64,000 nucleotides of DNA. It comes from Acidobacteriaceae bacterium. GTDB taxonomy: Bacteria; Acidobacteriota; Terriglobia; Terriglobales; Acidobacteriaceae. Positions within the stretch are counted from its first letter, which is position 1. Each line of letters opens with the position of its first letter. The DNA lies in the NCBI GenBank assembly GCA_028283655.1, contig JAPWKE010000003.1, positions 2,604,001 to 2,668,000 on the forward strand, read 5' to 3'. Below, one piece after another: positions 1 through 64,000 of the stretch. The translations under genes and the position numbers were made by a program. The notes under the pieces were generated by a model. That model ran no database searches, had not been told where the DNA came from, and saw nothing but the letters and a program-made list of their open reading frames with translations.

Positions 1-3000
1 CGAGGCCGCAACAGCGTTTGGATCACTCGTCAGGTTCGGCCTCACAGCACCGGAGTACGTACCCGTGTTGTTTGTCGCGTCATACACTTCGAGAGGTGAG
101 CCCGAGTGAATTTCGAAGATGCCGCCCAGTGTCCAGCCGCCGACGACTTCATCCAGCCAACGAGAGTTGACGTTCACGAGCTTGCCTCGACCGAACGGAA
201 GGTTATAGAGCGCGTTCGCGATCAGACGATTCCTGACATCGTTCGCGGAGAGTCCACGCCACGCCGCAGGATGGTAGTAGTCAGTAATTGTTCCACTCGT
301 TTGGCCAACGTTGCTACGAGCATCCACATTGTCGATGTACTTCGACCATGTGTAGTTCGCACCAAATTGCAAGCCAGACTTCGCCCTACGCTGAATCCCG
401 ATGTTGAGGCCGTTATAGCTTGAGGCACCGTAATCCTTTGCGAGGATGCTCACGTTGTTGAACTGCGGAAAGGGACGCAACGTTTGCTTATTGCTCGTCG
501 TCGCAAGGAGCACCATCTTGTCGGGAGCAACCTGGTTGGTGTTGATCGAACTCGTCGCGGAGAGATGGTGACCGAAGGATCCCAGATAGCCCACCTCAAC
601 AAGCAGCGTCGGTGTGATCTGACGCTGCACGTTGAGGTTGCTCTGATAGATGTAGCCGGTGATGCGGTTCCTGTTGAAGTAATCCGGCGCCTGTGTCGGC
701 TGACTGCCGACCGTCACCGCTCCGAAGGACGAGTTGAGCTGCAAATCAGTGGGCACTGACGCCTTGCCTGTGCCATCCGTTGCGTTGTTCTTGAGCAGAA
801 AGGCAGGAGTACCGCTCACGGTATCCGTCGAGGTCAAGGAGATCGATTTGGAGAAGCCCGTGTACGCCACGATCGGCGTCGCCTGATCGTATTCACCGGG
901 GTAAAGGATCGCGCCACCACCACGCACCACGGTGTTGTCGTCTACCTTGTACGAGAAGCCGAGGCGTGGACCAACATTGTTCAGATCCCACTGATGTGCG
1001 TAGCGAGTCAGTCCATTGCGTCCTGAGAACGTGATGACACCAGGCGTTCCTGACACGGGATTCAGCGTTGTTGGATCAAACGAGTTCTGACGATTTTGAT
1101 CCTCCCAACGTGGCGTGTCCACGTCATAGCGAACGCCAAGATTCAGCACGAGACGAGGTGTGATTCTCCAGTCATCCTGAAAGAACGCAGCCCAACCATA
1201 GGCCGTAGTGTTCAATCGCAGCGTGTCATTTAGCGTGCCGCTATTCACGCGCCCCATCAGCAGATTGGCAAGACTGCCCAACGCCGTAGACGAGCTCACA
1301 CCAAGATTTGTGAAGCCGAAGGCGCCGCCTGCTGAAGGACGATACACGTCCGAATTCTTCGAGGTGCGCCACTCCACACCAGCCTTGAACTGATGCTTGC
1401 CGCGCACAAATGTCACGTGATCGGTGTATTCGTCGCTGAGGATCGGCACCTGTAGGCGCTCTTGTTGAGAGTAGCCAAGTGTCGCCAATCCAGAAAGAGT
1501 AACCGTTGGGAAGAAGGAAGCGTCCGTTCCCTTCAATCCCACTTGATCAGCCAGTGCTGTGTTCGCCCCCAGCGAATAAGCCAAGGCCTTGCGCTGCGTG
1601 AACGTGACGCGCAGTTCGTTGATCACCGAAGGGCTGAAGTTATGGATCCAGGTAGCGAGCTCGTTGTAGTAGTAGTTGTCGCTCCGATTGCCATAAGAGT
1701 CCGTTCCAGGCGTCGGAAAGATGGCAGTTGTGTTCGAGGTATCTACCTGCGCGAGAAAGTGTCCATACAGACGATCGTTAGGTCCAATAATGTGGTCGAT
1801 ACGACCGGTGTAGGCATTGACGATCGCGGTCGTCGGATCATTCACGCGGTAGTTGTTCGTGTTCGCAGCCGCACCACTCACGTTTGGGTTCGGAAAGAAC
1901 GCGGCCAACTTCACACCTACGGGATCCAGAACGCTCGATGGCAGCTTGTTCAACGTGCCGTCATCACCCACCGCCTGCAATCCAGTGTAGGGGTTCGTCA
2001 CTACTGTGCTGAACGCCGAGAAATCGCCAGCACGTTCCGCAGCCGTTGGCACGTTCGCCGTCACCGTGGTCGACTTCGTCGAACGACGACCTTCATAGGT
2101 GAAAAAGAAGTGCGTTCGATCACGGATGATCGGACCACTAAAGCTCGCGCCGAAGAGGTTATAACGAAGGCGCGGCTTGGTCGTCGCAAAGTATGGAGTC
2201 GCTTGAATTGCATCGTTGCGAATGTACTCGTACGCCGAACCGTGGAAATGATTGGTTCCGGAGCGAGTCGTCATCTGCAGCACACCACCGCCGCTGCGAC
2301 CGAGCTCGGCTTCATAGTTGCTGAGCGCGAGATTGAACTCCTGCAATGCCTCGATAGGAGGATCGAAGGAAAGCGTCGGAACACCTTGCAACAGATTTTG
2401 CGCGGTTCCACCGTCAATGAGATAGTTGGCGTTGCCGCCGCGACCGCCAGCAATGGAGAACGTTGCGCTACTACCACTGTTGCTACCAACGACGAATCCG
2501 CTCAAGCGTTGCAGTTGCGATGCTCGCCTATCCAACAGCGGCATATCCACGACGGTCTCGTTCTCGATGACCTTGCTAATGGTTGAGCTCTCGGTTTGCA
2601 CGAGCGGAGTCTCAGCAGACACATCAATCGTCTGGTTCACAGCGCCTGCATGCAGAACGATATCCGCCACCGACGCGTTGCCCGTGAGAACAATCACTCC
2701 GCGCGTAATCTTCGTCTCAAATCCATCATGTTCCACCTTCACGTCATAATGGCCGGGAACAAGAAGCGGAAAGACGTAGTGGCCATCCGGCTTTGACTGC
2801 GATGTTTGCACCGCGCCGGTTTCAACCTGCTTGATAGTAACCTTCGCGTTGGCGACAACAGCGTTTTGTTCGTCCGCGATCACCCCTGAGATCTGTGAAC
2901 TCTGAGCATGCGCCAAGCCGCCCACCAAGAGGACCGCAGCGAAGAAGAAGGCCCCCATAGCGGAGCGAAAGAAAGAGCGTGCCCGAAGGCGAGAATGTTG

Positions 3001-3006
3001 CGGCAT
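1..3006 (-). CDS. TonB-dependent receptor, Oar-like, partial (C-terminus outside window)
   Basis: An uninterrupted frame runs from an ATG at 3006 to the left edge (1002 codons, no stop), so the C-terminal part is missing. It starts with a signal peptide (basic MPQHSRLRARS, then a hydrophobic run ending GLAHAQ). A carboxypeptidase-regulatory-like beta domain follows at about residues 35-115 (SGVIADEQNAVVANAKVTI ... DGHYVFPLLVPGHYDVKV). A plug-like region comes next, with EALQEFNLALSNYEAELGRS and GGGVLQMTTRSGTNHFHGS, which is typical of acidobacterial and myxobacterial Oar-type outer-membrane receptors. The rest is barrel-like. Such receptors import large substrates through the outer membrane using TonB energy; the substrate here is unknown. 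It lies downstream of the sulfatase/PSD1/DUF1501 genes on the same strand and behind a putative attenuator at 3022-3164. A sulfated glycan or other sulfur source is an inference from context only. Confidence 0.9.
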   Translation of the reverse strand, partial: MPQHSRLRARSFFRSAMGAFFFAAVLLVGGLAHAQSSQISGVIADEQNAVVANAKVTIKQVETGAVQTSQSKPDGHYVFPLLVPGHYDVKVEHDGFETKITRGVIVLTGNASVADIVLHAGAVNQTIDVSAETPLVQTESSTISKVIENETVVDMPLLDRRASQLQRLSGFVVGSNSGSSATFSIAGGRGGNANYLIDGGTAQNLLQGVPTLSFDPPIEALQEFNLALSNYEAELGRSGGGVLQMTTRSGTNHFHGSAYEYIRNDAIQATPYFATTKPRLRYNLFGASFSGPIIRDRTHFFFTYEGRRSTKSTTVTANVPTAAERAGDFSAFSTVVTNPYTGLQAVGDDGTLNKLPSSVLDPVGVKLAAFFPNPNVSGAAANTNNYRVNDPTTAIVNAYTGRIDHIIGPNDRLYGHFLAQVDTSNTTAIFPTPGTDSYGNRSDNYYYNELATWIHNFSPSVINELRVTFTQRKALAYSLGANTALADQVGLKGTDASFFPTVTLSGLATLGYSQQERLQVPILSDEYTDHVTFVRGKHQFKAGVEWRTSKNSDVYRPSAGGAFGFTNLGVSSSTALGSLANLLMGRVNSGTLNDTLRLNTTAYGWAAFFQDDWRITPRLVLNLGVRYDVDTPRWEDQNRQNSFDPTTLNPVSGTPGVITFSGRNGLTRYAHQWDLNNVGPRLGFSYKVDDNTVVRGGGAILYPGEYDQATPIVAYTGFSKSISLTSTDTVSGTPAFLLKNNATDGTGKASVPTDLQLNSSFGAVTVGSQPTQAPDYFNRNRITGYIYQSNLNVQRQITPTLLVEVGYLGSFGHHLSATSSINTNQVAPDKMVLLATTSNKQTLRPFPQFNNVSILAKDYGASSYNGLNIGIQRRAKSGLQFGANYTWSKYIDNVDARSNVGQTSGTITDYYHPAAWRGLSANDVRNRLIANALYNLPFGRGKLVNVNSRWLDEVVGGWTLGGIFEIHSGSPLEVYDATNNTGTYSGAVRPNLTSDPNAVAAS

Positions 3007-3021
3007 AACAAATGACCTCAA

Positions 3022-3061
3022 ATCAAAAACGAAAAAGCCCACGATTTCACTGATCGTGGGC
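3022..3061 (-). terminator. Intrinsic terminator/attenuator in front of the TonB receptor
   Basis: On the minus strand GCCCACGAT (3061-3053) pairs with ATCGTGGGC (3045-3037), followed by a T-rich tail TTTTTCGTTTTT (3036 downward). Only about 30 nt separate it from the receptor ATG at 3006. That leaves no room for a promoter after it, so it reads as a conditional terminator in the receptor leader rather than a plain end-of-operon signal. The 5' arm core CCACGA could instead pair with TCGTGG at 3111-3106, inside the short upstream ORF, giving a possible anti-terminator. Confidence 0.75.
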
Positions 3062-3083
3062 ATGAAACGGATTGCGCTTGTCA

Positions 3084-3164
3084 TTACAAGCGCAGTATCC
3101 AGACGCCACGAGGCGGATGAGCAACCAGAGCGAATTCCGTGCAACAACAGAGCATGAGTGACAT
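3084..3164 (-). CDS. Cysteine-run leader peptide (26 aa)
   Basis: This short ORF has a good ribosome site (GAAGGA about 9 nt before the ATG at 3164). The 26-residue product begins MSLMLCCCTEF and ends RGVWILRL. Three consecutive Cys codons (TGT TGT TGC) are codons 6-8. It starts about 50 nt after the DUF1501 stop and ends 23 nt before the terminator hairpin. Polycysteine upstream ORFs acting as cysteine-responsive attenuators are known in mycobacteria; applying that model here is inference. A second ATG at codon 4 is possible. I see no promoter between DUF1501 and this ORF, so it may sit inside a longer operon transcript. Confidence 0.6.
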   Translation of the reverse strand: MSLMLCCCTEFALVAHPPRGVWILRL

Positions 3165-3214
3165 CAGAAAATTCCTTCGTGAAGAGAGATGAAGTACCGG
3201 TGTGCGTAAGACCT

Positions 3215-4579
3215 CTACGCAAAGACCTGCTGCTGAACAACGCCCGCGACGTTCGTTAGACGGAAGTCTCGGCCTGCGTACTTGTACGTCAGTCGCTCAT
3301 GGTCGATGCCCATCAGCGCGAGCAGAGTCGCATGAAGATCGTTGATGTGCATACGTCCCTCCACTGCAGCCATGCCGAGATCATCCGTGCCGCCGTAGCT
3401 AAAGCCTTTTTTGACTCCCGCTCCGATCATGGCCATCGCATAACCAGTGATGTTGTGATCGCGACCATCAAGCCCCTGAGACGTTGGCAAACGTCCGAAC
3501 TCAGAACCGAAAAGCACGAGCGTATCTTCCAACAGGCCCCTCTGCTTGAGGTCTGTCAGCAGAGCCGCGATAGGCTGATCAATTCGACGGCTTTGCTCGA
3601 TCAGGCCATTATGAAGATTCGTGTGATGGTCCCAACCCGGTTGGCGAACCTCCACGAAGCGAACGCCTGCTTCACTCAGACGTCGCGCCATCAAGCACTG
3701 CCGCGCAAACGATCCCTCGATCCCTGCCTTCACGCCGTAAGCATCCAGCACGCTCTGCGTCTCCTTCGAGATATCAAGCAACGCAGGCACACTGTCCTGC
3801 ATGCGGAAACCAAGCTCGTAGGACTTGATGAGCCCCTCTACTTCTTCAGGAGCTCCAGGTTTCCGTGCCTCTGACTCATTCAAGGACTGGATCAGATCAA
3901 TCTGCTGGCGCTCCAGTTCACGACTCGTAGCGGCTTCAATGTTTGGCATGAGACCCGAATCGCTGATCGCGGTCCCCTGATAGTACGCAGGCAGGAACGC
4001 ACTGCCGTAGTTGGACGCTCCACCGAATGCGACCGGCGGATTGATCGTGATGTAACCAGGGAGGTTTTGATTTTCCGTACCCAGCCCATAGAGCAACCAC
4101 GACCCCATGCTTGGACGCGTGAGTGATGCGTTCGAACTGCCGGTATGCAACTGCACTACCGCCTGCGGATGCGCGGGCGTGTCTGTGTAGAGGCCACGCA
4201 AAAAGCAGAAGTCATCCGCATGCGTTGCCATATGTGGCAGCAGCTCCGAGAACCACGCTCCAGAGGCACCATACTGCTTGAACTTGAAGCGTGACGGCGT
4301 GATCGTGCCGCCTCCTGGGCCCGACTTGCCGCTCAGCTTCTCCAGTTGTGGCTTGTACTCAAAAGTGTCCACGCTGGACATCGCACCTTCCATGAAAAGG
4401 AAGATGATCTTCTTCGCCTTCGCAGGCAGCGGCGGGCGTTTCGCTGCGAGAGGGTTGAGCGTATTGAACTCCGCTGCAGCCGCAGTCTTAGAAAGCGAGC
4501 CGAGCAAGCCAGCCAATGCCAGATGGCCAAAGCCCGCACCAGCGGATCGCAGAATATCTCTTCGGGTAAAGCGATTCAT
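3215..4579 (-). CDS. DUF1501 family protein, Tat-exported
   Basis: A 454-residue protein with a twin-arginine signal (MNRFTRRDILRSAG, hydrophobic stretch, cleavage near TAAAA). The body matches the DUF1501 family: KKIIFLFMEGAMSSVDTFEYKP at residues 57-78, FLRGLYTDTPAHPQAVVQLHTGS, RFVEVRQPGWDHHTNLH, LVLFGSEFGRLPTSQG-DGRDHN, and HINDLHATLLALMGID near the C-terminus. DUF1501 proteins have a sulfatase/alkaline-phosphatase-like core and in Planctomycetes and Acidobacteria are almost always encoded beside DUF1549/DUF1553 (PSD1) proteins. Here the gene starts 25 bp after the PSD1 stop, so the two are surely co-transcribed. The protein should be periplasmic. Its substrate and reaction are not established for the family. 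It is full length, with an ATG start placing the Tat signal at the very N-terminus. Confidence 0.9.
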   Translation of the reverse strand: MNRFTRRDILRSAGAGFGHLALAGLLGSLSKTAAAAEFNTLNPLAAKRPPLPAKAKKIIFLFMEGAMSSVDTFEYKPQLEKLSGKSGPGGGTITPSRFKFKQYGASGAWFSELLPHMATHADDFCFLRGLYTDTPAHPQAVVQLHTGSSNASLTRPSMGSWLLYGLGTENQNLPGYITINPPVAFGGASNYGSAFLPAYYQGTAISDSGLMPNIEAATSRELERQQIDLIQSLNESEARKPGAPEEVEGLIKSYELGFRMQDSVPALLDISKETQSVLDAYGVKAGIEGSFARQCLMARRLSEAGVRFVEVRQPGWDHHTNLHNGLIEQSRRIDQPIAALLTDLKQRGLLEDTLVLFGSEFGRLPTSQGLDGRDHNITGYAMAMIGAGVKKGFSYGGTDDLGMAAVEGRMHINDLHATLLALMGIDHERLTYKYAGRDFRLTNVAGVVQQQVFA

Positions 4580-4604
4580 TGCATTCTCCTGAAATCAACA
4601 CGAG

Positions 4605-7600
4605 TTAGTGAACAAACTGAAACGCAGCAGAACCGTACAGCGACTGCACGAATGCAGACCAGGCAGCCTCTTGCGCGTTATCTAGGGTCACGGCAGACTG
4701 CGCGGGTGGAGCCTTCGCATCTTCGACCTCATCGTCCTGAGCAAGACCGTCTTCACGAATGATGCGCGCAGGATCGTTCGGCTTGTCTTGCCCCTGAAAA
4801 GCTATGCGGGCCACGCGCTTGTTCGACCGCGCCCAGGTCGCGGAGTACTCACGCAGAAACGCGGTCACACGCTTCCGCTCTGCGGTAGAGGGATCTCGCC
4901 CAAGCACCTTTTCATAGGCGATCCGAACTCCATCGTGTCCGCCATGATGTGCGAGAAGATTCCGCGCCAACTCCAGCGATTGCTCACGCACAAACGGTGA
5001 GTTGAGCATGAACAACGACTGCTTTGACACAGTGGTCACCTCTCGCTTGCCCGCAATCAACGTTTGCGTCACGGGATCGAAAGCGGCCAGCGAACGCGGC
5101 GTCTCATCACGAAGCAACGGCAGATAGATACTGCGATAGTGACTGCCGTCCGCTGCTTTCAGGATCGAGGCAACAGCCGGCCCATCATCCCTGACCTCGA
5201 TCATGCGTAGAGCCATCGTTGGCGAACCATGTACCGCATGCAAATCCAGGTCACCAGCTGAGGCAAGAATACTGTCGCGAATTTCTTCCGCATCCATCCT
5301 GCGTGGAGAATGTCTCCACACATACTGGTTCTCGGGATCTACATTCTGGTTCTTCGCCGGTGCATCGGAACCGAGGCGATAGACATGTGAGAGTACGATC
5401 TCGCGAATCAGCTTCTTCGTCGACCATCCTTGCTCCACAAAATCATTCGCAAGATAGTCAAGCAACGCTGGATCCGAAGGAGTACCTCCCGTCACGCCGA
5501 AGTTGTCCTGCGTGACCACGATTCCCCGCCCGAACAAATGCTGCCATACGCGGTTCACATACACGCGCGTTGTCAGCGGATTGTCCGGACGCGCAATCCA
5601 GTCAGCGAGTTCGAGGCGCCCGCTATGATCTGCAGGAATGGTCGGCGTATTCGGTAACGAGAGCACAGTGAGGAAGCCGCGCGGAACCGTTGGTCCATGG
5701 CGCTCCTCCACGCCACGCACACGCACAGTCGTATCTGCGATCACGCCATCATGCATGCTGTGAATGCCATAGCCGTGTTCGCCCTTGTCCTCCAGCAATT
5801 GAAGGTTTTCACGTGCAGCGATGAAGTGTGTTCGCAGCTCGAGCCGATGTTTTTTCTCTTCATCCGATGGCGGAGGCAGACTCGGATTGAGCTTGAGCGC
5901 AGCCTCACGTTTCGCGTTCATCTCGTCCAGCTGCTTGCGATAGCTTGCAGCCTCCGCCTGCAGCTTCGCCTTCGCCGCTTTGTCCTCAATCGACACCGAG
6001 CTAGCGGCGCTCATGTATCCAAGGTGCTTCGGGTCGTAGTAGTCCAGGCTCGCGCCACCCATACGGCTGCTCAATCCAACATTGTCGTCCGTGCTGGTGA
6101 AGATGCCCGCCAGCGCGTAGTAGTCCTTCGTCGGAATGGGATCGAACTTATGGTCGTGGCAACGCGCGCAGGAAACAGTGATCGCCATCGTGGAGCGTGT
6201 CACCGTGTCGATGAGATCGTCGACGTTGTCCATCTTGTAGCGCGCCTTGAAGCGCTGGTTTACGTCTTTCGGCCCCAGAGCAAGATAGCCGGTCGCGATC
6301 AGCAGGCGATCACGCTCTTCTGGAGTGCTCGCAGGCAGAAGATCGCCTGCTATCTGTTCCCGCAGAAAACGGTTATACGGAACGTCACGATTTACCGCGT
6401 CGATAACGTAATCGCGATAGCGCCACGCGTTCGGATACGGCATGTTGCGCGAGGGCCCCGAAGACTCACCATAACGAGCGATATCAAGCCAATGTCTTCC
6501 CCACCGTTCGCCGAAGCGCGGCGAGGCAAGCAAGCGATCCACCAACTTGGCGTAGGCCTGCGGAGAATGATCGCGCTGGAAAGCACGCACTTCCTCCGGT
6601 GTAGGCGGCAAACCAGTCAGGTCAAAGGTGATTCGGCGCACAAGCGTGCCGGTATCGGCATCGGCAACCGGCGCCAGATGCTTCTCGTCTAACTTCGCAA
6701 GGACGTAGCGATCGATGTTTCCGCTCGCCCAACCAGCATCCTGAAGCACGGGAACGCCCGGATTGGTCAGCGGTTGCCATGACCAATGGCTCTGCTTCAA
6801 CTTCGGATACAGTGCAGCAAGCCGACCAGGCGTCTGCGGCAGCTTCTCGGTTTCATCCGGCCAAGCGGCGCCATCCTTGATCCAACGCTCGAGGATAGCG
6901 ATCTCTTCTGCAGGCAAAGCCTCCTTGCTCTCCTGCGGCATGCGTTGCTTTTCGTTGCTGCTCTTCACCCGCTCAATGAGCAAGCTCTTCTCCGGATGTC
7001 CAGGCACGATCGCAGGTCCGGTGTTACCACCGGCGAAGATGCTGATCCCAACATCAACGCGAAGGCCACCAGCTTCTTTGAAAGCGTCTGAGTGGCAGTT
7101 GTAGCAGCGGTTCACGAGGATGGGTCGCACGTTCTTCTCGAAGTACGCAAGCTGCTCTGCCGTTGCGGCGCGTGGATACGCTACGGCCGTCGCGATGAGC
7201 GGCGTCTTTGACTTCTCCATCACATCCTGCTGCGCCTTCAACTCACTCCAAGGCAGGTCATGCGCCACCCAGGCACGCAGGGCTGCGATCTCCGCCTCTG
7301 GAAGAGCATCGTCTCCCTTGGGCATGCGCTTCTTGTCATCGCTCGTGATGATGCGTTCTATCAACAAGCTCTCGTCGGGCTTGTCGGCGATGGCCGCTGG
7401 TCCCGATCGCCCGCCGCGCAAGATGCTCTCGCGATCGTCTAGCAACAGTCCACCTGCGGCGCGCGTGTCCTTGGAGTGGCAGTCATAGCAACGGCTCTTG
7501 AGAATCGGTTCGACCGTCTTCTCGTACGAAGCTGCGTCCGTCGCGTGCGGAGCCGCAGCGGGCTTCTCCGCAGCATCTACAGTAACCGTGCCAGAGCTGA

Positions 7601-7691
7601 TGACAGAACCTAAAGCTAAGGCTCCAAGAACGATCGACAGCACAAGAAATGAGGATGGAGCAACATGGCTCCAACGCGATGACAATCGCAT
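4605..7691 (-). CDS. Planctomycete-type cytochrome c / DUF1549 / DUF1553 (PSD1) protein
   Basis: Reading from the ATG at 7691 (GGAG 8 nt upstream) gives 1028 aa; an ATG at 7721 would add ten residues but lacks a ribosome site. An N-terminal membrane or signal segment comes first. Two PSCyt1 modules follow, each with a haem-binding CxxCH (CYDCHS at about 68-72, and CYNCHS about 130 residues later) and the family tail AGGLLLDDRES / AGGLRVD. DUF1549 contains WDIARYGES-type sequence (HWLDIARYGESSG) and a third CxxCH (CARCHDHKFDPIPTKDYY). DUF1553 follows with RVYVNRVWQHLFGRGIV, NFGVTG and SPRRMDAEEIRDS. It is a predicted periplasmic multi-haem protein of unknown reaction. It forms an operon with the DUF1501 gene 25 bp downstream. 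A Cys-rich small ORF lies about 100 nt upstream of the start. Confidence 0.9.
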   Translation of the reverse strand: MRLSSRWSHVAPSSFLVLSIVLGALALGSVISSGTVTVDAAEKPAAAPHATDAASYEKTVEPILKSRCYDCHSKDTRAAGGLLLDDRESILRGGRSGPAAIADKPDESLLIERIITSDDKKRMPKGDDALPEAEIAALRAWVAHDLPWSELKAQQDVMEKSKTPLIATAVAYPRAATAEQLAYFEKNVRPILVNRCYNCHSDAFKEAGGLRVDVGISIFAGGNTGPAIVPGHPEKSLLIERVKSSNEKQRMPQESKEALPAEEIAILERWIKDGAAWPDETEKLPQTPGRLAALYPKLKQSHWSWQPLTNPGVPVLQDAGWASGNIDRYVLAKLDEKHLAPVADADTGTLVRRITFDLTGLPPTPEEVRAFQRDHSPQAYAKLVDRLLASPRFGERWGRHWLDIARYGESSGPSRNMPYPNAWRYRDYVIDAVNRDVPYNRFLREQIAGDLLPASTPEERDRLLIATGYLALGPKDVNQRFKARYKMDNVDDLIDTVTRSTMAITVSCARCHDHKFDPIPTKDYYALAGIFTSTDDNVGLSSRMGGASLDYYDPKHLGYMSAASSVSIEDKAAKAKLQAEAASYRKQLDEMNAKREAALKLNPSLPPPSDEEKKHRLELRTHFIAARENLQLLEDKGEHGYGIHSMHDGVIADTTVRVRGVEERHGPTVPRGFLTVLSLPNTPTIPADHSGRLELADWIARPDNPLTTRVYVNRVWQHLFGRGIVVTQDNFGVTGGTPSDPALLDYLANDFVEQGWSTKKLIREIVLSHVYRLGSDAPAKNQNVDPENQYVWRHSPRRMDAEEIRDSILASAGDLDLHAVHGSPTMALRMIEVRDDGPAVASILKAADGSHYRSIYLPLLRDETPRSLAAFDPVTQTLIAGKREVTTVSKQSLFMLNSPFVREQSLELARNLLAHHGGHDGVRIAYEKVLGRDPSTAERKRVTAFLREYSATWARSNKRVARIAFQGQDKPNDPARIIREDGLAQDDEVEDAKAPPAQSAVTLDNAQEAAWSAFVQSLYGSAAFQFVH

Positions 7692-7793
7692 GTACATATC
7701 TCCGCAACCAAACGCACGCATATAGAGCGAAGCGCAGCTTGGCTAGCTAAGAAGGCAAATCAAATAAGAGAAAGAGGGAGATCCGGGAATGGA

Positions 7794-7871
7794 CTAGCAA
7801 CAACCACAACAGGGCGTCGTGGTTTGCGAGAGCGAGCGCTCAAGTACAGAAATGAATTCTGCAGGTTGCAT
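7794..7871 (-). CDS. Small ORF ending Cys-Cys-Gly-Cys-Cys (25 aa)
   Basis: The ORF starts at an ATG (7871) with AAGG about 9 nt upstream. It encodes 25 residues beginning MQPAEFISVLERS and ending TTTPCCGCC, with the stop directly after the last Cys codon. Four of the last five codons are Cys (TGT TGT GGT TGT TGC TAG). It lies between the sulfatase terminator (7936-7979) and the PSD1 gene (start 7691), so it would be the first translated element of the PSD1-DUF1501 transcript. I see no clear terminator hairpin between it and PSD1, so classical attenuation is less obvious than at 3084-3164. It could be a Cys-sensing leader, a metal- or redox-active micropeptide, or chance. Confidence 0.5.
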   Translation of the reverse strand: MQPAEFISVLERSLSQTTTPCCGCC

Positions 7872-7935
7872 TGCAAGACCTTAGCACTACAAGAATCAAT
7901 AGTCAACATGTGGCAATGTAAATTACGCGTTGCTC

Positions 7936-7979
7936 GATAAAGGCAGGTAGCAAAGAGAATAGGCTCTTCGCTACCTACC
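7936..7979 (-). terminator. Terminator of the sulfatase gene
   Basis: On the minus strand, GGTAGGTAGCGAAGAG (7979-7964) pairs with CTCTTTGCTACCTGCC (7957-7942) over 16 bp with two G-T pairs, followed by TTTAT. It starts 7 bp after the sulfatase stop, so the sulfatase is probably transcribed alone and PSD1 needs its own promoter downstream. A TTGACT/TAAGGT pair with 17 bp spacing upstream of the small ORF at 7871 is a weak candidate. Confidence 0.8.
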
Positions 7980-7986
7980 TTCCATC

Positions 7987-9438
7987 CTAGGGATATAAAG
8001 CCGCAGACCGTATTACAGGCTCGCCTTCACCAGCGGCCCTTAGTAACTCTTTGAGTCGCTCGCGCAGTTCATCTGCTTTCTTTCGATATTCCTGCCTACC
8101 TGCGAGGTTGATAAGTTCATGGGGGTCTCCGCGCTGATCATAGAGTTGATACTCCGTGTAACTCTCCGCCGCAGGTGAAGTGCTTGAACCGCTCAGGTCG
8201 GCGACGCAGTATGTCCAATCCGGCGTCCGAATAGCACGAGCCGTCATCGACTCACTGATCTGGATGAACTGCTCTTGTTTCCAATGCTCACGTGCTGCAG
8301 AGTCATTCAGAAGCGCATACGCACTGCGGCCCTTCCACGAGGCCGGCACCGCTACCCCTGCTGCCTCCAGCAACGTAGGCGCAACATCAATCAGTCCAAT
8401 CAGCTCCGGCACTTGCTGTGCTCCACGAAAACCCGGACCATCGATGATGAGCGGCACTCGAATCGAACTGTTGTGCGTGCTGCGCTTGTATTCCTTGTTG
8501 CGAGTAGCGAAGTGGCAGCCATGATCGCTGATAAAGACGAAGATCGTGTTCTCCGCTAAGCCCTCTTCTTCCAACACGCGACGTACTCGCCCCACCGAAG
8601 TATCGATAGCCGAGATGCAGCCGTAGTAGTCGGGAAGTTGCGACTGCCAGATTCCTGGCTGCGCGCGCAGGTCCTCCGGCACGGTGATGTTCTTGAACGT
8701 ATCCGCCACACCATTTGGTGCGACCGGCGTGCCTCGATCATTCTGCTGATGCGGCTCTAGCTGCGAGATGAACAGGAAGAATGGCCTGTCATGTTTCTGA
8801 CGAAGAAATCGCTCCGCACGGTCCGTGAGGAAGTCGACGCGGTACTCATCCTTGTATTCGATAGGTTGATTGTCGCGATCCCATATCGTGCCTTCGTAAG
8901 GGTGCGTGGTGCCCTCAATCGAATTGCTTCCCTCCCATAAATCGTCAAAGCCACCGCGCTCGGCAGCAGGCACAGCGCCCGGCCCACCACCTTGAGCCTT
9001 CCCGGGTGCAAGATGCCACTTACCGATGAGATTTGCCGAGTACCCGGCCTTGCGTAGCTCACCAGCCAACGTAGGAAGCGACTTGTTGAGCGGAAGACCG
9101 TTGTGCCACACTCCGGTTTCCGTCGCATAACGGCTAGTAAACAAAACCGAACGCGCAGGAGCACACACCGGCTGGTTCGTCACCGCTTGAGTAAAGTTCT
9201 TCCCTCTCGCTGCCAACGCATCGAGATTCGGCGTACGCGTAGAGTTGTTGAGTCTATTCGCTCCGACGAAATCCCAGCGGAACTGGTCAGCCAGATACAA
9301 CACTATATTCGGTGCCGGCTTCTTCTTCGTTGTGGCAGCTGCAGCCGTGGTTACTTCGACTTGGCTTGCCCCAACCGTGAGTGCAGCGGCGACCGACTTT
9401 TTGAGAAATGACCTACGGGAGTTCGGTGATTGAGACAT
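7987..9438 (-). CDS. Family S1 sulfatase, Tat-exported
   Basis: A 483-residue protein read from the ATG at 9438, which has GGAGGG 7 nt upstream and starts MSQSPNSRRSFLKK, a twin-arginine signal. An in-frame ATG at 9528 would bury this signal and is rejected. The sulfatase domain shows the N-terminal metal site region NIVLYLADQFRWD (44-56) and the activation motif CAPARSVLFTSRYATETG, with Cys92 in C-x-P-x-R to be converted to formylglycine by a maturation enzyme. Further matches are GKWHLAPG and FISDHGCHFATRNKEYKRSTHNSSIRVPL. It should hydrolyse sulfate esters, probably on a carbohydrate or other organic substrate in the periplasm; the substrate cannot be told. No formylglycine-generating enzyme is in the window. 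The gene is followed by its own terminator and precedes the PSD1/DUF1501/TonB genes, suggesting a sulfur- or sulfated-glycan scavenging locus. Confidence 0.93.
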   Translation of the reverse strand: MSQSPNSRRSFLKKSVAAALTVGASQVEVTTAAAATTKKKPAPNIVLYLADQFRWDFVGANRLNNSTRTPNLDALAARGKNFTQAVTNQPVCAPARSVLFTSRYATETGVWHNGLPLNKSLPTLAGELRKAGYSANLIGKWHLAPGKAQGGGPGAVPAAERGGFDDLWEGSNSIEGTTHPYEGTIWDRDNQPIEYKDEYRVDFLTDRAERFLRQKHDRPFFLFISQLEPHQQNDRGTPVAPNGVADTFKNITVPEDLRAQPGIWQSQLPDYYGCISAIDTSVGRVRRVLEEEGLAENTIFVFISDHGCHFATRNKEYKRSTHNSSIRVPLIIDGPGFRGAQQVPELIGLIDVAPTLLEAAGVAVPASWKGRSAYALLNDSAAREHWKQEQFIQISESMTARAIRTPDWTYCVADLSGSSTSPAAESYTEYQLYDQRGDPHELINLAGRQEYRKKADELRERLKELLRAAGEGEPVIRSAALYP

Positions 9439-9493
9439 CAATATCCCTCCGCCGGCTTCTTGTCCGGCATGCTTCAAATAGTGCTCACCAGCC

Positions 9494-9583
9494 TCAGAAT
9501 GCGGGACACTTCTTGAGGACACATGCAAAGAGTCGGCGCTCTGCAGCCATGGATTCAGCGCAGCATGTGCGAGGAGTGACCAT
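9494..9583 (-). CDS. Possible small ORF with Cys codons upstream of the sulfatase (29 aa)
   Basis: An ATG-started frame at 9583 encodes 29 residues beginning MVTPRTCCAESMAAERR and ending KKCPAF, with Cys at positions 7, 8, 21 and 26. It stops 55 bp before the sulfatase start. There is no convincing ribosome site and no terminator hairpin after it. The main reason to record it is position: like the Cys-rich ORFs at 3084 and 7794 it sits just ahead of a gene of the same locus. Confidence 0.3.
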   Translation of the reverse strand: MVTPRTCCAESMAAERRLFACVLKKCPAF

Positions 9584-10127
9584 CAACGCGATCGACCATT
9601 GGCATACAACACTCGTACGCAACTCGCCAGCAACCAGAGGCTCTGGAACCCAGACGGCTACAACAATGAGTTTTGAAATGAAAAAGGAATAGCAGAGCGC
9701 TTAGAAAAGAATCGCATTAGTAGCGACAACAAGCAGTCTGGTGATAGAAGTCCACGAACTCACGTTACCCACGATCAGTCACAATGTCAAACAGCTGCGG
9801 ATCGCGTCTACACCTCTTCCGCGGACGGAACAATCATGAAATCTATGATGATTGAGGGTTCCCCCTTTAGGCGTACGCCTCAAGAATCCCTAGAGGAATA
9901 CAAGGTGCGGTGAGTAGGCCCTACGCAAATGGTTTCCCTGTTTTTTCCTGTTTACTACGGGCCGCAGATTAGGATCAGTCTTTTAGACCGAATACACGGT
10001 GCGTCTGCTTGCTGTTGAATTCCCCAATTCCTTGTTTAATTCCCTGAAACAGCGAATGTCATTTAGAGACAGGGTTCGCCACAGACTACATCCACCGCCA
10101 GATTGAATGAGGCTTCGGCCTCAGAAT
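9584..10127. other. Non-coding intergenic region
   Basis: I see no gene here. It should carry the sulfatase promoter on the minus strand. Visible structure: a perfect 12-bp palindrome AGGCGTACGCCT at 9869-9880, and near 9940-10050 several related short stretches (TTCCCTG, TTTTCCTG, ATTCCTTG, ATTCCCTG). A small TGAGGCTTCGGCCTCA hairpin sits at about 10108-10123, next to the terminator at 10128-10158. The function of these elements is unknown. Confidence 0.5.
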
Positions 10128-10158
10128 GCGAAAGAGCCCGCTAAGCAGCGGGCTCTTT
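10128..10158 (-). terminator. Terminator after the GT4 gene
   Basis: AAAGAGCCCGCT and AGCGGGCTCTTT (10131-10158) form a 12-bp stem with a 4-nt loop, followed on the minus strand by TTTCGC. It lies 22 bp past the stop of the glycosyltransferase at 10181. It could work in both directions because both flanks carry A/T runs. Confidence 0.8.
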
Positions 10159-10180
10159 GCTCTTCTCTCCACGCTCTCCG

Positions 10181-11293
10181 CTAATCGTCCTTTGCAGCTC
10201 GCACGAGCGCATCGCGAAAGGCGTCCATCATCTGCGGGACGCGGAACAGAGCGGCCTGTGCGGCCCCACGCGCAATGTACTCCTGACGCGTCTCCGGCTC
10301 TTCGAGCAGCTTGCGAACAGCCGACTCGATGCTGCTCGGGGCAGAGGAATCGACAGCAAAGGGATCGACAAAAAGCGCGGCGGAACCGGCAATCTCGCGC
10401 AGAGCTCCCTCCTGCGTCGTAATGACGGGGCAGTTGAAGTGCATGGCCTCGAGGACGGGTAGACCAAAGCCCTCATAGAGCGACGGATAGACCAGTGCGA
10501 AGGCGCGCTGGTACAGCGCCACCAGCGTGCTGTCGTCTGCGACAACTGCGGTGACGCCTCCGCCCAGGCCCCAGCGGCTCAGGTAATCCTCTTCGGTATG
10601 GCTCAACCGGCCGGTACAGACGAGTTGCAGATCGGGGTACTCCTGCAGGATGGGCTGCAGGGCGCGGACGAGCGAGTAGAAGCCTTTCCTACCAGAGCGT
10701 TCGCCGACGAAGAGCAGGAATTTTTCTGGCAGCTTTGAGGTTGTCGGCGTCGCGCGGGCACTCGCCAGCAGGTTTCCCGTGGGAACGACGACGACGCGAC
10801 GAGGATCCACCACAACCTGCTTGAGCAGCGCGTCGCGCGTGTCGTTTGAGATACAGAGCACGAGGCTTGCCCGGCAAGCGGCGTAGAGGAGGCTGGTCAT
10901 GCCAGGGCCTGCGGCGTCAAAGAGCCCATCCGGTGCGGTCACGCACGTCATCAGATCATGCACGACCATCAGAAACGGTGCGTCTGCCCTCTCGTCCAGA
11001 AAGCGGGAGTCAAACTCGGGCGACGTGAACAGGATGACGTCGTACTGGCCTTGTCGCACGGCACGCCGAAACAGGCGCCGAGAAAGATAGTCCATCACGC
11101 GAACCGCAAAGGGAATGCGGTGCAGCCACAACGTGCGGCGGGAAAGCGGCGTATGGAAATCGCATTTGCTGGAGACCAGAGGAACGTTCAGCTCCACTCC
11201 GCGCTCGCGTAAGCCATCGCAAACAGCCGTGTAATAACGAGTCAATCCGCAACGACCAAAGCGAAAGACCGATGGATCAACGAGGACTCTCAA
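10181..11293 (-). CDS. Glycosyltransferase family 4
   Basis: A 370-residue retaining glycosyltransferase with two Rossmann-like halves (GT-B). The N-terminal half begins MRVLVDPSVFRFGRCGLTRYY and contains FLMVVHDLMT and LVLCISNDTRDALL. The C-terminal half has the donor-binding region KFLLFVGERSGRKGF, LVYPSLYEGFGLPVLEAM with the E-x7-E pair (Glu274, Glu282), and PVITTQEGALREIAG. The start is a TTG at 11293 giving a family-typical N-terminus; no upstream ATG and no clear ribosome site are visible. It is divergent from the ABC exporter, with 32 bp between the start codons. It probably adds a sugar to a lipid-linked or exported glycan; donor and acceptor are unknown. Confidence 0.88.
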   Translation of the reverse strand: MRVLVDPSVFRFGRCGLTRYYTAVCDGLRERGVELNVPLVSSKCDFHTPLSRRTLWLHRIPFAVRVMDYLSRRLFRRAVRQGQYDVILFTSPEFDSRFLDERADAPFLMVVHDLMTCVTAPDGLFDAAGPGMTSLLYAACRASLVLCISNDTRDALLKQVVVDPRRVVVVPTGNLLASARATPTTSKLPEKFLLFVGERSGRKGFYSLVRALQPILQEYPDLQLVCTGRLSHTEEDYLSRWGLGGGVTAVVADDSTLVALYQRAFALVYPSLYEGFGLPVLEAMHFNCPVITTQEGALREIAGSAALFVDPFAVDSSAPSSIESAVRKLLEEPETRQEYIARGAAQAALFRVPQMMDAFRDALVRAAKDD

Positions 11294-11325
11294 GGTAGGT
11301 AGAATACAAGAGATATTTACGCTTC

Positions 11326-13056
11326 ATGAGCCATCGGGCGTCCTTTATGCAAACAGAAATCAGTTCCGATGGGATGAACCGCAAGGGAAAAACGCTCCAC
11401 GCGGCAGGTCTTCGATTTGCTCTCAGACTGCTGTCGCCCAGCCAGCAGCGCTTCATGGGATTGATCGTCGGAGAGCGCATCCTTCTCGGCATCTGCGATC
11501 TTCTGCTTGCCGGGGCGATGTATCTGATGTTTCTGCAGCTCCAGGGCGGCCACCCCAAACATCACGCAGCATGGATACCCCAGACCGCGCTCTCCTCTGC
11601 GCTCTGCTCTGTTGTGCTGGTAGTCATACGGCTGCTGCTGGATCTGGGAGCGTCTCACCACGTCGTTCGATTTACGCAGAAGCTCTATGGCGAGTTTTCT
11701 CGGCAACTGGTGCAGGGATACAGCGAGCTTCGCTGGAATGCGTTTGTGCAGCGCAACCGCAGCGAGTTGGTCAAACACGCGACCTCTACCGCGCTCGATG
11801 CAGCGTACTCGTTTCAGATCTACACAGAGTTGATCGCGGGCTCCGTGATTGTTGTGCTGATGGCAACAGCACTGGTGTATCAGAGCGTCACGATTGCGGC
11901 CTGCCTCTCTGTCATCATCCTTCTGCTCTATCTGCTGCATCGTTACATCCTGCGGCGCAGACTGAAGCTGGCAGCGGCCAGCCGAGAGCAGTCGCTGCGC
12001 GTCATGCAACGCGTGCTGACCGAAGTCTTCACCTCCTCCAAGGAGATACGCGCGTACGGCAATCAGTCATTCTTCTACAAGCTTCTGACCAGAGAAACCG
12101 CGATACAGGCAGACAGCAACACGCAGCTTGCGCTGCTGCCTCAGTTCTCTCGCGTGGTTGCGGAGCAAGGCGTGATCCTGGTGTTTCTTGGGATCATCCT
12201 TTCCGCACTGATCTGGGGCGGCGACATTCATCAAATGCTTTCGCTGCTGATCTTTTACTTCGTCGTCTCGCGGCGGATGCTTCCTCTCATCAGCCAACTC
12301 GCTCTCCTCTTCGGGCAAATGGACGGAGCGTACGAGAACCTCAGCATCGTCCATCAAGAACTCAAGGACTCTCGAACAGCAAGAACAACCACAGAGTCGC
12401 CCCGCAGCCCGGAGCCCGGCTATGCGCTGCAACTCAACCATGTAACGTATGCGTATGACGATGGCAGCCGCGTCCTGGAGGACATCTCCTTCGACCTGCA
12501 CGCAGGAACTACCATGCTTCTTCGCGGCGTTTCCGGCAGCGGAAAGAGCTCGCTCTTGAACCTGATCGCTGGAGTCGCGGAGCCCACAAGCGGAGAAGTT
12601 CTGATCGATCGCGCGACGGCAGCGTACGTGCCACAGGAGATCGCGATGCTGGATGAGTCCGTTCGCCATAACCTGCTCTTCGGGCTGGCTCCCTTGCCTG
12701 ACGAGGTTCTGATGCAGGCGCTCGCCATCGCAAATCTGGATCAGTTTGTCGCAGCTCTGCCGCAGGGGCTCGACACGAGAGTCGGCGATAACGGTGTGCT
12801 CTTCTCTGGCGGCCAGCGGCAACGCCTCGGCATCGCTCGTGCCACGTTGCGTGGAAAAAAACTGCTGCTGCTGGATGAAGCGACATCCGCACTCGATGCA
12901 GAGAACGAGCGCCAGATTTTGGAACGCATTATCCAGTGCGACACGGCGGTGCTGATTGTGACGCACCGGTCCGATGACATAGGCATCGCCGACCGCACCC
13001 TGCAACTCGAGAACGGGAAGCTGGTGGAGCAAGCGTCAGAGCCTCCGTCGCAGTAA
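11326..13056 (+). CDS. ABC exporter, fused membrane and ATPase domains
   Basis: A 576-residue half-transporter. About six membrane segments occupy residues 45-330 (for example LLGICDLLLAGAMYLMFL and GVILVFLGIILSALIWGG). The nucleotide-binding domain at about 365-570 has Walker A GVSGSGKSS (Lys407), Q-loop AAYVPQEIAMLD, signature FSGGQRQRLG (about 493-500), Walker B KLLLLDEATSALD and switch His in IVTHRSD. It is a type I exporter that would act as a homodimer or with another half-transporter; no partner is in the window. Its place among glycosyltransferases suggests flipping of a lipid-linked glycan, like PglK or MsbA-type exporters, which is inference. In-frame ATGs at codons 8 and 17 are alternative starts; no strong ribosome site decides. 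It ends 8 bp from the convergent GT gene. Confidence 0.9.
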   Translation: MSHRASFMQTEISSDGMNRKGKTLHAAGLRFALRLLSPSQQRFMGLIVGERILLGICDLLLAGAMYLMFLQLQGGHPKHHAAWIPQTALSSALCSVVLVVIRLLLDLGASHHVVRFTQKLYGEFSRQLVQGYSELRWNAFVQRNRSELVKHATSTALDAAYSFQIYTELIAGSVIVVLMATALVYQSVTIAACLSVIILLLYLLHRYILRRRLKLAAASREQSLRVMQRVLTEVFTSSKEIRAYGNQSFFYKLLTRETAIQADSNTQLALLPQFSRVVAEQGVILVFLGIILSALIWGGDIHQMLSLLIFYFVVSRRMLPLISQLALLFGQMDGAYENLSIVHQELKDSRTARTTTESPRSPEPGYALQLNHVTYAYDDGSRVLEDISFDLHAGTTMLLRGVSGSGKSSLLNLIAGVAEPTSGEVLIDRATAAYVPQEIAMLDESVRHNLLFGLAPLPDEVLMQALAIANLDQFVAALPQGLDTRVGDNGVLFSGGQRQRLGIARATLRGKKLLLLDEATSALDAENERQILERIIQCDTAVLIVTHRSDDIGIADRTLQLENGKLVEQASEPPSQ

Positions 13057-13064
13057 CGCGGCTA

Positions 13065-14258
13065 CTACCGCTGCGCGCGCATCGTCTCCTGCAGATTCTC
13101 GATCAGGCTGGCAGTAATGGACTCGTCTGAAAACGTCTCTCGAAGATGACGAGCCACGGCAGCGGCCTTTGCCTTGAACGCAATGCGATTCGCAAAGCAA
13201 GCCTGCATCCTCGCGGCCATCGTCTCGACATCCGTCTCCACCCACTGCTGATCTGCGGTGTAGGAGCCATCGCGGTCCCGGGAAGGAATCCGCGACCAGG
13301 CACTCTCCACCAAGCCATACTCCGCTTCTGCCGTCAGGTAGGCACGGTGTCCACCTTCGTTCGGCGCAAGAACCGGTTTCCCGTAAAGCGCGGCTTCATA
13401 CATTCCGATGCCCCACCCTTCGCCACGCGTGCAGGAGACGTAGCAGCCGCCAAGCGTATGCAGCGCGGCGATCTCGCAGGACGGCCAGTCCTCTTCGATC
13501 GAAAGAATCTGTGGAGACTCTTCGGCGAGCTTTCGTGCGCGATCCATGGGAGAAGGAACGATCCTGCAGAAAGCACGCCGTAGCCGCCCTCCCGGAGCAG
13601 AGGTCCGCGTCGCTGGGGTCTTCAGAACAAGTGCTACGTCCTCGCGTGCCGCAAAGGCACGCAGGAACGCCTGCACCAGAAGATCGTTGCCCTTACGCGC
13701 AGACCACGTACCCACGTTGTAGAAGAGGAAGCGGTTGCTTGAGGACGGAAGACGAACGCGCAAAGCCTGCAGGCAGGCATCCTGCGGCGCATGGCCATGA
13801 AACTCTGACAGATGCGGTACAGCGAAGAGGGGGCACGACACGCCACTCTCACGAAAGAGCGTTACGTTCCACGGAGACGGCGCCATCAAGGCATCCAGTG
13901 GCTGCAGCAACGCTGGCCAGTGTTGCGGAATCCGCGTCGTCTCCCAGACCGTCATGCCGACGATAGGCCCGCGAACGCCACGACTCCGAAGCCACGCCGT
14001 TAGGGGCGCGTAGTACTCGGGAACGCAGTGCAGGATAGAGATGCCGTCGAGAAAGAGAGTCGCAGAGCACTGTTCACGAAGCCCCGCAGGAAGCATGTCC
14101 GTAGCGGCACATTCGTACCAAAGGCCAAGCCCCGGCCCGGGAAGCAAAGGCTGAAAGCAGACGGAGACACCCATGCGGCTGAGGGCTCTGACGTACTGCC
14201 CGGCGGCACACGCGTAGCCGGTCTGGTCCGCAGGGGCAAGGTAGTTAACCTGCAACAT
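13065..14258 (-). CDS. Glycosyltransferase family 4
   Basis: A 397-residue GT-B enzyme. The N-terminal half starts MLQVNYLAPADQTGYACAAGQYVRAL, a typical acceptor-side beginning. The middle has RFLFYNVGTWSARKGNDLLVQAF, and the C-terminal donor site is CYVSCTRGEGWGIGMYEAALYGKPVLA with the E-x7-E motif, followed by NEGGHRAYL. It overlaps the upstream GT2 gene (stop at 14245) by 14 bp, so the two are translationally coupled and likely build consecutive linkages. It converges on the ABC exporter, with 8 bp between stops and no terminator visible. The specific sugar is unknown. Confidence 0.88.
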   Translation of the reverse strand: MLQVNYLAPADQTGYACAAGQYVRALSRMGVSVCFQPLLPGPGLGLWYECAATDMLPAGLREQCSATLFLDGISILHCVPEYYAPLTAWLRSRGVRGPIVGMTVWETTRIPQHWPALLQPLDALMAPSPWNVTLFRESGVSCPLFAVPHLSEFHGHAPQDACLQALRVRLPSSSNRFLFYNVGTWSARKGNDLLVQAFLRAFAAREDVALVLKTPATRTSAPGGRLRRAFCRIVPSPMDRARKLAEESPQILSIEEDWPSCEIAALHTLGGCYVSCTRGEGWGIGMYEAALYGKPVLAPNEGGHRAYLTAEAEYGLVESAWSRIPSRDRDGSYTADQQWVETDVETMAARMQACFANRIAFKAKAAAVARHLRETFSDESITASLIENLQETMRAQR

Positions 14259-15171
14259 CGCTCTTTACGATCCATTGGTGAGCTTCGGTGTTCAACCACC
14301 GGGCTTCGTTTCGCCGATAGCCGATGAAGCCAACAGCGTATCCCTTCAGACTCAGAATGCGGCTGCGCCTGCGCTTGCCACGAAGCAGCACGCTGCCGGC
14401 GAGATGCTTGCCTGTCTCCCAGACTGCGCGAGGAAGGTAGCTGGACCTCCAGTGGCGAGCAAAGCAGGCGCCGCGTGCGCGGGCGTATCGATACGTTTTC
14501 TGGAGCGCGACCTCATCGCTGTAAGGGCTTGCATCCGCATGGATAAAACAGACATCGGGAACGTACGCCGCGCGCACATCGGGCACGGCCGCCCATAAGC
14601 GCCGAATCAGATCCACCGCTTCTTCTGCTCCGTAGACTCCGCCGGGCCCGAAGAAAGCATCGAAGCCCCCGATCTGATCGAACAGGCTGCGACGGATGTA
14701 CAGAGTGGACTCCGCGAAGGCGTTGCGCAGGCTGCGACGATCAATCTCGCAGGCCTGATCCGGCCAGCGCAGCACGGAGGCCTTCCCCTCACGATCAATC
14801 GTGCGGCCGCTCAGCACATCGCACGCCGTAGTTTGCAGGTGATGCCGCAACCTTTCTAGCGTTACCGGAGTGAGCGCGCAGTCATCATCGGGAAAGCCAA
14901 TCCACTCTCCAACCGCAACCGAAGCCCCGAAGTTCCTCGCAGAGCTTGCGCTCTTGCGGTTCATGCGAAGGTGCTGCACAGGCAAAGGAAGCTGAATGCT
15001 GGCGAGCAGGTCCACAAGACGATCATCATCATTCTGATCCACGATGATCAGTTCTACATCCGAGAGCTGCGAGGACTGGAGGCTACGCAGGAAGCTCTGC
15101 AACTCCGATGTGCGGTCGAGCGTGGCCACGATGAAAGAAAGCAGGGGCGCAGGATCAGCAGGGAAGCTCAT
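14245..15171 (-). CDS. Glycosyltransferase family 2
   Basis: About 308 residues from the ATG at 15171, which has GAAGAG about 10 nt upstream. An in-frame ATG at 15225 adds 18 unconserved residues. The GT-A fold shows LLSFIVATLDRTSELQSFL at the N-terminus, VELIIVDQNDDD, SARNFGASVAVGEWIGFPDDDC with the metal-binding Asp cluster, and a later GGFDAFFGPGGVYGAEEAVDL acceptor region. The C-terminal basic segment (LLRGKRRRSRIL) may touch the membrane. It is an inverting transferase using a nucleotide sugar. First gene of a two-gene minus-strand unit with the GT4 at 13065; the divergent gene starts at 15264, so both promoters must sit in the 92 bp between. Confidence 0.88.
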   Translation of the reverse strand: MSFPADPAPLLSFIVATLDRTSELQSFLRSLQSSQLSDVELIIVDQNDDDRLVDLLASIQLPLPVQHLRMNRKSASSARNFGASVAVGEWIGFPDDDCALTPVTLERLRHHLQTTACDVLSGRTIDREGKASVLRWPDQACEIDRRSLRNAFAESTLYIRRSLFDQIGGFDAFFGPGGVYGAEEAVDLIRRLWAAVPDVRAAYVPDVCFIHADASPYSDEVALQKTYRYARARGACFARHWRSSYLPRAVWETGKHLAGSVLLRGKRRRSRILSLKGYAVGFIGYRRNEARWLNTEAHQWIVKSDVAG

Positions 15172-15263
15172 AAAGTAACTCTTCTGGAATGAATGCGATA
15201 AGTGATGGGCGCAGCGTTGTGGCATCTACTGCGTAAGGGGCATTGCGGTTATATTCGAAAACG

Positions 15264-16217
15264 ATGAGCATTCCCCGAATATTTCACTTCATCTTCGGCT
15301 TGAAACAGCAAATTGAACCGTTTCATCTCATGCACTATCTCTGCCTGCGATCGTGCCTGGAGCGCAATGCGCCAGACGCAATCCATCTGCATTATGTGCA
15401 CGAGCCTTGGGGAGAGCTTTGGGATGCGATTCGTCCTCATCTTACCCTTCGCCCGCTTGAGGGCGCTCTCCCCCTTTCCGGTTATCGTTACGCCGAAGGG
15501 AGTAGCTCTGCGGCGTACGGCTATGCGCATGCTTCGGACTTTCTGCGCGTCGATATTCTGCAGCGGGAAGGCGGTGTTTATGCAGACATGGATACGCTGT
15601 TCCTGCATCCTCTGCCAGACGTGCTCTTTGAGAATCAGTACGTTATGGGACACGAAACGGTGGATACGACCGCTGCTGCCGCCATACTGGGCGGATCCCT
15701 GTGCAACGCCTTTCTCATGGCCGAAGCTGGTTCAGAGTTTGGCGCGCTCTGGTACGACAAGATGAGCGCGCACTTCGATGGGTCGTGGAGTCGCCACTCC
15801 ACCTTTCTTCCGTACGAACTCAGCGTTCAGCACCCGCAAATCATCCATGTCGAACCACAAAGTTCCTTCTTTTCGCTGGACTGGACCGCAGAGGGCATCG
15901 CGAGGATTTTTGAGCGTTTTGAAACGTTCCAAGAAGAGGTCTATTCGCTGCATTTGTGGGCGCATCTCTGGTGGAGTGAAAGCCGCGTAGACATCAGCCG
16001 CTTTCACCAGGGACGGCTCACAACAGAGTATGTTGCCCATGCAGAGACGACGTACGCGCACTACGCACGAACGCTGCTGCCTGCGGGCGCGAAGACCGGA
16101 AGCGCAACGGCGTACCGGCTGCAGCGGTCGGCGCAGAAAGCAGACGACCTCAGTCGCAACATCGCAGGCGCTGTGCGAAGGAGAGTTGCGCGACTTTGGA
16201 AGAGCCAAACGCGATGA
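15264..16217 (+). CDS. DXD sugar transferase (Gly_transf_sug / GT32-like)
   Basis: A 317-residue protein from the ATG at 15264 (MSIPRIFHFIFGL); a TTG at 15243 would add seven residues and is less likely. The N-terminal RIFHFIFGLKQQIEPFHLMHYLCL matches the IPKIIHxIW-type opening of glycosyltransferases that carry a DXD motif. AHASDFLRVDILQREGGVYADMDTLFLHPL contains the motif Asp108-Met-Asp110. The tail (about 280-317) is basic and alpha-helical. It probably transfers a single sugar to a glycan at the cytoplasmic face. It overlaps the next glycosyltransferase by the ATGA at 16214-16217, a tight operon. Confidence 0.85.
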   Translation: MSIPRIFHFIFGLKQQIEPFHLMHYLCLRSCLERNAPDAIHLHYVHEPWGELWDAIRPHLTLRPLEGALPLSGYRYAEGSSSAAYGYAHASDFLRVDILQREGGVYADMDTLFLHPLPDVLFENQYVMGHETVDTTAAAAILGGSLCNAFLMAEAGSEFGALWYDKMSAHFDGSWSRHSTFLPYELSVQHPQIIHVEPQSSFFSLDWTAEGIARIFERFETFQEEVYSLHLWAHLWWSESRVDISRFHQGRLTTEYVAHAETTYAHYARTLLPAGAKTGSATAYRLQRSAQKADDLSRNIAGAVRRRVARLWKSQTR

Positions 16218-17419
16218 AGAAGAACTGCGTTCTCGTCACGCCCACGTTGCCCGGCCGCGAAGGCTCCGGCCTGCAACAGCGTGCGTTTGCGTGGCTGCTC
16301 GAACTCGCTCGCGAGTACAACGTCACCCTCGTTCTGGCGCTGCCGGCTGAAAACATCGCTTCTACGCTTGAAGCACGAGCGACGCAGGAGCTTCAGCCTT
16401 ATGTGACGCAGATAGAGATTTGCCGTGCGACTACTTCGCCCAAGTGGCTGCGTCTGGCGGCGCTGCTCTGCCCTCTGGCGCTGCTGTGGAAGCCCCAGCT
16501 TGCGGACGATTGGGTGCAACCGCTTGGCTGGGAACCTCAACTGCCCGAGCAGATTGACCATATCCATGTCTTCCGCTTTCGGACGATGATGATCGGTGAG
16601 TTCCTTGCGCGCGCTTATGGCCTTCGCGATTACGGTATCGATCTGGATGATGTCGAGTCGAACACGCTTGCCAGCATCGCGCGATGCGTGTGGAGACGGA
16701 AGCAGCCAAAGTTTGCGTTTCACCTCTTTGCCGCTTCGTTGCAGTACCGCATTCTTGAACGCACGCGCCTCGGTCGCGCGTCGCAAGTGTACTTTTCGAA
16801 TCCCGAGGACCTGCGCTACCTGAGCAAACGAGTGCCAAAGGAACGGCTTCACTACAGGCCGAACAAAATCACGATTCCTGCCAGCCGGGCAGAACGGCGA
16901 CTTCCTGGTGTCTTCAGCCTTCTCTTTGTTGGCACGCTGGACTATGTTCCCAATACGGATGCAGCTCTCTGGATTGCAGAGGAGATTGTTCCCGCCCTGC
17001 GTGAGGCGATTCCGCAAGGTTTTGAGGTCGTCATCGTGGGACGTGGTGCGAGTGATTCGCTAACGGCTCGCCTACAGCAAGAGCCGGAGATTCGCTTTGT
17101 GGGAGAGGTCGAGCATTTGTCGCCCTACTACGCGGCCAGTCATGCCGCTCTGGCCGCGGTGCGCTATGGCGGAGGCACGAAGCTGAAGGTGCTGGAGGCC
17201 GTTGCGGAGTTCTGTCCGGTCATCACTACGACACACGCTGTAAGCGGACTTCCCTTCGCAGCGGACCGGGACGTTCTCGTCGCGGATACACCGCAGGAGA
17301 TCGCGGCCGGATGCCTCCGGCTACGTCAGCACCCAGACTCCGCCGAACAGATGGCCCAGCAAGCCAACAGGGTTTTGCATGAAAGCAACCTCGCCCATGC
17401 AGGCATGGGCGAGGGATGA
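16214..17419 (+). CDS. Glycosyltransferase family 4
   Basis: A 401-residue GT-B transferase. The ATG at 16214 overlaps the stop of the preceding gene (ATGA) and has a purine-rich ribosome site; a TTG at 16196 is not needed. The N-terminus KKNCVLVTPTLPGREGSGLQQRAFAWL is the acceptor half; YGLRDYGIDLDDVESNT is typical of the group. The donor half has FSLLFVGTLDYVPNTDAALW, VVIVGRG, and AAVRYGGGTKLKVLEAVAEFCPVITT. The last 30 bp of the gene form a perfect 12-bp inverted repeat (CCTCGCCCATGC / GCATGGGCGAGG, 17391-17416), which encodes HAGMGEG just before the stop and may act as a 3' stabiliser or weak terminator toward the convergent GH20 gene. Confidence 0.88.
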   Translation: MKKNCVLVTPTLPGREGSGLQQRAFAWLLELAREYNVTLVLALPAENIASTLEARATQELQPYVTQIEICRATTSPKWLRLAALLCPLALLWKPQLADDWVQPLGWEPQLPEQIDHIHVFRFRTMMIGEFLARAYGLRDYGIDLDDVESNTLASIARCVWRRKQPKFAFHLFAASLQYRILERTRLGRASQVYFSNPEDLRYLSKRVPKERLHYRPNKITIPASRAERRLPGVFSLLFVGTLDYVPNTDAALWIAEEIVPALREAIPQGFEVVIVGRGASDSLTARLQQEPEIRFVGEVEHLSPYYAASHAALAAVRYGGGTKLKVLEAVAEFCPVITTTHAVSGLPFAADRDVLVADTPQEIAAGCLRLRQHPDSAEQMAQQANRVLHESNLAHAGMGEG

Positions 17420-17460
17420 GTCTCTGACTCGGTACGGATCGCTTGAAATGCTGAGGGCAA

Positions 17461-19509
17461 TCAATGTCCGACAGATCGTACGAGCCGTTCCACCGCCGGG
17501 GCGATTTGGTCGAGGAGAGCAGCTTCGGGCTGTTCGAGGTGCTGCAGAAGAACGATCTGCTGCTGTTGCGATTTCTTGCTGACGGAGGCCTTCTTTTGCA
17601 GATTGCTGAGGGCCGCCAACCCGATCTCCGCGACATCGGCGAGATGATGAGAGACCGGAACAAGTTCCGCAGTCAGATCAGAGTTCTTCAGCGAAGGCTG
17701 TAAGCGGGCGTCGTTGTCACGCCACATGGTTAGCCATTGGCGAGCCTGCTCCCACTCCGCCGGAGTGGCTTTGCCGGAGGCGATGCGTTCGGCGAGCTGG
17801 TGAAAGATCCTGGCCTTTTCGCTCTCGGCAGGGATCGAATCCACCAGACGGTTCAAAGGAAAGAAGACGTTGTAGTGGTTGAGCGTTTCGCGCACGTAGT
17901 CGCGCGTTGGCTGTACGGCGCTGCCAAGGACCTGCAACGCGGAAGGATCGGCGTAACCACTGAGCCGCTTGAGCTCCTGCGCTTCCGTGGCCTGAACGGG
18001 AAGATTATAGAAGGCGAGCTTCTGCGCGAGGACGTCGAGGCGCACGTACATCGAGTCGGTATCCTTCACGGCGCGTGGCGACCATAGCCGCTCGGCGACG
18101 ACGGCGGCCCGTGGCCAGATGCGCATGTTCACGTTCTCCGGAGTGACGTACTCCGTCCACATCGCAGCTTCGCCGCCGAGGATGTTGGCTTCCTGCGCGG
18201 CGGTGAGCGTGATCTTGCCACTATCGAGGGGATCGGCCAGATAATGGTCAGCGGCAGAGTGGTTCAGATCAAGGTAATAGCCCGCCGACAGGATTCCACG
18301 GTATCCGCTACGTGCGGCTTCGGCGAGGGACCTGGGGCCACGCCAGGACTGGATGACAACGTCGTGAGGTGTGTCCGGCTGTAGCACTTCATCCCATCCC
18401 ACCATGATCTTGTGATGATCCGCGACAAGCTTTTGCACTCTGGCGGTGAATTCAGCCTGCAGAGCAGCATTGTCCTTGAGGTGATGCGCCTGCATGTACT
18501 GCTTGATATGGGCGTTGGCGTCCCATTCCTTGCCGTTGCATTCATCGCCACCGATATGGAAGTAGGCATCCGGAAAGAGGCTGGTCATCTCGTCGAGGAA
18601 GCGATCCAGAAACTTGAAGGTGCTCTCGCGGGTGGGATCGATCGCGGGATCAAAGACTCCCCAGTCGCGCTCGATCTGATAGGGTCCGCTGCCGCTGGCG
18701 AGTTGGGGATAGCCAACGAACCACGAGGTGGTGTGGCAGGGCATATCGAATTCGGGAATGACACGGATGCCGCGGGCGCGAGCGTAAGCAAGGACCTCGC
18801 GAACCTGATCCTGGGTGTAATAGAGACCGTCTGAGCCTTTCTCGTGCAGCAGAGGAAAGGCCTTGCTTTCCACGCGGAAGCCCTGATCGTCCGAGAGGTG
18901 CCAGTGGAAGACGTTGAGCTTCACGGCTTCCATGCCGTCGAGGTTCTGGCGAATGATGGAGAGCGGCATGAAGTGACGGCTGGAGTCGATCATGAGTCCA
19001 CGCCAGGGGAAGCGGGGCTTGTCGTCGATGGTGACGGCAGAGAGGGCGAATCCCTGAGGCGTGGTGTGGACCAGTTGCAGTAGCGTCTGCAGGCCATGAA
19101 GGATGCCGAGAGGGTTGGGGGCGCTAAGCAGAATCTGCTGCGAGGTGACCTGCAGATGGTAGGACTCGTCTTCTCCAAGCTGCTGCACGGGAGCGGATGG
19201 TCCGGCGGTCTTGACGATCAGCAGCACTTGTTTGGACGGCTGCGAGGGGAGGGCCGGAGTGCCGGTCAGGCGAGAGAGGACGTCGAGGAAACGAGTGCCA
19301 GCGTCCTTCAGGCGAGGTTCGGTGTAACCCTGAAAGTCGATCCTGATGCCGGAAGGAAGGTTCAACTGACCGGGAGCGGAGACGACGCTTTGCGGCACAG
19401 GCAGGAGCGTGAGCGGAGCTTGCTGTTGCGCGTCCGCGCGGGTGAGACCCAACGTGAAGCAGAGCAGGACAATCATGCAGTTTGTGCAGAGCAAAGCGGG
19501 CTTGAACAC
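17461..19509 (-). CDS. Exported beta-N-acetylhexosaminidase, GH20
   Basis: A 682-residue protein with a GTG start at 19509 (AGAGG 5-6 nt upstream) and a signal peptide ending near LTRADAQ. A GH20b-type N-terminal domain covers about 30-165 (LLPVPQSVVSAPGQLNL ... SYHLQV). The catalytic barrel begins PRFPWRGLMIDSSRHFMPL. The catalytic pair is in YFHIGGDECNGKEW (Asp322-Glu323), and IMVGWDEVL and VVIQSWRG are further active-site strands. It should release terminal GlcNAc (or GalNAc) from chitooligosaccharides or glycans. The C-terminal about 150 residues are helical and unassigned. It is the last of the minus-strand genes GH18, TonB receptor, GH20, and would complete chitin breakdown in the periplasm. 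Confidence 0.92.
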   Translation of the reverse strand: MFKPALLCTNCMIVLLCFTLGLTRADAQQQAPLTLLPVPQSVVSAPGQLNLPSGIRIDFQGYTEPRLKDAGTRFLDVLSRLTGTPALPSQPSKQVLLIVKTAGPSAPVQQLGEDESYHLQVTSQQILLSAPNPLGILHGLQTLLQLVHTTPQGFALSAVTIDDKPRFPWRGLMIDSSRHFMPLSIIRQNLDGMEAVKLNVFHWHLSDDQGFRVESKAFPLLHEKGSDGLYYTQDQVREVLAYARARGIRVIPEFDMPCHTTSWFVGYPQLASGSGPYQIERDWGVFDPAIDPTRESTFKFLDRFLDEMTSLFPDAYFHIGGDECNGKEWDANAHIKQYMQAHHLKDNAALQAEFTARVQKLVADHHKIMVGWDEVLQPDTPHDVVIQSWRGPRSLAEAARSGYRGILSAGYYLDLNHSAADHYLADPLDSGKITLTAAQEANILGGEAAMWTEYVTPENVNMRIWPRAAVVAERLWSPRAVKDTDSMYVRLDVLAQKLAFYNLPVQATEAQELKRLSGYADPSALQVLGSAVQPTRDYVRETLNHYNVFFPLNRLVDSIPAESEKARIFHQLAERIASGKATPAEWEQARQWLTMWRDNDARLQPSLKNSDLTAELVPVSHHLADVAEIGLAALSNLQKKASVSKKSQQQQIVLLQHLEQPEAALLDQIAPAVERLVRSVGH

Positions 19510-19557
19510 GGTACCTCTTCGACGAAATCCTTCATAACGTTACAAGAAGTGAGCGAA

Positions 19558-19636
19558 GCCTTATGCCGCGGAGAACGGCGGCATAAGGCCCCTTTCTTGC
19601 GATCGAAGGCCGAAGCTGACGCTTCGGCCTTCGATC
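19558..19636. terminator. Two tandem hairpins between TonB receptor and GH20 genes
   Basis: The first is a perfect 16-bp inverted repeat with a 4-nt loop (GATCGAAGGCCGAAGC at 19601-19616 with its complement at 19621-19636). The second pairs GCCTTATGCCGC with its near-complement at 19558-19589. Neither is followed by a T-run on the minus strand. They may be weak terminators or mRNA-stabilising structures that set the GH20 level relative to the receptor. Confidence 0.45.
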
Positions 19637-19653
19637 TGAGGCTACAGCTCAGG

Positions 19654-22600
19654 CTAGAAGTAGATCTTTCCGCTGAACTGCATGATGCGGGCGGCGTGTG
19701 CACTGGTCGCCTGTCCGAACAAACCATTGCCAAAACCGGTGTCGATGAGCCAGAAGTTCGTGTGGTTGAACAGATTGAAGGACTCCGCTCGCATCTGCAG
19801 GCTGATGCTGTTGGTGAACTTGAAGTTCTTCATCAGTCCTAGATCGACCTTCTCCGTGCCGGGTCCCAGGATGTTTCCGGCCCTGCTGCTGCCGAAGTGT
19901 CCCTGAGCCGTAGCGAAGGAGCTGGTAGAGAACCACTGCGTTCTGTTCTTGGTGTGCTGGATAGGCGCAACCTGATCCGGACGAGGTGAGACGTCCGAGT
20001 TGGAGGTGACCATGCCGAGACCGCCGGGGTATGTTCCCGCCGGGCTGTTGTTTGCGCAGAGAGGATTCGCCGCGGTGCCCGGGTTGTCCGTCGTTGGCGT
20101 CGGGCAGGCGAACGGATCGCTCGTCTGATAGGCGCTGATGGACTGGCCGGAGTTGAGGGTCACGATACCGGAGACTTCCCAACCGCCAGCGATGTGGCCA
20201 AGCAGACCGCTTTGTTCGCGGTAGAAGGGCAGCTTGTACACAAAGTTGGAGATGAAGGTCTGAGGCTGGTTGAGACCGGACGGACCGTAATCCATCTTGA
20301 GGTTGTAGGCGTAGGTGCTTGCCGATCCCGGAGGTCCGCTGAGAGCCGAGCCTGTGGCAGCGGTTCCACGGTCGTTCCAGGAAGTGGTCAGGTTCTTGGA
20401 CCAGGTGTAGGAGATTCCGAGAGTCAGATCGCGAGTTGTGCGGTGCTGCAACGAAACCTGAACGGAGTTGTAGTTTGCGGTGAAGGCGGGAATTCTGTTC
20501 TTGAAGTAGGAGTACCCAAGGTAAGGACGAATGTTGTTCAGAGGTAAGGTGGGGTTATCGGCACGCGTCGACAGCGTTGGGACGTTGCTGTCGATCTCAC
20601 CCTGGAGATGGCGAGAGATGGAGCCGACGTACGCGATCTCCAAGAGGGTTGTGGGCGCCAACTGCTGCTGAACGGACAGGTTGTAGGCCGCATACGACGG
20701 GACCTTGAAAACCGGTGAGCCAGCAGTGGTCAGAGGGTTCGGGCCATAGGCGGGCGTGATGCTTCCAGCGCCGATGGGGTTATCAAAGCTTGTTTTGGTG
20801 ATGGTGGTCGTCTGCACGAGCGGTGGGTCGCTGAAGGCGTTCTGCTCCCAGATGCCGTTGCTCGTACGGTCGAAGAAGATACCGAAGCCGCCGCGCAGGA
20901 CGCTCTTGCCATCGCCGAAGAGGCTGTACGAGAAGCCAACGCGCGGACCGAAGTTCCAGTTATTGTTGGGGTTTACCGTACTTCCGTACGGTGAGCAGGA
21001 GACCTGGGAAGAGATGGCCTTCGCCGCCGTGCAGGCATCGCCCTGTGGGAAGATCAGGCCGTTGGCATAGGTAGCCGGAGTAAACTGCTGGCCCGCTGCG
21101 AAGTTTCCATCGCTATTCAGCGTCGGAGCCTGCAAGGGGTTGTAGAACGCAGGAGCAAAGTTGGCCAGCGTGTTCTTCGCGTCGGAGGGCGCGGGGAACC
21201 GCGTCCAGCGAACACCGAGGTTCAACGTGAGTCGGCGGTTCACCTTCCAGTCATCCTGAACGTAGGCTTCGGTGTTCCAGAAGCGAAGATCGGGGACGAT
21301 GTCGCGATCTGCCTGCTGATACTGAACGGCGTTCCCGAGCAGGAAATCTCCCCAGGTGTTGAAGGAGAAGCTCGGATTACCTTCGCTGGCGTTCTCGGTC
21401 TTCAGCATCTGCTGCGCCGTGATGCCGGCACGCAAGGTGTGGTTTCCAAGTGTGATGGTGAAGTTATCGAAGATGTTTCGGTCAAGGTTGCGCTCATTGT
21501 AAGGAGCAGAGCCCTGCGAAAGAACGGTGACGGACTGGTCAAGAATATTGACGCTGGGGATACGGCCGTAGGGGTCAGGGTTGGCGATGTTGTTCGTCAA
21601 CGAAGAGAGGACGCTGGGCGAGTTAGCCGGGCCAGAGAGCGAGGCGTTAATCGTGCCCTGTGAGTAGGCGAACTCAAGCTCGTTCACCATGCGGGGAGAG
21701 ATGGTCCACGTAAGATTGGCGACGACATTCTTACCGGGAGCGTTGATGCCGGCGTTGACGATTCCGGGATAGTTCGCACCTCCCCAGAGGCCGGTCGGGA
21801 GATTGCTGGGTGCGTCGTCTTCCATGCCGCGAGCGAAGAAGTGGAGCTTGTCGTTGAAGTAGTGATCGATACGAACAAGGTCCTGACGGAAGTTGTTGAG
21901 CGTGGAGAACGAAGAGATCTGCGTTCCGTAGGTGAAGTTGTTGCTGGCGTTGAAGGTGTTGAAGTTGGCCTGATTCTTATTGAGAACCTGGGAGAGGTAC
22001 ACCTGCGCGTTTGCACTGTAGCAGGCAGGGTTGATGGTCCCCGTACCGCCGCCAACAGGAATGTCGGGATTCGGGGTCCAGTTCGTAATGCAACCAGCCG
22101 GTGCAGAGGGCTCGTTCGCTGCGTAGAAAGAGCCTGCGAGCTCTCCCGCCGTTGGAGCCGCAACGTTGTTCGACGTGGGGCTGGTGATCTTGCGCCACTC
22201 TTCTGACCAGAAGAAGAAGGTCTTCTTCTTCTCGGTGTTATAGACCCGCGGAATATAGATGGGGCCGCCGAGAGTGAAGCCGAAGTTGTTGTAGTGATCG
22301 GGAGGGCGCGGAATTCCCTGCTGGTTGTTGAAGTAGTAGTTTGCGTTGGTATTCGCCGTGCGTGCGAACTCATACACGGAGCCATGGAAGGCGCTGGTGC
22401 CTGAACGTGTGGCAACCACTACCTGACCGCCACCGCTGCGTCCGAAGCTGGCGTCGTAGGAGCTGCGCTCGAGCGTGAACTCCTGGATGGCATCGATGCT
22501 CGGCACATTGAGCAGTGAGGAGTTCGCGCCGCTGTCGTTGATGTCGGCACCATCTACGGTCCAGTTGTTCGCCGTGGCGCGAGCTCCGTTGACCGAGACA

Positions 22601-23226
22601 AAGGCGTTGCTATTGAGGCCGCCAAATCCAGGTTGATCGCCAAGGATATTGACCACACCTGGCTGGAGCGTAACTAACTGCTGGAAGTTACGGTTCACAA
22701 GTTCCAGTTCGCGAACCTGCGTTCCTGAGATCGTACCGGCTTGAGAGCTGCTGCCTGTGTCAACAGAGACCGGATTGTCCTCTACCGTGACCGTCTGGCT
22801 TTCAGAGCCCGGCTTGAGGACGACGTTCAGCGTGCGCCTCTGTGCCACGTTCAAGATCACATTGGGACTGGAGTAAGTGGCAAAGTTCGGATCGGAGACC
22901 TTTATCGTGTACGTTCCAGCAGGAAGATTGCTGGCGGTAAAGCTGCCAGAGCTGTTGGACTGCACGATGCGTGGCTCACCGTTCACGCCGTTCTGTGTGA
23001 TGGTGATCGTGGCGTTCTGAATCACCGCGCCGGTGCTGTCGGCGACGATTCCGGTGAAGGTTCCGGCCAGCTCCTGCGCACGTGCCACAGGGGAAAGCAA
23101 CAACAAGGCCGCCACAGCCAACATCAGCCAGGAGCATAGCGTGATGAAGCTCGCCCCCTTGTTTGAGATGCCCGAAGCGGATGCCATCTCGGCACAAAGC
23201 AAGGAGCTAGAAGAAGATCTAAACAT
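19654..23226 (-). CDS. TonB-dependent receptor, Oar-like
   Basis: 1190 residues from the ATG at 23226, chosen because GGAG lies 6 nt upstream; in-frame ATGs at 23250 and 23238 lack this. A long N-terminal stretch precedes a hydrophobic segment ending LLLLSPVARAQ, the signal. The carboxypeptidase-regulatory-like domain follows (GTFTGIVADSTGAVIQNATITI ... GTYTIKVSDPNFATY). The plug has VRELELVNRNFQQLVTLQPGVV, SIDAIQEFTLERSSYDASFGRS and GGGQVVVATRSGTSAFHG. The barrel ends with MQFSGKIYF, whose terminal Phe is typical of outer-membrane proteins. It is complete, unlike the receptor at the left edge. Lying between a chitinase and a hexosaminidase, it is the likely outer-membrane importer for chitooligosaccharides, analogous to ChiP-type or SusC-like roles; this is context-based. 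Confidence 0.92.
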   Translation of the reverse strand: MFRSSSSSLLCAEMASASGISNKGASFITLCSWLMLAVAALLLLSPVARAQELAGTFTGIVADSTGAVIQNATITITQNGVNGEPRIVQSNSSGSFTASNLPAGTYTIKVSDPNFATYSSPNVILNVAQRRTLNVVLKPGSESQTVTVEDNPVSVDTGSSSQAGTISGTQVRELELVNRNFQQLVTLQPGVVNILGDQPGFGGLNSNAFVSVNGARATANNWTVDGADINDSGANSSLLNVPSIDAIQEFTLERSSYDASFGRSGGGQVVVATRSGTSAFHGSVYEFARTANTNANYYFNNQQGIPRPPDHYNNFGFTLGGPIYIPRVYNTEKKKTFFFWSEEWRKITSPTSNNVAAPTAGELAGSFYAANEPSAPAGCITNWTPNPDIPVGGGTGTINPACYSANAQVYLSQVLNKNQANFNTFNASNNFTYGTQISSFSTLNNFRQDLVRIDHYFNDKLHFFARGMEDDAPSNLPTGLWGGANYPGIVNAGINAPGKNVVANLTWTISPRMVNELEFAYSQGTINASLSGPANSPSVLSSLTNNIANPDPYGRIPSVNILDQSVTVLSQGSAPYNERNLDRNIFDNFTITLGNHTLRAGITAQQMLKTENASEGNPSFSFNTWGDFLLGNAVQYQQADRDIVPDLRFWNTEAYVQDDWKVNRRLTLNLGVRWTRFPAPSDAKNTLANFAPAFYNPLQAPTLNSDGNFAAGQQFTPATYANGLIFPQGDACTAAKAISSQVSCSPYGSTVNPNNNWNFGPRVGFSYSLFGDGKSVLRGGFGIFFDRTSNGIWEQNAFSDPPLVQTTTITKTSFDNPIGAGSITPAYGPNPLTTAGSPVFKVPSYAAYNLSVQQQLAPTTLLEIAYVGSISRHLQGEIDSNVPTLSTRADNPTLPLNNIRPYLGYSYFKNRIPAFTANYNSVQVSLQHRTTRDLTLGISYTWSKNLTTSWNDRGTAATGSALSGPPGSASTYAYNLKMDYGPSGLNQPQTFISNFVYKLPFYREQSGLLGHIAGGWEVSGIVTLNSGQSISAYQTSDPFACPTPTTDNPGTAANPLCANNSPAGTYPGGLGMVTSNSDVSPRPDQVAPIQHTKNRTQWFSTSSFATAQGHFGSSRAGNILGPGTEKVDLGLMKNFKFTNSISLQMRAESFNLFNHTNFWLIDTGFGNGLFGQATSAHAARIMQFSGKIYF

Positions 23227-23299
23227 TAGGCTCTCCATGAGTGATTGCATAAGGGAACTTTGACTTCGTTCCGATTCTTTCGATTCCTATGCGGTCTTT

Positions 23300-23330
23300 C
23301 TGGCCTTCGGCATTGACCGCCGAAGGCCCA
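23300..23330. terminator. Hairpin between GH18 and TonB receptor genes
   Basis: CTGGCCTTCGG (23300-23310) and CCGAAGGCCCAG (to about 23332) form a stable stem around CATTGACCG. No T-run follows in the minus direction, so termination would be partial. It sits about 50 bp after the chitinase stop and 70 bp before the receptor start. Confidence 0.4.
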
Positions 23331-23380
23331 GAAAAGGTTAGTGGTGACCGCCACGCAGAGGCCTGCGCGGCGGACAGAGG

Positions 23381-25510
23381 CTACGGGTTGAGGTCTGTTG
23401 CCAGAGCCTTGGTGAGAGAGGAAGTAGCGTCGTCATCCTTCAATGCCCAGACGTAGCCACCACCCAAGCCATTGGCTTTGATGTAGCTGACCTTGCATTG
23501 CACGGACTGCGGGTTGTCATAGCTGATAGCGCTCGCAGTGGTCGAGTTGAACATGCGAGCCGTGCAGCGGGTAGCGTCGTAGCTGGAGGTGTACCCGTTG
23601 CTCAACAAGTTCTGAATGGTGCGATAGGTGATGAGGCCATCCGTCAGCAGATAGTCACAACCTGCAGCAGGGCTCGACTGGTTATTTCCGGTGGAGCAGT
23701 TACCCAGTCCGTTGAGGTTGAAGACAGGAGTCGCTCCGTTTAAGGTGAGGGCTCCAGTCGGATCTGTAACTCCGGTTGAGTTTTGATACATGCCACCGTT
23801 GGCGGAGGTTAGGCCGCCGGCCCAGCCAGAGCCGTAAAGTGGGAAGCCCATGGTGTACTTCGCTGCGGGAGCGCCGTGAGCGAGGTAGTACTGCACGGTG
23901 TCGTTGATGGTTTGCCCAGTTCCATAGATCGGGCTGGCCGCCTCGTCGTACAGCGGCGAAGCGTCGTTCGAAGCGTTGGACCAGTCGCCGGCGTAGTTAT
24001 AGCCGTCGACGTTTAGATAATCCAGGACTGCGCTAAGACCAGAGATATCGATGGTGTCGTACCCACCGTCGTCACCAGAGAACTCAGCGGAGCCAGCCTT
24101 CGAAGGACCTGCAGCGAGATCGGCGAGAACGTAATACTGCTTACCCGTGGTTGCGGACAAGGTATTGAGCTCGGTGCGGAACTCCGTCATCAGAGCGGTG
24201 AAGCCAGCCGTCTCGTTCGCGTTGGGGAACTCCCAGTCGATGTCGAAACCATCGAACAAGGCTCCCGAAGAAACACCCGAAGCTATGTTGCCCTGGATGA
24301 ACATGCTGACGCATGAGCTGACAAACGCCTGACGCTGCGCAGCCGTGCTGGAAGCCTGGTCAAAGAGCTGGTTGTAGGTGGGTGGGTTCCAACCACCGAT
24401 TGAGATGAGGATCTTCATATCGGGGTGGAGCTGCTTGAGCTGCGCCAGAGCACCGAAGTTACCCAGCAGCGGCGACGTTGCAGCCGTCGCTCCGGTTACC
24501 TGCGGAACGCTTTTCTGATAATCCGCATAGCTGTCAGCCAGAGCGCAGCTTACGCTGCTTCCATTGGCAGAGGGCTTGGCGAAAGCGTAAATAAGATGCG
24601 TGAGCGAAGCGGCTGCGCCGCTGGTCTGAAGATCAGCAACGTTTGAATTCGCGTAATACGTTCCCCACTCTTCAAACCAACCACCCACGAATAGCTTGCT
24701 GCTGGTGGCAGGCGTAGCAACCGTCACGGACGTTCCCGAAGACGTACCAACGCTGTCGGTTGCAGCAACCGTGAAGGTGTAGCTCGTAGAAGCAGTGAGC
24801 CCGGTGACGGTATCCGTTGTCGAAGAGGATGTGAGCGTGGAAGGCCCACCTGTGATGCTGTAACTCACGGTGCAACCGGTCGGAGCTGTTGCTGCCGTCC
24901 AGCTAAGCGTTGTGCTCGTTGCGGTGGTTCCTGCAGCCGTCAGTCCTGTTGGAGCCGATGGAGCCGCAGAGCAAGAGCTGGCGGAAGTGGTGACGCTGAC
25001 CGCCGAGCTGGCCGCAGAGGTGCCTGCAGCGTCCGTGGCCTGAACCGAGAAGCTATAGGTCGTCGAGGCGGAAAGACCGGTGATGGCATCGGAGGTCGTG
25101 CTGATGGAACCGATCGACGAGCCGCCACGCAGTACGTTATAGCTGACCGTGCAGCCTGTCGGAGTCGTAACTGCAGCCCAGCTCAGATTCGTTCCGGAAC
25201 TCGTAGTGCCCGAGGCCGCGAGACCTGTCGGCACAGCCGGAATAGTCGTACAGCTGGAGCAGGAGCCGGTGAGCGTCCAGGGCTCTCCGGAGCCCGCTCC
25301 ACCGCTGTTTGTGGCGGGGCTGTCACCCTGCGTCCACCAGTTCGCTACGTAGTTTTCACCGCTCAGGCTTGCTGTCATGCCAGCGGTGTAGATGGCTGTA
25401 GAACTCCACGTAGCGGCGCATGAGCTCTGCGCCACCGCTGCATGAGGAAGCATGAACAGGACCACGTTTGTTACTAGAAAGAGGAAAAGGGAAAGCAACT
25501 TGCGTTTCAT
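23381..25510 (-). CDS. Secreted GH18 chitinase with CBM5/12 and two FnIII domains
   Basis: 709 residues from the ATG at 25510 (GAGG 7 nt upstream; a TTG one codon earlier is the alternative). Domains in order: signal peptide ending HAAVAQ; a chitin-binding CBM5/12 module (AATWSSTAIYTAGMTASLSG, YVANWWTQGDSP, GEPWTLTGSC) at about 31-83; fibronectin III domains at about 90-177 and 184-268, both starting P-x-x-PTGL; then the GH18 barrel from about 272. Catalytic DGFDIDWEFP contains the DxxDxDxE motif with the acid Glu at about 427; SIGGWN and YLNVDGYNYAGDW are further barrel signatures. It should cut chitin outside the cell or at the outer membrane. Cysteines are numerous, consistent with export. 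It has its own promoter at 25867-25895. Confidence 0.93.
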   Translation of the reverse strand: MKRKLLSLFLFLVTNVVLFMLPHAAVAQSSCAATWSSTAIYTAGMTASLSGENYVANWWTQGDSPATNSGGAGSGEPWTLTGSCSSCTTIPAVPTGLAASGTTSSGTNLSWAAVTTPTGCTVSYNVLRGGSSIGSISTTSDAITGLSASTTYSFSVQATDAAGTSAASSAVSVTTSASSCSAAPSAPTGLTAAGTTATSTTLSWTAATAPTGCTVSYSITGGPSTLTSSSTTDTVTGLTASTSYTFTVAATDSVGTSSGTSVTVATPATSSKLFVGGWFEEWGTYYANSNVADLQTSGAAASLTHLIYAFAKPSANGSSVSCALADSYADYQKSVPQVTGATAATSPLLGNFGALAQLKQLHPDMKILISIGGWNPPTYNQLFDQASSTAAQRQAFVSSCVSMFIQGNIASGVSSGALFDGFDIDWEFPNANETAGFTALMTEFRTELNTLSATTGKQYYVLADLAAGPSKAGSAEFSGDDGGYDTIDISGLSAVLDYLNVDGYNYAGDWSNASNDASPLYDEAASPIYGTGQTINDTVQYYLAHGAPAAKYTMGFPLYGSGWAGGLTSANGGMYQNSTGVTDPTGALTLNGATPVFNLNGLGNCSTGNNQSSPAAGCDYLLTDGLITYRTIQNLLSNGYTSSYDATRCTARMFNSTTASAISYDNPQSVQCKVSYIKANGLGGGYVWALKDDDATSSLTKALATDLNP

Positions 25511-25856
25511 CAACTCACCTCGACTTCAAGAAAGGGGGAGATTATCCCCGCGAATGGTTTAGGAGCTTGGGAGCTCCATTTGGTGCGGGCCATACAAGTC
25601 AGAGAGAAAGTGAGACGAAGAACCGCAACGATGCCACGAGCGAAAGACTCTCGCAAAGACCGATAGCGTAATGGAGGTATCTTGAGCCATGTCGACAGGA
25701 AAAGCAGATAACGGGAATCCGAGATTCGAGACATGCGAAATCTCCCATGAATGGTCGTTGAAGCAGAACGGAACGCACAGCTTGAAAACAAGACGGTGGT
25801 TATGGCCCAGATACGACGGAGACACAAATCAAGACTTTTTAACTAGAGATGCAAAA

Positions 25857-25895
25857 GATACTTATGAACGTATCATTAAGAACTGAGTCGGTCAA
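25857..25895 (-). promoter_or_regulatory. Promoter and possible operator of the chitinase gene
   Basis: On the minus strand TTGACC (25895-25890) is separated by 17 bp from TACGTT (25872-25867). Overlapping the -10 box is an interrupted inverted repeat GATAC-N8-GTATC (25857-25874), placed where a repressor would block RNA polymerase. The transcript would have an untranslated leader of about 350 nt. The adjacent ROK-type repressor is the obvious candidate binder (inference). Confidence 0.5.
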
Positions 25896-25987
25896 CTGTT
25901 ATTTCATACAATTTGCGTTGACTTGTCTGAACAGATCGACCTTGCCTGTCGACGTGTCACCAGCTCGGCACTAGCTCTCCCCTGTGC

Positions 25988-27202
25988 TTACTTGTGTGGC
26001 GCGGGGTAGCTGTACAGATGTTGCTCTGCCTCCTGCATGGAGACAGCAAGAGCGCCCCAAACAACGGCTGAGTTGCCGAGATTGGAGGGCAGAACACGAG
26101 CGGTACCAACCTCGTTTTTGCGCAGCATTGCTATCGTGGGCTCCAACAGCGCGGGATGAGAGCCGAGATCGCCGCCAAAGACAAAGAGGCTTGGGTTGAG
26201 CGTCAACGAGAGGTTGAGTACGACGTCGCTGAGAAGGCGCGCGCGTTGATGCACGACCTTGATGGCAGTGCTATTCCCTGTCATCGCAAGGTCCAGCACG
26301 TTGAGCGCTTTATGGATCTTGCCGGGAACTCCAGATTTAGCGCTAACTGCATTCCAGCTTCTGAGAATGCCTGGGCCGCTGAGGATCTGCTCGAGCCGAC
26401 CATACTCATACAGCGCAGGCTGCATGCTGGAGATGTTCGGAACGTGAAGGTAGCCGATTTCGCCAGCTGTCCAGCTGGAACCGTGTACGATTTTTCCGTT
26501 GACGAAAATGCCTGCTCCCACGCCAGAGCCTGCCGTGATGAGAATGCAGATGAAACTCTCCTCCGACTGGGCGACACCGTTGAAATGCTCGCCTATGGCG
26601 GCAAGGTTCGAGTCGTTCTCCACGAAGAGAGCGCATGAGAACTGCTTGCGGAGCATTTCAAGCAAGGGCACGCCTCTCCAAACACTGGAGTCGCCCACCG
26701 AGATGACTACGCCATCGCGCGCATTGGTGATGCCCCCTACGCCAACGGTCATGGCGAGCAGCTTCTTCCATGGCAGACTGTTCTTCTGCATGAGCGCGCG
26801 CAGGGAAACGCCTAATGCATCGACGACACCCTGGGGGTTGCGAGCATCCTTTGGCAGAGCTTCGACCAGCTCTTCGATTCGCTCGCCATTCAGGTCGGTG
26901 AGCAGGACTCTTAGGCTGTCGGCCGTAACATCTACGCCTGCAAGACAGCCATGTTCGGCTTTGAAGCGAAGGTTATCGGGACGGCGTCCGCCGCTTGACG
27001 TTCCCTCTCCCATCCATTCGATCAAGCCGCGCTCATCCAGATCAGAGATCACGTTCGCAACGGTTGGCGCGCTCATTCCTGTTTTGCGAACGAGATCGGC
27101 ACGGGAGCAGGGACCGAGTTTTTTCAGCAACGACAAAATTGCGCGAGCGTTTGTCTCGCGCATCAGTGCCGGACTGCCGATCAAGATTCGATTTCCACTC
27201 AT
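25988..27202 (-). CDS. ROK-family transcriptional repressor
   Basis: A 404-residue NagC/XylR-like protein. The N-terminal winged helix-turn-helix (about 15-75) reads ETNARAILSLLKKLGPCSRADLVRKTG, MSAPTVANVISDLDERGLIEW, SGGRRPDNL. The sugar-kinase-like domain follows (LAGVDVTADSLRVLLTDLNGERI, VGVGGITNARDGVV, VENDSNLAAIGEH, ITAGSGVGAGIFVNGKIVHGSSWTAGEIGYLHV, FVFGGDLG). The usual ROK zinc site (CxCGxxGC after EIGH) is absent: this region reads VPNISSMQPALYEYGRLEQ with no cysteines, so it is a divergent member. ROK repressors sense sugars or aminosugars; beside GH18 and GH20 genes a GlcNAc-type effector is likely but unproven. It follows the permease/PfkB/esterase operon by 93 bp and precedes the chitinase. 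Confidence 0.88.
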   Translation of the reverse strand: MSGNRILIGSPALMRETNARAILSLLKKLGPCSRADLVRKTGMSAPTVANVISDLDERGLIEWMGEGTSSGGRRPDNLRFKAEHGCLAGVDVTADSLRVLLTDLNGERIEELVEALPKDARNPQGVVDALGVSLRALMQKNSLPWKKLLAMTVGVGGITNARDGVVISVGDSSVWRGVPLLEMLRKQFSCALFVENDSNLAAIGEHFNGVAQSEESFICILITAGSGVGAGIFVNGKIVHGSSWTAGEIGYLHVPNISSMQPALYEYGRLEQILSGPGILRSWNAVSAKSGVPGKIHKALNVLDLAMTGNSTAIKVVHQRARLLSDVVLNLSLTLNPSLFVFGGDLGSHPALLEPTIAMLRKNEVGTARVLPSNLGNSAVVWGALAVSMQEAEQHLYSYPAPHK

Positions 27203-27295
27203 ACCGCTGTTTTCACCCGTTGCAATTCCTTAGCATTCGGTCAGGCGTTGATCTGGCACCCTGCCCGCTTCCCATTCGTATCTCAAGGAAACATT

Positions 27296-28252
27296 CTAAC
27301 GATTCTTAGGATTTCTTTCCCCAAACTGAAACGCCTTTTGCAGTACGCGGACCTGCTCCTGCAGCAGTTGCTTCGAGGTTGCAGCAGAAGAGATGCTGGC
27401 AAAGCCGTGAGGGAGCGAAGGAACAAGGTGTAACTCGACGCTAACTCCGGCTTCGAGCAGACGTTGTGCGTAGCGGAGGCCGTCGTCGCGCAGAGCATCC
27501 AGGCCCGCACAAAGAACATACGCAGGCGGAAGGTGCGTGAGGTCCGCGGCATGGACAGGCGTGGCGTAAGGGGAAATATCGCGATCCTGATCGCCGAGGT
27601 ACCACTGCCACATGACCCTGGCCTCAGGAGTGGCGAAGTCTGGAACATCCGTGAACTCGCGAGCAGAGACAGAGTCGAGGCGGTTGTCCAGCGCAGGGAT
27701 CAGCAACATCTGAAAGCAGAGTCCGGGGCCGCTGCGGTCTCTTGCCAGAAGTGCAACTGCTGCTGCGAGATTAGCCCCGGCGCTCGATCCTCCGATCGCG
27801 ATACGGGCAGGGTCGAGCCCAAGTTCAGCCCCTTGTTCACGCAGAAACTCCAACACACGATAGCTATCGAAGAGCGCAGCTGGATAAGGATTTTCTGGAG
27901 CGAGGCGGTAGTCAACGCAGATGACGAGGCACTGTGCCTGCGCCGCATAGTGCGCACACTGCCATTGCTCCGAGAAGAGGTCTCCGCAGAAGAACCCGCC
28001 ACCATGCAGGTAGAGCAACGCGGGTAACGGAGCCGCGATGCTTTTGGGCCGGTAAATTCGTAAGGGGATTTGACGAGCATCTTTAGTGGAGAACGGGATG
28101 CTGAGATCGTTCACCTCAAGGTCGAAGCTGGCGTAGTCCATCGGCTGCCTGGAGGCGATGCTTGCCTCTCGAACGAGGTTCGCGTCGTTGAGAACCGGCC
28201 GGGGCGTCTTGATGAGAGGCATGAACTCGGGGTCCATCCAACGGTTCGACAT
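27296..28252 (-). CDS. Alpha/beta hydrolase, HSL-type esterase/deacetylase
   Basis: 318 residues from the ATG at 28252, which has GGAGG 4 nt upstream; an upstream in-frame start at 28285 is rejected. The hormone-sensitive-lipase family marks are clear: oxyanion motif HGGG at 83-86, nucleophile elbow GGSSAG with Ser157, Asp252 in CAGLDALRDD and His282 in PSLPHGF as catalytic partners, plus CVDYRLAPENPYPAA. No signal peptide, so it acts in the cytosol. In this setting it could remove acyl or acetyl groups from imported sugars, but the family is broad. It begins 25 bp after the PfkB stop, as third gene of the permease operon. Confidence 0.9.
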   Translation of the reverse strand: MSNRWMDPEFMPLIKTPRPVLNDANLVREASIASRQPMDYASFDLEVNDLSIPFSTKDARQIPLRIYRPKSIAAPLPALLYLHGGGFFCGDLFSEQWQCAHYAAQAQCLVICVDYRLAPENPYPAALFDSYRVLEFLREQGAELGLDPARIAIGGSSAGANLAAAVALLARDRSGPGLCFQMLLIPALDNRLDSVSAREFTDVPDFATPEARVMWQWYLGDQDRDISPYATPVHAADLTHLPPAYVLCAGLDALRDDGLRYAQRLLEAGVSVELHLVPSLPHGFASISSAATSKQLLQEQVRVLQKAFQFGERNPKNR

Positions 28253-28277
28253 GGATCCTCCAGAGAAAGTGGTCTTG

Positions 28278-29192
28278 CTAGACAACGTCCATCATCTCAA
28301 GTCTTGAGGGCAATGCCGTCAAAGCACCAGCTGCCCGCGTGGAAAGTGAACCACAGATGCAGGCCCGCCACAACTGCTCTTCAATATCAGCGCCAGAGAG
28401 CCAGGCGTCGATGAATCCTGCGTCGAAGGCATCCCCTGCTCCAGTTGTGTCTACAACCCGAACAGAAGGAGGAACCACTGTGTAGAGGTGATCATGATGG
28501 AAGGCTGCAGCTCCGCGAGGCCCTAATTTAATGACCGTATTCTGCAAGCCCAAAGCGGCGAAGACACGCAGCATCTCTTCAGGGTTTTTATGCTTTGTTA
28601 GCAGCTGCGCTTCGCTTTCGTTCGGTAGGAAGAGATCGACATCACGAAGAACTTCGAGGCTCCCTGGGCTGAGAAACCACTCTTTACGCCAACCTGGATC
28701 GATGGACACAGTGCAACCCGCAGCGTGGAGGGCCGGAAGCAGATGACGAGCGAGGTCGACCTCCAGCGGCATGGCAAAGTGAACATGCTGCGTTTTCGTG
28801 AGAGCTGTGATCGTTTCAGGTAGCGCCACATACTCCGCCAGCATCCGGTTGGCGCCAGCGTAGCTAAGGAAGCTACGGTCTTCCGTGGTGGACATGCTGA
28901 CGGTGAGAGCATTGGGCAGCCTGGAAGAATGAATGTGCTCGGAGTGAACGCCGAAGGAACTCAAGCGGGCCTTCAGCCAAGTCTCCTCGTCGGCACCGAG
29001 CACACCAAAAACAGAAGTTTCATGGCCGAGTCGAGCCAGCGCGCAGGCGGTATTGACCGTGCCTCCACCAGCTTCGCGACGATACTGCTCGGCAAAGACT
29101 TCTTCACCAGGTAATGGGACATGGTCGAAATCAGTGAAGATGTGGTCCACATAGATTTCGCCCACTACTGCGATATTCCAGCGTTTCATCAT
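28278..29192 (-). CDS. PfkB-family carbohydrate kinase
   Basis: 304 residues with the ribokinase-like fold. Signature 1 is around AGGGTVNTACALARLG (41-56). NESE at 191-194 is the metal/phosphate motif; signature 2 VVDTTGAGDAFDAGF at 247-261 contains the catalytic Asp254 and anion hole. Substrate-binding residues near MSTTEDRSFLSYAGANR do not let me name the sugar. It starts inside the last codons of the permease (ATGA overlap, 29189-29192), so the kinase and transporter are translated together: substrate enters and is phosphorylated. A GlcNAc or related aminosugar is a guess from neighbouring chitin genes; PfkB members also act on ribose, fructose, KDG and nucleosides. Confidence 0.9.
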   Translation of the reverse strand: MMKRWNIAVVGEIYVDHIFTDFDHVPLPGEEVFAEQYRREAGGGTVNTACALARLGHETSVFGVLGADEETWLKARLSSFGVHSEHIHSSRLPNALTVSMSTTEDRSFLSYAGANRMLAEYVALPETITALTKTQHVHFAMPLEVDLARHLLPALHAAGCTVSIDPGWRKEWFLSPGSLEVLRDVDLFLPNESEAQLLTKHKNPEEMLRVFAALGLQNTVIKLGPRGAAAFHHDHLYTVVPPSVRVVDTTGAGDAFDAGFIDAWLSGADIEEQLWRACICGSLSTRAAGALTALPSRLEMMDVV

Positions 29193-30550
29193 AGGGTTTC
29201 AAAAGGACGTCCATGCACCTGACGTGACTTGTAAAAAAATGCTGCGACTCCGAGTAACGTGGCGAAGACCGCGAACAGAATGTTCTTCGCGCCGCTGGAG
29301 AAAAGGACAAAAAGCCAACCGGTAGAAGCGACGACTACCGGCAACGGATAAAGAGGCATTCGAAAGGTTCGCTTGCCCTCACTGAGGTTTCGTCTGCGAA
29401 GAAGCACTACGGCAACACACTGCGCAAGGAACTGAACGATGACCTGAATGACGATGACCAAGCTAATCAGCGTGTTGAGATCCAACAGACAAGCCAGGGC
29501 AGAAAGCGCTCCAAGGATCAAAAGTGAGACGTGAGGAAATCCTTTGGTCGGGTGAACTTTTGCAAATATGCTAAAGAACTCTCCCTCACGAGCAGCCATG
29601 TAGGGGATGCGAGAGAAGCCAAGCAGAATGGCGAAGACCGAGGCAAAAGCCGCGACGAGGACAAGTACATCGGCGACCATCGCAGAGCGTGCGCCATAAA
29701 CATGCTGGATAAATTCGGCAACGATGGCGCTCGAGTGCATGCTGTGTTCTGCGGGAAGCACGCCAAGAATGGACAGGTTCATGGCTATATAAAGAATGGC
29801 CACAAAGACGATGGAAAGAACGATCGAGTAAGGGATCGTTCGCTCCGGCCGCTTCAGTTCTCCGCCGATGAGACAGACGTTGTAATAGCCGGCATAGTCA
29901 TAGACAGCAATCAACGTTGCGGCCCCGAGACTTTGCCAGTACCCGCCTTGCAAAGAGAAATGAAACCCGCTGATCTGCTGATGGAAAGCCGCTGGGATAT
30001 GTGCCGCGCCACCCAGGATGATCCACAGAATCGTACCGATAACGAGGAGCCACAGAACTACTGAAATTACGCCGATGGTTGTGATTCTGCGGTAAAGCAG
30101 AACAACGTTGACGAGGCAGACGGCCATCGATATGGCGCATAAAGCGACAGAGTTCAGCGTTGGGCAGAGATAATGCAGGTACTGCGAAAATCCAACGGCG
30201 CCAGAAGCAATTAGAAGAGGAGCGGTGAGCACGGCAGACCAGAGGATAAGAAAGCTGGCCACCCTTCCATACGAGTCAGGGCCAAAAGCTTCACGGAGGT
30301 AAAAAAATGGGCCGCCGGAGAACGGCATCGCGGCCCCTAGTTCTGCCCATACCAAACCATCACAAAGCGAAATCACCGCTCCAAGCACCCAGGGGAGGAG
30401 GACGCTTGAACCATGCATAGCAACCAATGCCAGAGGAATGCTCAGGAACGGACCGACACCGATCATGTTGAGCATGTTTGAAGTGCTGGCACCGAGGATG
30501 CCCAACCTTCGATCCGAGTTATCCTCTGCACCCCCTACGTTGGTTCGCAT
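29189..30550 (-). CDS. APC-superfamily permease
   Basis: 453 residues from the ATG at 30550, with GGAG 6-7 nt upstream. The ATG at 30610 would overlap the -35 box of the promoter and is excluded. About twelve membrane segments; the start LGILGASTSNMLNMIGVGPFLSIPLAL is the unwound TM1 region of APC transporters, and GGPFFYLREAFGP, YDYAGYYNVCLIGGELKRPERTIPYSI and FSRIPYMAAREGEFF are typical amino acid/polyamine/organocation family sequences. The family mostly moves amino acids and amines; linkage to a sugar kinase suggests an amino sugar or sugar-amine conjugate here, which is inference. First gene of a minus-strand operon with PfkB and esterase. Confidence 0.88.
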   Translation of the reverse strand: MRTNVGGAEDNSDRRLGILGASTSNMLNMIGVGPFLSIPLALVAMHGSSVLLPWVLGAVISLCDGLVWAELGAAMPFSGGPFFYLREAFGPDSYGRVASFLILWSAVLTAPLLIASGAVGFSQYLHYLCPTLNSVALCAISMAVCLVNVVLLYRRITTIGVISVVLWLLVIGTILWIILGGAAHIPAAFHQQISGFHFSLQGGYWQSLGAATLIAVYDYAGYYNVCLIGGELKRPERTIPYSIVLSIVFVAILYIAMNLSILGVLPAEHSMHSSAIVAEFIQHVYGARSAMVADVLVLVAAFASVFAILLGFSRIPYMAAREGEFFSIFAKVHPTKGFPHVSLLILGALSALACLLDLNTLISLVIVIQVIVQFLAQCVAVVLLRRRNLSEGKRTFRMPLYPLPVVVASTGWLFVLFSSGAKNILFAVFATLLGVAAFFYKSRQVHGRPFETL

Positions 30551-30581
30551 GAGAGACTCCGCACTGCTGTGAATGAAGACA

Positions 30582-30610
30582 AGTATCAAAGGCCGTGAAG
30601 TCTTTGTCAA
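30582..30610 (-). promoter_or_regulatory. Promoter of the permease-kinase-esterase operon
   Basis: On the minus strand TTGACA (30610-30605) is a perfect -35 box, followed at 17 bp by GATACT (30587-30582) as -10. It would give a leader of about 25 nt to the ATG at 30550. The cas3 gene starts divergently at 30737; I see no comparably good promoter for it in the same interval. Confidence 0.65.
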
Positions 30611-30736
30611 TAGTCATTAGAAAGTTTTGGAGGCACTGGTTCGGGGCTTTGGCATGCAGAGCAGAAATGGGTGCTTATAAGCTCCCCTTCAAAATGGCGC
30701 TTGAAACACTGCTTGTACGCTATTCTTTGCACACCC

Positions 30737-33250
30737 ATGCCTATCGACCCTACTGAGTTTCTTGCGCATCTTGGCGGCGACAATGGTCCGCAGCTCCTGT
30801 CAGAGCACCTTTCCGGTGTAGGAAGACGCGCTGAACGGTATGCCGCGAAGATAGGACTGCCTCTGGCTGGCGCGCTGCTGGGGTTACTGCATGATGCAGG
30901 TAAAGCGACTGAGACCTTCCAAAGTTATCTGCGGAGCTTTGACGAGACGTCCGGGCTCAAACCGCAGGAGCACCTGCGCGGCAAGATTGACCACTCGACC
31001 GCAGGGGCCCAATGCATCCTGAAAGAACTTCATGGGGGCAAGGATCTTTCAGATCCGGCATCGCTGGCAGCATTACTTCTTGCACTCTGCATAGCCTCAC
31101 ATCACTCTGGTCTGATCGACTGCCTGGCAATTGACGGTGGCGATGCTCTGACAGCTCGGCTGAACCGTGCGGAAGCGCAGTCGCGCTCAGGAGAAGCGTG
31201 GCGACACCTGCCACCTGAAGTGAAGAGTGAAGCGCGTCTTCTGATGCAGAACCCTGAACTGGTAAGCCAATGCCGCAAGAAGATGAGCAGAGTGCTGAAC
31301 CGCTCCTTTGGGGATGGGAACGTACAGCTTGGGCTTTTGGTTCGGACACTATTCAGTTGCCTGATTGATGCGGACCGTAGCGATACCGCCGATTACGAAA
31401 AACCGAGGAACGCGCAGCATCGGCAGCAGGGAGAGTACGAACCGTGGGAAGTCTTGCTGGCACGATTGGACGAGGCTTTGTCGAGCTTCCCCACCGAAGG
31501 CAAAGTAAACCAGGTACGCGCGAACGTTTCCCTGCAATGTTTTGAAGCAGCACAGCGGCCACGCGGGATTTATACGCTTACTGTTCCGACTGGTGGCGGC
31601 AAGACACTGGCAGCTCTACGCTTCGCGTTGGAACATGCGCGGTTGCATCAACTCGACCGAGTTGTCTTTGTAAGTCCCTACATTTCCATCGTGGACCAGA
31701 ATGCAGCGGTAGCGCGAAGATACCTGGAGCCGGAGGGCGTGCCGTACGCCTCCGTAGTACTGGAGCATCACTCCGACCTTGCGCGCGATCGTGTACAGAT
31801 GAAGAAGCGAAGTGCTGGCGAATTCAAGGAGCAAGATATCGACGGATGGCGTCGCAGGGTGCTGGCTGAAAATTGGGATGCGCCCGTTGTCTTCACCACG
31901 ATGGTGCAGGTTCTTGATGCTCTGTTCGGTTCAGGAACAAGCTCAGTACGTCGCCTGCACACACTCGCCAAGGCAGTCATCGTCTTCGATGAGGTACAGA
32001 GTCTTCCGACGAAGCTGGTCCACCTGTTCAATAACGCAGCGAACTTTCTGGCAACGCATTGCGGCAGTAGCATCTTGCTTTGTACGGCGACGCAGCCTCT
32101 GTTGGCGAAGGTAGACGCGAAGCTTGGGGTGGCGCATCTTGCGGACAAAGCTGAATTGATCGATGACGTCACCGCGTTGTGGAAGAGCCTCCGGCGCTAT
32201 GTGGTGCTGGACGAAACCGCAGGAAGCGGTCCACCGTGGAGCCACGAAGCCGTCGCGGAACGAGTTTGCCGTGAGGCGATGCAGTATGGAAGCTGTCTGG
32301 TTATCGTAAATACCAAACGTGATGCGCGAACCATCTTTGAGCACTGCCGTACAGCACTGCCAGCAAACGCAACCATTTTGCATCTGAGCACAAGCATGTG
32401 TCCGGAGCATCGAAGCGACACACTTGCCACGCTGCATCAGAGGTTGACGACCGCGACGAGCGATACGCCTGTGGTTTGCATCAGCACCCAACTGATTGAA
32501 GCGGGTGTCGATATTGATTTTGCTGTCGTCGTTCGCGATCTTGCAGGGTTGGATTCACTTGCACAAGCTGCGGGCCGATGTAACCGTCATGGCTTACGCA
32601 CGGAGCCTGGCAGGGTGGTTCTCGTTGAACTTCCCGATCCGCCGTCGCAATTGGAAGATATTTGCGAAGGCCGCAAAGCTGCACGGAGCGTATTACAAAA
32701 ATGGCACCGCGATCATCCAGAGGAAGCGATCCCACTCGATAGCAACGAGATCATGGAGCAGTATTACGAGCTTCACTTTTTCGGACGCCGCAATACGATG
32801 GTCTACCCGCTCGACGCGAAAACAGTGGGGAGAGAGAGCTCCATGCTTGAGTTGCTGGGCAATAACGAGCGGAGCCTGATTGCTCGAAGCAGGGCTGGTA
32901 AAGAGCCGTTATCACGCCCTATTCTGCAGCAGAGCTTCTCAACGGCAAATCATGCTTTTGTTTTGATAGAGCCGACACAAAGTATCGTTGTTCCATTTAA
33001 GGAAGAAGGGTTAATAATCATCAACAAACTTTGTTCCGCACAGCACTTTGACGTAGAGTGGCAATTACTTCGTCAGGCACAACCATTTTCTGTCTCCGTT
33101 CGATCTTCGGAGTTTCGTCGATTGGAATCGGAGGGCGCGATTTATCCTGCTCCCACAGAGAGCGGCGTGTACTGTTTGCGGAGCGAGTTTTATGACAATG
33201 AGTTCGGTCTGCACGAAGTGGCAGGCACGCTGGAGAGCTTGATTGGCTGA
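30737..33250 (+). CDS. cas3: Cas3, type I-C helicase-nuclease
   Basis: About 837 residues from the ATG at 30737 (MPIDPTEFLAHLGGDNG); a GTG at 30671 would add 22 unlikely residues. The N-terminal HD nuclease shows HLSGV (His24), LLHDAGK (His52-Asp53), IDHSTAG and SHHSG. The superfamily-2 helicase has motif I TVPTGGGKT (Lys289), motif II as IVFDEVQ (Asp418), motif III CTATQP, and C-terminal STQLIEAGVDIDF and QAAGRCNRHG. It is recruited by the Cascade complex to unwind and degrade target DNA. First gene of the cas operon; its stop overlaps the cas5 start. All catalytic motifs look intact. Confidence 0.95.
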   Translation: MPIDPTEFLAHLGGDNGPQLLSEHLSGVGRRAERYAAKIGLPLAGALLGLLHDAGKATETFQSYLRSFDETSGLKPQEHLRGKIDHSTAGAQCILKELHGGKDLSDPASLAALLLALCIASHHSGLIDCLAIDGGDALTARLNRAEAQSRSGEAWRHLPPEVKSEARLLMQNPELVSQCRKKMSRVLNRSFGDGNVQLGLLVRTLFSCLIDADRSDTADYEKPRNAQHRQQGEYEPWEVLLARLDEALSSFPTEGKVNQVRANVSLQCFEAAQRPRGIYTLTVPTGGGKTLAALRFALEHARLHQLDRVVFVSPYISIVDQNAAVARRYLEPEGVPYASVVLEHHSDLARDRVQMKKRSAGEFKEQDIDGWRRRVLAENWDAPVVFTTMVQVLDALFGSGTSSVRRLHTLAKAVIVFDEVQSLPTKLVHLFNNAANFLATHCGSSILLCTATQPLLAKVDAKLGVAHLADKAELIDDVTALWKSLRRYVVLDETAGSGPPWSHEAVAERVCREAMQYGSCLVIVNTKRDARTIFEHCRTALPANATILHLSTSMCPEHRSDTLATLHQRLTTATSDTPVVCISTQLIEAGVDIDFAVVVRDLAGLDSLAQAAGRCNRHGLRTEPGRVVLVELPDPPSQLEDICEGRKAARSVLQKWHRDHPEEAIPLDSNEIMEQYYELHFFGRRNTMVYPLDAKTVGRESSMLELLGNNERSLIARSRAGKEPLSRPILQQSFSTANHAFVLIEPTQSIVVPFKEEGLIIINKLCSAQHFDVEWQLLRQAQPFSVSVRSSEFRRLESEGAIYPAPTESGVYCLRSEFYDNEFGLHEVAGTLESLIG

Positions 33251-34058
33251 TCGCAGGAAGACACCACGGAACACCCTCGAATTTAAAGTGTGGGGCCGCT
33301 ATGCCCTCTTTACCGATCCGCTGACGCGCGTGGGAGGCGAGAAGTGCTCGTATCATCTGCCGACCTATGAGGCGCTCAAAGGTATCTGCAAATCAATTTA
33401 TTGGAAGCCGACGCTGATCTGGCACGTCGACCAGGTGAGGCTTATGCGGCGCATCCGTACGCAGGCGCGAGGCATGAAGCCGTTGGAGTACACCAGCGGC
33501 GGCAATACGCTGGCAATCTACACCTATCTGACCGGAGATGCGCGCAGCAAAAACCTTCTCGACATAACAGACGGTCCGGGTGTCGAGTACCAGGTAAGAG
33601 CGCACTTTGAGTGGAACGAGCATCGTCCCGCGCTCGAACAGGACCGTGTTGAAGGCAAACACTTCTCCATTGCTCAACGCAGCCTTGAGCGTGGCGGACG
33701 ACAGGACATCTTCCTTGGAACGCGCGATTGCCAGGGCTATGTCACACCATGTGAGTTTGGTTCCGGCGTCAGCGATTACGACAATGATGGCCCGCTTGAT
33801 TACGCTCTGATGTTTCACAGCTTTAGCTATCCCGACGAAACTGGTACGTCGCGCCTGGGCACGAACTTCTGGCGACCTAAGCTAGAAAATGGCGTGCTGA
33901 CCTTTCCACGACCGGATGATACGGACCAGATTGTGCATAAGGATATCCGCGCCATGCCCTTCAAGGCCTTTGGCGAATCTCACAATATGCAATCCGTGAG
34001 CAGCGAGTTCGAACACCTGCAGGCAGAGACGGGTTCTCTGGTGGAGGCAGCTGAATGA
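33243..34058 (+). CDS. cas5d: Cas5d, crRNA-processing subunit of type I-C Cascade
   Basis: 271 residues. Start is a TTG at 33243 with GGAGAG 5-6 nt upstream, overlapping the cas3 end by 8 bp. The family is recognised from FKVWGRYALFTDPLTRVGGEKCSYHLPTYEALKGI and YWKPTLIWHVDQVRL at the N-terminus, and DCQGYVTPCEFGSG further on. In type I-C systems, which lack Cas6, this protein cuts pre-crRNA in the repeat and leaves an 11-nt 5' handle. Tyr42 and the Lys139-His140 pair (EGKHFS) are candidates for the catalytic residues known in Bacillus halodurans Cas5d, by eye alignment. It overlaps cas8c by ATGA. Confidence 0.93.
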   Translation: MADRRKTPRNTLEFKVWGRYALFTDPLTRVGGEKCSYHLPTYEALKGICKSIYWKPTLIWHVDQVRLMRRIRTQARGMKPLEYTSGGNTLAIYTYLTGDARSKNLLDITDGPGVEYQVRAHFEWNEHRPALEQDRVEGKHFSIAQRSLERGGRQDIFLGTRDCQGYVTPCEFGSGVSDYDNDGPLDYALMFHSFSYPDETGTSRLGTNFWRPKLENGVLTFPRPDDTDQIVHKDIRAMPFKAFGESHNMQSVSSEFEHLQAETGSLVEAAE

Positions 34059-35980
34059 GCTGGCTTCAGAGATTAGTAGAGACCTATGACGCCTGCTTCG
34101 GGAAATCTGCTTATGTCAAACTCGCGTTGACTCCTATCAATCACGTCGAGCAACAGGCGCACTTAGAAATTACGCTGGATAAAGATGGAGAGTTCCTACG
34201 AGCCAGCGTTGTCCCCAAAGAGGCTACCTTGATTCCTGCGACCGAAGCATCAGCCGGACGCACCTCTGGGCCCGTTGCCCATCCTCTTTGTGACAAGCTA
34301 CGATACGTCGCAAAAGATTATGGTTCTAACGATCATGAACTCTATCGATCGGCGCTGGATGCCTGGGTAAAGTATTCTGAGCACCCAAAGCTCAAAGCCA
34401 TCAAAAGCTATGTGGCCAAGGGAACAACGGTCCATGATCTAGTTGCTGCCGGGATTGTCGTCATGCAATCCGACGGCACTCTCGAGTCAGCGTGGAACGA
34501 TGGCCCATCTCCGTTGGCCAAGCTTCTGACAGCCGATCCGAAGACAAAGCTGCGTGATCAGGGAAATGCTCTCGTCCGCTGGAAGGTAGAACTTGCGGGA
34601 AGTCTGCAACACTCCGTATGGGAAGATACGGAGCTGCAGAAGAGCTGGGCAGAGTTTCACACAACGCTACCCGCTGAAGAAGGCTTTAGCCTTTATGAGG
34701 GAGAGAACAGGCCCCTGGCGCTAAGTCATCCGAAACGTCTTCGCCATGGAGGAGATGGAGCTAAGCTCATCTCCTCAAACGATAGTGGAGGCTTCACGTT
34801 TCGTGGACGCTTCATGTCTGCCAAAGAAGCTTATGGTCTGAGCGCAGAAGCAACGCAGAAGGCGCATAACGCGCTGCGCTGGCTGATCGCACGGCAAGGG
34901 TATCGCAATGGTGACCAGGTGATCGTCGCCTGGTCTGTGCAGCATGTCACGCGCATCCCCTTGCTGGCTGACTCACGCGCCTTACTTGGCGAGGAAGACG
35001 AGGACGTGGAAGAGGGTTACGCGGAGTGCTCTCCACCAAGCATTACTCCCGAAAACTCTGCGGGTGACGTGGGTCAGGAGTATGCTCTGCGACTGAAGAG
35101 TGCCATGCAGGGATATCGCAGCCACATCGGGGACTCAGACAATATCGTGGTCATGAGTCTGGATGCAGCGACGCCCGGCCGCATGGCCATTGTGTACTAT
35201 CGCGAACTCACAGGTTCGGAGTTGCTGGCACGTATCGAGAGGTGGCATAGCCTGCTCGCCTGGCAGCAGAACTTTGGCAAGGACCATCACTTCGTTGGCG
35301 CTCCTGCACCACGCGACATCGCCGAAGCTGCTTATGGCCGGCGTGTCGACGACAAGCTGCGACGTGCCACCGTAGAACGACTGCTCCCATGCATCGTCGA
35401 TGGCACGCCGCTGCCTCGCGATCTCGTGCTGTCGTGTGTGCAGCGGGCTACCAACCGCATCGGCATGGAGCGCTGGGAGTTTGAGCGCGTCCTCGGCATT
35501 GCCTGTTCCCTTTACCGCGGATCCCATCCGCAGGAGTTTCCATCGATGAGTCTTGATGAAGCCCGAACGAGCCGAGATTATCTGTACGGCCGCCTGCTTG
35601 CCGTTGCCGACAATATCGAGAGCATGGCCCTCAGCATTGCGCGTGAACCTCGCGAGACCAATGCAGCTCGGTTTACGCAGCGATTTGCCGATCACCCTTA
35701 CACCACATGGCGAACGCTCGAGTTGCAGCTTCGCCCCTATATTGCTCGGCTTAATGGATCACGCTACGTCGGTGCTCTGAAGTTACGGCAGCAGCTTCTT
35801 GACCGTATCTATTCGAGCTTCGAAACAGTCAACGGAGAAAGCACGTTTCTCGATAACCGCCGCCTCTCCGGCGAGTTCCTGCTGGGTTTCCATAGCCAAC
35901 GCGAAGCACTGCGACCGTCCCGGGACGCCGCTTCCGCCACGACCACAACACAAACAGACGTTGAAGGAGATACCGAGTGA
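34055..35980 (+). CDS. cas8c: Cas8c (Csd1), large subunit of type I-C Cascade
   Basis: 641 residues, starting MSWLQRLVETYDACFGKS and containing family features such as LCDKLRYVAKDYG, ALVRWKVE, KLISSNDSGGFTFRGRF and GDQVIVAWSVQ. The C-terminal region with YLYGRLLAVADNIE and FLLGFHSQREAL is also typical of Csd1. Cas8c recognises the PAM and, through internal translation, often gives the small subunit Cas11c as well. The start overlaps the cas5d stop (ATGA, 34055-34058) and the end overlaps the cas7 GTG by 4 bp. An internal start for Cas11c would be expected in the last 150 residues; I did not find a decisive ribosome site. Confidence 0.93.
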   Translation: MSWLQRLVETYDACFGKSAYVKLALTPINHVEQQAHLEITLDKDGEFLRASVVPKEATLIPATEASAGRTSGPVAHPLCDKLRYVAKDYGSNDHELYRSALDAWVKYSEHPKLKAIKSYVAKGTTVHDLVAAGIVVMQSDGTLESAWNDGPSPLAKLLTADPKTKLRDQGNALVRWKVELAGSLQHSVWEDTELQKSWAEFHTTLPAEEGFSLYEGENRPLALSHPKRLRHGGDGAKLISSNDSGGFTFRGRFMSAKEAYGLSAEATQKAHNALRWLIARQGYRNGDQVIVAWSVQHVTRIPLLADSRALLGEEDEDVEEGYAECSPPSITPENSAGDVGQEYALRLKSAMQGYRSHIGDSDNIVVMSLDAATPGRMAIVYYRELTGSELLARIERWHSLLAWQQNFGKDHHFVGAPAPRDIAEAAYGRRVDDKLRRATVERLLPCIVDGTPLPRDLVLSCVQRATNRIGMERWEFERVLGIACSLYRGSHPQEFPSMSLDEARTSRDYLYGRLLAVADNIESMALSIAREPRETNAARFTQRFADHPYTTWRTLELQLRPYIARLNGSRYVGALKLRQQLLDRIYSSFETVNGESTFLDNRRLSGEFLLGFHSQREALRPSRDAASATTTTQTDVEGDTE

Positions 35981-36831
35981 GCAGCCTTTCCCATAAGATC
36001 GATTTCGCCGTAATTGTGCATGTTCACAATGCAAATCCTAATGGCGATCCCCTGAACGGCAACCGCCCGCGCACCGACTATAACGGCACGGGAGAGATTA
36101 CCGATGTGTGCCTGAAGAGGAAGCTTCGCGACCGTTTGTCCGATGCAGGCGAGAGTATCTTCGTGCAATCTGACGACCGAAAGACTGATGATGCCACCAG
36201 CCTGGCTGATCGCGCGGTCAAAGTGCTTGGCGCGGCCTTTGGAGGTTCTGAGACTGCGAAGAAAGCCTGCGAAACGTGGATAGACGTTCGCGCTTTCGGG
36301 CAGCTCTTCGCCATGAAGCCACAAAAGAACAAGAAGGCGAAGGATGTTGGAGAAGAAGACGGCAATGGTGCCGGAGTTTCCATTCCGATACGCGGACCTG
36401 TCACGGTGCAGTCAGCGTTCAGCATTGAACCTGTCGACATCACAAGCACGCAAATTACAAAGAGCGTTTCTGGCGAAGGGGACGGAACAAAGCGCGGGAG
36501 TGACACCATGGGCATGAAGCACCGTGTCGACAAGGCCGTCTATGTTTTCTTTGGCAGTATGAACCCGCAACTGGCGCAGCGCACAGGCTTCAGCGATGCC
36601 GATGCGGAAGCTATCAAGAGCGTGCTGCCAAAGTTATTTGAGAACGACGCGTCCTCTGCGCGTCCCGAAGGCAGCATGTCGGTAAGCAAACTTTTGTGGT
36701 GGAAACACAATAGCGCCGCGGGTCAGTACTCCTCCGCAAGAGTCCACAGCACGGTGAGCGTTGAGCCGAATGGCAGCTACAAGCTCTCGAACCTGGACGG
36801 TCTTGCACCGGAAGAGATCGACGGCTTCTAA
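35977..36831 (+). CDS. cas7: Cas7 (Csd2), backbone subunit of type I-C Cascade
   Basis: 284 residues with a GTG start (35977) overlapping the cas8c stop. It begins SSLSHKIDFAVIVHVHNANPNGDPLNGNRPRTDYNGTGEITDVCLKRKLRD, the very conserved Cas7 opening, and has GPVTVQSAFSIEPVDITSTQITKS, MGMKHRVDKAVYVFFGS and GSMSVSKLLWWKHNSAAGQYSSARVHS. Several copies line the crRNA spacer to form the Cascade filament. Length is normal for the family and no truncation is seen. It ends 2 bp before cas4. Confidence 0.95.
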   Translation: MSSLSHKIDFAVIVHVHNANPNGDPLNGNRPRTDYNGTGEITDVCLKRKLRDRLSDAGESIFVQSDDRKTDDATSLADRAVKVLGAAFGGSETAKKACETWIDVRAFGQLFAMKPQKNKKAKDVGEEDGNGAGVSIPIRGPVTVQSAFSIEPVDITSTQITKSVSGEGDGTKRGSDTMGMKHRVDKAVYVFFGSMNPQLAQRTGFSDADAEAIKSVLPKLFENDASSARPEGSMSVSKLLWWKHNSAAGQYSSARVHSTVSVEPNGSYKLSNLDGLAPEEIDGF

Positions 36832-36833
36832 CG

Positions 36834-37469
36834 ATGGCCGATGGACTGCAACTCGAGGACGCATTGCCGTTGAGCGGCTTGCAGCATCTTGCTTTCTGTC
36901 CACGCCAATGGGCGTTGATCCATCTGGAGCAGGCGTGGGCGGAAAACCGCCTGACCGCCGAAGGCAAAGTACTACATGAGCGGGCAGACTTGCCGGGGCA
37001 AAGCCGTCGAGGGAAGCTGCGCACGGTGCGCGGGCTGATGCTGGAGAGCCGAAGATTACGGCTCTCCGGCCGCGCTGATGTTGTGGAGTTCTGCCCGCAG
37101 CCCTTTCCGGTCGAGTACAAACGGGGCAAGCGAAAGCCCAACGACTGCGATGTCGTGCAACTCTGTGCGCAGGCACTCTGCCTGGAGGAGATGCTCGGTG
37201 TACCCGTTGCCGACGGCGCCATTTTCTACGGAGACCCGCGAAGGTGCATGGATGTGAGCTTCACGGTAGAGCTACGTGCACGCACGGAGGAGCTTGCGGC
37301 AGAGATGCATCGGCTCTACACGAACGGCATCACTCCAGAAGCAACGCCGGGAAAACACTGTCGTAACTGCTCGCTCGTCGACGTTTGCCTGCCCAACGCA
37401 ACCGATCACGTTGCCATTGCAACAACGTGGAAAGCCGCACAACTTCGCGCATTACAAGCTGAGGAATAA
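36834..37469 (+). CDS. cas4: Cas4, spacer-acquisition nuclease
   Basis: 211 residues. Four cysteines for an iron-sulfur cluster are present: Cys22 (LAFCPRQW) and Cys176, Cys179, Cys185 in the C-terminal HCRNCSLVDVC. RecB-like nuclease residues are Asp82 (GRADVVEF), Glu94 and Lys96 (VEYKRGK), and the QxxxY-type helix near Gln109. In type I-C, Cas4 trims prespacers at the PAM-side end so that integrated spacers have the right orientation. It sits between cas7 and cas1 with 2-bp gaps, so it is translated with the adaptation module. Confidence 0.95.
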   Translation: MADGLQLEDALPLSGLQHLAFCPRQWALIHLEQAWAENRLTAEGKVLHERADLPGQSRRGKLRTVRGLMLESRRLRLSGRADVVEFCPQPFPVEYKRGKRKPNDCDVVQLCAQALCLEEMLGVPVADGAIFYGDPRRCMDVSFTVELRARTEELAAEMHRLYTNGITPEATPGKHCRNCSLVDVCLPNATDHVAIATTWKAAQLRALQAEE

Positions 37470-37471
37470 CG

Positions 37472-38503
37472 ATGCGTAAGCTGCTCAATACACTGCACGT
37501 CATGAGTCAGGGCGCGTACCTTCATCGCGATGGTGAGACCGTTGCGGTGAAGATTGAACAACAACTAAAGCTTCGCGTTCCCGTGCATACCCTGGAAGGA
37601 CTTGTGTGCTGGGGACAGGTGCTGTGCTCACCGCCCGTTCTTTCACTCTGTTGCGAGAAAGGCGTTGGCATCTCCTTCCTGACAGAACAGGGACGGTTCC
37701 TTGCTCGAGTGCAGGGGCCTGTTTCCGGCAACGTGCTGGTGCGACGCCAACAGTACCGGCTGTGCGACGGAGGCGAAGCGGCGTTACCAACCGTACGCAT
37801 GATCGTTACCGCAAAGATTACGAACAGCCGTCTGGTACTTCTTCGAGCCGCGCGCGAATCTTCCGATCCCACAACAGAAGAGCTTCTGCGTGCTGCCGCG
37901 CGGAGACTGCAGTGGATCGGCCTGGACGCAGCCCGCGCGGAGAGTCTCGATATCGCGCGCGGACACGAGGGGCTGGCGGGGCAGGAGTATTTTTCTGTCT
38001 TTGATTACATGATCGGACGCGAGGATGAAGCATTCCGCTTTAGCGGCCGGTCTCGTCGCCCCCCACTTGACCGCCCAAACGCTCTGTTGAGCTTCGTCTA
38101 CGCCCTGCTGCGGCACGATATCGAATCGGCGCTGGAATCTGTGGGGCTCGACCCGGCCGTTGGATTTCTGCATACAGATCGCCCAGGGCGCCCGAGCCTG
38201 GCACTGGACATGATGGAGGAGTTGCGTGCTCCACTGGCTGACCGCTTGGTGCTAACGATGATCAATCGGCGCCAAGTGCAGGCATCTGATTTCACCGTGC
38301 AAGATGGCGGAGCTACATTGCTGGAGGACGATGCCCGCAAGCAGATTGTCGCGGCCTGGCAGTTGCGTAAACAGGAAGAGATCGAGCATCCTTTCCTGAA
38401 AGAACGCGTACCTATTGGGCTTATTCCTTACACGCAGGCCCTGTTGCTCTCGCGGTACGTTCGCGGTGGGCTGGATGCGTATCCCGCGTTTCTGTGGAGA
38501 TAA
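37472..38503 (+). CDS. cas1: Cas1, spacer integrase
   Basis: 343 residues, ATG start with GAGGAA about 8 nt upstream. Begins MRKLLNTLHVMSQGAYLHRDGETVAVKIE, as in I-C Cas1. Metal-binding catalytic residues are Glu166 (HEGLAGQEYF), His234 (GFLHTDRPGRPSLALD) and Asp246, with MMEELRAPLADRLVL after them. It forms the integrase with Cas2 that inserts new spacers next to the leader. The catalytic set is intact, so acquisition should be possible; the long array and recognisable leader agree. Confidence 0.96.
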   Translation: MRKLLNTLHVMSQGAYLHRDGETVAVKIEQQLKLRVPVHTLEGLVCWGQVLCSPPVLSLCCEKGVGISFLTEQGRFLARVQGPVSGNVLVRRQQYRLCDGGEAALPTVRMIVTAKITNSRLVLLRAARESSDPTTEELLRAAARRLQWIGLDAARAESLDIARGHEGLAGQEYFSVFDYMIGREDEAFRFSGRSRRPPLDRPNALLSFVYALLRHDIESALESVGLDPAVGFLHTDRPGRPSLALDMMEELRAPLADRLVLTMINRRQVQASDFTVQDGGATLLEDDARKQIVAAWQLRKQEEIEHPFLKERVPIGLIPYTQALLLSRYVRGGLDAYPAFLWR

Positions 38504-38509
38504 GCCACG

Positions 38510-38800
38510 ATGCTTGTTCTGGTGAGTTACGACGTAAGCACACGGGATGAGGCAGGACGACGACGCCTGCGGCGCATTGCGAGACTGTGCGAAGATCGAG
38601 GTCAGAGAGTGCAGAACTCAGTGTTTGAATGTCTCGTCGATGCCGCGCAGTGGGTGAGATTCCGTGCGTCGCTTATTGCGGAAATGCACGCGGCAGAAGA
38701 CAGTTTGCGCTTCTACTTCCTTGGCAATGAGTGGAAACGCCGGGTTGAACATGTCGGCACCAAGCCCTCGTATGACCCACAGGGCCCACTGATCCTATAG
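38510..38800 (+). CDS. cas2: Cas2, integrase subunit
   Basis: 96 residues, the usual size. MLVLVSYDVSTRDEAGRRRLRRIARLCEDRGQRVQNSVFEC is the conserved ferredoxin-like N-terminus with the metal-site Asp8, and VRFRASLIAEM and SLRFYFLG complete the fold. It pairs with Cas1 as the structural core of the integrase. GGAG lies about 11 nt before the ATG. Last gene of the operon, directly followed by the array leader. Confidence 0.95.
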   Translation: MLVLVSYDVSTRDEAGRRRLRRIARLCEDRGQRVQNSVFECLVDAAQWVRFRASLIAEMHAAEDSLRFYFLGNEWKRRVEHVGTKPSYDPQGPLIL

Positions 38801-39023
38801 AACGCGCCTCTCGGACTACGGACGCGGAGTGCGCGACATCGCCGTGCGCGGACTGGAAGCGATCATTCGTTTTCAGGGGAGTTCGCGCGTTGGCTAAATC
38901 GTGCGTACTGAATGATTTCGCTTAGTAGCCAACAATCTCAAAGAGAAAATCATCCACAGTATCACCATGTTCGCGAATGTGAGACTCTAAGTACAAGTAC
39001 GTGAAGCTCTTAGCTCTCGTGCC
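38801..39023 (+). promoter_or_regulatory. CRISPR leader
   Basis: These 223 bp separate cas2 from the first repeat. The decayed repeat at the far end (43793) shows that this is the leader side, so it should hold the array promoter and the integration anchor just before 39024. It is only moderately AT-rich, and I cannot fix the -35/-10 boxes with confidence. Confidence 0.75.
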
Positions 39024-42000
39024 GTCGCTGCCCGCAGGGGCAGCGTGGATTGAAACCATCTCGCCGAATACGATGGCGTCGACATTGAGAGTCGCTGCCC
39101 GCAGGGGCAGCGTGGATTGAAACCACTTACCTCGACACCGAAGGCAACCTGCAGAACGTCGCTGCCCGCAGGGGCAGCGTGGATTGAAACTCGTCACCTC
39201 ACTTTTCCTTCCTCGCATCGCTCTGTCGCTGCCCGCAGGGGCAGCGTGGATTGAAACGACAGCGTGGTAGCCGAGAAGCGCTACACGCAAGGTCGCTGCC
39301 CGCAGGGGCAGCGTGGATTGAAACTATGCTCTCGTCTGATCTCGCACCATGCGTCGCGGTCGCTGCCCGCAGGGGCAGCGTGGATTGAAACACATCCCAC
39401 CACGGCTCCGTGATCGACAACCGCGTCGCTGCCCGCAGGGGCAGCGTGGATTGAAACGGCGAAGGAATCGACACCTGCGCTACCTGCAACGTCGCTGCCC
39501 GCAGGGGCAGCGTGGATTGAAACAGAGCCTCAAACCTATTAGGACCGCTCCAGTGCTGTCGCTGCCCGCAGGGGCAGCGTGGATTGAAACATCCCGGCCT
39601 TGATTCCCAGTTCTTCCTGGGTGAGGTCGCTGCCCGCAGGGGCAGCGTGGATTGAAACTGCCATTGCCCACGGCGGTGGTGTCGCCGTACGGTCGCTGCC
39701 CGCAGGGGCAGCGTGGATTGAAACTGCGCCAGACCGACGCCGACGTTGGTGAACACCGTCGCTGCCCGCAGGGGCAGCGTGGATTGAAACCTTTGCCCGG
39801 GGCGTATCGCCCCCCGGATGGCCGTCGCTGCCCGCAGGGGCAGCGTGGATTGAAACCACCGCGCCCCCGGCGCGATATCCGGGAATCAGGAGTCGCTGCC
39901 CGCAGGGGCAGCGTGGATTGAAACGTCGCATCGGCAATGAGGGAAACGGAATCATCCTTGTCGCTGCCCGCAGGGGCAGCGTGGATTGAAACCTCAGATA
40001 TCGAAAGTACAGAGGGAGAGGGAATTGTCGCTGCCCGCAGGGGCAGCGTGGATTGAAACTTCGGGATCAGCACATACTTCACCTGCTCCCGCGTCGCTGC
40101 CCGCAGGGGCAGCGTGGATTGAAACGCGGTCGTAATATCAATGGCTACACTCACAACGACGTCGCTGCCCGCAGGGGCAGCGTGGATTGAAACTTGTGAT
40201 GCCAACGGCGCGGTTTTTGAAGCCGAGGTCGCTGCCCGCAGGGGCAGCGTGGATTGAAACGGTCGTCACTACGCACACAGCTACAACGACGGCGTCGCTG
40301 CCCGCAGGGGCAGCGTGGATTGAAACCGCATCCTCGCGAGACTCACGCTCACACTGCCTCTGTCGCTGCCCGCAGGGGCAGCGTGGATTGAAACCTGCAG
40401 CAGTCCGGCAGCCTTAGCTTTCTTTAACGTCGCTGCCCGCAGGGGCAGCGTGGATTGAAACAGTTTGGTTTTCGGGCACAGCTAAAGCATGCGATGTCGC
40501 TGCCCGCAGGGGCAGCGTGGATTGAAACAGTTCCTCTTTCGAGGGCCTCCCGCTTCACCTTTGGTCGCTGCCCGCAGGGGCAGCGTGGATTGAAACCACC
40601 CGATGTAACCATCGAGCAACTGAGCCTCCAGCGTCGCTGCCCGCAGGGGCAGCGTGGATTGAAACGTCAGCAACACCTTCAGGCCGTCCTGCCTCGATTT
40701 GTCGCTGCCCGCAGGGGCAGCGTGGATTGAAACTTATAAAGCAACCAGTGCTTCCCCGGAGTTGAGGTCGCTGCCCGCAGGGGCAGCGTGGATTGAAACC
40801 ATCTCATCCGACAGTGCAAGCCTACAGTTATCGTCGCTGCCCGCAGGGGCAGCGTGGATTGAAACCCGCCGAAGAGATGCCCTGGTTGTTCCAGGGGGGT
40901 CGCTGCCCGCAGGGGCAGCGTGGATTGAAACTCGTTAACGACAGAAATGGCAGCGTCAAAACTCGTCGCTGCCCGCAGGGGCAGCGTGGATTGAAACTCC
41001 TATTTCCTTTTTCCTCTGGTCCGCAGCTGTGGTCGCTGCCCGCAGGGCAGCGTGGATTGAAACCGCACTCACCATTGATCAGCTCGACGAGTGCATCGTC
41101 GCTGCCCGCAGGGGCAGCGTGGATTGAAACTGCAGCAGAGCGCTTTTATCTGCGGCACGGCCCTCGTCGCTGCCCGCAGGGGCAGCGTGGATTGAAACGG
41201 CGTAAGCCTCTTATTGCGGCGGATGAAGCCCATGTCGCTGCCCGCAGGGGCAGCGTGGATTGAAACATGCACTCGTAGGCGTACGCGCTGGGAGTAGACG
41301 TCGCTGCCCGCAGGGGCAGCGTGGATTGAAACTTGCCACGGCGTCTGTGGGCACTCATAGTCAACGTCGCTGCCCGCAGGGGCAGCGTGGATTGAAACAG
41401 GTCCACCACATCGCCGCTGTACGTCAGAATCGAGTCGCTGCCCGCAGGGGCAGCGTGGATTGAAACTCGTACACTCTTACTACGACCCGACCGCGTACAA
41501 GTCGCTGCCCGCAGGGGCAGCGTGGATTGAAACTTTGGGAGCAGGGCATCCAGAATCAGATCATCGACGTCGCTGCCCGCAGGGGCAGCGTGGATTGAAA
41601 CTTCGACGACAATTACGCCGACACTTGGCGATGGGTGTCGCTGCCCGCAGGGGCAGCGTGGATTGAAACATCACAGGAAAATGGAAGCAGGTGCGGCATG
41701 AGCTCGTCGCTGCCCGCAGGGGCAGCGTGGATTGAAACACCGGCCTCGCGCCGGAAGCCAAGGGCACGATCGTCGCTGCCCGCAGGGGCAGCGTGGATTG
41801 AAACATTCAGGCTCTCGGTATCAAGCTCGGCACGGACAGTCGCTGCCCGCAGGGGCAGCGTGGATTGAAACATCTTCTCCATCGTGCCGTTCTGGTATCG
41901 CTTCTTGTCGCTGCCCGCAGGGGCAGCGTGGATTGAAACTAACCTCCTAGTTTCAAAGTTTCGCGCCGCTAAGTCGCTGCCCGCAGGGGCAGCGTGGATT

Positions 42001-43816
42001 GAAACTTCTAACTTAAATTCTTTACTACCTTCTAGGGAGGTCGCTGCCCGCAGGGGCAGCGTGGATTGAAACCCTCTGGTCCGCAGCTGTGTGGCGCGTA
42101 GACGCGTCGCTGCCCGCAGGGGCAGCGTGGATTGAAACGATACCGTTGCGGAGCGAGAGAGCCTGCAGCACGTTATGTCGCTGCCCGCAGGGGCAGCGTG
42201 GATTGAAACCCGTCGCCTACGATCCGCTCGATCCGAGCCGCATCGTCGCTGCCCGCAGGGGCAGCGTGGATTGAAACCCAAGCCCTCACATACGTGAGGG
42301 CTTTTCTTTTGTCGCTGCCCGCAGGGGCAGCGTGGATTGAAACGCTGCAGCCAACGAGTCGAAGCGAGCCGCAAGCTCGTCGCTGCCCGCAGGGGCAGCG
42401 TGGATTGAAACGCAAGCGGATTGCATCGCGGTCGCTGTGATGAAAGTCGCTGCCCGCAGGGGCAGCGTGGATTGAAACTGCTCCTGGTGGTTTGCGTAGA
42501 TTGAGAAGGGAGCGTCGCTGCCCGCAGGGGCAGCGTGGATTGAAACTACGGGGCCATCCTGCGATCCTCCAGCTCGAAACGTCGCTGCCCGCAGGGGCAG
42601 CGTGGATTGAAACCGAGCGTGCTCGCGAGATCTCTGCCATGCGCAAGGTCGCTGCCCGCAGGGGCAGCGTGGATTGAAACCGCAATGATAGCTACAAAAC
42701 GGTAACCAGCACTGTCGCTGCCCGCAGGGGCAGCGTGGATTGAAACGATCCTGGTGGTTTGCGTAGATTGAGAAGTGCCGTCGCTGCCCGCAGGGGCAGC
42801 GTGGATTGAAACGCAAAAGAGCCTTCAAAGGCCGAGGTGATCAACGTCGCTGCCCGCAGGGGCAGCGTGGATTGAAACCGGCTCACGCTTCTGCGCACTC
42901 CGCAGCGCGGACCGTCGCTGCCCGCAGGGGCAGCGTGGATTGAAACATACGTCACGCCACGGTCGTAATAAAACGCCTGGCCGTCGCTGCCCGCAGGGGC
43001 AGCGTGGATTGAAACTAGGGAGGACACATAGGTGTCCTCCTCCCCCCGGGTCGCTGCCCGCAGGGGCAGCGTGGATTGAAACATCGTTACATCCCTCCCT
43101 CAACTGCGCCGCCATCCGTCGCTGCCCGCAGGGGCAGCGTGGATTGAAACTGCCGTTATTGATGTGCAGGCGACGACACCAAAGGTCGCTGCCCGCAGGG
43201 GCAGCGTGGATTGAAACCTGGATGTGACGTATGACGGCACGGTCTCCGGCGCGTCGCTGCCCGCAGGGGCAGCGTGGATTGAAACGGTCGGCGTCCCTTC
43301 GGCATAGCCGATGGCACCTGTCGCTGCCCGCAGGGGCAGCGTGGATTGAAACCTTTTGAGTGTCTTCACCAGGACCGCGGACGTCATCGTCGCTGCCCGC
43401 AGGGGCAGCGTGGATTGAAACGCACCAAATTCCGCTGTGGCCAGATGTCGCGTTGGTCGCTGCCCGCAGGGGCAGCGTGGATTGAAACATGTCGCTTTGA
43501 CCGACGCCATAGATCTGAGCTGTCGCTGCCCGCAGGGGCAGCGTGGATTGAAACGAAGAAACCCAGCAGTATTCGCGCACGCAGATCGCCGTCGCTGCCC
43601 GCAGGGGCAGCGTGGATTGAAACAAGCGGGCCGACCTGCGCCAGCACTTGCGCCGTACCGTCGCTGCCCGCAGGGGCAGCATGGATTGAAACCTGTGGGC
43701 TGGCCTGCAGGCAGAAGCCCGCGAAAGTCGCTGCCCGCAGGGGCAGCGTGGATTGAAACGAAGAGAACGGCGCGGATAAGAGTAAAGCCCAAGTCGCTGC
43801 CCGTGAGGGCAGCGAC
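39024..43816 (+). CRISPR. Type I-C CRISPR array: 71 repeats plus one decayed terminal repeat, 71 spacers
   Basis: The repeat is 33 bp, starting GTCGCTGCCC GCAG GGGCAGCG and ending TGGATTGAAAC, the classic type I-C form; CGCTGCCC pairs with GGGCAGCG to make the hairpin cut by Cas5d. Repeats start at 39024, 39091, 39158 and so on to 43727, with a mean period of 67 bp; spacers are 33-38 bp (the longest at 42139-42176). Two repeats carry one-base changes: 41032 lacks one G of the GGGG run, and 43660 has GCATGG instead of GCGTGG. The last unit at 43793 keeps the stem but loses the GGATTGAAAC handle. Transcription runs from the leader at 38801. Several spacers are related to one another or structured (see findings). 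No spacer was seen by eye to match elsewhere in the window. Confidence 0.98.
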
Positions 43817-43897
43817 CTGACCGCCGCGAATCGCTAATGATAGTGAGGAGAAGGGCTCTACAGTTCAGTGTGGCGTGGTGGGGGATTTCAGGCGCAG

Positions 43898-43929
43898 AAA
43901 AGCCCACTCCGAGGAGTGGGCTTTTGATT
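43898..43929. terminator. Bidirectional terminator between the CRISPR array and the rRNA operon
   Basis: AAAAGCCCACTCC (43898-43910) and GGAGTGGGCTTTT (43913-43925) are perfectly complementary. On the plus strand TTTTGATTTT follows; on the minus strand TTTTCTG follows. It can stop array transcripts from running antisense into the rRNA genes and also end the rRNA operon. Confidence 0.85.
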
Positions 43930-43933
43930 TTAA

Positions 43934-44052
<119 letters not shown>

Positions 44053-44217
44053 ACTTAGAAAGAGCAGCGGAAACCCGCGCGGTCTTTCACAACTGAATAG
44101 ATTGAGCAGACATTTACCTAATTTTTTGCGTATTAGCTATATCTCTATAACTACAAAGCTTGTCATTGTTGAATGTCTCAGAGCAGCAGCGTTATGCTGC
44201 GCAGAGTAAATTCTATG
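44053..44217 (-). other. 23S-5S spacer with RNase III processing stem
   Basis: No gene. ACAACTGAATAGATTG at 44089-44104 is the exact complement of 47370-47385 on the other side of the 23S gene. Closer in, 44204-44224 complements 47152-47172 with one mismatch. These form the long stalk from which pre-23S rRNA is cut. Confidence 0.8.
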
Positions 44218-47160
<2,943 letters not shown>

Positions 47161-47507
47161 ATAGAATTTACTCACACACAGCCTTTCGGCCGCTGCAAGC
47201 AAACTATGTTTATAATTAGTCCGCCTTTGTTAGTCACCCCTTCGGAGGATTAGCCCGAAGGAACTAACGAAAATTATCTAAAGACACTCAACTATGATTG
47301 AATCAATCAGTTGCTAGCGCTGAACCTACCAACGCATACTGATTGCTCAGCCTTGTAGTTATATTTACCCAATCTATTCAGTTGTCAAAAATCGTCGGGT
47401 ATCGCAGATGCAATACCTACGCGCCCTGAGGCGCGCCTGAGCCAAGCTCAAGAACCAACATCCGAAGATGCTCGATCTTGTTCTTGTCACAAAACCTTTA
47501 GAGAGAA
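47161..47507 (-). other. Spacer between tRNA-Ala and 23S rRNA
   Basis: No gene. It holds one arm of the 23S processing stem (47370-47385) and beside it GATTTTTGACA, which resembles a boxA antitermination site. A hairpin-forming stretch rich in GTTAGT / ACTAAC lies at about 47227-47267. Confidence 0.6.
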
Positions 47508-47583
47508 TGGTGGAGCTGACCGGGATCGAACCGATGACATCCTGCTTGCAAAGCAGGCGCTCTCCCAACTGAGCTACAGCCCC
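47508..47583 (-). tRNA. tRNA-Ala(TGC)
   Basis: 76 nt on the minus strand, GGGGCTGTAGCTCAGTTGGG at the 5' end, anticodon stem-loop CCTGC TTTGCAA GCAGG giving TGC, T-arm GGTTCGATCC, encoded CCA end. Its place in the 16S-23S spacer is standard. Confidence 0.97.
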
Positions 47584-47618
47584 ATTCCTGAATCAGTATA
47601 CCTGATTCGTACGAGATA

Positions 47619-47695
47619 TGGTGGGCCTGGATAGATTCGAACTATCGACCTCACCCTTATCAGGGGTGCGCTCTAGCCAACTGAGCTACAGGCCC
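47619..47695 (-). tRNA. tRNA-Ile(GAT)
   Basis: 77 nt on the minus strand, GGGCCTGTAGCTCAGTTGGC at the 5' end, anticodon loop CTGATAA giving GAT, T-arm AGTTCGAATCT, encoded CCA. It is separated from tRNA-Ala by 35 nt in the 16S-23S spacer. Confidence 0.97.
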
Positions 47696-47980
47696 GGCTC
47701 GCTAAAAGCTTTCGCCTTAGCAGCTTGCTCTGCAGCCAGGGTTCGAAAACCACTGGCGCTTGAGCTCTCTCGAAGGTTTTCGAGGACACAGTTGAACGTG
47801 CGAACAAGCTACGCTTATTCTGACCATCGGTTTTGATGATACGTAGACTAAAAGAAGGTTGAGTTCAGACTCTGTATCAGATCCGAAGATCCTCAACAGG
47901 TGCCTGGCCTCGTTATCGACTCAGCTTTCGCTGCCTGCAATCGCAGGACGTCGAATCACTTACCAGGATGGTCTCTTTTA
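47696..47980 (-). other. Spacer between 16S rRNA and tRNA-Ile
   Basis: No gene seen in these 285 bp. Processing sequences for the 16S 3' end are expected. GGTTGAGT near 47855 can pair with ACTCAACC near 49580 on the other side of 16S, a possible part of the 16S stalk. Confidence 0.5.
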
Positions 47981-49486
<1,506 letters not shown>

Positions 49487-49626
49487 CTTGGTGTGCACAG
49501 CCTTTAGGACGGAGGTCCGAAGGTTTCTGTGCGCCTCTACTCGCTCGAAAAGGAGTAGAGGTTAAAACTAGTGAGATTGACTCAACCAAAGTTACGTCAT
49601 CTCACGACTGGCACGTTCAACCATGT

Positions 49627-49637
49627 TGTCAAAGATC
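49627..49637 (-). promoter_or_regulatory. boxA-like antitermination site in the rRNA leader
   Basis: GATCTTTGACA on the minus strand, about 140 nt before 16S, resembles boxA (GCTCTTTAACA), where Nus factors bind to keep polymerase from terminating within rRNA genes. Confidence 0.55.
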
Positions 49638-49818
49638 CTAAGTACTCTCGCCTAAGCGGGCACTTTTGGATCAAGGACGAAGTCGGGCAAAGCCACTGAC
49701 TCGTGTCCTCGAACTTGATGCGCTGTATTGTTGACAGTGGGAGAGGATTTTAGCGTTTCAGCAGGTCAACTTCACCGCTTCGCCTTACCTCGTCGCTTCG
49801 TCTTGCGCGAACTTCTTA

Positions 49819-49847
49819 AGAGTATCGAACTCTCATTCGCTTGTCAA
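49819..49847 (-). promoter_or_regulatory. rRNA operon promoter
   Basis: On the minus strand TTGACA (49847-49842) is followed after 17 bp by TACTCT (49824-49819). This would start transcription about 320 nt before 16S, a usual leader length. A further upstream promoter cannot be excluded. Confidence 0.6.
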
Positions 49848-50469
49848 CCGCTTGTTTTTCTCGTCTTTTAACCCATACTCCGGGCCAGCTCCTGCTGGTT
49901 TCAACCCGGCCCTCAAGGCCTTCCAACTCGATCTCGCGCTAAAAGCAGCGAAAAAGCAATCAACACACGCAACGCTTCTACAACCTAAAGACCATACAGC
50001 CACAAAATGACTGCGGAGCACTAAGCCCCTTTCTAAATTACAGTGCTTGGGTTTGAACGGCTGGCTAAACTTCAGCTCTTACTTTCCGTAAAACGCTTGG
50101 ACTGCGCTCCGACCGGCTCTCGTCTCACAAGACTCGAACGCGAAGCTTGGTGCAACTTCCTAAGAGTACAGCAGACTTTCGTTTCTTGCAAGTCCCTGTA
50201 TTCCTTCGCACCGAGGTTGACTTGATGTCGCCATCGCCTCAACCACTTGAATGACAATAACAAACACCTACGCCGGTCGCAACCATGAACCTGTGGAAGA
50301 CGCGGTCAACACCCTATAAACACTGGATGAAATTGTTCCTTCCCGTCACATTTTCCCTGTCGGACAGCGATTCCAGGCTCAAAATTCAGCAGCTTTCGTC
50401 TGCAAACTAGACGCCTCTATATAGAGAGGGTCCCTCGTCTCGCTATCGAAGCCAGCCCTATGGCTGGGC
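49848..50469. other. Intergenic region between the rRNA operon and the propeller operon
   Basis: About 620 bp with no gene I can support. The right part must contain the promoter of the plus-strand operon starting at 50470; TATAAA at about 50315-50320 is a possible -10. A perfect palindrome CTCTATATAGAG lies at 50415-50426, and a small hairpin (CCAGCCCTATGGCTGG) at about 50451-50466 sits directly before the first ATG. Confidence 0.5.
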
Positions 50470-52428
50470 ATGGTAAGTTTGGTTCCAGTTGTCCGGGAGC
50501 AGCTTTTCCTTGTGCGCAAGATAGCCTTTTATCTGTCCGCGGCGTTCCTCCTTGTAGCCCTTGTCCTGGGCAGCATGCTGTTTCGCCGTGTGAACTCAAC
50601 GCTACGGGCCTCCCGCTCACGGGCAGCACTAAAAGATGATCTGCCGTTCAGCCTGCGTCCCTTTACTCATTCAACGGCTCCGGCATTTGAGCAAACAGGC
50701 TTCTCTTCTACAGCGACGGCCGTTGTGGAACTCTCCGGCAAACTCTATATAGCCAGCCCCTCCGGTCTGGCCGTTTACGACACGCCCTCGGCCCCCCCAA
50801 GGCAGCTTCGTCTTGGGATCGATTTGCCTCCAGAGCGAATCACTGGCCTGGCCGTAGCGCACCTTCGGGGCCACCCTGCTTCGCAGGTGCTTGGCATTAC
50901 GAGTGGCGCAGGGCTGCTACTCTTCGACACGAACGCTCCTCCTCAACAGCTACTTGCTGCAGATCCGAGCTCTCGCACCCTGACAGCTATCCTTCCACTC
51001 GCCACTGGTGATCTTCTGCTCGGCACGCAACACGCTGGCGTTTTACTCTTCGACGGCACGCACCTGCGACGCGTCTCCCCCGCTACCAGCCATCTTGACG
51101 TTACGGCCCTGGCCGGCAATGAGACAGAGTTCTGGATCGGCACGCGCAACCAGGGGCTACTCCACTGGCACTCAGGACAACTCACCACACTCAATAAGGA
51201 TGGCGGCCTGCCTGACAACACCATCCTCTCTATGGCGGATACTCCGCGGGGACTCTTCGTCGGCACTCCGCTTGGCGTCGCAGAGATCATCGGCGACCAT
51301 GTGAGCCGCCAGCTTGCACGAGGCCTCTTCGCTTCTACCCTCTCCGTCAATCAGAACTCGCTGGTCATCGGCAGCCCCGAGCAAAGCCTGCTCACGGTCC
51401 CCCTGGCGGCACATGCTGTCGTTACCGGAACGCCGCTAGAGGCAGCCACTCTACTTCCGACGCCGGACGCGGCCTTCGCGGTTAGTCAAGGCAAACTCCT
51501 GCGCGCGACCAGCGCGGGGCTCTGGCAAACGGTGCTCACTCTTCCCCCGGGAGGCCTGAGCGACAGCGACGTCACCGCCCTGAACTTCTCCACCGATGGC
51601 CGCCTGTGGATCGGCTACTTTGACCACGGCCTTGATGTGCTGGAGCTCAGCACGCAACGTGTACAGCATCTAGAGAACGATCACCTCTTCTGCATCAACC
51701 GCATCGTCAACGATCCCAGCCGCAGGACGGTGGACGTAGCGACAGCGAACGGGCTTGTGCTGCTCGATGCAGCAGCCCGCCCTCAGCAGGTGCTTACGCG
51801 GCAGGACGGCCTCGCCTCCGACCAGATCACCGACATTGCCTTCTCCGCCGATGGGCTCACGCTGGCGACTCCTTCAGGCCTTACGGTGCTGACACCCTCT
51901 GGAGCGCAAACGCTTTCGAGCTTCAACGGTCTGGCGAACAACCACGTCTACGCGCTCTCCGCCGATCCGGCGAGCACGTTGCTGCTGGCTGGCACGCTGG
52001 CGGGAGTCTCCGTCGTCGACCACATGAACATCGCCTCTACGCTTTCGTTGCAAAACTCTGCACTGCCGCGGAACTGGATCACGGCCATCGTCCGAACCAG
52101 TGCAGCTGAAGCTCCTCCACGCTGGCTCGTTGGTACCTACGGCGGCAGCGTGGTCGAGGTGGATGCGCAGGGGCATGTGACGAAAGCCAACACGCCTGCA
52201 CCCGATGCCGTCATCAACCCCAATGCCATGCTCGCAACGCCAACCCATCTATTTGCAGGAACGTTGAGCCAGGGACTGCTCGCTTACAACCGCAGCACGC
52301 AGCACTGGACGCAGATTACCAACGGCTTACCTTCGCTGAACGTCACCGCTTTTGCATCTCATGGTGGCGAACTCTATATCGGAACCACGAACGGCATCGT
52401 CCACGTGCCGGAGCAGGACCTTCCATGA
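50470..52428 (+). CDS. Membrane-anchored beta-propeller protein (Reg_prop-like repeats)
   Basis: 652 residues. One membrane helix near residues 16-38 (KIAFYLSAAFLLVALVLGSML) anchors an otherwise extracytoplasmic protein. The rest is beta-propeller repeats of the two-component-regulator propeller type: FWIGTRNQGLLHW, GGLPDNTILSMADTPRGLFVGTPLGV, LWIGYFDHGLDVLE, GLASDQITDIAF, LAGTLAGVSVV, LYIGTTNGIVHV. Unlike hybrid sensors with this propeller there is no kinase domain. The ATG at 50470 has no strong ribosome site; a GTG at about 50512 is an alternative. It overlaps the next gene by ATGA and is the first of four coupled genes. It probably senses or binds something in the periplasm; the ligand is unknown. 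Confidence 0.8.
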   Translation: MVSLVPVVREQLFLVRKIAFYLSAAFLLVALVLGSMLFRRVNSTLRASRSRAALKDDLPFSLRPFTHSTAPAFEQTGFSSTATAVVELSGKLYIASPSGLAVYDTPSAPPRQLRLGIDLPPERITGLAVAHLRGHPASQVLGITSGAGLLLFDTNAPPQQLLAADPSSRTLTAILPLATGDLLLGTQHAGVLLFDGTHLRRVSPATSHLDVTALAGNETEFWIGTRNQGLLHWHSGQLTTLNKDGGLPDNTILSMADTPRGLFVGTPLGVAEIIGDHVSRQLARGLFASTLSVNQNSLVIGSPEQSLLTVPLAAHAVVTGTPLEAATLLPTPDAAFAVSQGKLLRATSAGLWQTVLTLPPGGLSDSDVTALNFSTDGRLWIGYFDHGLDVLELSTQRVQHLENDHLFCINRIVNDPSRRTVDVATANGLVLLDAAARPQQVLTRQDGLASDQITDIAFSADGLTLATPSGLTVLTPSGAQTLSSFNGLANNHVYALSADPASTLLLAGTLAGVSVVDHMNIASTLSLQNSALPRNWITAIVRTSAAEAPPRWLVGTYGGSVVEVDAQGHVTKANTPAPDAVINPNAMLATPTHLFAGTLSQGLLAYNRSTQHWTQITNGLPSLNVTAFASHGGELYIGTTNGIVHVPEQDLP

Positions 52429-54821
52429 ACCGTTTCCCTTGCGCACTTCTCTGCCTCGGCCTCGCCACACTTGCCTCGACCGCAAGCGCGCAGTCCGGCG
52501 TGCTGCTTCCACTGGACCGCGAGACCTCTGACCCTACGGTGCTTTCCCTTGAAGAGATGAACGTCGACATCACCATCGACGACGGGGACGCTCGCGTCTA
52601 CATCACGCAGATCTTCTCCAACCACACGAATCGTCCACAGGAAGGCAACTATACCTTCGCCCTGCCGACCGGCAGCACGGTCTCCGACTTTGCGGTGTGG
52701 GACGGAGCTGTCCGAATCCCCGCCGTCATCCTCGAACGGCAACGCGCCAGCGAGCTGTACAAAGAGCTGAGCAGCCAGGCTATCGACCCGGGGCTGCTCC
52801 AGGCAGGCGAGCGCGATGGGTCTGATCCCAAGGCCTCTTCCACGTTCACAGCGCGCATCTCGCCGGTTCCGGCCTACGCCACCAAGCGGGTCGAACTTGA
52901 GTACCACCAGAAGCTTTCCGTCGATCGGCTTGCCGAGTACTTTGCACTGCCGCTTGCGCCAGCACAGTACGGCCAGCAGACTGCCGCTCACTTTCAGATC
53001 CATCTCCGTCTGCACTCAACGATCGCGTTCCAGAACCTCAGCTTCCCCAGCAAGATCTTCCCCCTGAAACTCACCAAACAGGATGCACACGATGCCGTCG
53101 GTGAGTTCTCCGGGACAGCGCTTCCATTAAGTGAAGATTTTACCGCTAGCTGGAAGCTCGATGCCTCTGCCGCAAATGCGCTGACGATTACGACCTTCCG
53201 CAATCCACATGCAGCGCTGCCCTCTCCCGGAGACAGCGCACCCGGCAAGGCAGAATCAGCGCCGGGCTTCTTTCTCGCGCAAACGCTGCTTGCGCCGACT
53301 GCGGCGACATCAGCGGTCACAACGCCGCGAAACATCGTCCTGCTCTTCGACAACTCGCTCTCCATGCAGTGGGACAAGCTTGAGCGCAGCTACGGTGCAC
53401 TCGAAGCTACGCTGTTGAGCCTGACTCCGGCTGACCACTTTTCCCTGCTGCTGTTCAACCAGGATGTGACGAGTTACAAGCCGCAACCTGTTGCCGCGAC
53501 GCCCGAGGCCGTTGCACAGGCGCTTTCTTTCGTGAAGTCCAATCGTCTGCGCGCGGGTACGGACCTCAGCAAAGCGTTGACGGCGGCACTGGCCCAGGCC
53601 ACGGGGCCGAACGCCAGCCTCTATCTTTTCTCCGACGGCAACTCTGACCGCGGAGCCAGTGTCCTGACGCGAAAGATTGCAGCCGCTTATAACGACGCGT
53701 GGACACACTCCGCGGCGCATCCGCGCACAAACATCTTTGCCGTAGGAGATGATGCCAACCTGCCGTTGCTGCGTCTGCTTGCAAAGCATGACGGCTTGCT
53801 CGAGAACGTTCTTTCTTCTGAGCCGATACAGCCGAAACTCTCCGCGTTTCTCGCGCACAGCGTCACGCATCCTGTTTCAGGACTGACGCTTTCCGCATCC
53901 CCGGCGAACGCCATCCACACGGTGTATCCGCTCAGCGAGCAGGTGTACGAAGGCTCGCGAGCAGCGTGGGTAGGAGATTATCTGCAACCCAAGAAGCATG
54001 TGGAGTTCCTGGCACAAGCAGTCAACGGGTTGCACGCAGCGGTAAAAGCCAACCTTCCGGCGGAGTCTGCAGAGCACCCTGAGCTGCCAAGGCTCTGGGC
54101 CCAGGCCCGGGTCGATGCCCTGCTCGCGCAGATCGCTCGTGATGGCGAAACTCGCGCAGCCATTGACGAGATCATCGCGCTCTCGCGCCGCTATAAGTTC
54201 GTAACGCCTTACACCTCCTTCCTCGCAGCGCCGCGCTCGCTGCTCAGGCCACGCATCATCCGTCCAGGCGACCCAGTGCTCCGCATCCATACGGACCCCG
54301 CGATCACCTCCGTCATCGCACTCTTTCCCTTCGGACTCACGCAACCGCTCCGCCACCTGGCCAGCGAGGACCAGCAGAAAGGCCCCGACGCGGATCGCCT
54401 CTGGGAGACACGCTTTCTAGCGCCCGCCGATATGCACGATGGCACGTATGCGGTGCGGCTCATCCTGCGCGACAGCCAGGGCAATACCTACTCTGAGCAG
54501 AAGAGCTTCGTGATCGCGGCGACTCCGCCGGCAGTTCGCATTCACCTGAGTCAGACGAAGCTTCACATGGGCCAGCTTGTCCCGCTGCAGGCCGACGCCA
54601 CAGCCTCCACACGGCTGCTCATTGCCCGCCTTACCCATAACGGCGCTGCAGGAACGCTTGCGACAGCAGAGCTTCGGTGGAGCCCGCACGCGAAGACCAA
54701 CGCCGGAGAGATTCGCATTCCCTCGACGCTTGCACCCGGCACCTACACGCTCTCCGTAACGGCAGAAGATGTTGCCCACAACGTTGGCTCCCAGGAGGTG
54801 CACGTTGAACTCCTTCCCTAA
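52425..54821 (+). CDS. Exported VIT and von Willebrand A domain protein
   Basis: 798 residues with a signal peptide ending ASTASAQ. The N-terminal VIT domain (about 25-165) has the family pattern MNVDITIDDGDARVYITQIFSNHTNRPQEGNYTFALP, FAVWDGAV and SPVPAYATKRVELEY, as in inter-alpha-trypsin inhibitor heavy chains. The vWA domain (about 300-470) has the metal-ion adhesion motif DNSLS at Asp309, with GTDLSKAL and FSDGNSDRG as the other MIDAS loops. Near the C-terminus are beta-rich domains (APADMHDGTYAVRLILRDSQGNTYSEQ, TLAPGTYTLSVTAEDVAHNVGS) of Ig/cadherin-like character. It probably mediates metal-dependent binding at the cell surface or periplasm. It overlaps genes on both sides (4 bp and 17 bp). 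Confidence 0.85.
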   Translation: MNRFPCALLCLGLATLASTASAQSGVLLPLDRETSDPTVLSLEEMNVDITIDDGDARVYITQIFSNHTNRPQEGNYTFALPTGSTVSDFAVWDGAVRIPAVILERQRASELYKELSSQAIDPGLLQAGERDGSDPKASSTFTARISPVPAYATKRVELEYHQKLSVDRLAEYFALPLAPAQYGQQTAAHFQIHLRLHSTIAFQNLSFPSKIFPLKLTKQDAHDAVGEFSGTALPLSEDFTASWKLDASAANALTITTFRNPHAALPSPGDSAPGKAESAPGFFLAQTLLAPTAATSAVTTPRNIVLLFDNSLSMQWDKLERSYGALEATLLSLTPADHFSLLLFNQDVTSYKPQPVAATPEAVAQALSFVKSNRLRAGTDLSKALTAALAQATGPNASLYLFSDGNSDRGASVLTRKIAAAYNDAWTHSAAHPRTNIFAVGDDANLPLLRLLAKHDGLLENVLSSEPIQPKLSAFLAHSVTHPVSGLTLSASPANAIHTVYPLSEQVYEGSRAAWVGDYLQPKKHVEFLAQAVNGLHAAVKANLPAESAEHPELPRLWAQARVDALLAQIARDGETRAAIDEIIALSRRYKFVTPYTSFLAAPRSLLRPRIIRPGDPVLRIHTDPAITSVIALFPFGLTQPLRHLASEDQQKGPDADRLWETRFLAPADMHDGTYAVRLILRDSQGNTYSEQKSFVIAATPPAVRIHLSQTKLHMGQLVPLQADATASTRLLIARLTHNGAAGTLATAELRWSPHAKTNAGEIRIPSTLAPGTYTLSVTAEDVAHNVGSQEVHVELLP

Positions 54822-57800
54822 GCCCTTCCTTCGCAAAACAACCAGAAGCAAGATCACTCGCGCGGCATTGCTTGCCTCCGCGACAGCGCTGGCGGCAACG
54901 GCAGTCGTTGCTCATGCCGATTTTCCAGCGTGGATGCAATCTGTCGTTTCGGCTTCCGCCATCGAAGACGCGCTCTTCCGCGCCATGCAGATTCCACACG
55001 CGCGCACGCTGTATCCGCGCCCTCCTGCAGAGGCCAAAAAACATCTCGACTCCTTACTCTCTTCCAAGTCCAACGAGGCAGAGCTCTACGCTCTACGCGC
55101 GCACACCGAGGAGCAGGCTCTGGACTTTTCCGGGGCGGAACGCGACTGGAAAGCTTTCGTCGAGCACTCCGCCAGCGGCCAGGCGAAGATGTCTGCTCGC
55201 TTCGAACTGGCCAGCTACTACGAACGCCGCAATCAAGCCGAGCCGCAGATTGCCGCACTGGAGGCAGCAGCGTCAGAGCCGTCGCCGGCAACAGAGAGCT
55301 TTCAGAAAGCCGATACACAAGCCGCGTGGCACGCCTACGAACGCGCCCTCAGCGCAGCCCGCACGCAAGGACTCGGCGACGATGCCCTTATCGCGATCCA
55401 TCGCGCACGCATCGCGCGCTACCCGCAGGAGCCCGCTGCCCGCGCAGCCTTGCTCAAAGAACTGCTGCGAGCGCAACGCTTCGCCGACGCGCAACAACTC
55501 ATCGACGAGTACAAAACGGCTTTCCCCGCAGACACGTCCTTCCCTCTGCGTGCCTCGGCGTTGCTGGCCTTTGACCAGAACACTCCAGACGCGACTCAGC
55601 GAGCGCTGGCCCTCTTTGATCAGAGCTTCGCGCCGCTATGGGATGCCACGCTGGTTCAGTCATACAGCGATCTCCTGACCGCGACCCACCACACGCATGC
55701 CGCCATCGCAGACGCACGCGCGCGCCTGCTGAAGAACCCTGACGACCTTCGCTCCGCCGCGCTGCTCTTCGATCTCTTTGCGCAGAGTGGAAAGCTCGAC
55801 ACGGCCATCAACACGCTGGCGCAGTACGCCTCCTCCAAGCAGCAGCGCAAAGCCGCCTGGACGCCCGACGAGCTTTACACCTTTGCCACTCTTCTGGACC
55901 GCGCCCATCAGCCAGCCGACGCCGCCCGCTTTGCCTATGCGCTGGCATCCTCGCAGGGCAAGCTAAGCGGCAACTCCGCCACGCCTGAAGAAGCAGGTCT
56001 CGCAGCCCTGATTCACCTTCTGCTCGCGAACTCCGAAACGCCTATCGCCCTTGGCTCCGGCAATCTTTCCATCCTTTTCGATATTGCGCAGACCGACCGC
56101 GGCCCCGGCTATCTGAACGGCGTACTTTCGCTCTGGATGAACTCCGTGAGCCCGGCGTCGGAGTTCCGCAGCGAAGAGGCACAGGCTGTGCCTTACTTCC
56201 ATCGCGCCAAGGCAGCGGAGCTGCTGCAGGTCCTGGACACGCGCTTCCCGCAATCTTCACAACGTGCCGAGCTGCACGCTGCTCTGATCCACGCCCTGCA
56301 GATCTACAGTCAGGACGATGCCGTTCTGCAGCAAGGCAAGCAGTTTCTGGAAGACTTCCCGCAATCCCCTGCACGGCTGGAGATTGCGCTGACGCTCGCG
56401 GACATCGATGCTCGCAAGAATGACACGAAGAGCGAGTTCGCGCTCTACGACAAGCTTCTCGCTGAACTCGGAGCCAAGCTCAATGGATACCCGCTGACTG
56501 CGGCAAGCAGCGCGTCGCAGACGTCTTCGACAGCAGACGCAAGCCCCATCGAGACACCTCCCGCACAGGGGATCAATCTCTCCGCGCTTCAGCTGGAACA
56601 GTCACTGAACGTTCCTGTCGCCACACCTGCAGCCGTGGCCATCGGCCAGCAGTACAAGAGTGTGCTCGACCGATACCTGTCACGTCTGACATCAGCAGGA
56701 CAGATCGCAGCGGCGCTCGAGTTACTGCGCCACGAGTTGGACCGCAACCCCAATGATCCCCAGATGTACGAACGCCTGGCAGAGTTCCTGCAACAGAACA
56801 ATCTTGCCGATCAGCAGGAAGCGGTTTACCAGCAAGCGATCTCGCGCTTTGGAGGAACGGGTTTTTATGACAAGCTGGCACGCTTCTACCTGCGCCAGCG
56901 CAAGCAAACCGAGTTCGACGCGCTCAGCCGCCGGGTCGTCGATATCTTCCGTGGCACAGAGCTTGAGAGCTACTTCGCGAACGTCAATCGCACGTGGCCG
57001 CAGGAGTATCTGGAACTCAACATCTACGCACACGAGCGCTTTCCGCACGATCTCGTCTTCGTCCGTAACCTGCTCAACGCCTATCAGACAAGGGACACCG
57101 CCGACTCCACCGCATACGAGGTGCTTCTGCGCCAACACTGGCAGGACACCAACGACCTGCACAATGCCTTCTTCGAAATGCTGAGCCATAGCGGTCGCAT
57201 GGACGACGAGCGCAGCCAGTTGCAGGCCCTTCTGCCCAACGCGAAAGCTGCATCCGAAAACCCTGCCGCCGCACGGGAACTCGCCGAGATACAACTGTGG
57301 CAATCGCACTTCGAGACCGCAGCTCCACTGCTCAGCCAGCTTGCAGACCAGTACCCCGCAGACATTTCCGTCGGAGAACAGGCCGTGAGCGTCTTCCGCT
57401 CACTGGCGTATCTTGATCCGCAGCAAGTCCAGCGCGCTGCAACGATCGCACAGCATCTCGTTCTTGCTGAACCAACAAACCTAGACCGCCTGGCCACCGT
57501 CGGCGACATTTTTGCGGACTCCACGAACCCCAGCCTTGGGCTCGACCCGGCAAAACAGATTGCCCAGGCAGCGCCGTTCTGGCAACGCATGCCCTCGATC
57601 CAGCCGGGCATACCTGACGGCTACCTGCAAGCCGCCACCATCTTCTGGGACTACTTCCAGTTTGACGACGCTCTTGGACAAATCAACGCCGCGCGAGCCC
57701 ACTTCCACTCCCCTTCGCTTTACGCCTATCAAGCTGGAGCAATCTATGAAAACCAGCATGACGAGAGCAAGGCAGTTGCCGAATATGTAGCAGCAGTCAC

Positions 57801-60800
57801 CGCTCCTGACGCCACAGAAACGAACAGCGCAGAAGCGCGTCAACGCCTGCTCACTCTAGCCAATCGACCTGTCACCGCAGCACTGATAGAAAGCCTTACA
57901 GCACAGGCAGTGGCTTCGAATCCGACGCTGGCAAGCTTGTCCTTGCGCGCTGATGTTCTCACCGCAAAAGGCCACGCCGAAGAGATTGCAGAACCTACCA
58001 CCCGAGCCATTGCGCAGGCTAAAACCTCAGCACAGCTCGCAGAACTCGCTTCCTTCGCCGCGGACCACACGCTCCCTGCACTTCAAGTTGACGCGCTGCA
58101 ACGCGAAGCCAGCCTCACCACCGACCCAGCCGAGCGAATCGTGTTGCAGTATCAGGTTGCAGGTCTCTACGTTGACCAGCACGACACAGCAGCAGCACAA
58201 CGAGTCATCGACACCACGTATGCAACGAACTCCAAACTCATCGGCGTTGTCCGCTCCACCGTCGATTTTGATTGGAACCACGGTCAGCAGGCACGCGCGG
58301 TCTCCATTCTGCTGGAAGCTTCCCACGCCGCCAATGCCACGCTGGCCCATGACTTTCTCCTCGAAGCGATCGACAAGTCCAACCACAGTGGCGACTACGC
58401 AGGAGCTCGCAAACTACTGCAGCCGCTGCTGGCTGCAGATCGTTTCAATCCGCTATATCTGAATTTGCAAGCGCAGAGCTTCTCTCTTGCCCATGACGAC
58501 GCCGGGGTTCGCGATCTCTACGTTCAGACCTTGCAGGCGTTGAAGGAGTCCACGTTTGCGGCTCCGGAAAAGCGGAACAAGACCGCTCTCTTCCGCCAGA
58601 GCCTTATCCCTGCGCTAAGCAATCTCAAGGATTACCCCGCGGCAATGGAGCAGCACATCGCGCTGCTCTCTGCGTTCCCGGAGGATGCGTCGACGCTGCA
58701 GAACGCGATCTCCTATGCGCGTGAACACCATCGCGAAGAACAGTTCCTCAACTTCCTGAAGCAAACTACCGTAGCCTCACCGCGTGACTCCCGCTTCTTC
58801 ATCGACCTTGCGCAGGTTGACGTTGCGTTCGGCGATAACACCGGCGCACTGGACGCGTACAGCAAAGCGATTGCGATCCGTGCAGACCGCTCAGATCTCT
58901 TCATCGCACGCGCAGAGCTTGAAGAACGCTCGCAGAACTACGACGCGGCCTGCGCCGACTACGAGCGCATCTTCCATCTCACCTATAACGATCCGCAGTG
59001 GATGGAGAAGTCCGCTCTCGCGCGTGCCCGACAGGGTAAGCCTGACCTGGCCGTAACAGCGTTGAAGGCCGCCTACCTTGACGGACGCAAACCGACAGCC
59101 GCAGCAAACTTCACCGTCGCCCGGCAGCTTGCTGACTGGAATCTCCTTCCCCAGGCCAATACCTTCGCCGCAAAAGCAGTAGAACTGGCTGGCGACGATC
59201 TTGTCGCCGGTTGGCAGTACAACAGCGATGCTCTCTTCTACGTCACGCTGCTGGCCCGCCAACGCAGAGCGGCAGAGGCCATCGCCACCGTCACGCACCT
59301 GCGCGACAACACGATCTCGGCTTCGTCGTTCTCTCCTCACCTGCTTGCCGAGCAAGCCGGGAAGCAAGGCATTGCAGCCGTTGCAAACGCAGAGTGGCGC
59401 CGCCGTCAACTCGAGGCGCGTAAGCAGGCTGCGATCAGTACATACGCTGCCTCCATTCGCACAGTCGCCGAAGTTGCCGCTCGCCTCTATACGCCGGAGG
59501 AGCAAACGACCTTCGCTACCTGGCTTGATGGCGAGTACAAGAAAACCGACACCGACGCCCGTGTGCACATCTGGATCCCCGCCGCAGCAGCAGCCAACTT
59601 TAAGGGCCGCGAAGCTGCGTGGAGACGCGACATTCTGCTTCATGCCGGAGGCGATACCGCCGCAGCGCAACTCAGCCAGTACAACGACCTCGAAGTCTCG
59701 CGCATGAACTTTGCGTCACTCGCCGAAACGCTCGATACGTACGCCGCGCAGCTCTCCCCCAGGGATCAGCCCTCCGTGCTGTCCCTTGCCGCCAAGGCGT
59801 GGAAGCAGGCCGCAAATCCTCAACGAGAGGCCGCAGACCTTCAGACGTTGGTGGTTCGCCACAATGAGCAGGCGATGCAAGAGCGTCTCTTCGAGCTTTA
59901 TCTCCACGGCGACACCTCCGCGCTTATCGCGCTGGCAGGAAGCTCGAACCGCGGGCTGGCCGATGCGGTGACAAACTTCACGTTGGCCCATGGCGAAGCC
60001 AAACTCACCATGCAGGCGCTTGCTGCTATTCCGAACCGTAACCCGGTGTGGCACTCCGCCACCAGAGCCCTCGCAGGCATGTATCTCGACCAGGATCCTG
60101 CGGCAACGACAGCATCGTTCGACGCCGCACTCGGTTCACAGAGCATCGAAGCCCAGTTGGCGCATCATCCTGACAAGCAGCAGCAGTTGGTGGGCGAGCC
60201 GTGGTTCAACTACAGTTCGCGCTTCGGCCTCTTCCTTGCGCTCAAGCCGCAACCCGCGCATGAGTCAGAGGACTTTATCCCTGCAGTTCTCGAACAGGCC
60301 CCATCTGACCCTGCCAGCTATAACGCTTTGGCAGGGACGTATCTTGAGGCGCACAACCTTGCCGCCGCCATCACGGAGTACCGTCATGCGCTCGAGTTAG
60401 CTCCCGAAGACCCAACGCCGCTCGCCTCCATCGCCAGAGCCCAGATGGAAGCTGGCCACCGCGATGAGGCATTGAGTACGTATCGAGAGGCGCTGAGCTT
60501 GCTACGCGCTCTCGTCGACACTCATACGGTTCCAGAAGCGTTCTGGACGACCTTCGCAAGCATCGCTTCAGACGCTGACGCCTACAAGCTTGGCAATGAT
60601 CTGCGGCCGAGTATGAATGCAGTGCTCGTCGCCTATCTCCGCAAGAATGGCACCTATCGCGCGGAGGAGCTGCTCCAATCCGCCTGGGATTCGAGCTCCA
60701 GCCAGGATTCGCAGAGCGCCATGACATGGATACTGGCGCTCATTCATGAGATTCCGGCAGACGAGCGCTACACCGAGCTCGACTGGGTCAACGCCACGCT

Positions 60801-62232
60801 GCCGCTATCGAACGCGCAAAAGGATTTGCTCTTCCGCACGCAGCTTGCGTTACTCCGCTCTACCAACGCCTCCTCTCAGTCGTATCAACTGCAGACGCTT
60901 CTGCATACGTACGCCCTCTGGCTGCTGAAGCAGCACCGTACGGCGGATGCGGCTACACTTCTCCAAACTGTCGCGGCTGCGAAGCGTAACGACGACAACA
61001 TTGCAGACGCTTTCCTTCTGCTGGCCGCACAACAATCCAATCTGCCCGCACTCCTTGAACGCTTCCTCACCTCGCCTGCAGACGCGCCCTCTCTGAGCAC
61101 GCTATCGAGCACCGCAAATACGCTTCGGCTACAGAAGGACTACGCGAACGGCCGCCTGCTGCTCGAGTTTGTCTTCGCACGCAAGCTTGAACAAGGGGAG
61201 ATCGAAGATGCGGACTACCTCGCACTCGCGCAATCCCGCCTGGACAACAACGATCTTCCGGCGGCCCTTTCGCTCCTGCATACCTTCACTGACCAGGGCG
61301 ACTTCTACGCGAACCTCGATCAGGCGGCCTCTCTGCTAGAGCGTTCTAACCGGCCTGCCGAGGCGATAGCGTTCCTGAAGCCGCTCGCACAAGGCTCTCC
61401 GTGGAACGCCGCGACACAAATACGTCTGGCGAACGCGCTCAAAGCCTCCCACTCTAACGAAGCAGAGACGACGCTCACCGCCGTCGCCGCCAACCAGCAG
61501 TCTCCTTACGAGCTTCGAGCGGAAGCCGCGCTTTCTCTCAGCAGCCTTTCCAAGGCGAAGCACTTTGAGGCCGCCGAGCTTACATGGCTCGCCTCCTCCA
61601 ACCGCTCTGCCGCAGAGCTGCCCGCAAACTTCGTTTACGCGCGTTTTATCTCAACGCAAACTGCCGCACCGGACAAGGTCATCTCCGTACTGCGCGAGAC
61701 CATCCTCTCCGCCCCCGCTTCGATAGGCGAAGCCATCCGGCTACGGCTCTTCCAGGCCTACGCAAGCTCCGGGCATAACTCCGCAGCGCGAACAGCCATT
61801 GAACCGGTGCTGAGCGCTCATCCTTCGCTGCTGACAACGTCAACGACAAGCGACTCGGACGACAGTACCGCCAACGAAGACACCACGACCGCCGCTCCAG
61901 CGAGCCCAACGCTCGCTGCGCTCGCCAACCCCTTTAGCTTCGAGTCGCAAATCACGTCACCAGCCGCTCAAGCAGAACTACTTCTTACGCTGGCTGAGGT
62001 CGATCGCCAAACCTCGCAACCAAGCCTCGCGATCCGCGACCTGCAGGCAGCACTGGAGCTTCCCCTGAGCGCAGCAAGAGCCAGCAAAATTCGTGCACAG
62101 ATTGACGAGCTGCAAGCAGCCGAAGAGCTCAAAAACCTGAACATCGAACGGCGTCCGGTCATCCAGCCGTCCGTCACGCAAACCGCCTCCGTTCGCCCCC
62201 GCCTGACCGCACTTCCCGAGGTCCGCCAATGA
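54805..62232 (+). CDS. Giant exported TPR protein (about 2475 aa)
   Basis: The start is a TTG at 54805 with a perfect AGGAGG 6 nt upstream; the in-frame ATG at 54769 lies further inside the preceding gene and lacks one. A signal-like N-terminus follows (KPFLRKTTRSKITRAALL, hydrophobic, ending VVAHA). Almost the whole protein is helical and Ala/Leu-rich with TPR units throughout, such as DPQMYERLAEFLQQNNLADQQEAVYQQAI, DRSDLFIARAELEERSQNYDAACADYERIF and DPASYNALAGTYLEAHNLAAAITEYRHALELAPED. A low-complexity Ser/Thr/Asp stretch lies near the C-terminus (TSTTSDSDDSTANEDTTT). No enzyme domain is seen. It probably serves as a periplasmic scaffold for the VIT/vWA and propeller partners. The frame is open for over 7.4 kb with no sign of frameshift. 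Confidence 0.85.
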   Translation: MNSFPKPFLRKTTRSKITRAALLASATALAATAVVAHADFPAWMQSVVSASAIEDALFRAMQIPHARTLYPRPPAEAKKHLDSLLSSKSNEAELYALRAHTEEQALDFSGAERDWKAFVEHSASGQAKMSARFELASYYERRNQAEPQIAALEAAASEPSPATESFQKADTQAAWHAYERALSAARTQGLGDDALIAIHRARIARYPQEPAARAALLKELLRAQRFADAQQLIDEYKTAFPADTSFPLRASALLAFDQNTPDATQRALALFDQSFAPLWDATLVQSYSDLLTATHHTHAAIADARARLLKNPDDLRSAALLFDLFAQSGKLDTAINTLAQYASSKQQRKAAWTPDELYTFATLLDRAHQPADAARFAYALASSQGKLSGNSATPEEAGLAALIHLLLANSETPIALGSGNLSILFDIAQTDRGPGYLNGVLSLWMNSVSPASEFRSEEAQAVPYFHRAKAAELLQVLDTRFPQSSQRAELHAALIHALQIYSQDDAVLQQGKQFLEDFPQSPARLEIALTLADIDARKNDTKSEFALYDKLLAELGAKLNGYPLTAASSASQTSSTADASPIETPPAQGINLSALQLEQSLNVPVATPAAVAIGQQYKSVLDRYLSRLTSAGQIAAALELLRHELDRNPNDPQMYERLAEFLQQNNLADQQEAVYQQAISRFGGTGFYDKLARFYLRQRKQTEFDALSRRVVDIFRGTELESYFANVNRTWPQEYLELNIYAHERFPHDLVFVRNLLNAYQTRDTADSTAYEVLLRQHWQDTNDLHNAFFEMLSHSGRMDDERSQLQALLPNAKAASENPAAARELAEIQLWQSHFETAAPLLSQLADQYPADISVGEQAVSVFRSLAYLDPQQVQRAATIAQHLVLAEPTNLDRLATVGDIFADSTNPSLGLDPAKQIAQAAPFWQRMPSIQPGIPDGYLQAATIFWDYFQFDDALGQINAARAHFHSPSLYAYQAGAIYENQHDESKAVAEYVAAVTAPDATETNSAEARQRLLTLANRPVTAALIESLTAQAVASNPTLASLSLRADVLTAKGHAEEIAEPTTRAIAQAKTSAQLAELASFAADHTLPALQVDALQREASLTTDPAERIVLQYQVAGLYVDQHDTAAAQRVIDTTYATNSKLIGVVRSTVDFDWNHGQQARAVSILLEASHAANATLAHDFLLEAIDKSNHSGDYAGARKLLQPLLAADRFNPLYLNLQAQSFSLAHDDAGVRDLYVQTLQALKESTFAAPEKRNKTALFRQSLIPALSNLKDYPAAMEQHIALLSAFPEDASTLQNAISYAREHHREEQFLNFLKQTTVASPRDSRFFIDLAQVDVAFGDNTGALDAYSKAIAIRADRSDLFIARAELEERSQNYDAACADYERIFHLTYNDPQWMEKSALARARQGKPDLAVTALKAAYLDGRKPTAAANFTVARQLADWNLLPQANTFAAKAVELAGDDLVAGWQYNSDALFYVTLLARQRRAAEAIATVTHLRDNTISASSFSPHLLAEQAGKQGIAAVANAEWRRRQLEARKQAAISTYAASIRTVAEVAARLYTPEEQTTFATWLDGEYKKTDTDARVHIWIPAAAAANFKGREAAWRRDILLHAGGDTAAAQLSQYNDLEVSRMNFASLAETLDTYAAQLSPRDQPSVLSLAAKAWKQAANPQREAADLQTLVVRHNEQAMQERLFELYLHGDTSALIALAGSSNRGLADAVTNFTLAHGEAKLTMQALAAIPNRNPVWHSATRALAGMYLDQDPAATTASFDAALGSQSIEAQLAHHPDKQQQLVGEPWFNYSSRFGLFLALKPQPAHESEDFIPAVLEQAPSDPASYNALAGTYLEAHNLAAAITEYRHALELAPEDPTPLASIARAQMEAGHRDEALSTYREALSLLRALVDTHTVPEAFWTTFASIASDADAYKLGNDLRPSMNAVLVAYLRKNGTYRAEELLQSAWDSSSSQDSQSAMTWILALIHEIPADERYTELDWVNATLPLSNAQKDLLFRTQLALLRSTNASSQSYQLQTLLHTYALWLLKQHRTADAATLLQTVAAAKRNDDNIADAFLLLAAQQSNLPALLERFLTSPADAPSLSTLSSTANTLRLQKDYANGRLLLEFVFARKLEQGEIEDADYLALAQSRLDNNDLPAALSLLHTFTDQGDFYANLDQAASLLERSNRPAEAIAFLKPLAQGSPWNAATQIRLANALKASHSNEAETTLTAVAANQQSPYELRAEAALSLSSLSKAKHFEAAELTWLASSNRSAAELPANFVYARFISTQTAAPDKVISVLRETILSAPASIGEAIRLRLFQAYASSGHNSAARTAIEPVLSAHPSLLTTSTTSDSDDSTANEDTTTAAPASPTLAALANPFSFESQITSPAAQAELLLTLAEVDRQTSQPSLAIRDLQAALELPLSAARASKIRAQIDELQAAEELKNLNIERRPVIQPSVTQTASVRPRLTALPEVRQ

Positions 62233-63989
62233 CGCCTCTACGCCGCATCACGCTCTTCGCCCTGCTGCTCGCAGCGGCTGCCGGAATCGGCTACGCCGCG
62301 TTCCAACTCACGGTTGCGCCCGCTCCTTCGCTGACGAGCTACGCACCTTCCGGAGCGCTGCTCACGATCGAGTCGCCAGACTTCTCTTCCCTGCTCCACG
62401 CCTGGAACCACTCTGCCGAACAGCAGCGCTGGCTGAAGAGCAGTGATTACGAGTCCTTCTCTCGTTCGCGTCTCTTCGATAGGCTTTCCGACGCTCAACA
62501 GCAGTTCGCCACCGTCGCGGGCCTTCCCCCGGACACACAGTTCCTTCAGGCTGTCGCGGGTTCGCAAAGCCTCTTCGCCTGGTACGACATTGGCAAGCTG
62601 CAGTTTCTGTACATCACACGCATGCCGCCAGGAGGAGCCGAGCACACGCCGTTGCTCGCACTCCGCGACAAGTTCCAGCAGCGTCAGGCGGGTGGCGTCA
62701 CCTTCTACGTCCGCTCCTCTGCGGATGCCGCATCCGGGGACACAAGCGACGCCTCCTCCGATACAGGTGCTGCGAGCACCGATGAGCACACTGTCGCGTT
62801 TGCCGTTCGAGGAGAGTACCTTCTGCTTGCCACCCGCGAGGACCTGCTGGCATCAGCCCTTGAGCAGATGGCGCACCCCTCAGCCCACACGCTCGCCAGT
62901 GATCCCTGGTACGCCGAAGCAGTCGCCGAAGCCAAAGAAAAACCGGGCGATCTGCGCCTTGTGCTCAACTTGAAATCCGTAACGCACTCACCCTACTTCC
63001 AGAGCTACTGGGTGCAGCGGAACATCACCGAGATGCGCCGTTACAAAGCCAGCGTCAGCGATCTTTATCGCGGCGATGGAGTCTTCCGGGAAGAGCGTTT
63101 TCTTCTCAAAGCGCAGGACACGCAAAGCACGCAGGATGTCGACCTATCCCCGGTAATGCACTTTCTTCCTGTCGGCGTGGTGTATCGCGCGGTAGCGGCA
63201 CCCACTACCGCCCAGGTGCTCGCGGAGCTCAATGACAAGCTGCTGAAGCGTGGCGCAGCCAACATCGAAGACACGCATATCGCGCCCGTCGCGGCACAGA
63301 GTGTTCCGATGGCCGGTGACGCGAACGACTTCGACAACCGCATCGACGCGCCGGAAGCCCAGTTCTCGCAGCCAGACGCCACAACGCTGCAGCCGTTGCT
63401 CGACCACGATACGCCCGTTGCGATGCTCTCCCTCTCTTCCGCCGCAGCACTCGGGGAGCGCAAGCAAGGCCTCTTTCAGACAGTGCAAACCGGCGTCGTT
63501 CTCAGCATGAACAAGCCCTGCGATGCAGAAGCCTGGAAGCACGCCCTGACCACAACGCTCGCTCCACGCATCTCCGCCAATGAAGAGTCCTTGCATTGGA
63601 GCGCGCAATCCAAAGACAGCGCACAGTGGTTTCATCTCGACGGCCCGTTACCGCTCGCCTTCGCAGCCCAGGGCAACAACTGCCTCATCGCCTCCGACGA
63701 CGCCTCTTTGCTGGCAATGCTCTCCGCTCCCTCCGGCTCCCATCCTGAGGCGGTTACGGCCAGCGTTGCAGCAGGTTTCTCCCACGAAGCGCAGAAAACG
63801 CCCTTGCGTAAACTTCTCGCGCGTCTCGACGGCAGCAACGGCTCAGGCGGTCAACCGTCCTTCTTCTCAGGCAACATGGTCAGCCTTAGCAAGACCTTCT
63901 CCACCCTGCAGAACGAGACGTTCACGGAATCGCAAAGCTCTCCGACACTGACGCGCCAGACCGTCACCTACGTATGGCGAAAGCCTTGA
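62229..63989 (+). CDS. Membrane-anchored protein of unknown function (DUF3352-like)
   Basis: 586 residues, starting in the stop of the TPR gene (ATGA). An N-terminal membrane segment (RITLFALLLAAAAGIGYAAFQL) anchors a large periplasmic part. SLTSYAPSGALLTIESPDFSSLLHAWNHS, followed by repeated statements of the type FAVRGEYLLLATREDLLASALEQM and AAQGNNCLIASDDASLLAMLSA, resembles proteins of the DUF3352 type, in which two similar halves each have this pattern; this is a resemblance judged by eye. No catalytic motif is seen. A Ser/Asp/Ala-rich linker lies at about 160-180. It is the last gene of the operon within the window; 11 bp remain after the stop. Confidence 0.75.
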   Translation: MTPLRRITLFALLLAAAAGIGYAAFQLTVAPAPSLTSYAPSGALLTIESPDFSSLLHAWNHSAEQQRWLKSSDYESFSRSRLFDRLSDAQQQFATVAGLPPDTQFLQAVAGSQSLFAWYDIGKLQFLYITRMPPGGAEHTPLLALRDKFQQRQAGGVTFYVRSSADAASGDTSDASSDTGAASTDEHTVAFAVRGEYLLLATREDLLASALEQMAHPSAHTLASDPWYAEAVAEAKEKPGDLRLVLNLKSVTHSPYFQSYWVQRNITEMRRYKASVSDLYRGDGVFREERFLLKAQDTQSTQDVDLSPVMHFLPVGVVYRAVAAPTTAQVLAELNDKLLKRGAANIEDTHIAPVAAQSVPMAGDANDFDNRIDAPEAQFSQPDATTLQPLLDHDTPVAMLSLSSAAALGERKQGLFQTVQTGVVLSMNKPCDAEAWKHALTTTLAPRISANEESLHWSAQSKDSAQWFHLDGPLPLAFAAQGNNCLIASDDASLLAMLSAPSGSHPEAVTASVAAGFSHEAQKTPLRKLLARLDGSNGSGGQPSFFSGNMVSLSKTFSTLQNETFTESQSSPTLTRQTVTYVWRKP

Positions 63990-64000
63990 TGCAGGATTGC

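Follow-up and report, generated by a model that had tools for sequence, protein, structure and literature searches.

Described attenuators and cysteine-codon leaders

In attenuators of the trp/his/ilv type, a classical group to which the ilvB1 leader of Mycobacterium tuberculosis belongs (available text of PMC13236596), regulatory codons in a leader are combined with a terminator and a mutually exclusive anti-terminator that is masked by a ribosome at the stop codon; such systems control amino-acid biosynthesis. For cysteine, the element uORFC-8-2 before cysS in Rhodobacterales has been proposed to act by ribosome-mediated attenuation, and displays a short uORF containing Cys codons in tandem, together with two stems and a 3' intrinsic terminator (accessible sections of PMC8632094). 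Mycobacteria possess leaderless polycysteine sORFs with Cys-codon runs upstream of sulfur genes, which act on translation (Canestrari 2020, as cited in excerpts of PMC9031893, PMC9094748 and PMC13236596). Cys-codon leaders have also been predicted in actinobacteria, and no terminator hairpins were found for them (accessible part of PMC1262725). For the Acidobacteriota, the available portion of PMC2965389 gives almost no predicted attenuator with an assigned function. The literature covered, which takes in a minority of the subscription papers, yielded no recognised case from acidobacteria or Granulicella and no attenuator of a sulfatase or receptor gene. Thus, attenuation by Cys codons is a known kind of regulation, and in the literature searched the phylum and the receptor target appear to be new, as no description of either was recognised.

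The locus considered here lies on the minus strand of a 64,000-nucleotide stretch (the window) of an Acidobacteriaceae genome (GCA_028283655.1, contig JAPWKE010000003.1, positions 2,604,001 to 2,668,000). It shares with the trp/his/ilv attenuators the regulatory codons and the terminator, and would share the mutually exclusive anti-terminator that a ribosome at the stop codon masks, but its target is probably nutrient uptake rather than biosynthesis, and the attenuator would lie between the genes of an operon. It likewise resembles uORFC-8-2 as far as that element is described in the accessible text; however, the latter controls a cysteinyl-tRNA synthetase in alphaproteobacteria, whereas the present leader precedes a receptor gene within a sulfatase cluster of an acidobacterium, is intra-operonic and differs in sequence. 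As uORFC-8-2 is defined by its position upstream of cysS, the receptor gene downstream places the window leader outside that class. Unlike the mycobacterial sORFs, as described in the excerpts, it has a Shine-Dalgarno (SD) sequence and an intrinsic terminator, and it is not leaderless, there being no TANNNT box at 4-10 nt. A search with 4227 Rfam families recovered no covariance-model match to the leader at the gathering score, and two unrelated weak ones with E up to 10.

Architecture of the leader and its gene neighborhood

The leader lies between the stop codon of a DUF1501 gene (3215) and the ATG of the receptor (3006), and comprises the following features:

3177-3173 (-), leader ORF Shine-Dalgarno AAGGA, 8 nt 5' of the ATG
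ATG 3164, TAA 3086-3084 (-), 26-codon leader ORF MSLMLCCCTEFALVAHPPRGVWILRL, from sequence
3149-3141 (-), TGT TGT TGC, the three consecutive Cys codons (6-8) at which stalling is proposed, from sequence
3111-3106 (-), TCGTGG within the leader ORF, proposed anti-terminator strand, from sequence and pairing tests
3100-3069 (-), hairpin spanning the stop codon, GGAT..TGCGCTTG / CAAGCGCA..ATCC, from computed folds
3061-3037 (-), intrinsic terminator GCCCACGAT-CAGTGAA-ATCGTGGGC, from terminator scan and sequence
3059-3054 (-), CCACGA in the terminator 5' arm, from sequence
3036-3025 (-), T tract TTTTTCGTTTTT, from sequence
3019-3016 (-), receptor Shine-Dalgarno GAGG, from sequence

The preliminary description of positions 3164-3037 proved correct almost to the single base. 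The letters of the SD-led ORF and its Cys codons match, TCGTGG and CCACGA lie where it placed them, and the terminator, put at about 30 nt before the receptor ATG, ends 30 nt before it. The gap between leader stop codon and terminator is short as claimed, but measures 22 nt and not 23. The hairpin over the stop codon is an addition to that description.

The flanking genes are:

1..3006 (-), outer-membrane receptor with CarboxypepD_reg and OMP_b-brl_4 domains (Pfam), continuing past the low edge of the window
3215..4579 (-), DUF1501 gene, presumably in one operon with the receptor and upstream of it
4605..7721 (-), PSCyt1/DUF1549/DUF1553 gene
7987..9528 (-), cluster sulfatase

Besides a PSCyt/DUF1549/DUF1553 protein, the cluster encodes three sulfatases and two receptors. 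A further poly-Cys sORF, MVFLCQNCCSCCCTPSL (L031:7467-7520, minus strand), is found about 480-530 nt past the low edge of the window, where it precedes the cluster's next sulfatase and has no obvious terminator. Elsewhere, the window contains an rRNA operon of the ordinary type (43934-49485, minus strand), in which two tRNAs separate 16S from 23S.

A scan of the minus strand for one promoter type, the sigma-70-like, recovered sites at 3635-3608 and 1121-1093 (2 against 4.7 in shuffles) and none between the terminator and the receptor ATG, the nearest upstream site being inside DUF1501. The T tract and the receptor SD both fall in the 30 nt between terminator and ATG, and so short a space leaves little room for a separate receptor promoter.

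When the locus is taken by itself, the terminator ranks second by stem length among the 19 terminator-like sites of positions 1-12000, shuffles of which give 11.0 (sd 4.2). Within the window, 75 ATG ORFs of 10-45 codons are preceded by an SD-like site, and the leader ORF alone among them has Cys-Cys-Cys. The 211-nt leader region folds with z = -3.05, a value as low being seen in 1 of 200 shuffles. Pairing between the terminator 5' arm and the ORF has a probability of 0.77, against 0.47 for shuffles, 10 of 100 of which reach 0.77; the complement between ORF and terminator gives p = 0.11, and p = 0.19 in the energy test. The window locus alone is therefore suggestive and not proof of a switch; the weight of the case comes from its relatives (see below). 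Alternatively, DUF1501 could be followed by an ordinary operon-end terminator, the Cys-rich sORF being a chance occurrence and the receptor being transcribed from its own or an unrecognised promoter, a reading favored by the complement value of the window and by the many receptors of the same genome lacking such a leader. The closeness of terminator and ATG, the result of the promoter scan and the recurrence of Cys codons in the same slot of relatives and before cysD (see below) render it very improbable.

Leaders in the equivalent slot of related genomes

The closest named relatives of the window genome are Granulicella rosea and G. mallensis, with DUF1501 proteins 86% identical to that of the window. 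The leaders after DUF1501 in relatives are:

G009: MNITHPNYCCSAMYRSGTRRTAIYISS
G002: MTNHAHRMNCCPSLYRLCKRQAATYHLT
G022/G. mallensis: MTNHAHRMDCCPSLYRLCKRQTATYHLT
G024: MNALSCYRAGCWNESETASSWKDRQGPSEGP
G. rosea: MICLIQAASHLHCCRPPVDHRAIFTPIQIKPIG, with its ATG overlapping the DUF1501 stop

A Cys-codon sORF is present in this slot in all six Granulicella-type genomes examined, the window genome included; tandem Cys codons and a terminator are each present in five of the six. The comparison of upstream regions proposed in the preliminary description is favorable for the most part, in that each of the five relatives has the sORF and four have a terminator (that of G009 being weaker, at -12.2 kcal/mol). 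It is unfavorable in that the leader of G024 has two separated Cys codons, so that the Cys run is not strictly kept, no terminator is seen in the G. rosea slot, and most other DUF1501 loci have no leader, with only G. rosea and G. mallensis showing one among the 19 loci inspected of 80. Two further sORFs with CC near DUF1501 (L111, L132) were rejected as not leader-like in appearance. A receptor gene follows the slot leader in G024 as in the window genome; in the other four its place is taken by a short exported-looking protein (L098:11554-12054, plus strand, and equivalents), perhaps rhodanese-like, although for the G. mallensis copy neither Pfam nor NCBIfam gives a match at 1e-5.

The window sORF, with its good SD and adjacent cysteines, might instead encode a small functional protein whose cysteines serve, for example, in metal or redox binding. 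However, the peptide has no NCBIfam match up to E = 1, and the slot peptides, save those of the near-identical G002 and G022, are dissimilar apart from Cys. Searches for homologues recovered only the peptide itself in its own genome, and across 61 genomes the remaining, chance-like matches have E of 0.08 or worse; such a protein is thus the least probable of the explanations entertained, and a highly improbable one.

Related leaders upstream of other receptors

Leaders of the same plan occur upstream of nearby receptors in relatives, where they are promoter-proximal; examples are:

G. mallensis, G002: MQYLTKISLRCCPNFLQSADVSGFVESVIQPI
G009: MRHLTNIYLRCCPNFLQSADMSGIVESVILPV and MSLFTTIARRCCPYGLQSADVSGVVECVILPI
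G. rosea: MVYSIQSDPRCCCSGLPFADTSNPVERTILPI

In these (G. mallensis/G022, G002, two in G009 and G. rosea), the Cys codons are followed by (T)CGTGG, which lies some 20 nt ahead of the stop codon, then the stop codon itself, a hairpin and a CCCACGA terminator, of the form GCCCACGAGA/TCTCGTGGGC and then a T run. They have a TANNNT box 7 nt before the ATG and are leaderless in appearance; such a box lies 6-8 nt before the start in 18 of 28 listed acidobacterial leaders, a count made without a shuffle control. In Granulicella aggregans (L102, about 6337-5850, minus strand), a single receptor is preceded by two successive Cys sORFs, each with a terminator, which may form a double attenuator.

In the window genome, 30 receptor loci were listed for 50 matches, 29 of them besides that of the window. 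An upstream sORF with CC or CxC is found at 8 of the 29, and none of these regions reaches 4 Cys in 18 codons. At another receptor, L043, the sORF MFPVACCIFWRMCS lies near the gene.

The pattern TGTTGY..CGTGG..CCCACGA matches in 62 of 249 genomes, most of these matches being due to chance, as a similar number of genomes (~55) match the reversed control; places that look real by context are found in six genomes (G000, G002, G009, G022, G109 and G115). A covariance model, R1, with a cutoff of E = 0.05, has matches in 5 of 250 genomes; it adds G151 and a third G009 receptor and misses the window's own leader; an extra G002 place from this search was discarded, as it resembles an unrelated terminator. 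A plain DNA query matches in 3 of 28 genus genomes. The sulfatase search of the window's own genome gave 8 matches.

Cysteine-rich leaders upstream of cysD and other sulfur genes

Cys sORFs were also encountered before PF01507 genes of the genus, examples being MVMHRTPACLTCCSCCCQACSCGCACCR, MANCRICACVLNCNCCCCLAYSSGCICR, MKGVYCCCQCFSCCCC and MEVMCIAGCCCPRPFGCC; the PF01507 copy of the window genome is CysD by NCBIfam. Among 24 first-gene loci taken from the 30 listed for the genus, 10 regions have at least 5 Cys in 18 codons, against 0.10 expected. The same level is reached in 0 of 24 for each of W, H, M, Y, F, Q and N, and for Cys in 0 of the 29 other receptor regions of the window genome. The Cys-rich leaders before cysD thus link the Cys codons to sulfur. 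The remaining 14 regions fall below this level, and in many of them the sORF has no more than one or two Cys, as in L225 (MKDTSFRVARCSRHIEVC); the window genome's own cysD leader, MRRFEGITARCPRLVQAGC, is among the 14. In a phylum-wide scan of 1500 nt per locus, made without a shuffle control, the level of 5 Cys in 18 codons is attained at 7 of 26 loci (30 listed), which come from the same family and from five others. The PF01507 gene of another acidobacterial family (L298) has a leader with seven consecutive Cys codons, MVSPATCCCCCCCRPTRPTGGSGPGGSDE.

Upstream of cysD at L225, L227, L231 and L233 there is a conserved Cys-poor sORF (of the MKDTSFRVARCS... type), and downstream of it CCTTTGCGG can pair with CCGCAAAGG beside the SD of the gene, which by eye looks like translational control. 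An unexpected target is the sulfatase maturase, for which clear CCC leaders were found at 2 of 30 loci, L221 in G109 (MRFAHTFRESCCCPGASRHRNLFRGTPMATHT) and L224 in G151 (MTPFYSFRACCCRSVSC), with L273 a possible third.

Many acidobacterial cysD leaders look leaderless. Many also have no visible terminator and, taken with the G. rosea slot and the sulfatase leader of the window's own genome, where no terminator was seen either, and with the mycobacterial Cys leaders that act on translation (excerpts of PMC9031893), this would suit a Cys-responsive leader whose effect is on translation, on Rho access or on the stability of the mRNA, and not via an intrinsic terminator. In the window, however, a terminator does stand between leader and receptor, and its arms exclude the receptor SD, so that such a mode of action is unlikely here.

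Pairing between leader ORF and terminator

In the preliminary description TCGTGG and CCACGA were said to be able to pair, such that terminator and anti-terminator would exclude each other. Across 16 terminator-bearing leaders (a set of 18 minus a near-duplicate and G151, which has a poor terminator), 13 show a perfect complement of at least 6 nt between the ORF past the stall point and the terminator 5' arm, against 1.30 in dinucleotide shuffles; the corresponding Fisher p of 2.6e-6 is too good, because the leaders are related and hence non-independent and the arms were named by hand. The automated energy test gives modest values only, p = 0.026 with 18 leaders and p = 0.024 with 14. In folds representing the RNA before the 3' arm is made, pairing of the 5' arm with the ORF has a mean of 0.672 versus 0.411 for shuffled ORFs, the top of 100 shuffle sets being 0.521, with G009c falling below its shuffles. 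TCGTGG is in reading frame 2 in the window and G109, 0 in G024 and 1 in G. mallensis and G009, and in the cysD leaders the position of TCGTGG:CCACGA is taken by another pair, GGGTGC:GCACCC; it is therefore the RNA pairing, and not the peptide, that is kept.

The enriched complement and the pairing above shuffles speak for the claimed exclusion, but in most of the equilibrium folds the terminator wins. With the 3' arm present and the ribosome stalled, the window terminator retains a probability of 0.98, and among 16 leaders a single one, the upstream leader of G. aggregans (0.00), switches clearly, with partial falls in G. rosea (0.65) and G015 (0.56). The zero pairing computed with the ribosome at the stop follows from omitting the ORF and carries no evidential weight. 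Covariation is also weak: in five aligned receptor leaders the terminator and anti-terminator are each 97% paired, a single pair is changed on both sides, and shuffles do as well on most measures. Since in most leaders the terminator is favored at equilibrium even when the ribosome is stalled, the switch, if real, would be a kinetic one, decided during RNA synthesis. Attenuators are generally held to decide during transcription.

A potential mechanism

Judging from these sequence features, we consider it probable that the window leader is an intra-operonic transcription attenuator, ribosome-mediated and responsive to cysteine. The cysteine attenuation logic proposed earlier holds up as a design, with support from the anatomy of the locus, the shared plan of the relatives' leaders, the enrichment of Cys-rich leaders before cysD and the enriched complement between ORF and terminator. 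For translation of the leader, its co-transcription with DUF1501 and stalling of the ribosome, we infer the following course. A polymerase arriving from the DUF1549-DUF1501 genes would make the leader RNA, with translation by a ribosome proceeding at the same time. With ample charged tRNA-Cys, the ribosome would reach the stop codon and cover the hairpin there, allowing the terminator to form and leaving the receptor untranscribed. When Cys-tRNA is short, the ribosome would stall at codons 6-8, and the RNA ahead of it could form the stop-codon hairpin and the TCGTGG:CCACGA pairing; the latter would tie up the terminator 5' arm before the 3' arm is made, permitting read-through into the receptor. 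The kinetic nature of this switch, cysteine as its signal and a role of the receptor in sulfur scavenging are likewise inferred: the regulatory codon matches the pathway for the cysD leaders, and for the receptor only via the sulfatase neighborhood.

Possible implications for acidobacterial sulfur acquisition

More broadly, there is an even chance, in our estimate, that the Acidobacteriota possess a sulfur-starvation regulon of fast-evolving Cys-codon leaders at cysD, sulfatases, the sulfatase maturase and receptors, some of them intra-operonic. If so, each target would have its own ribosome-read switch, and the intra-operon placement would confine the shut-off at ample cysteine to the receptor. 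An attenuator such as that proposed for the window would furnish a signal, cysteine shortage, for the sulfatase/DUF1501/receptor clusters of soil acidobacteria, and suggest that their receptors serve sulfur supply alongside, or instead of, carbon. Ribosome-sensed control by cysteine would thereby be extended to uptake across the outer membrane, and a Cys-run leader with a terminator might allow sulfur-scavenging operons to be recognised from metagenomic sequence.
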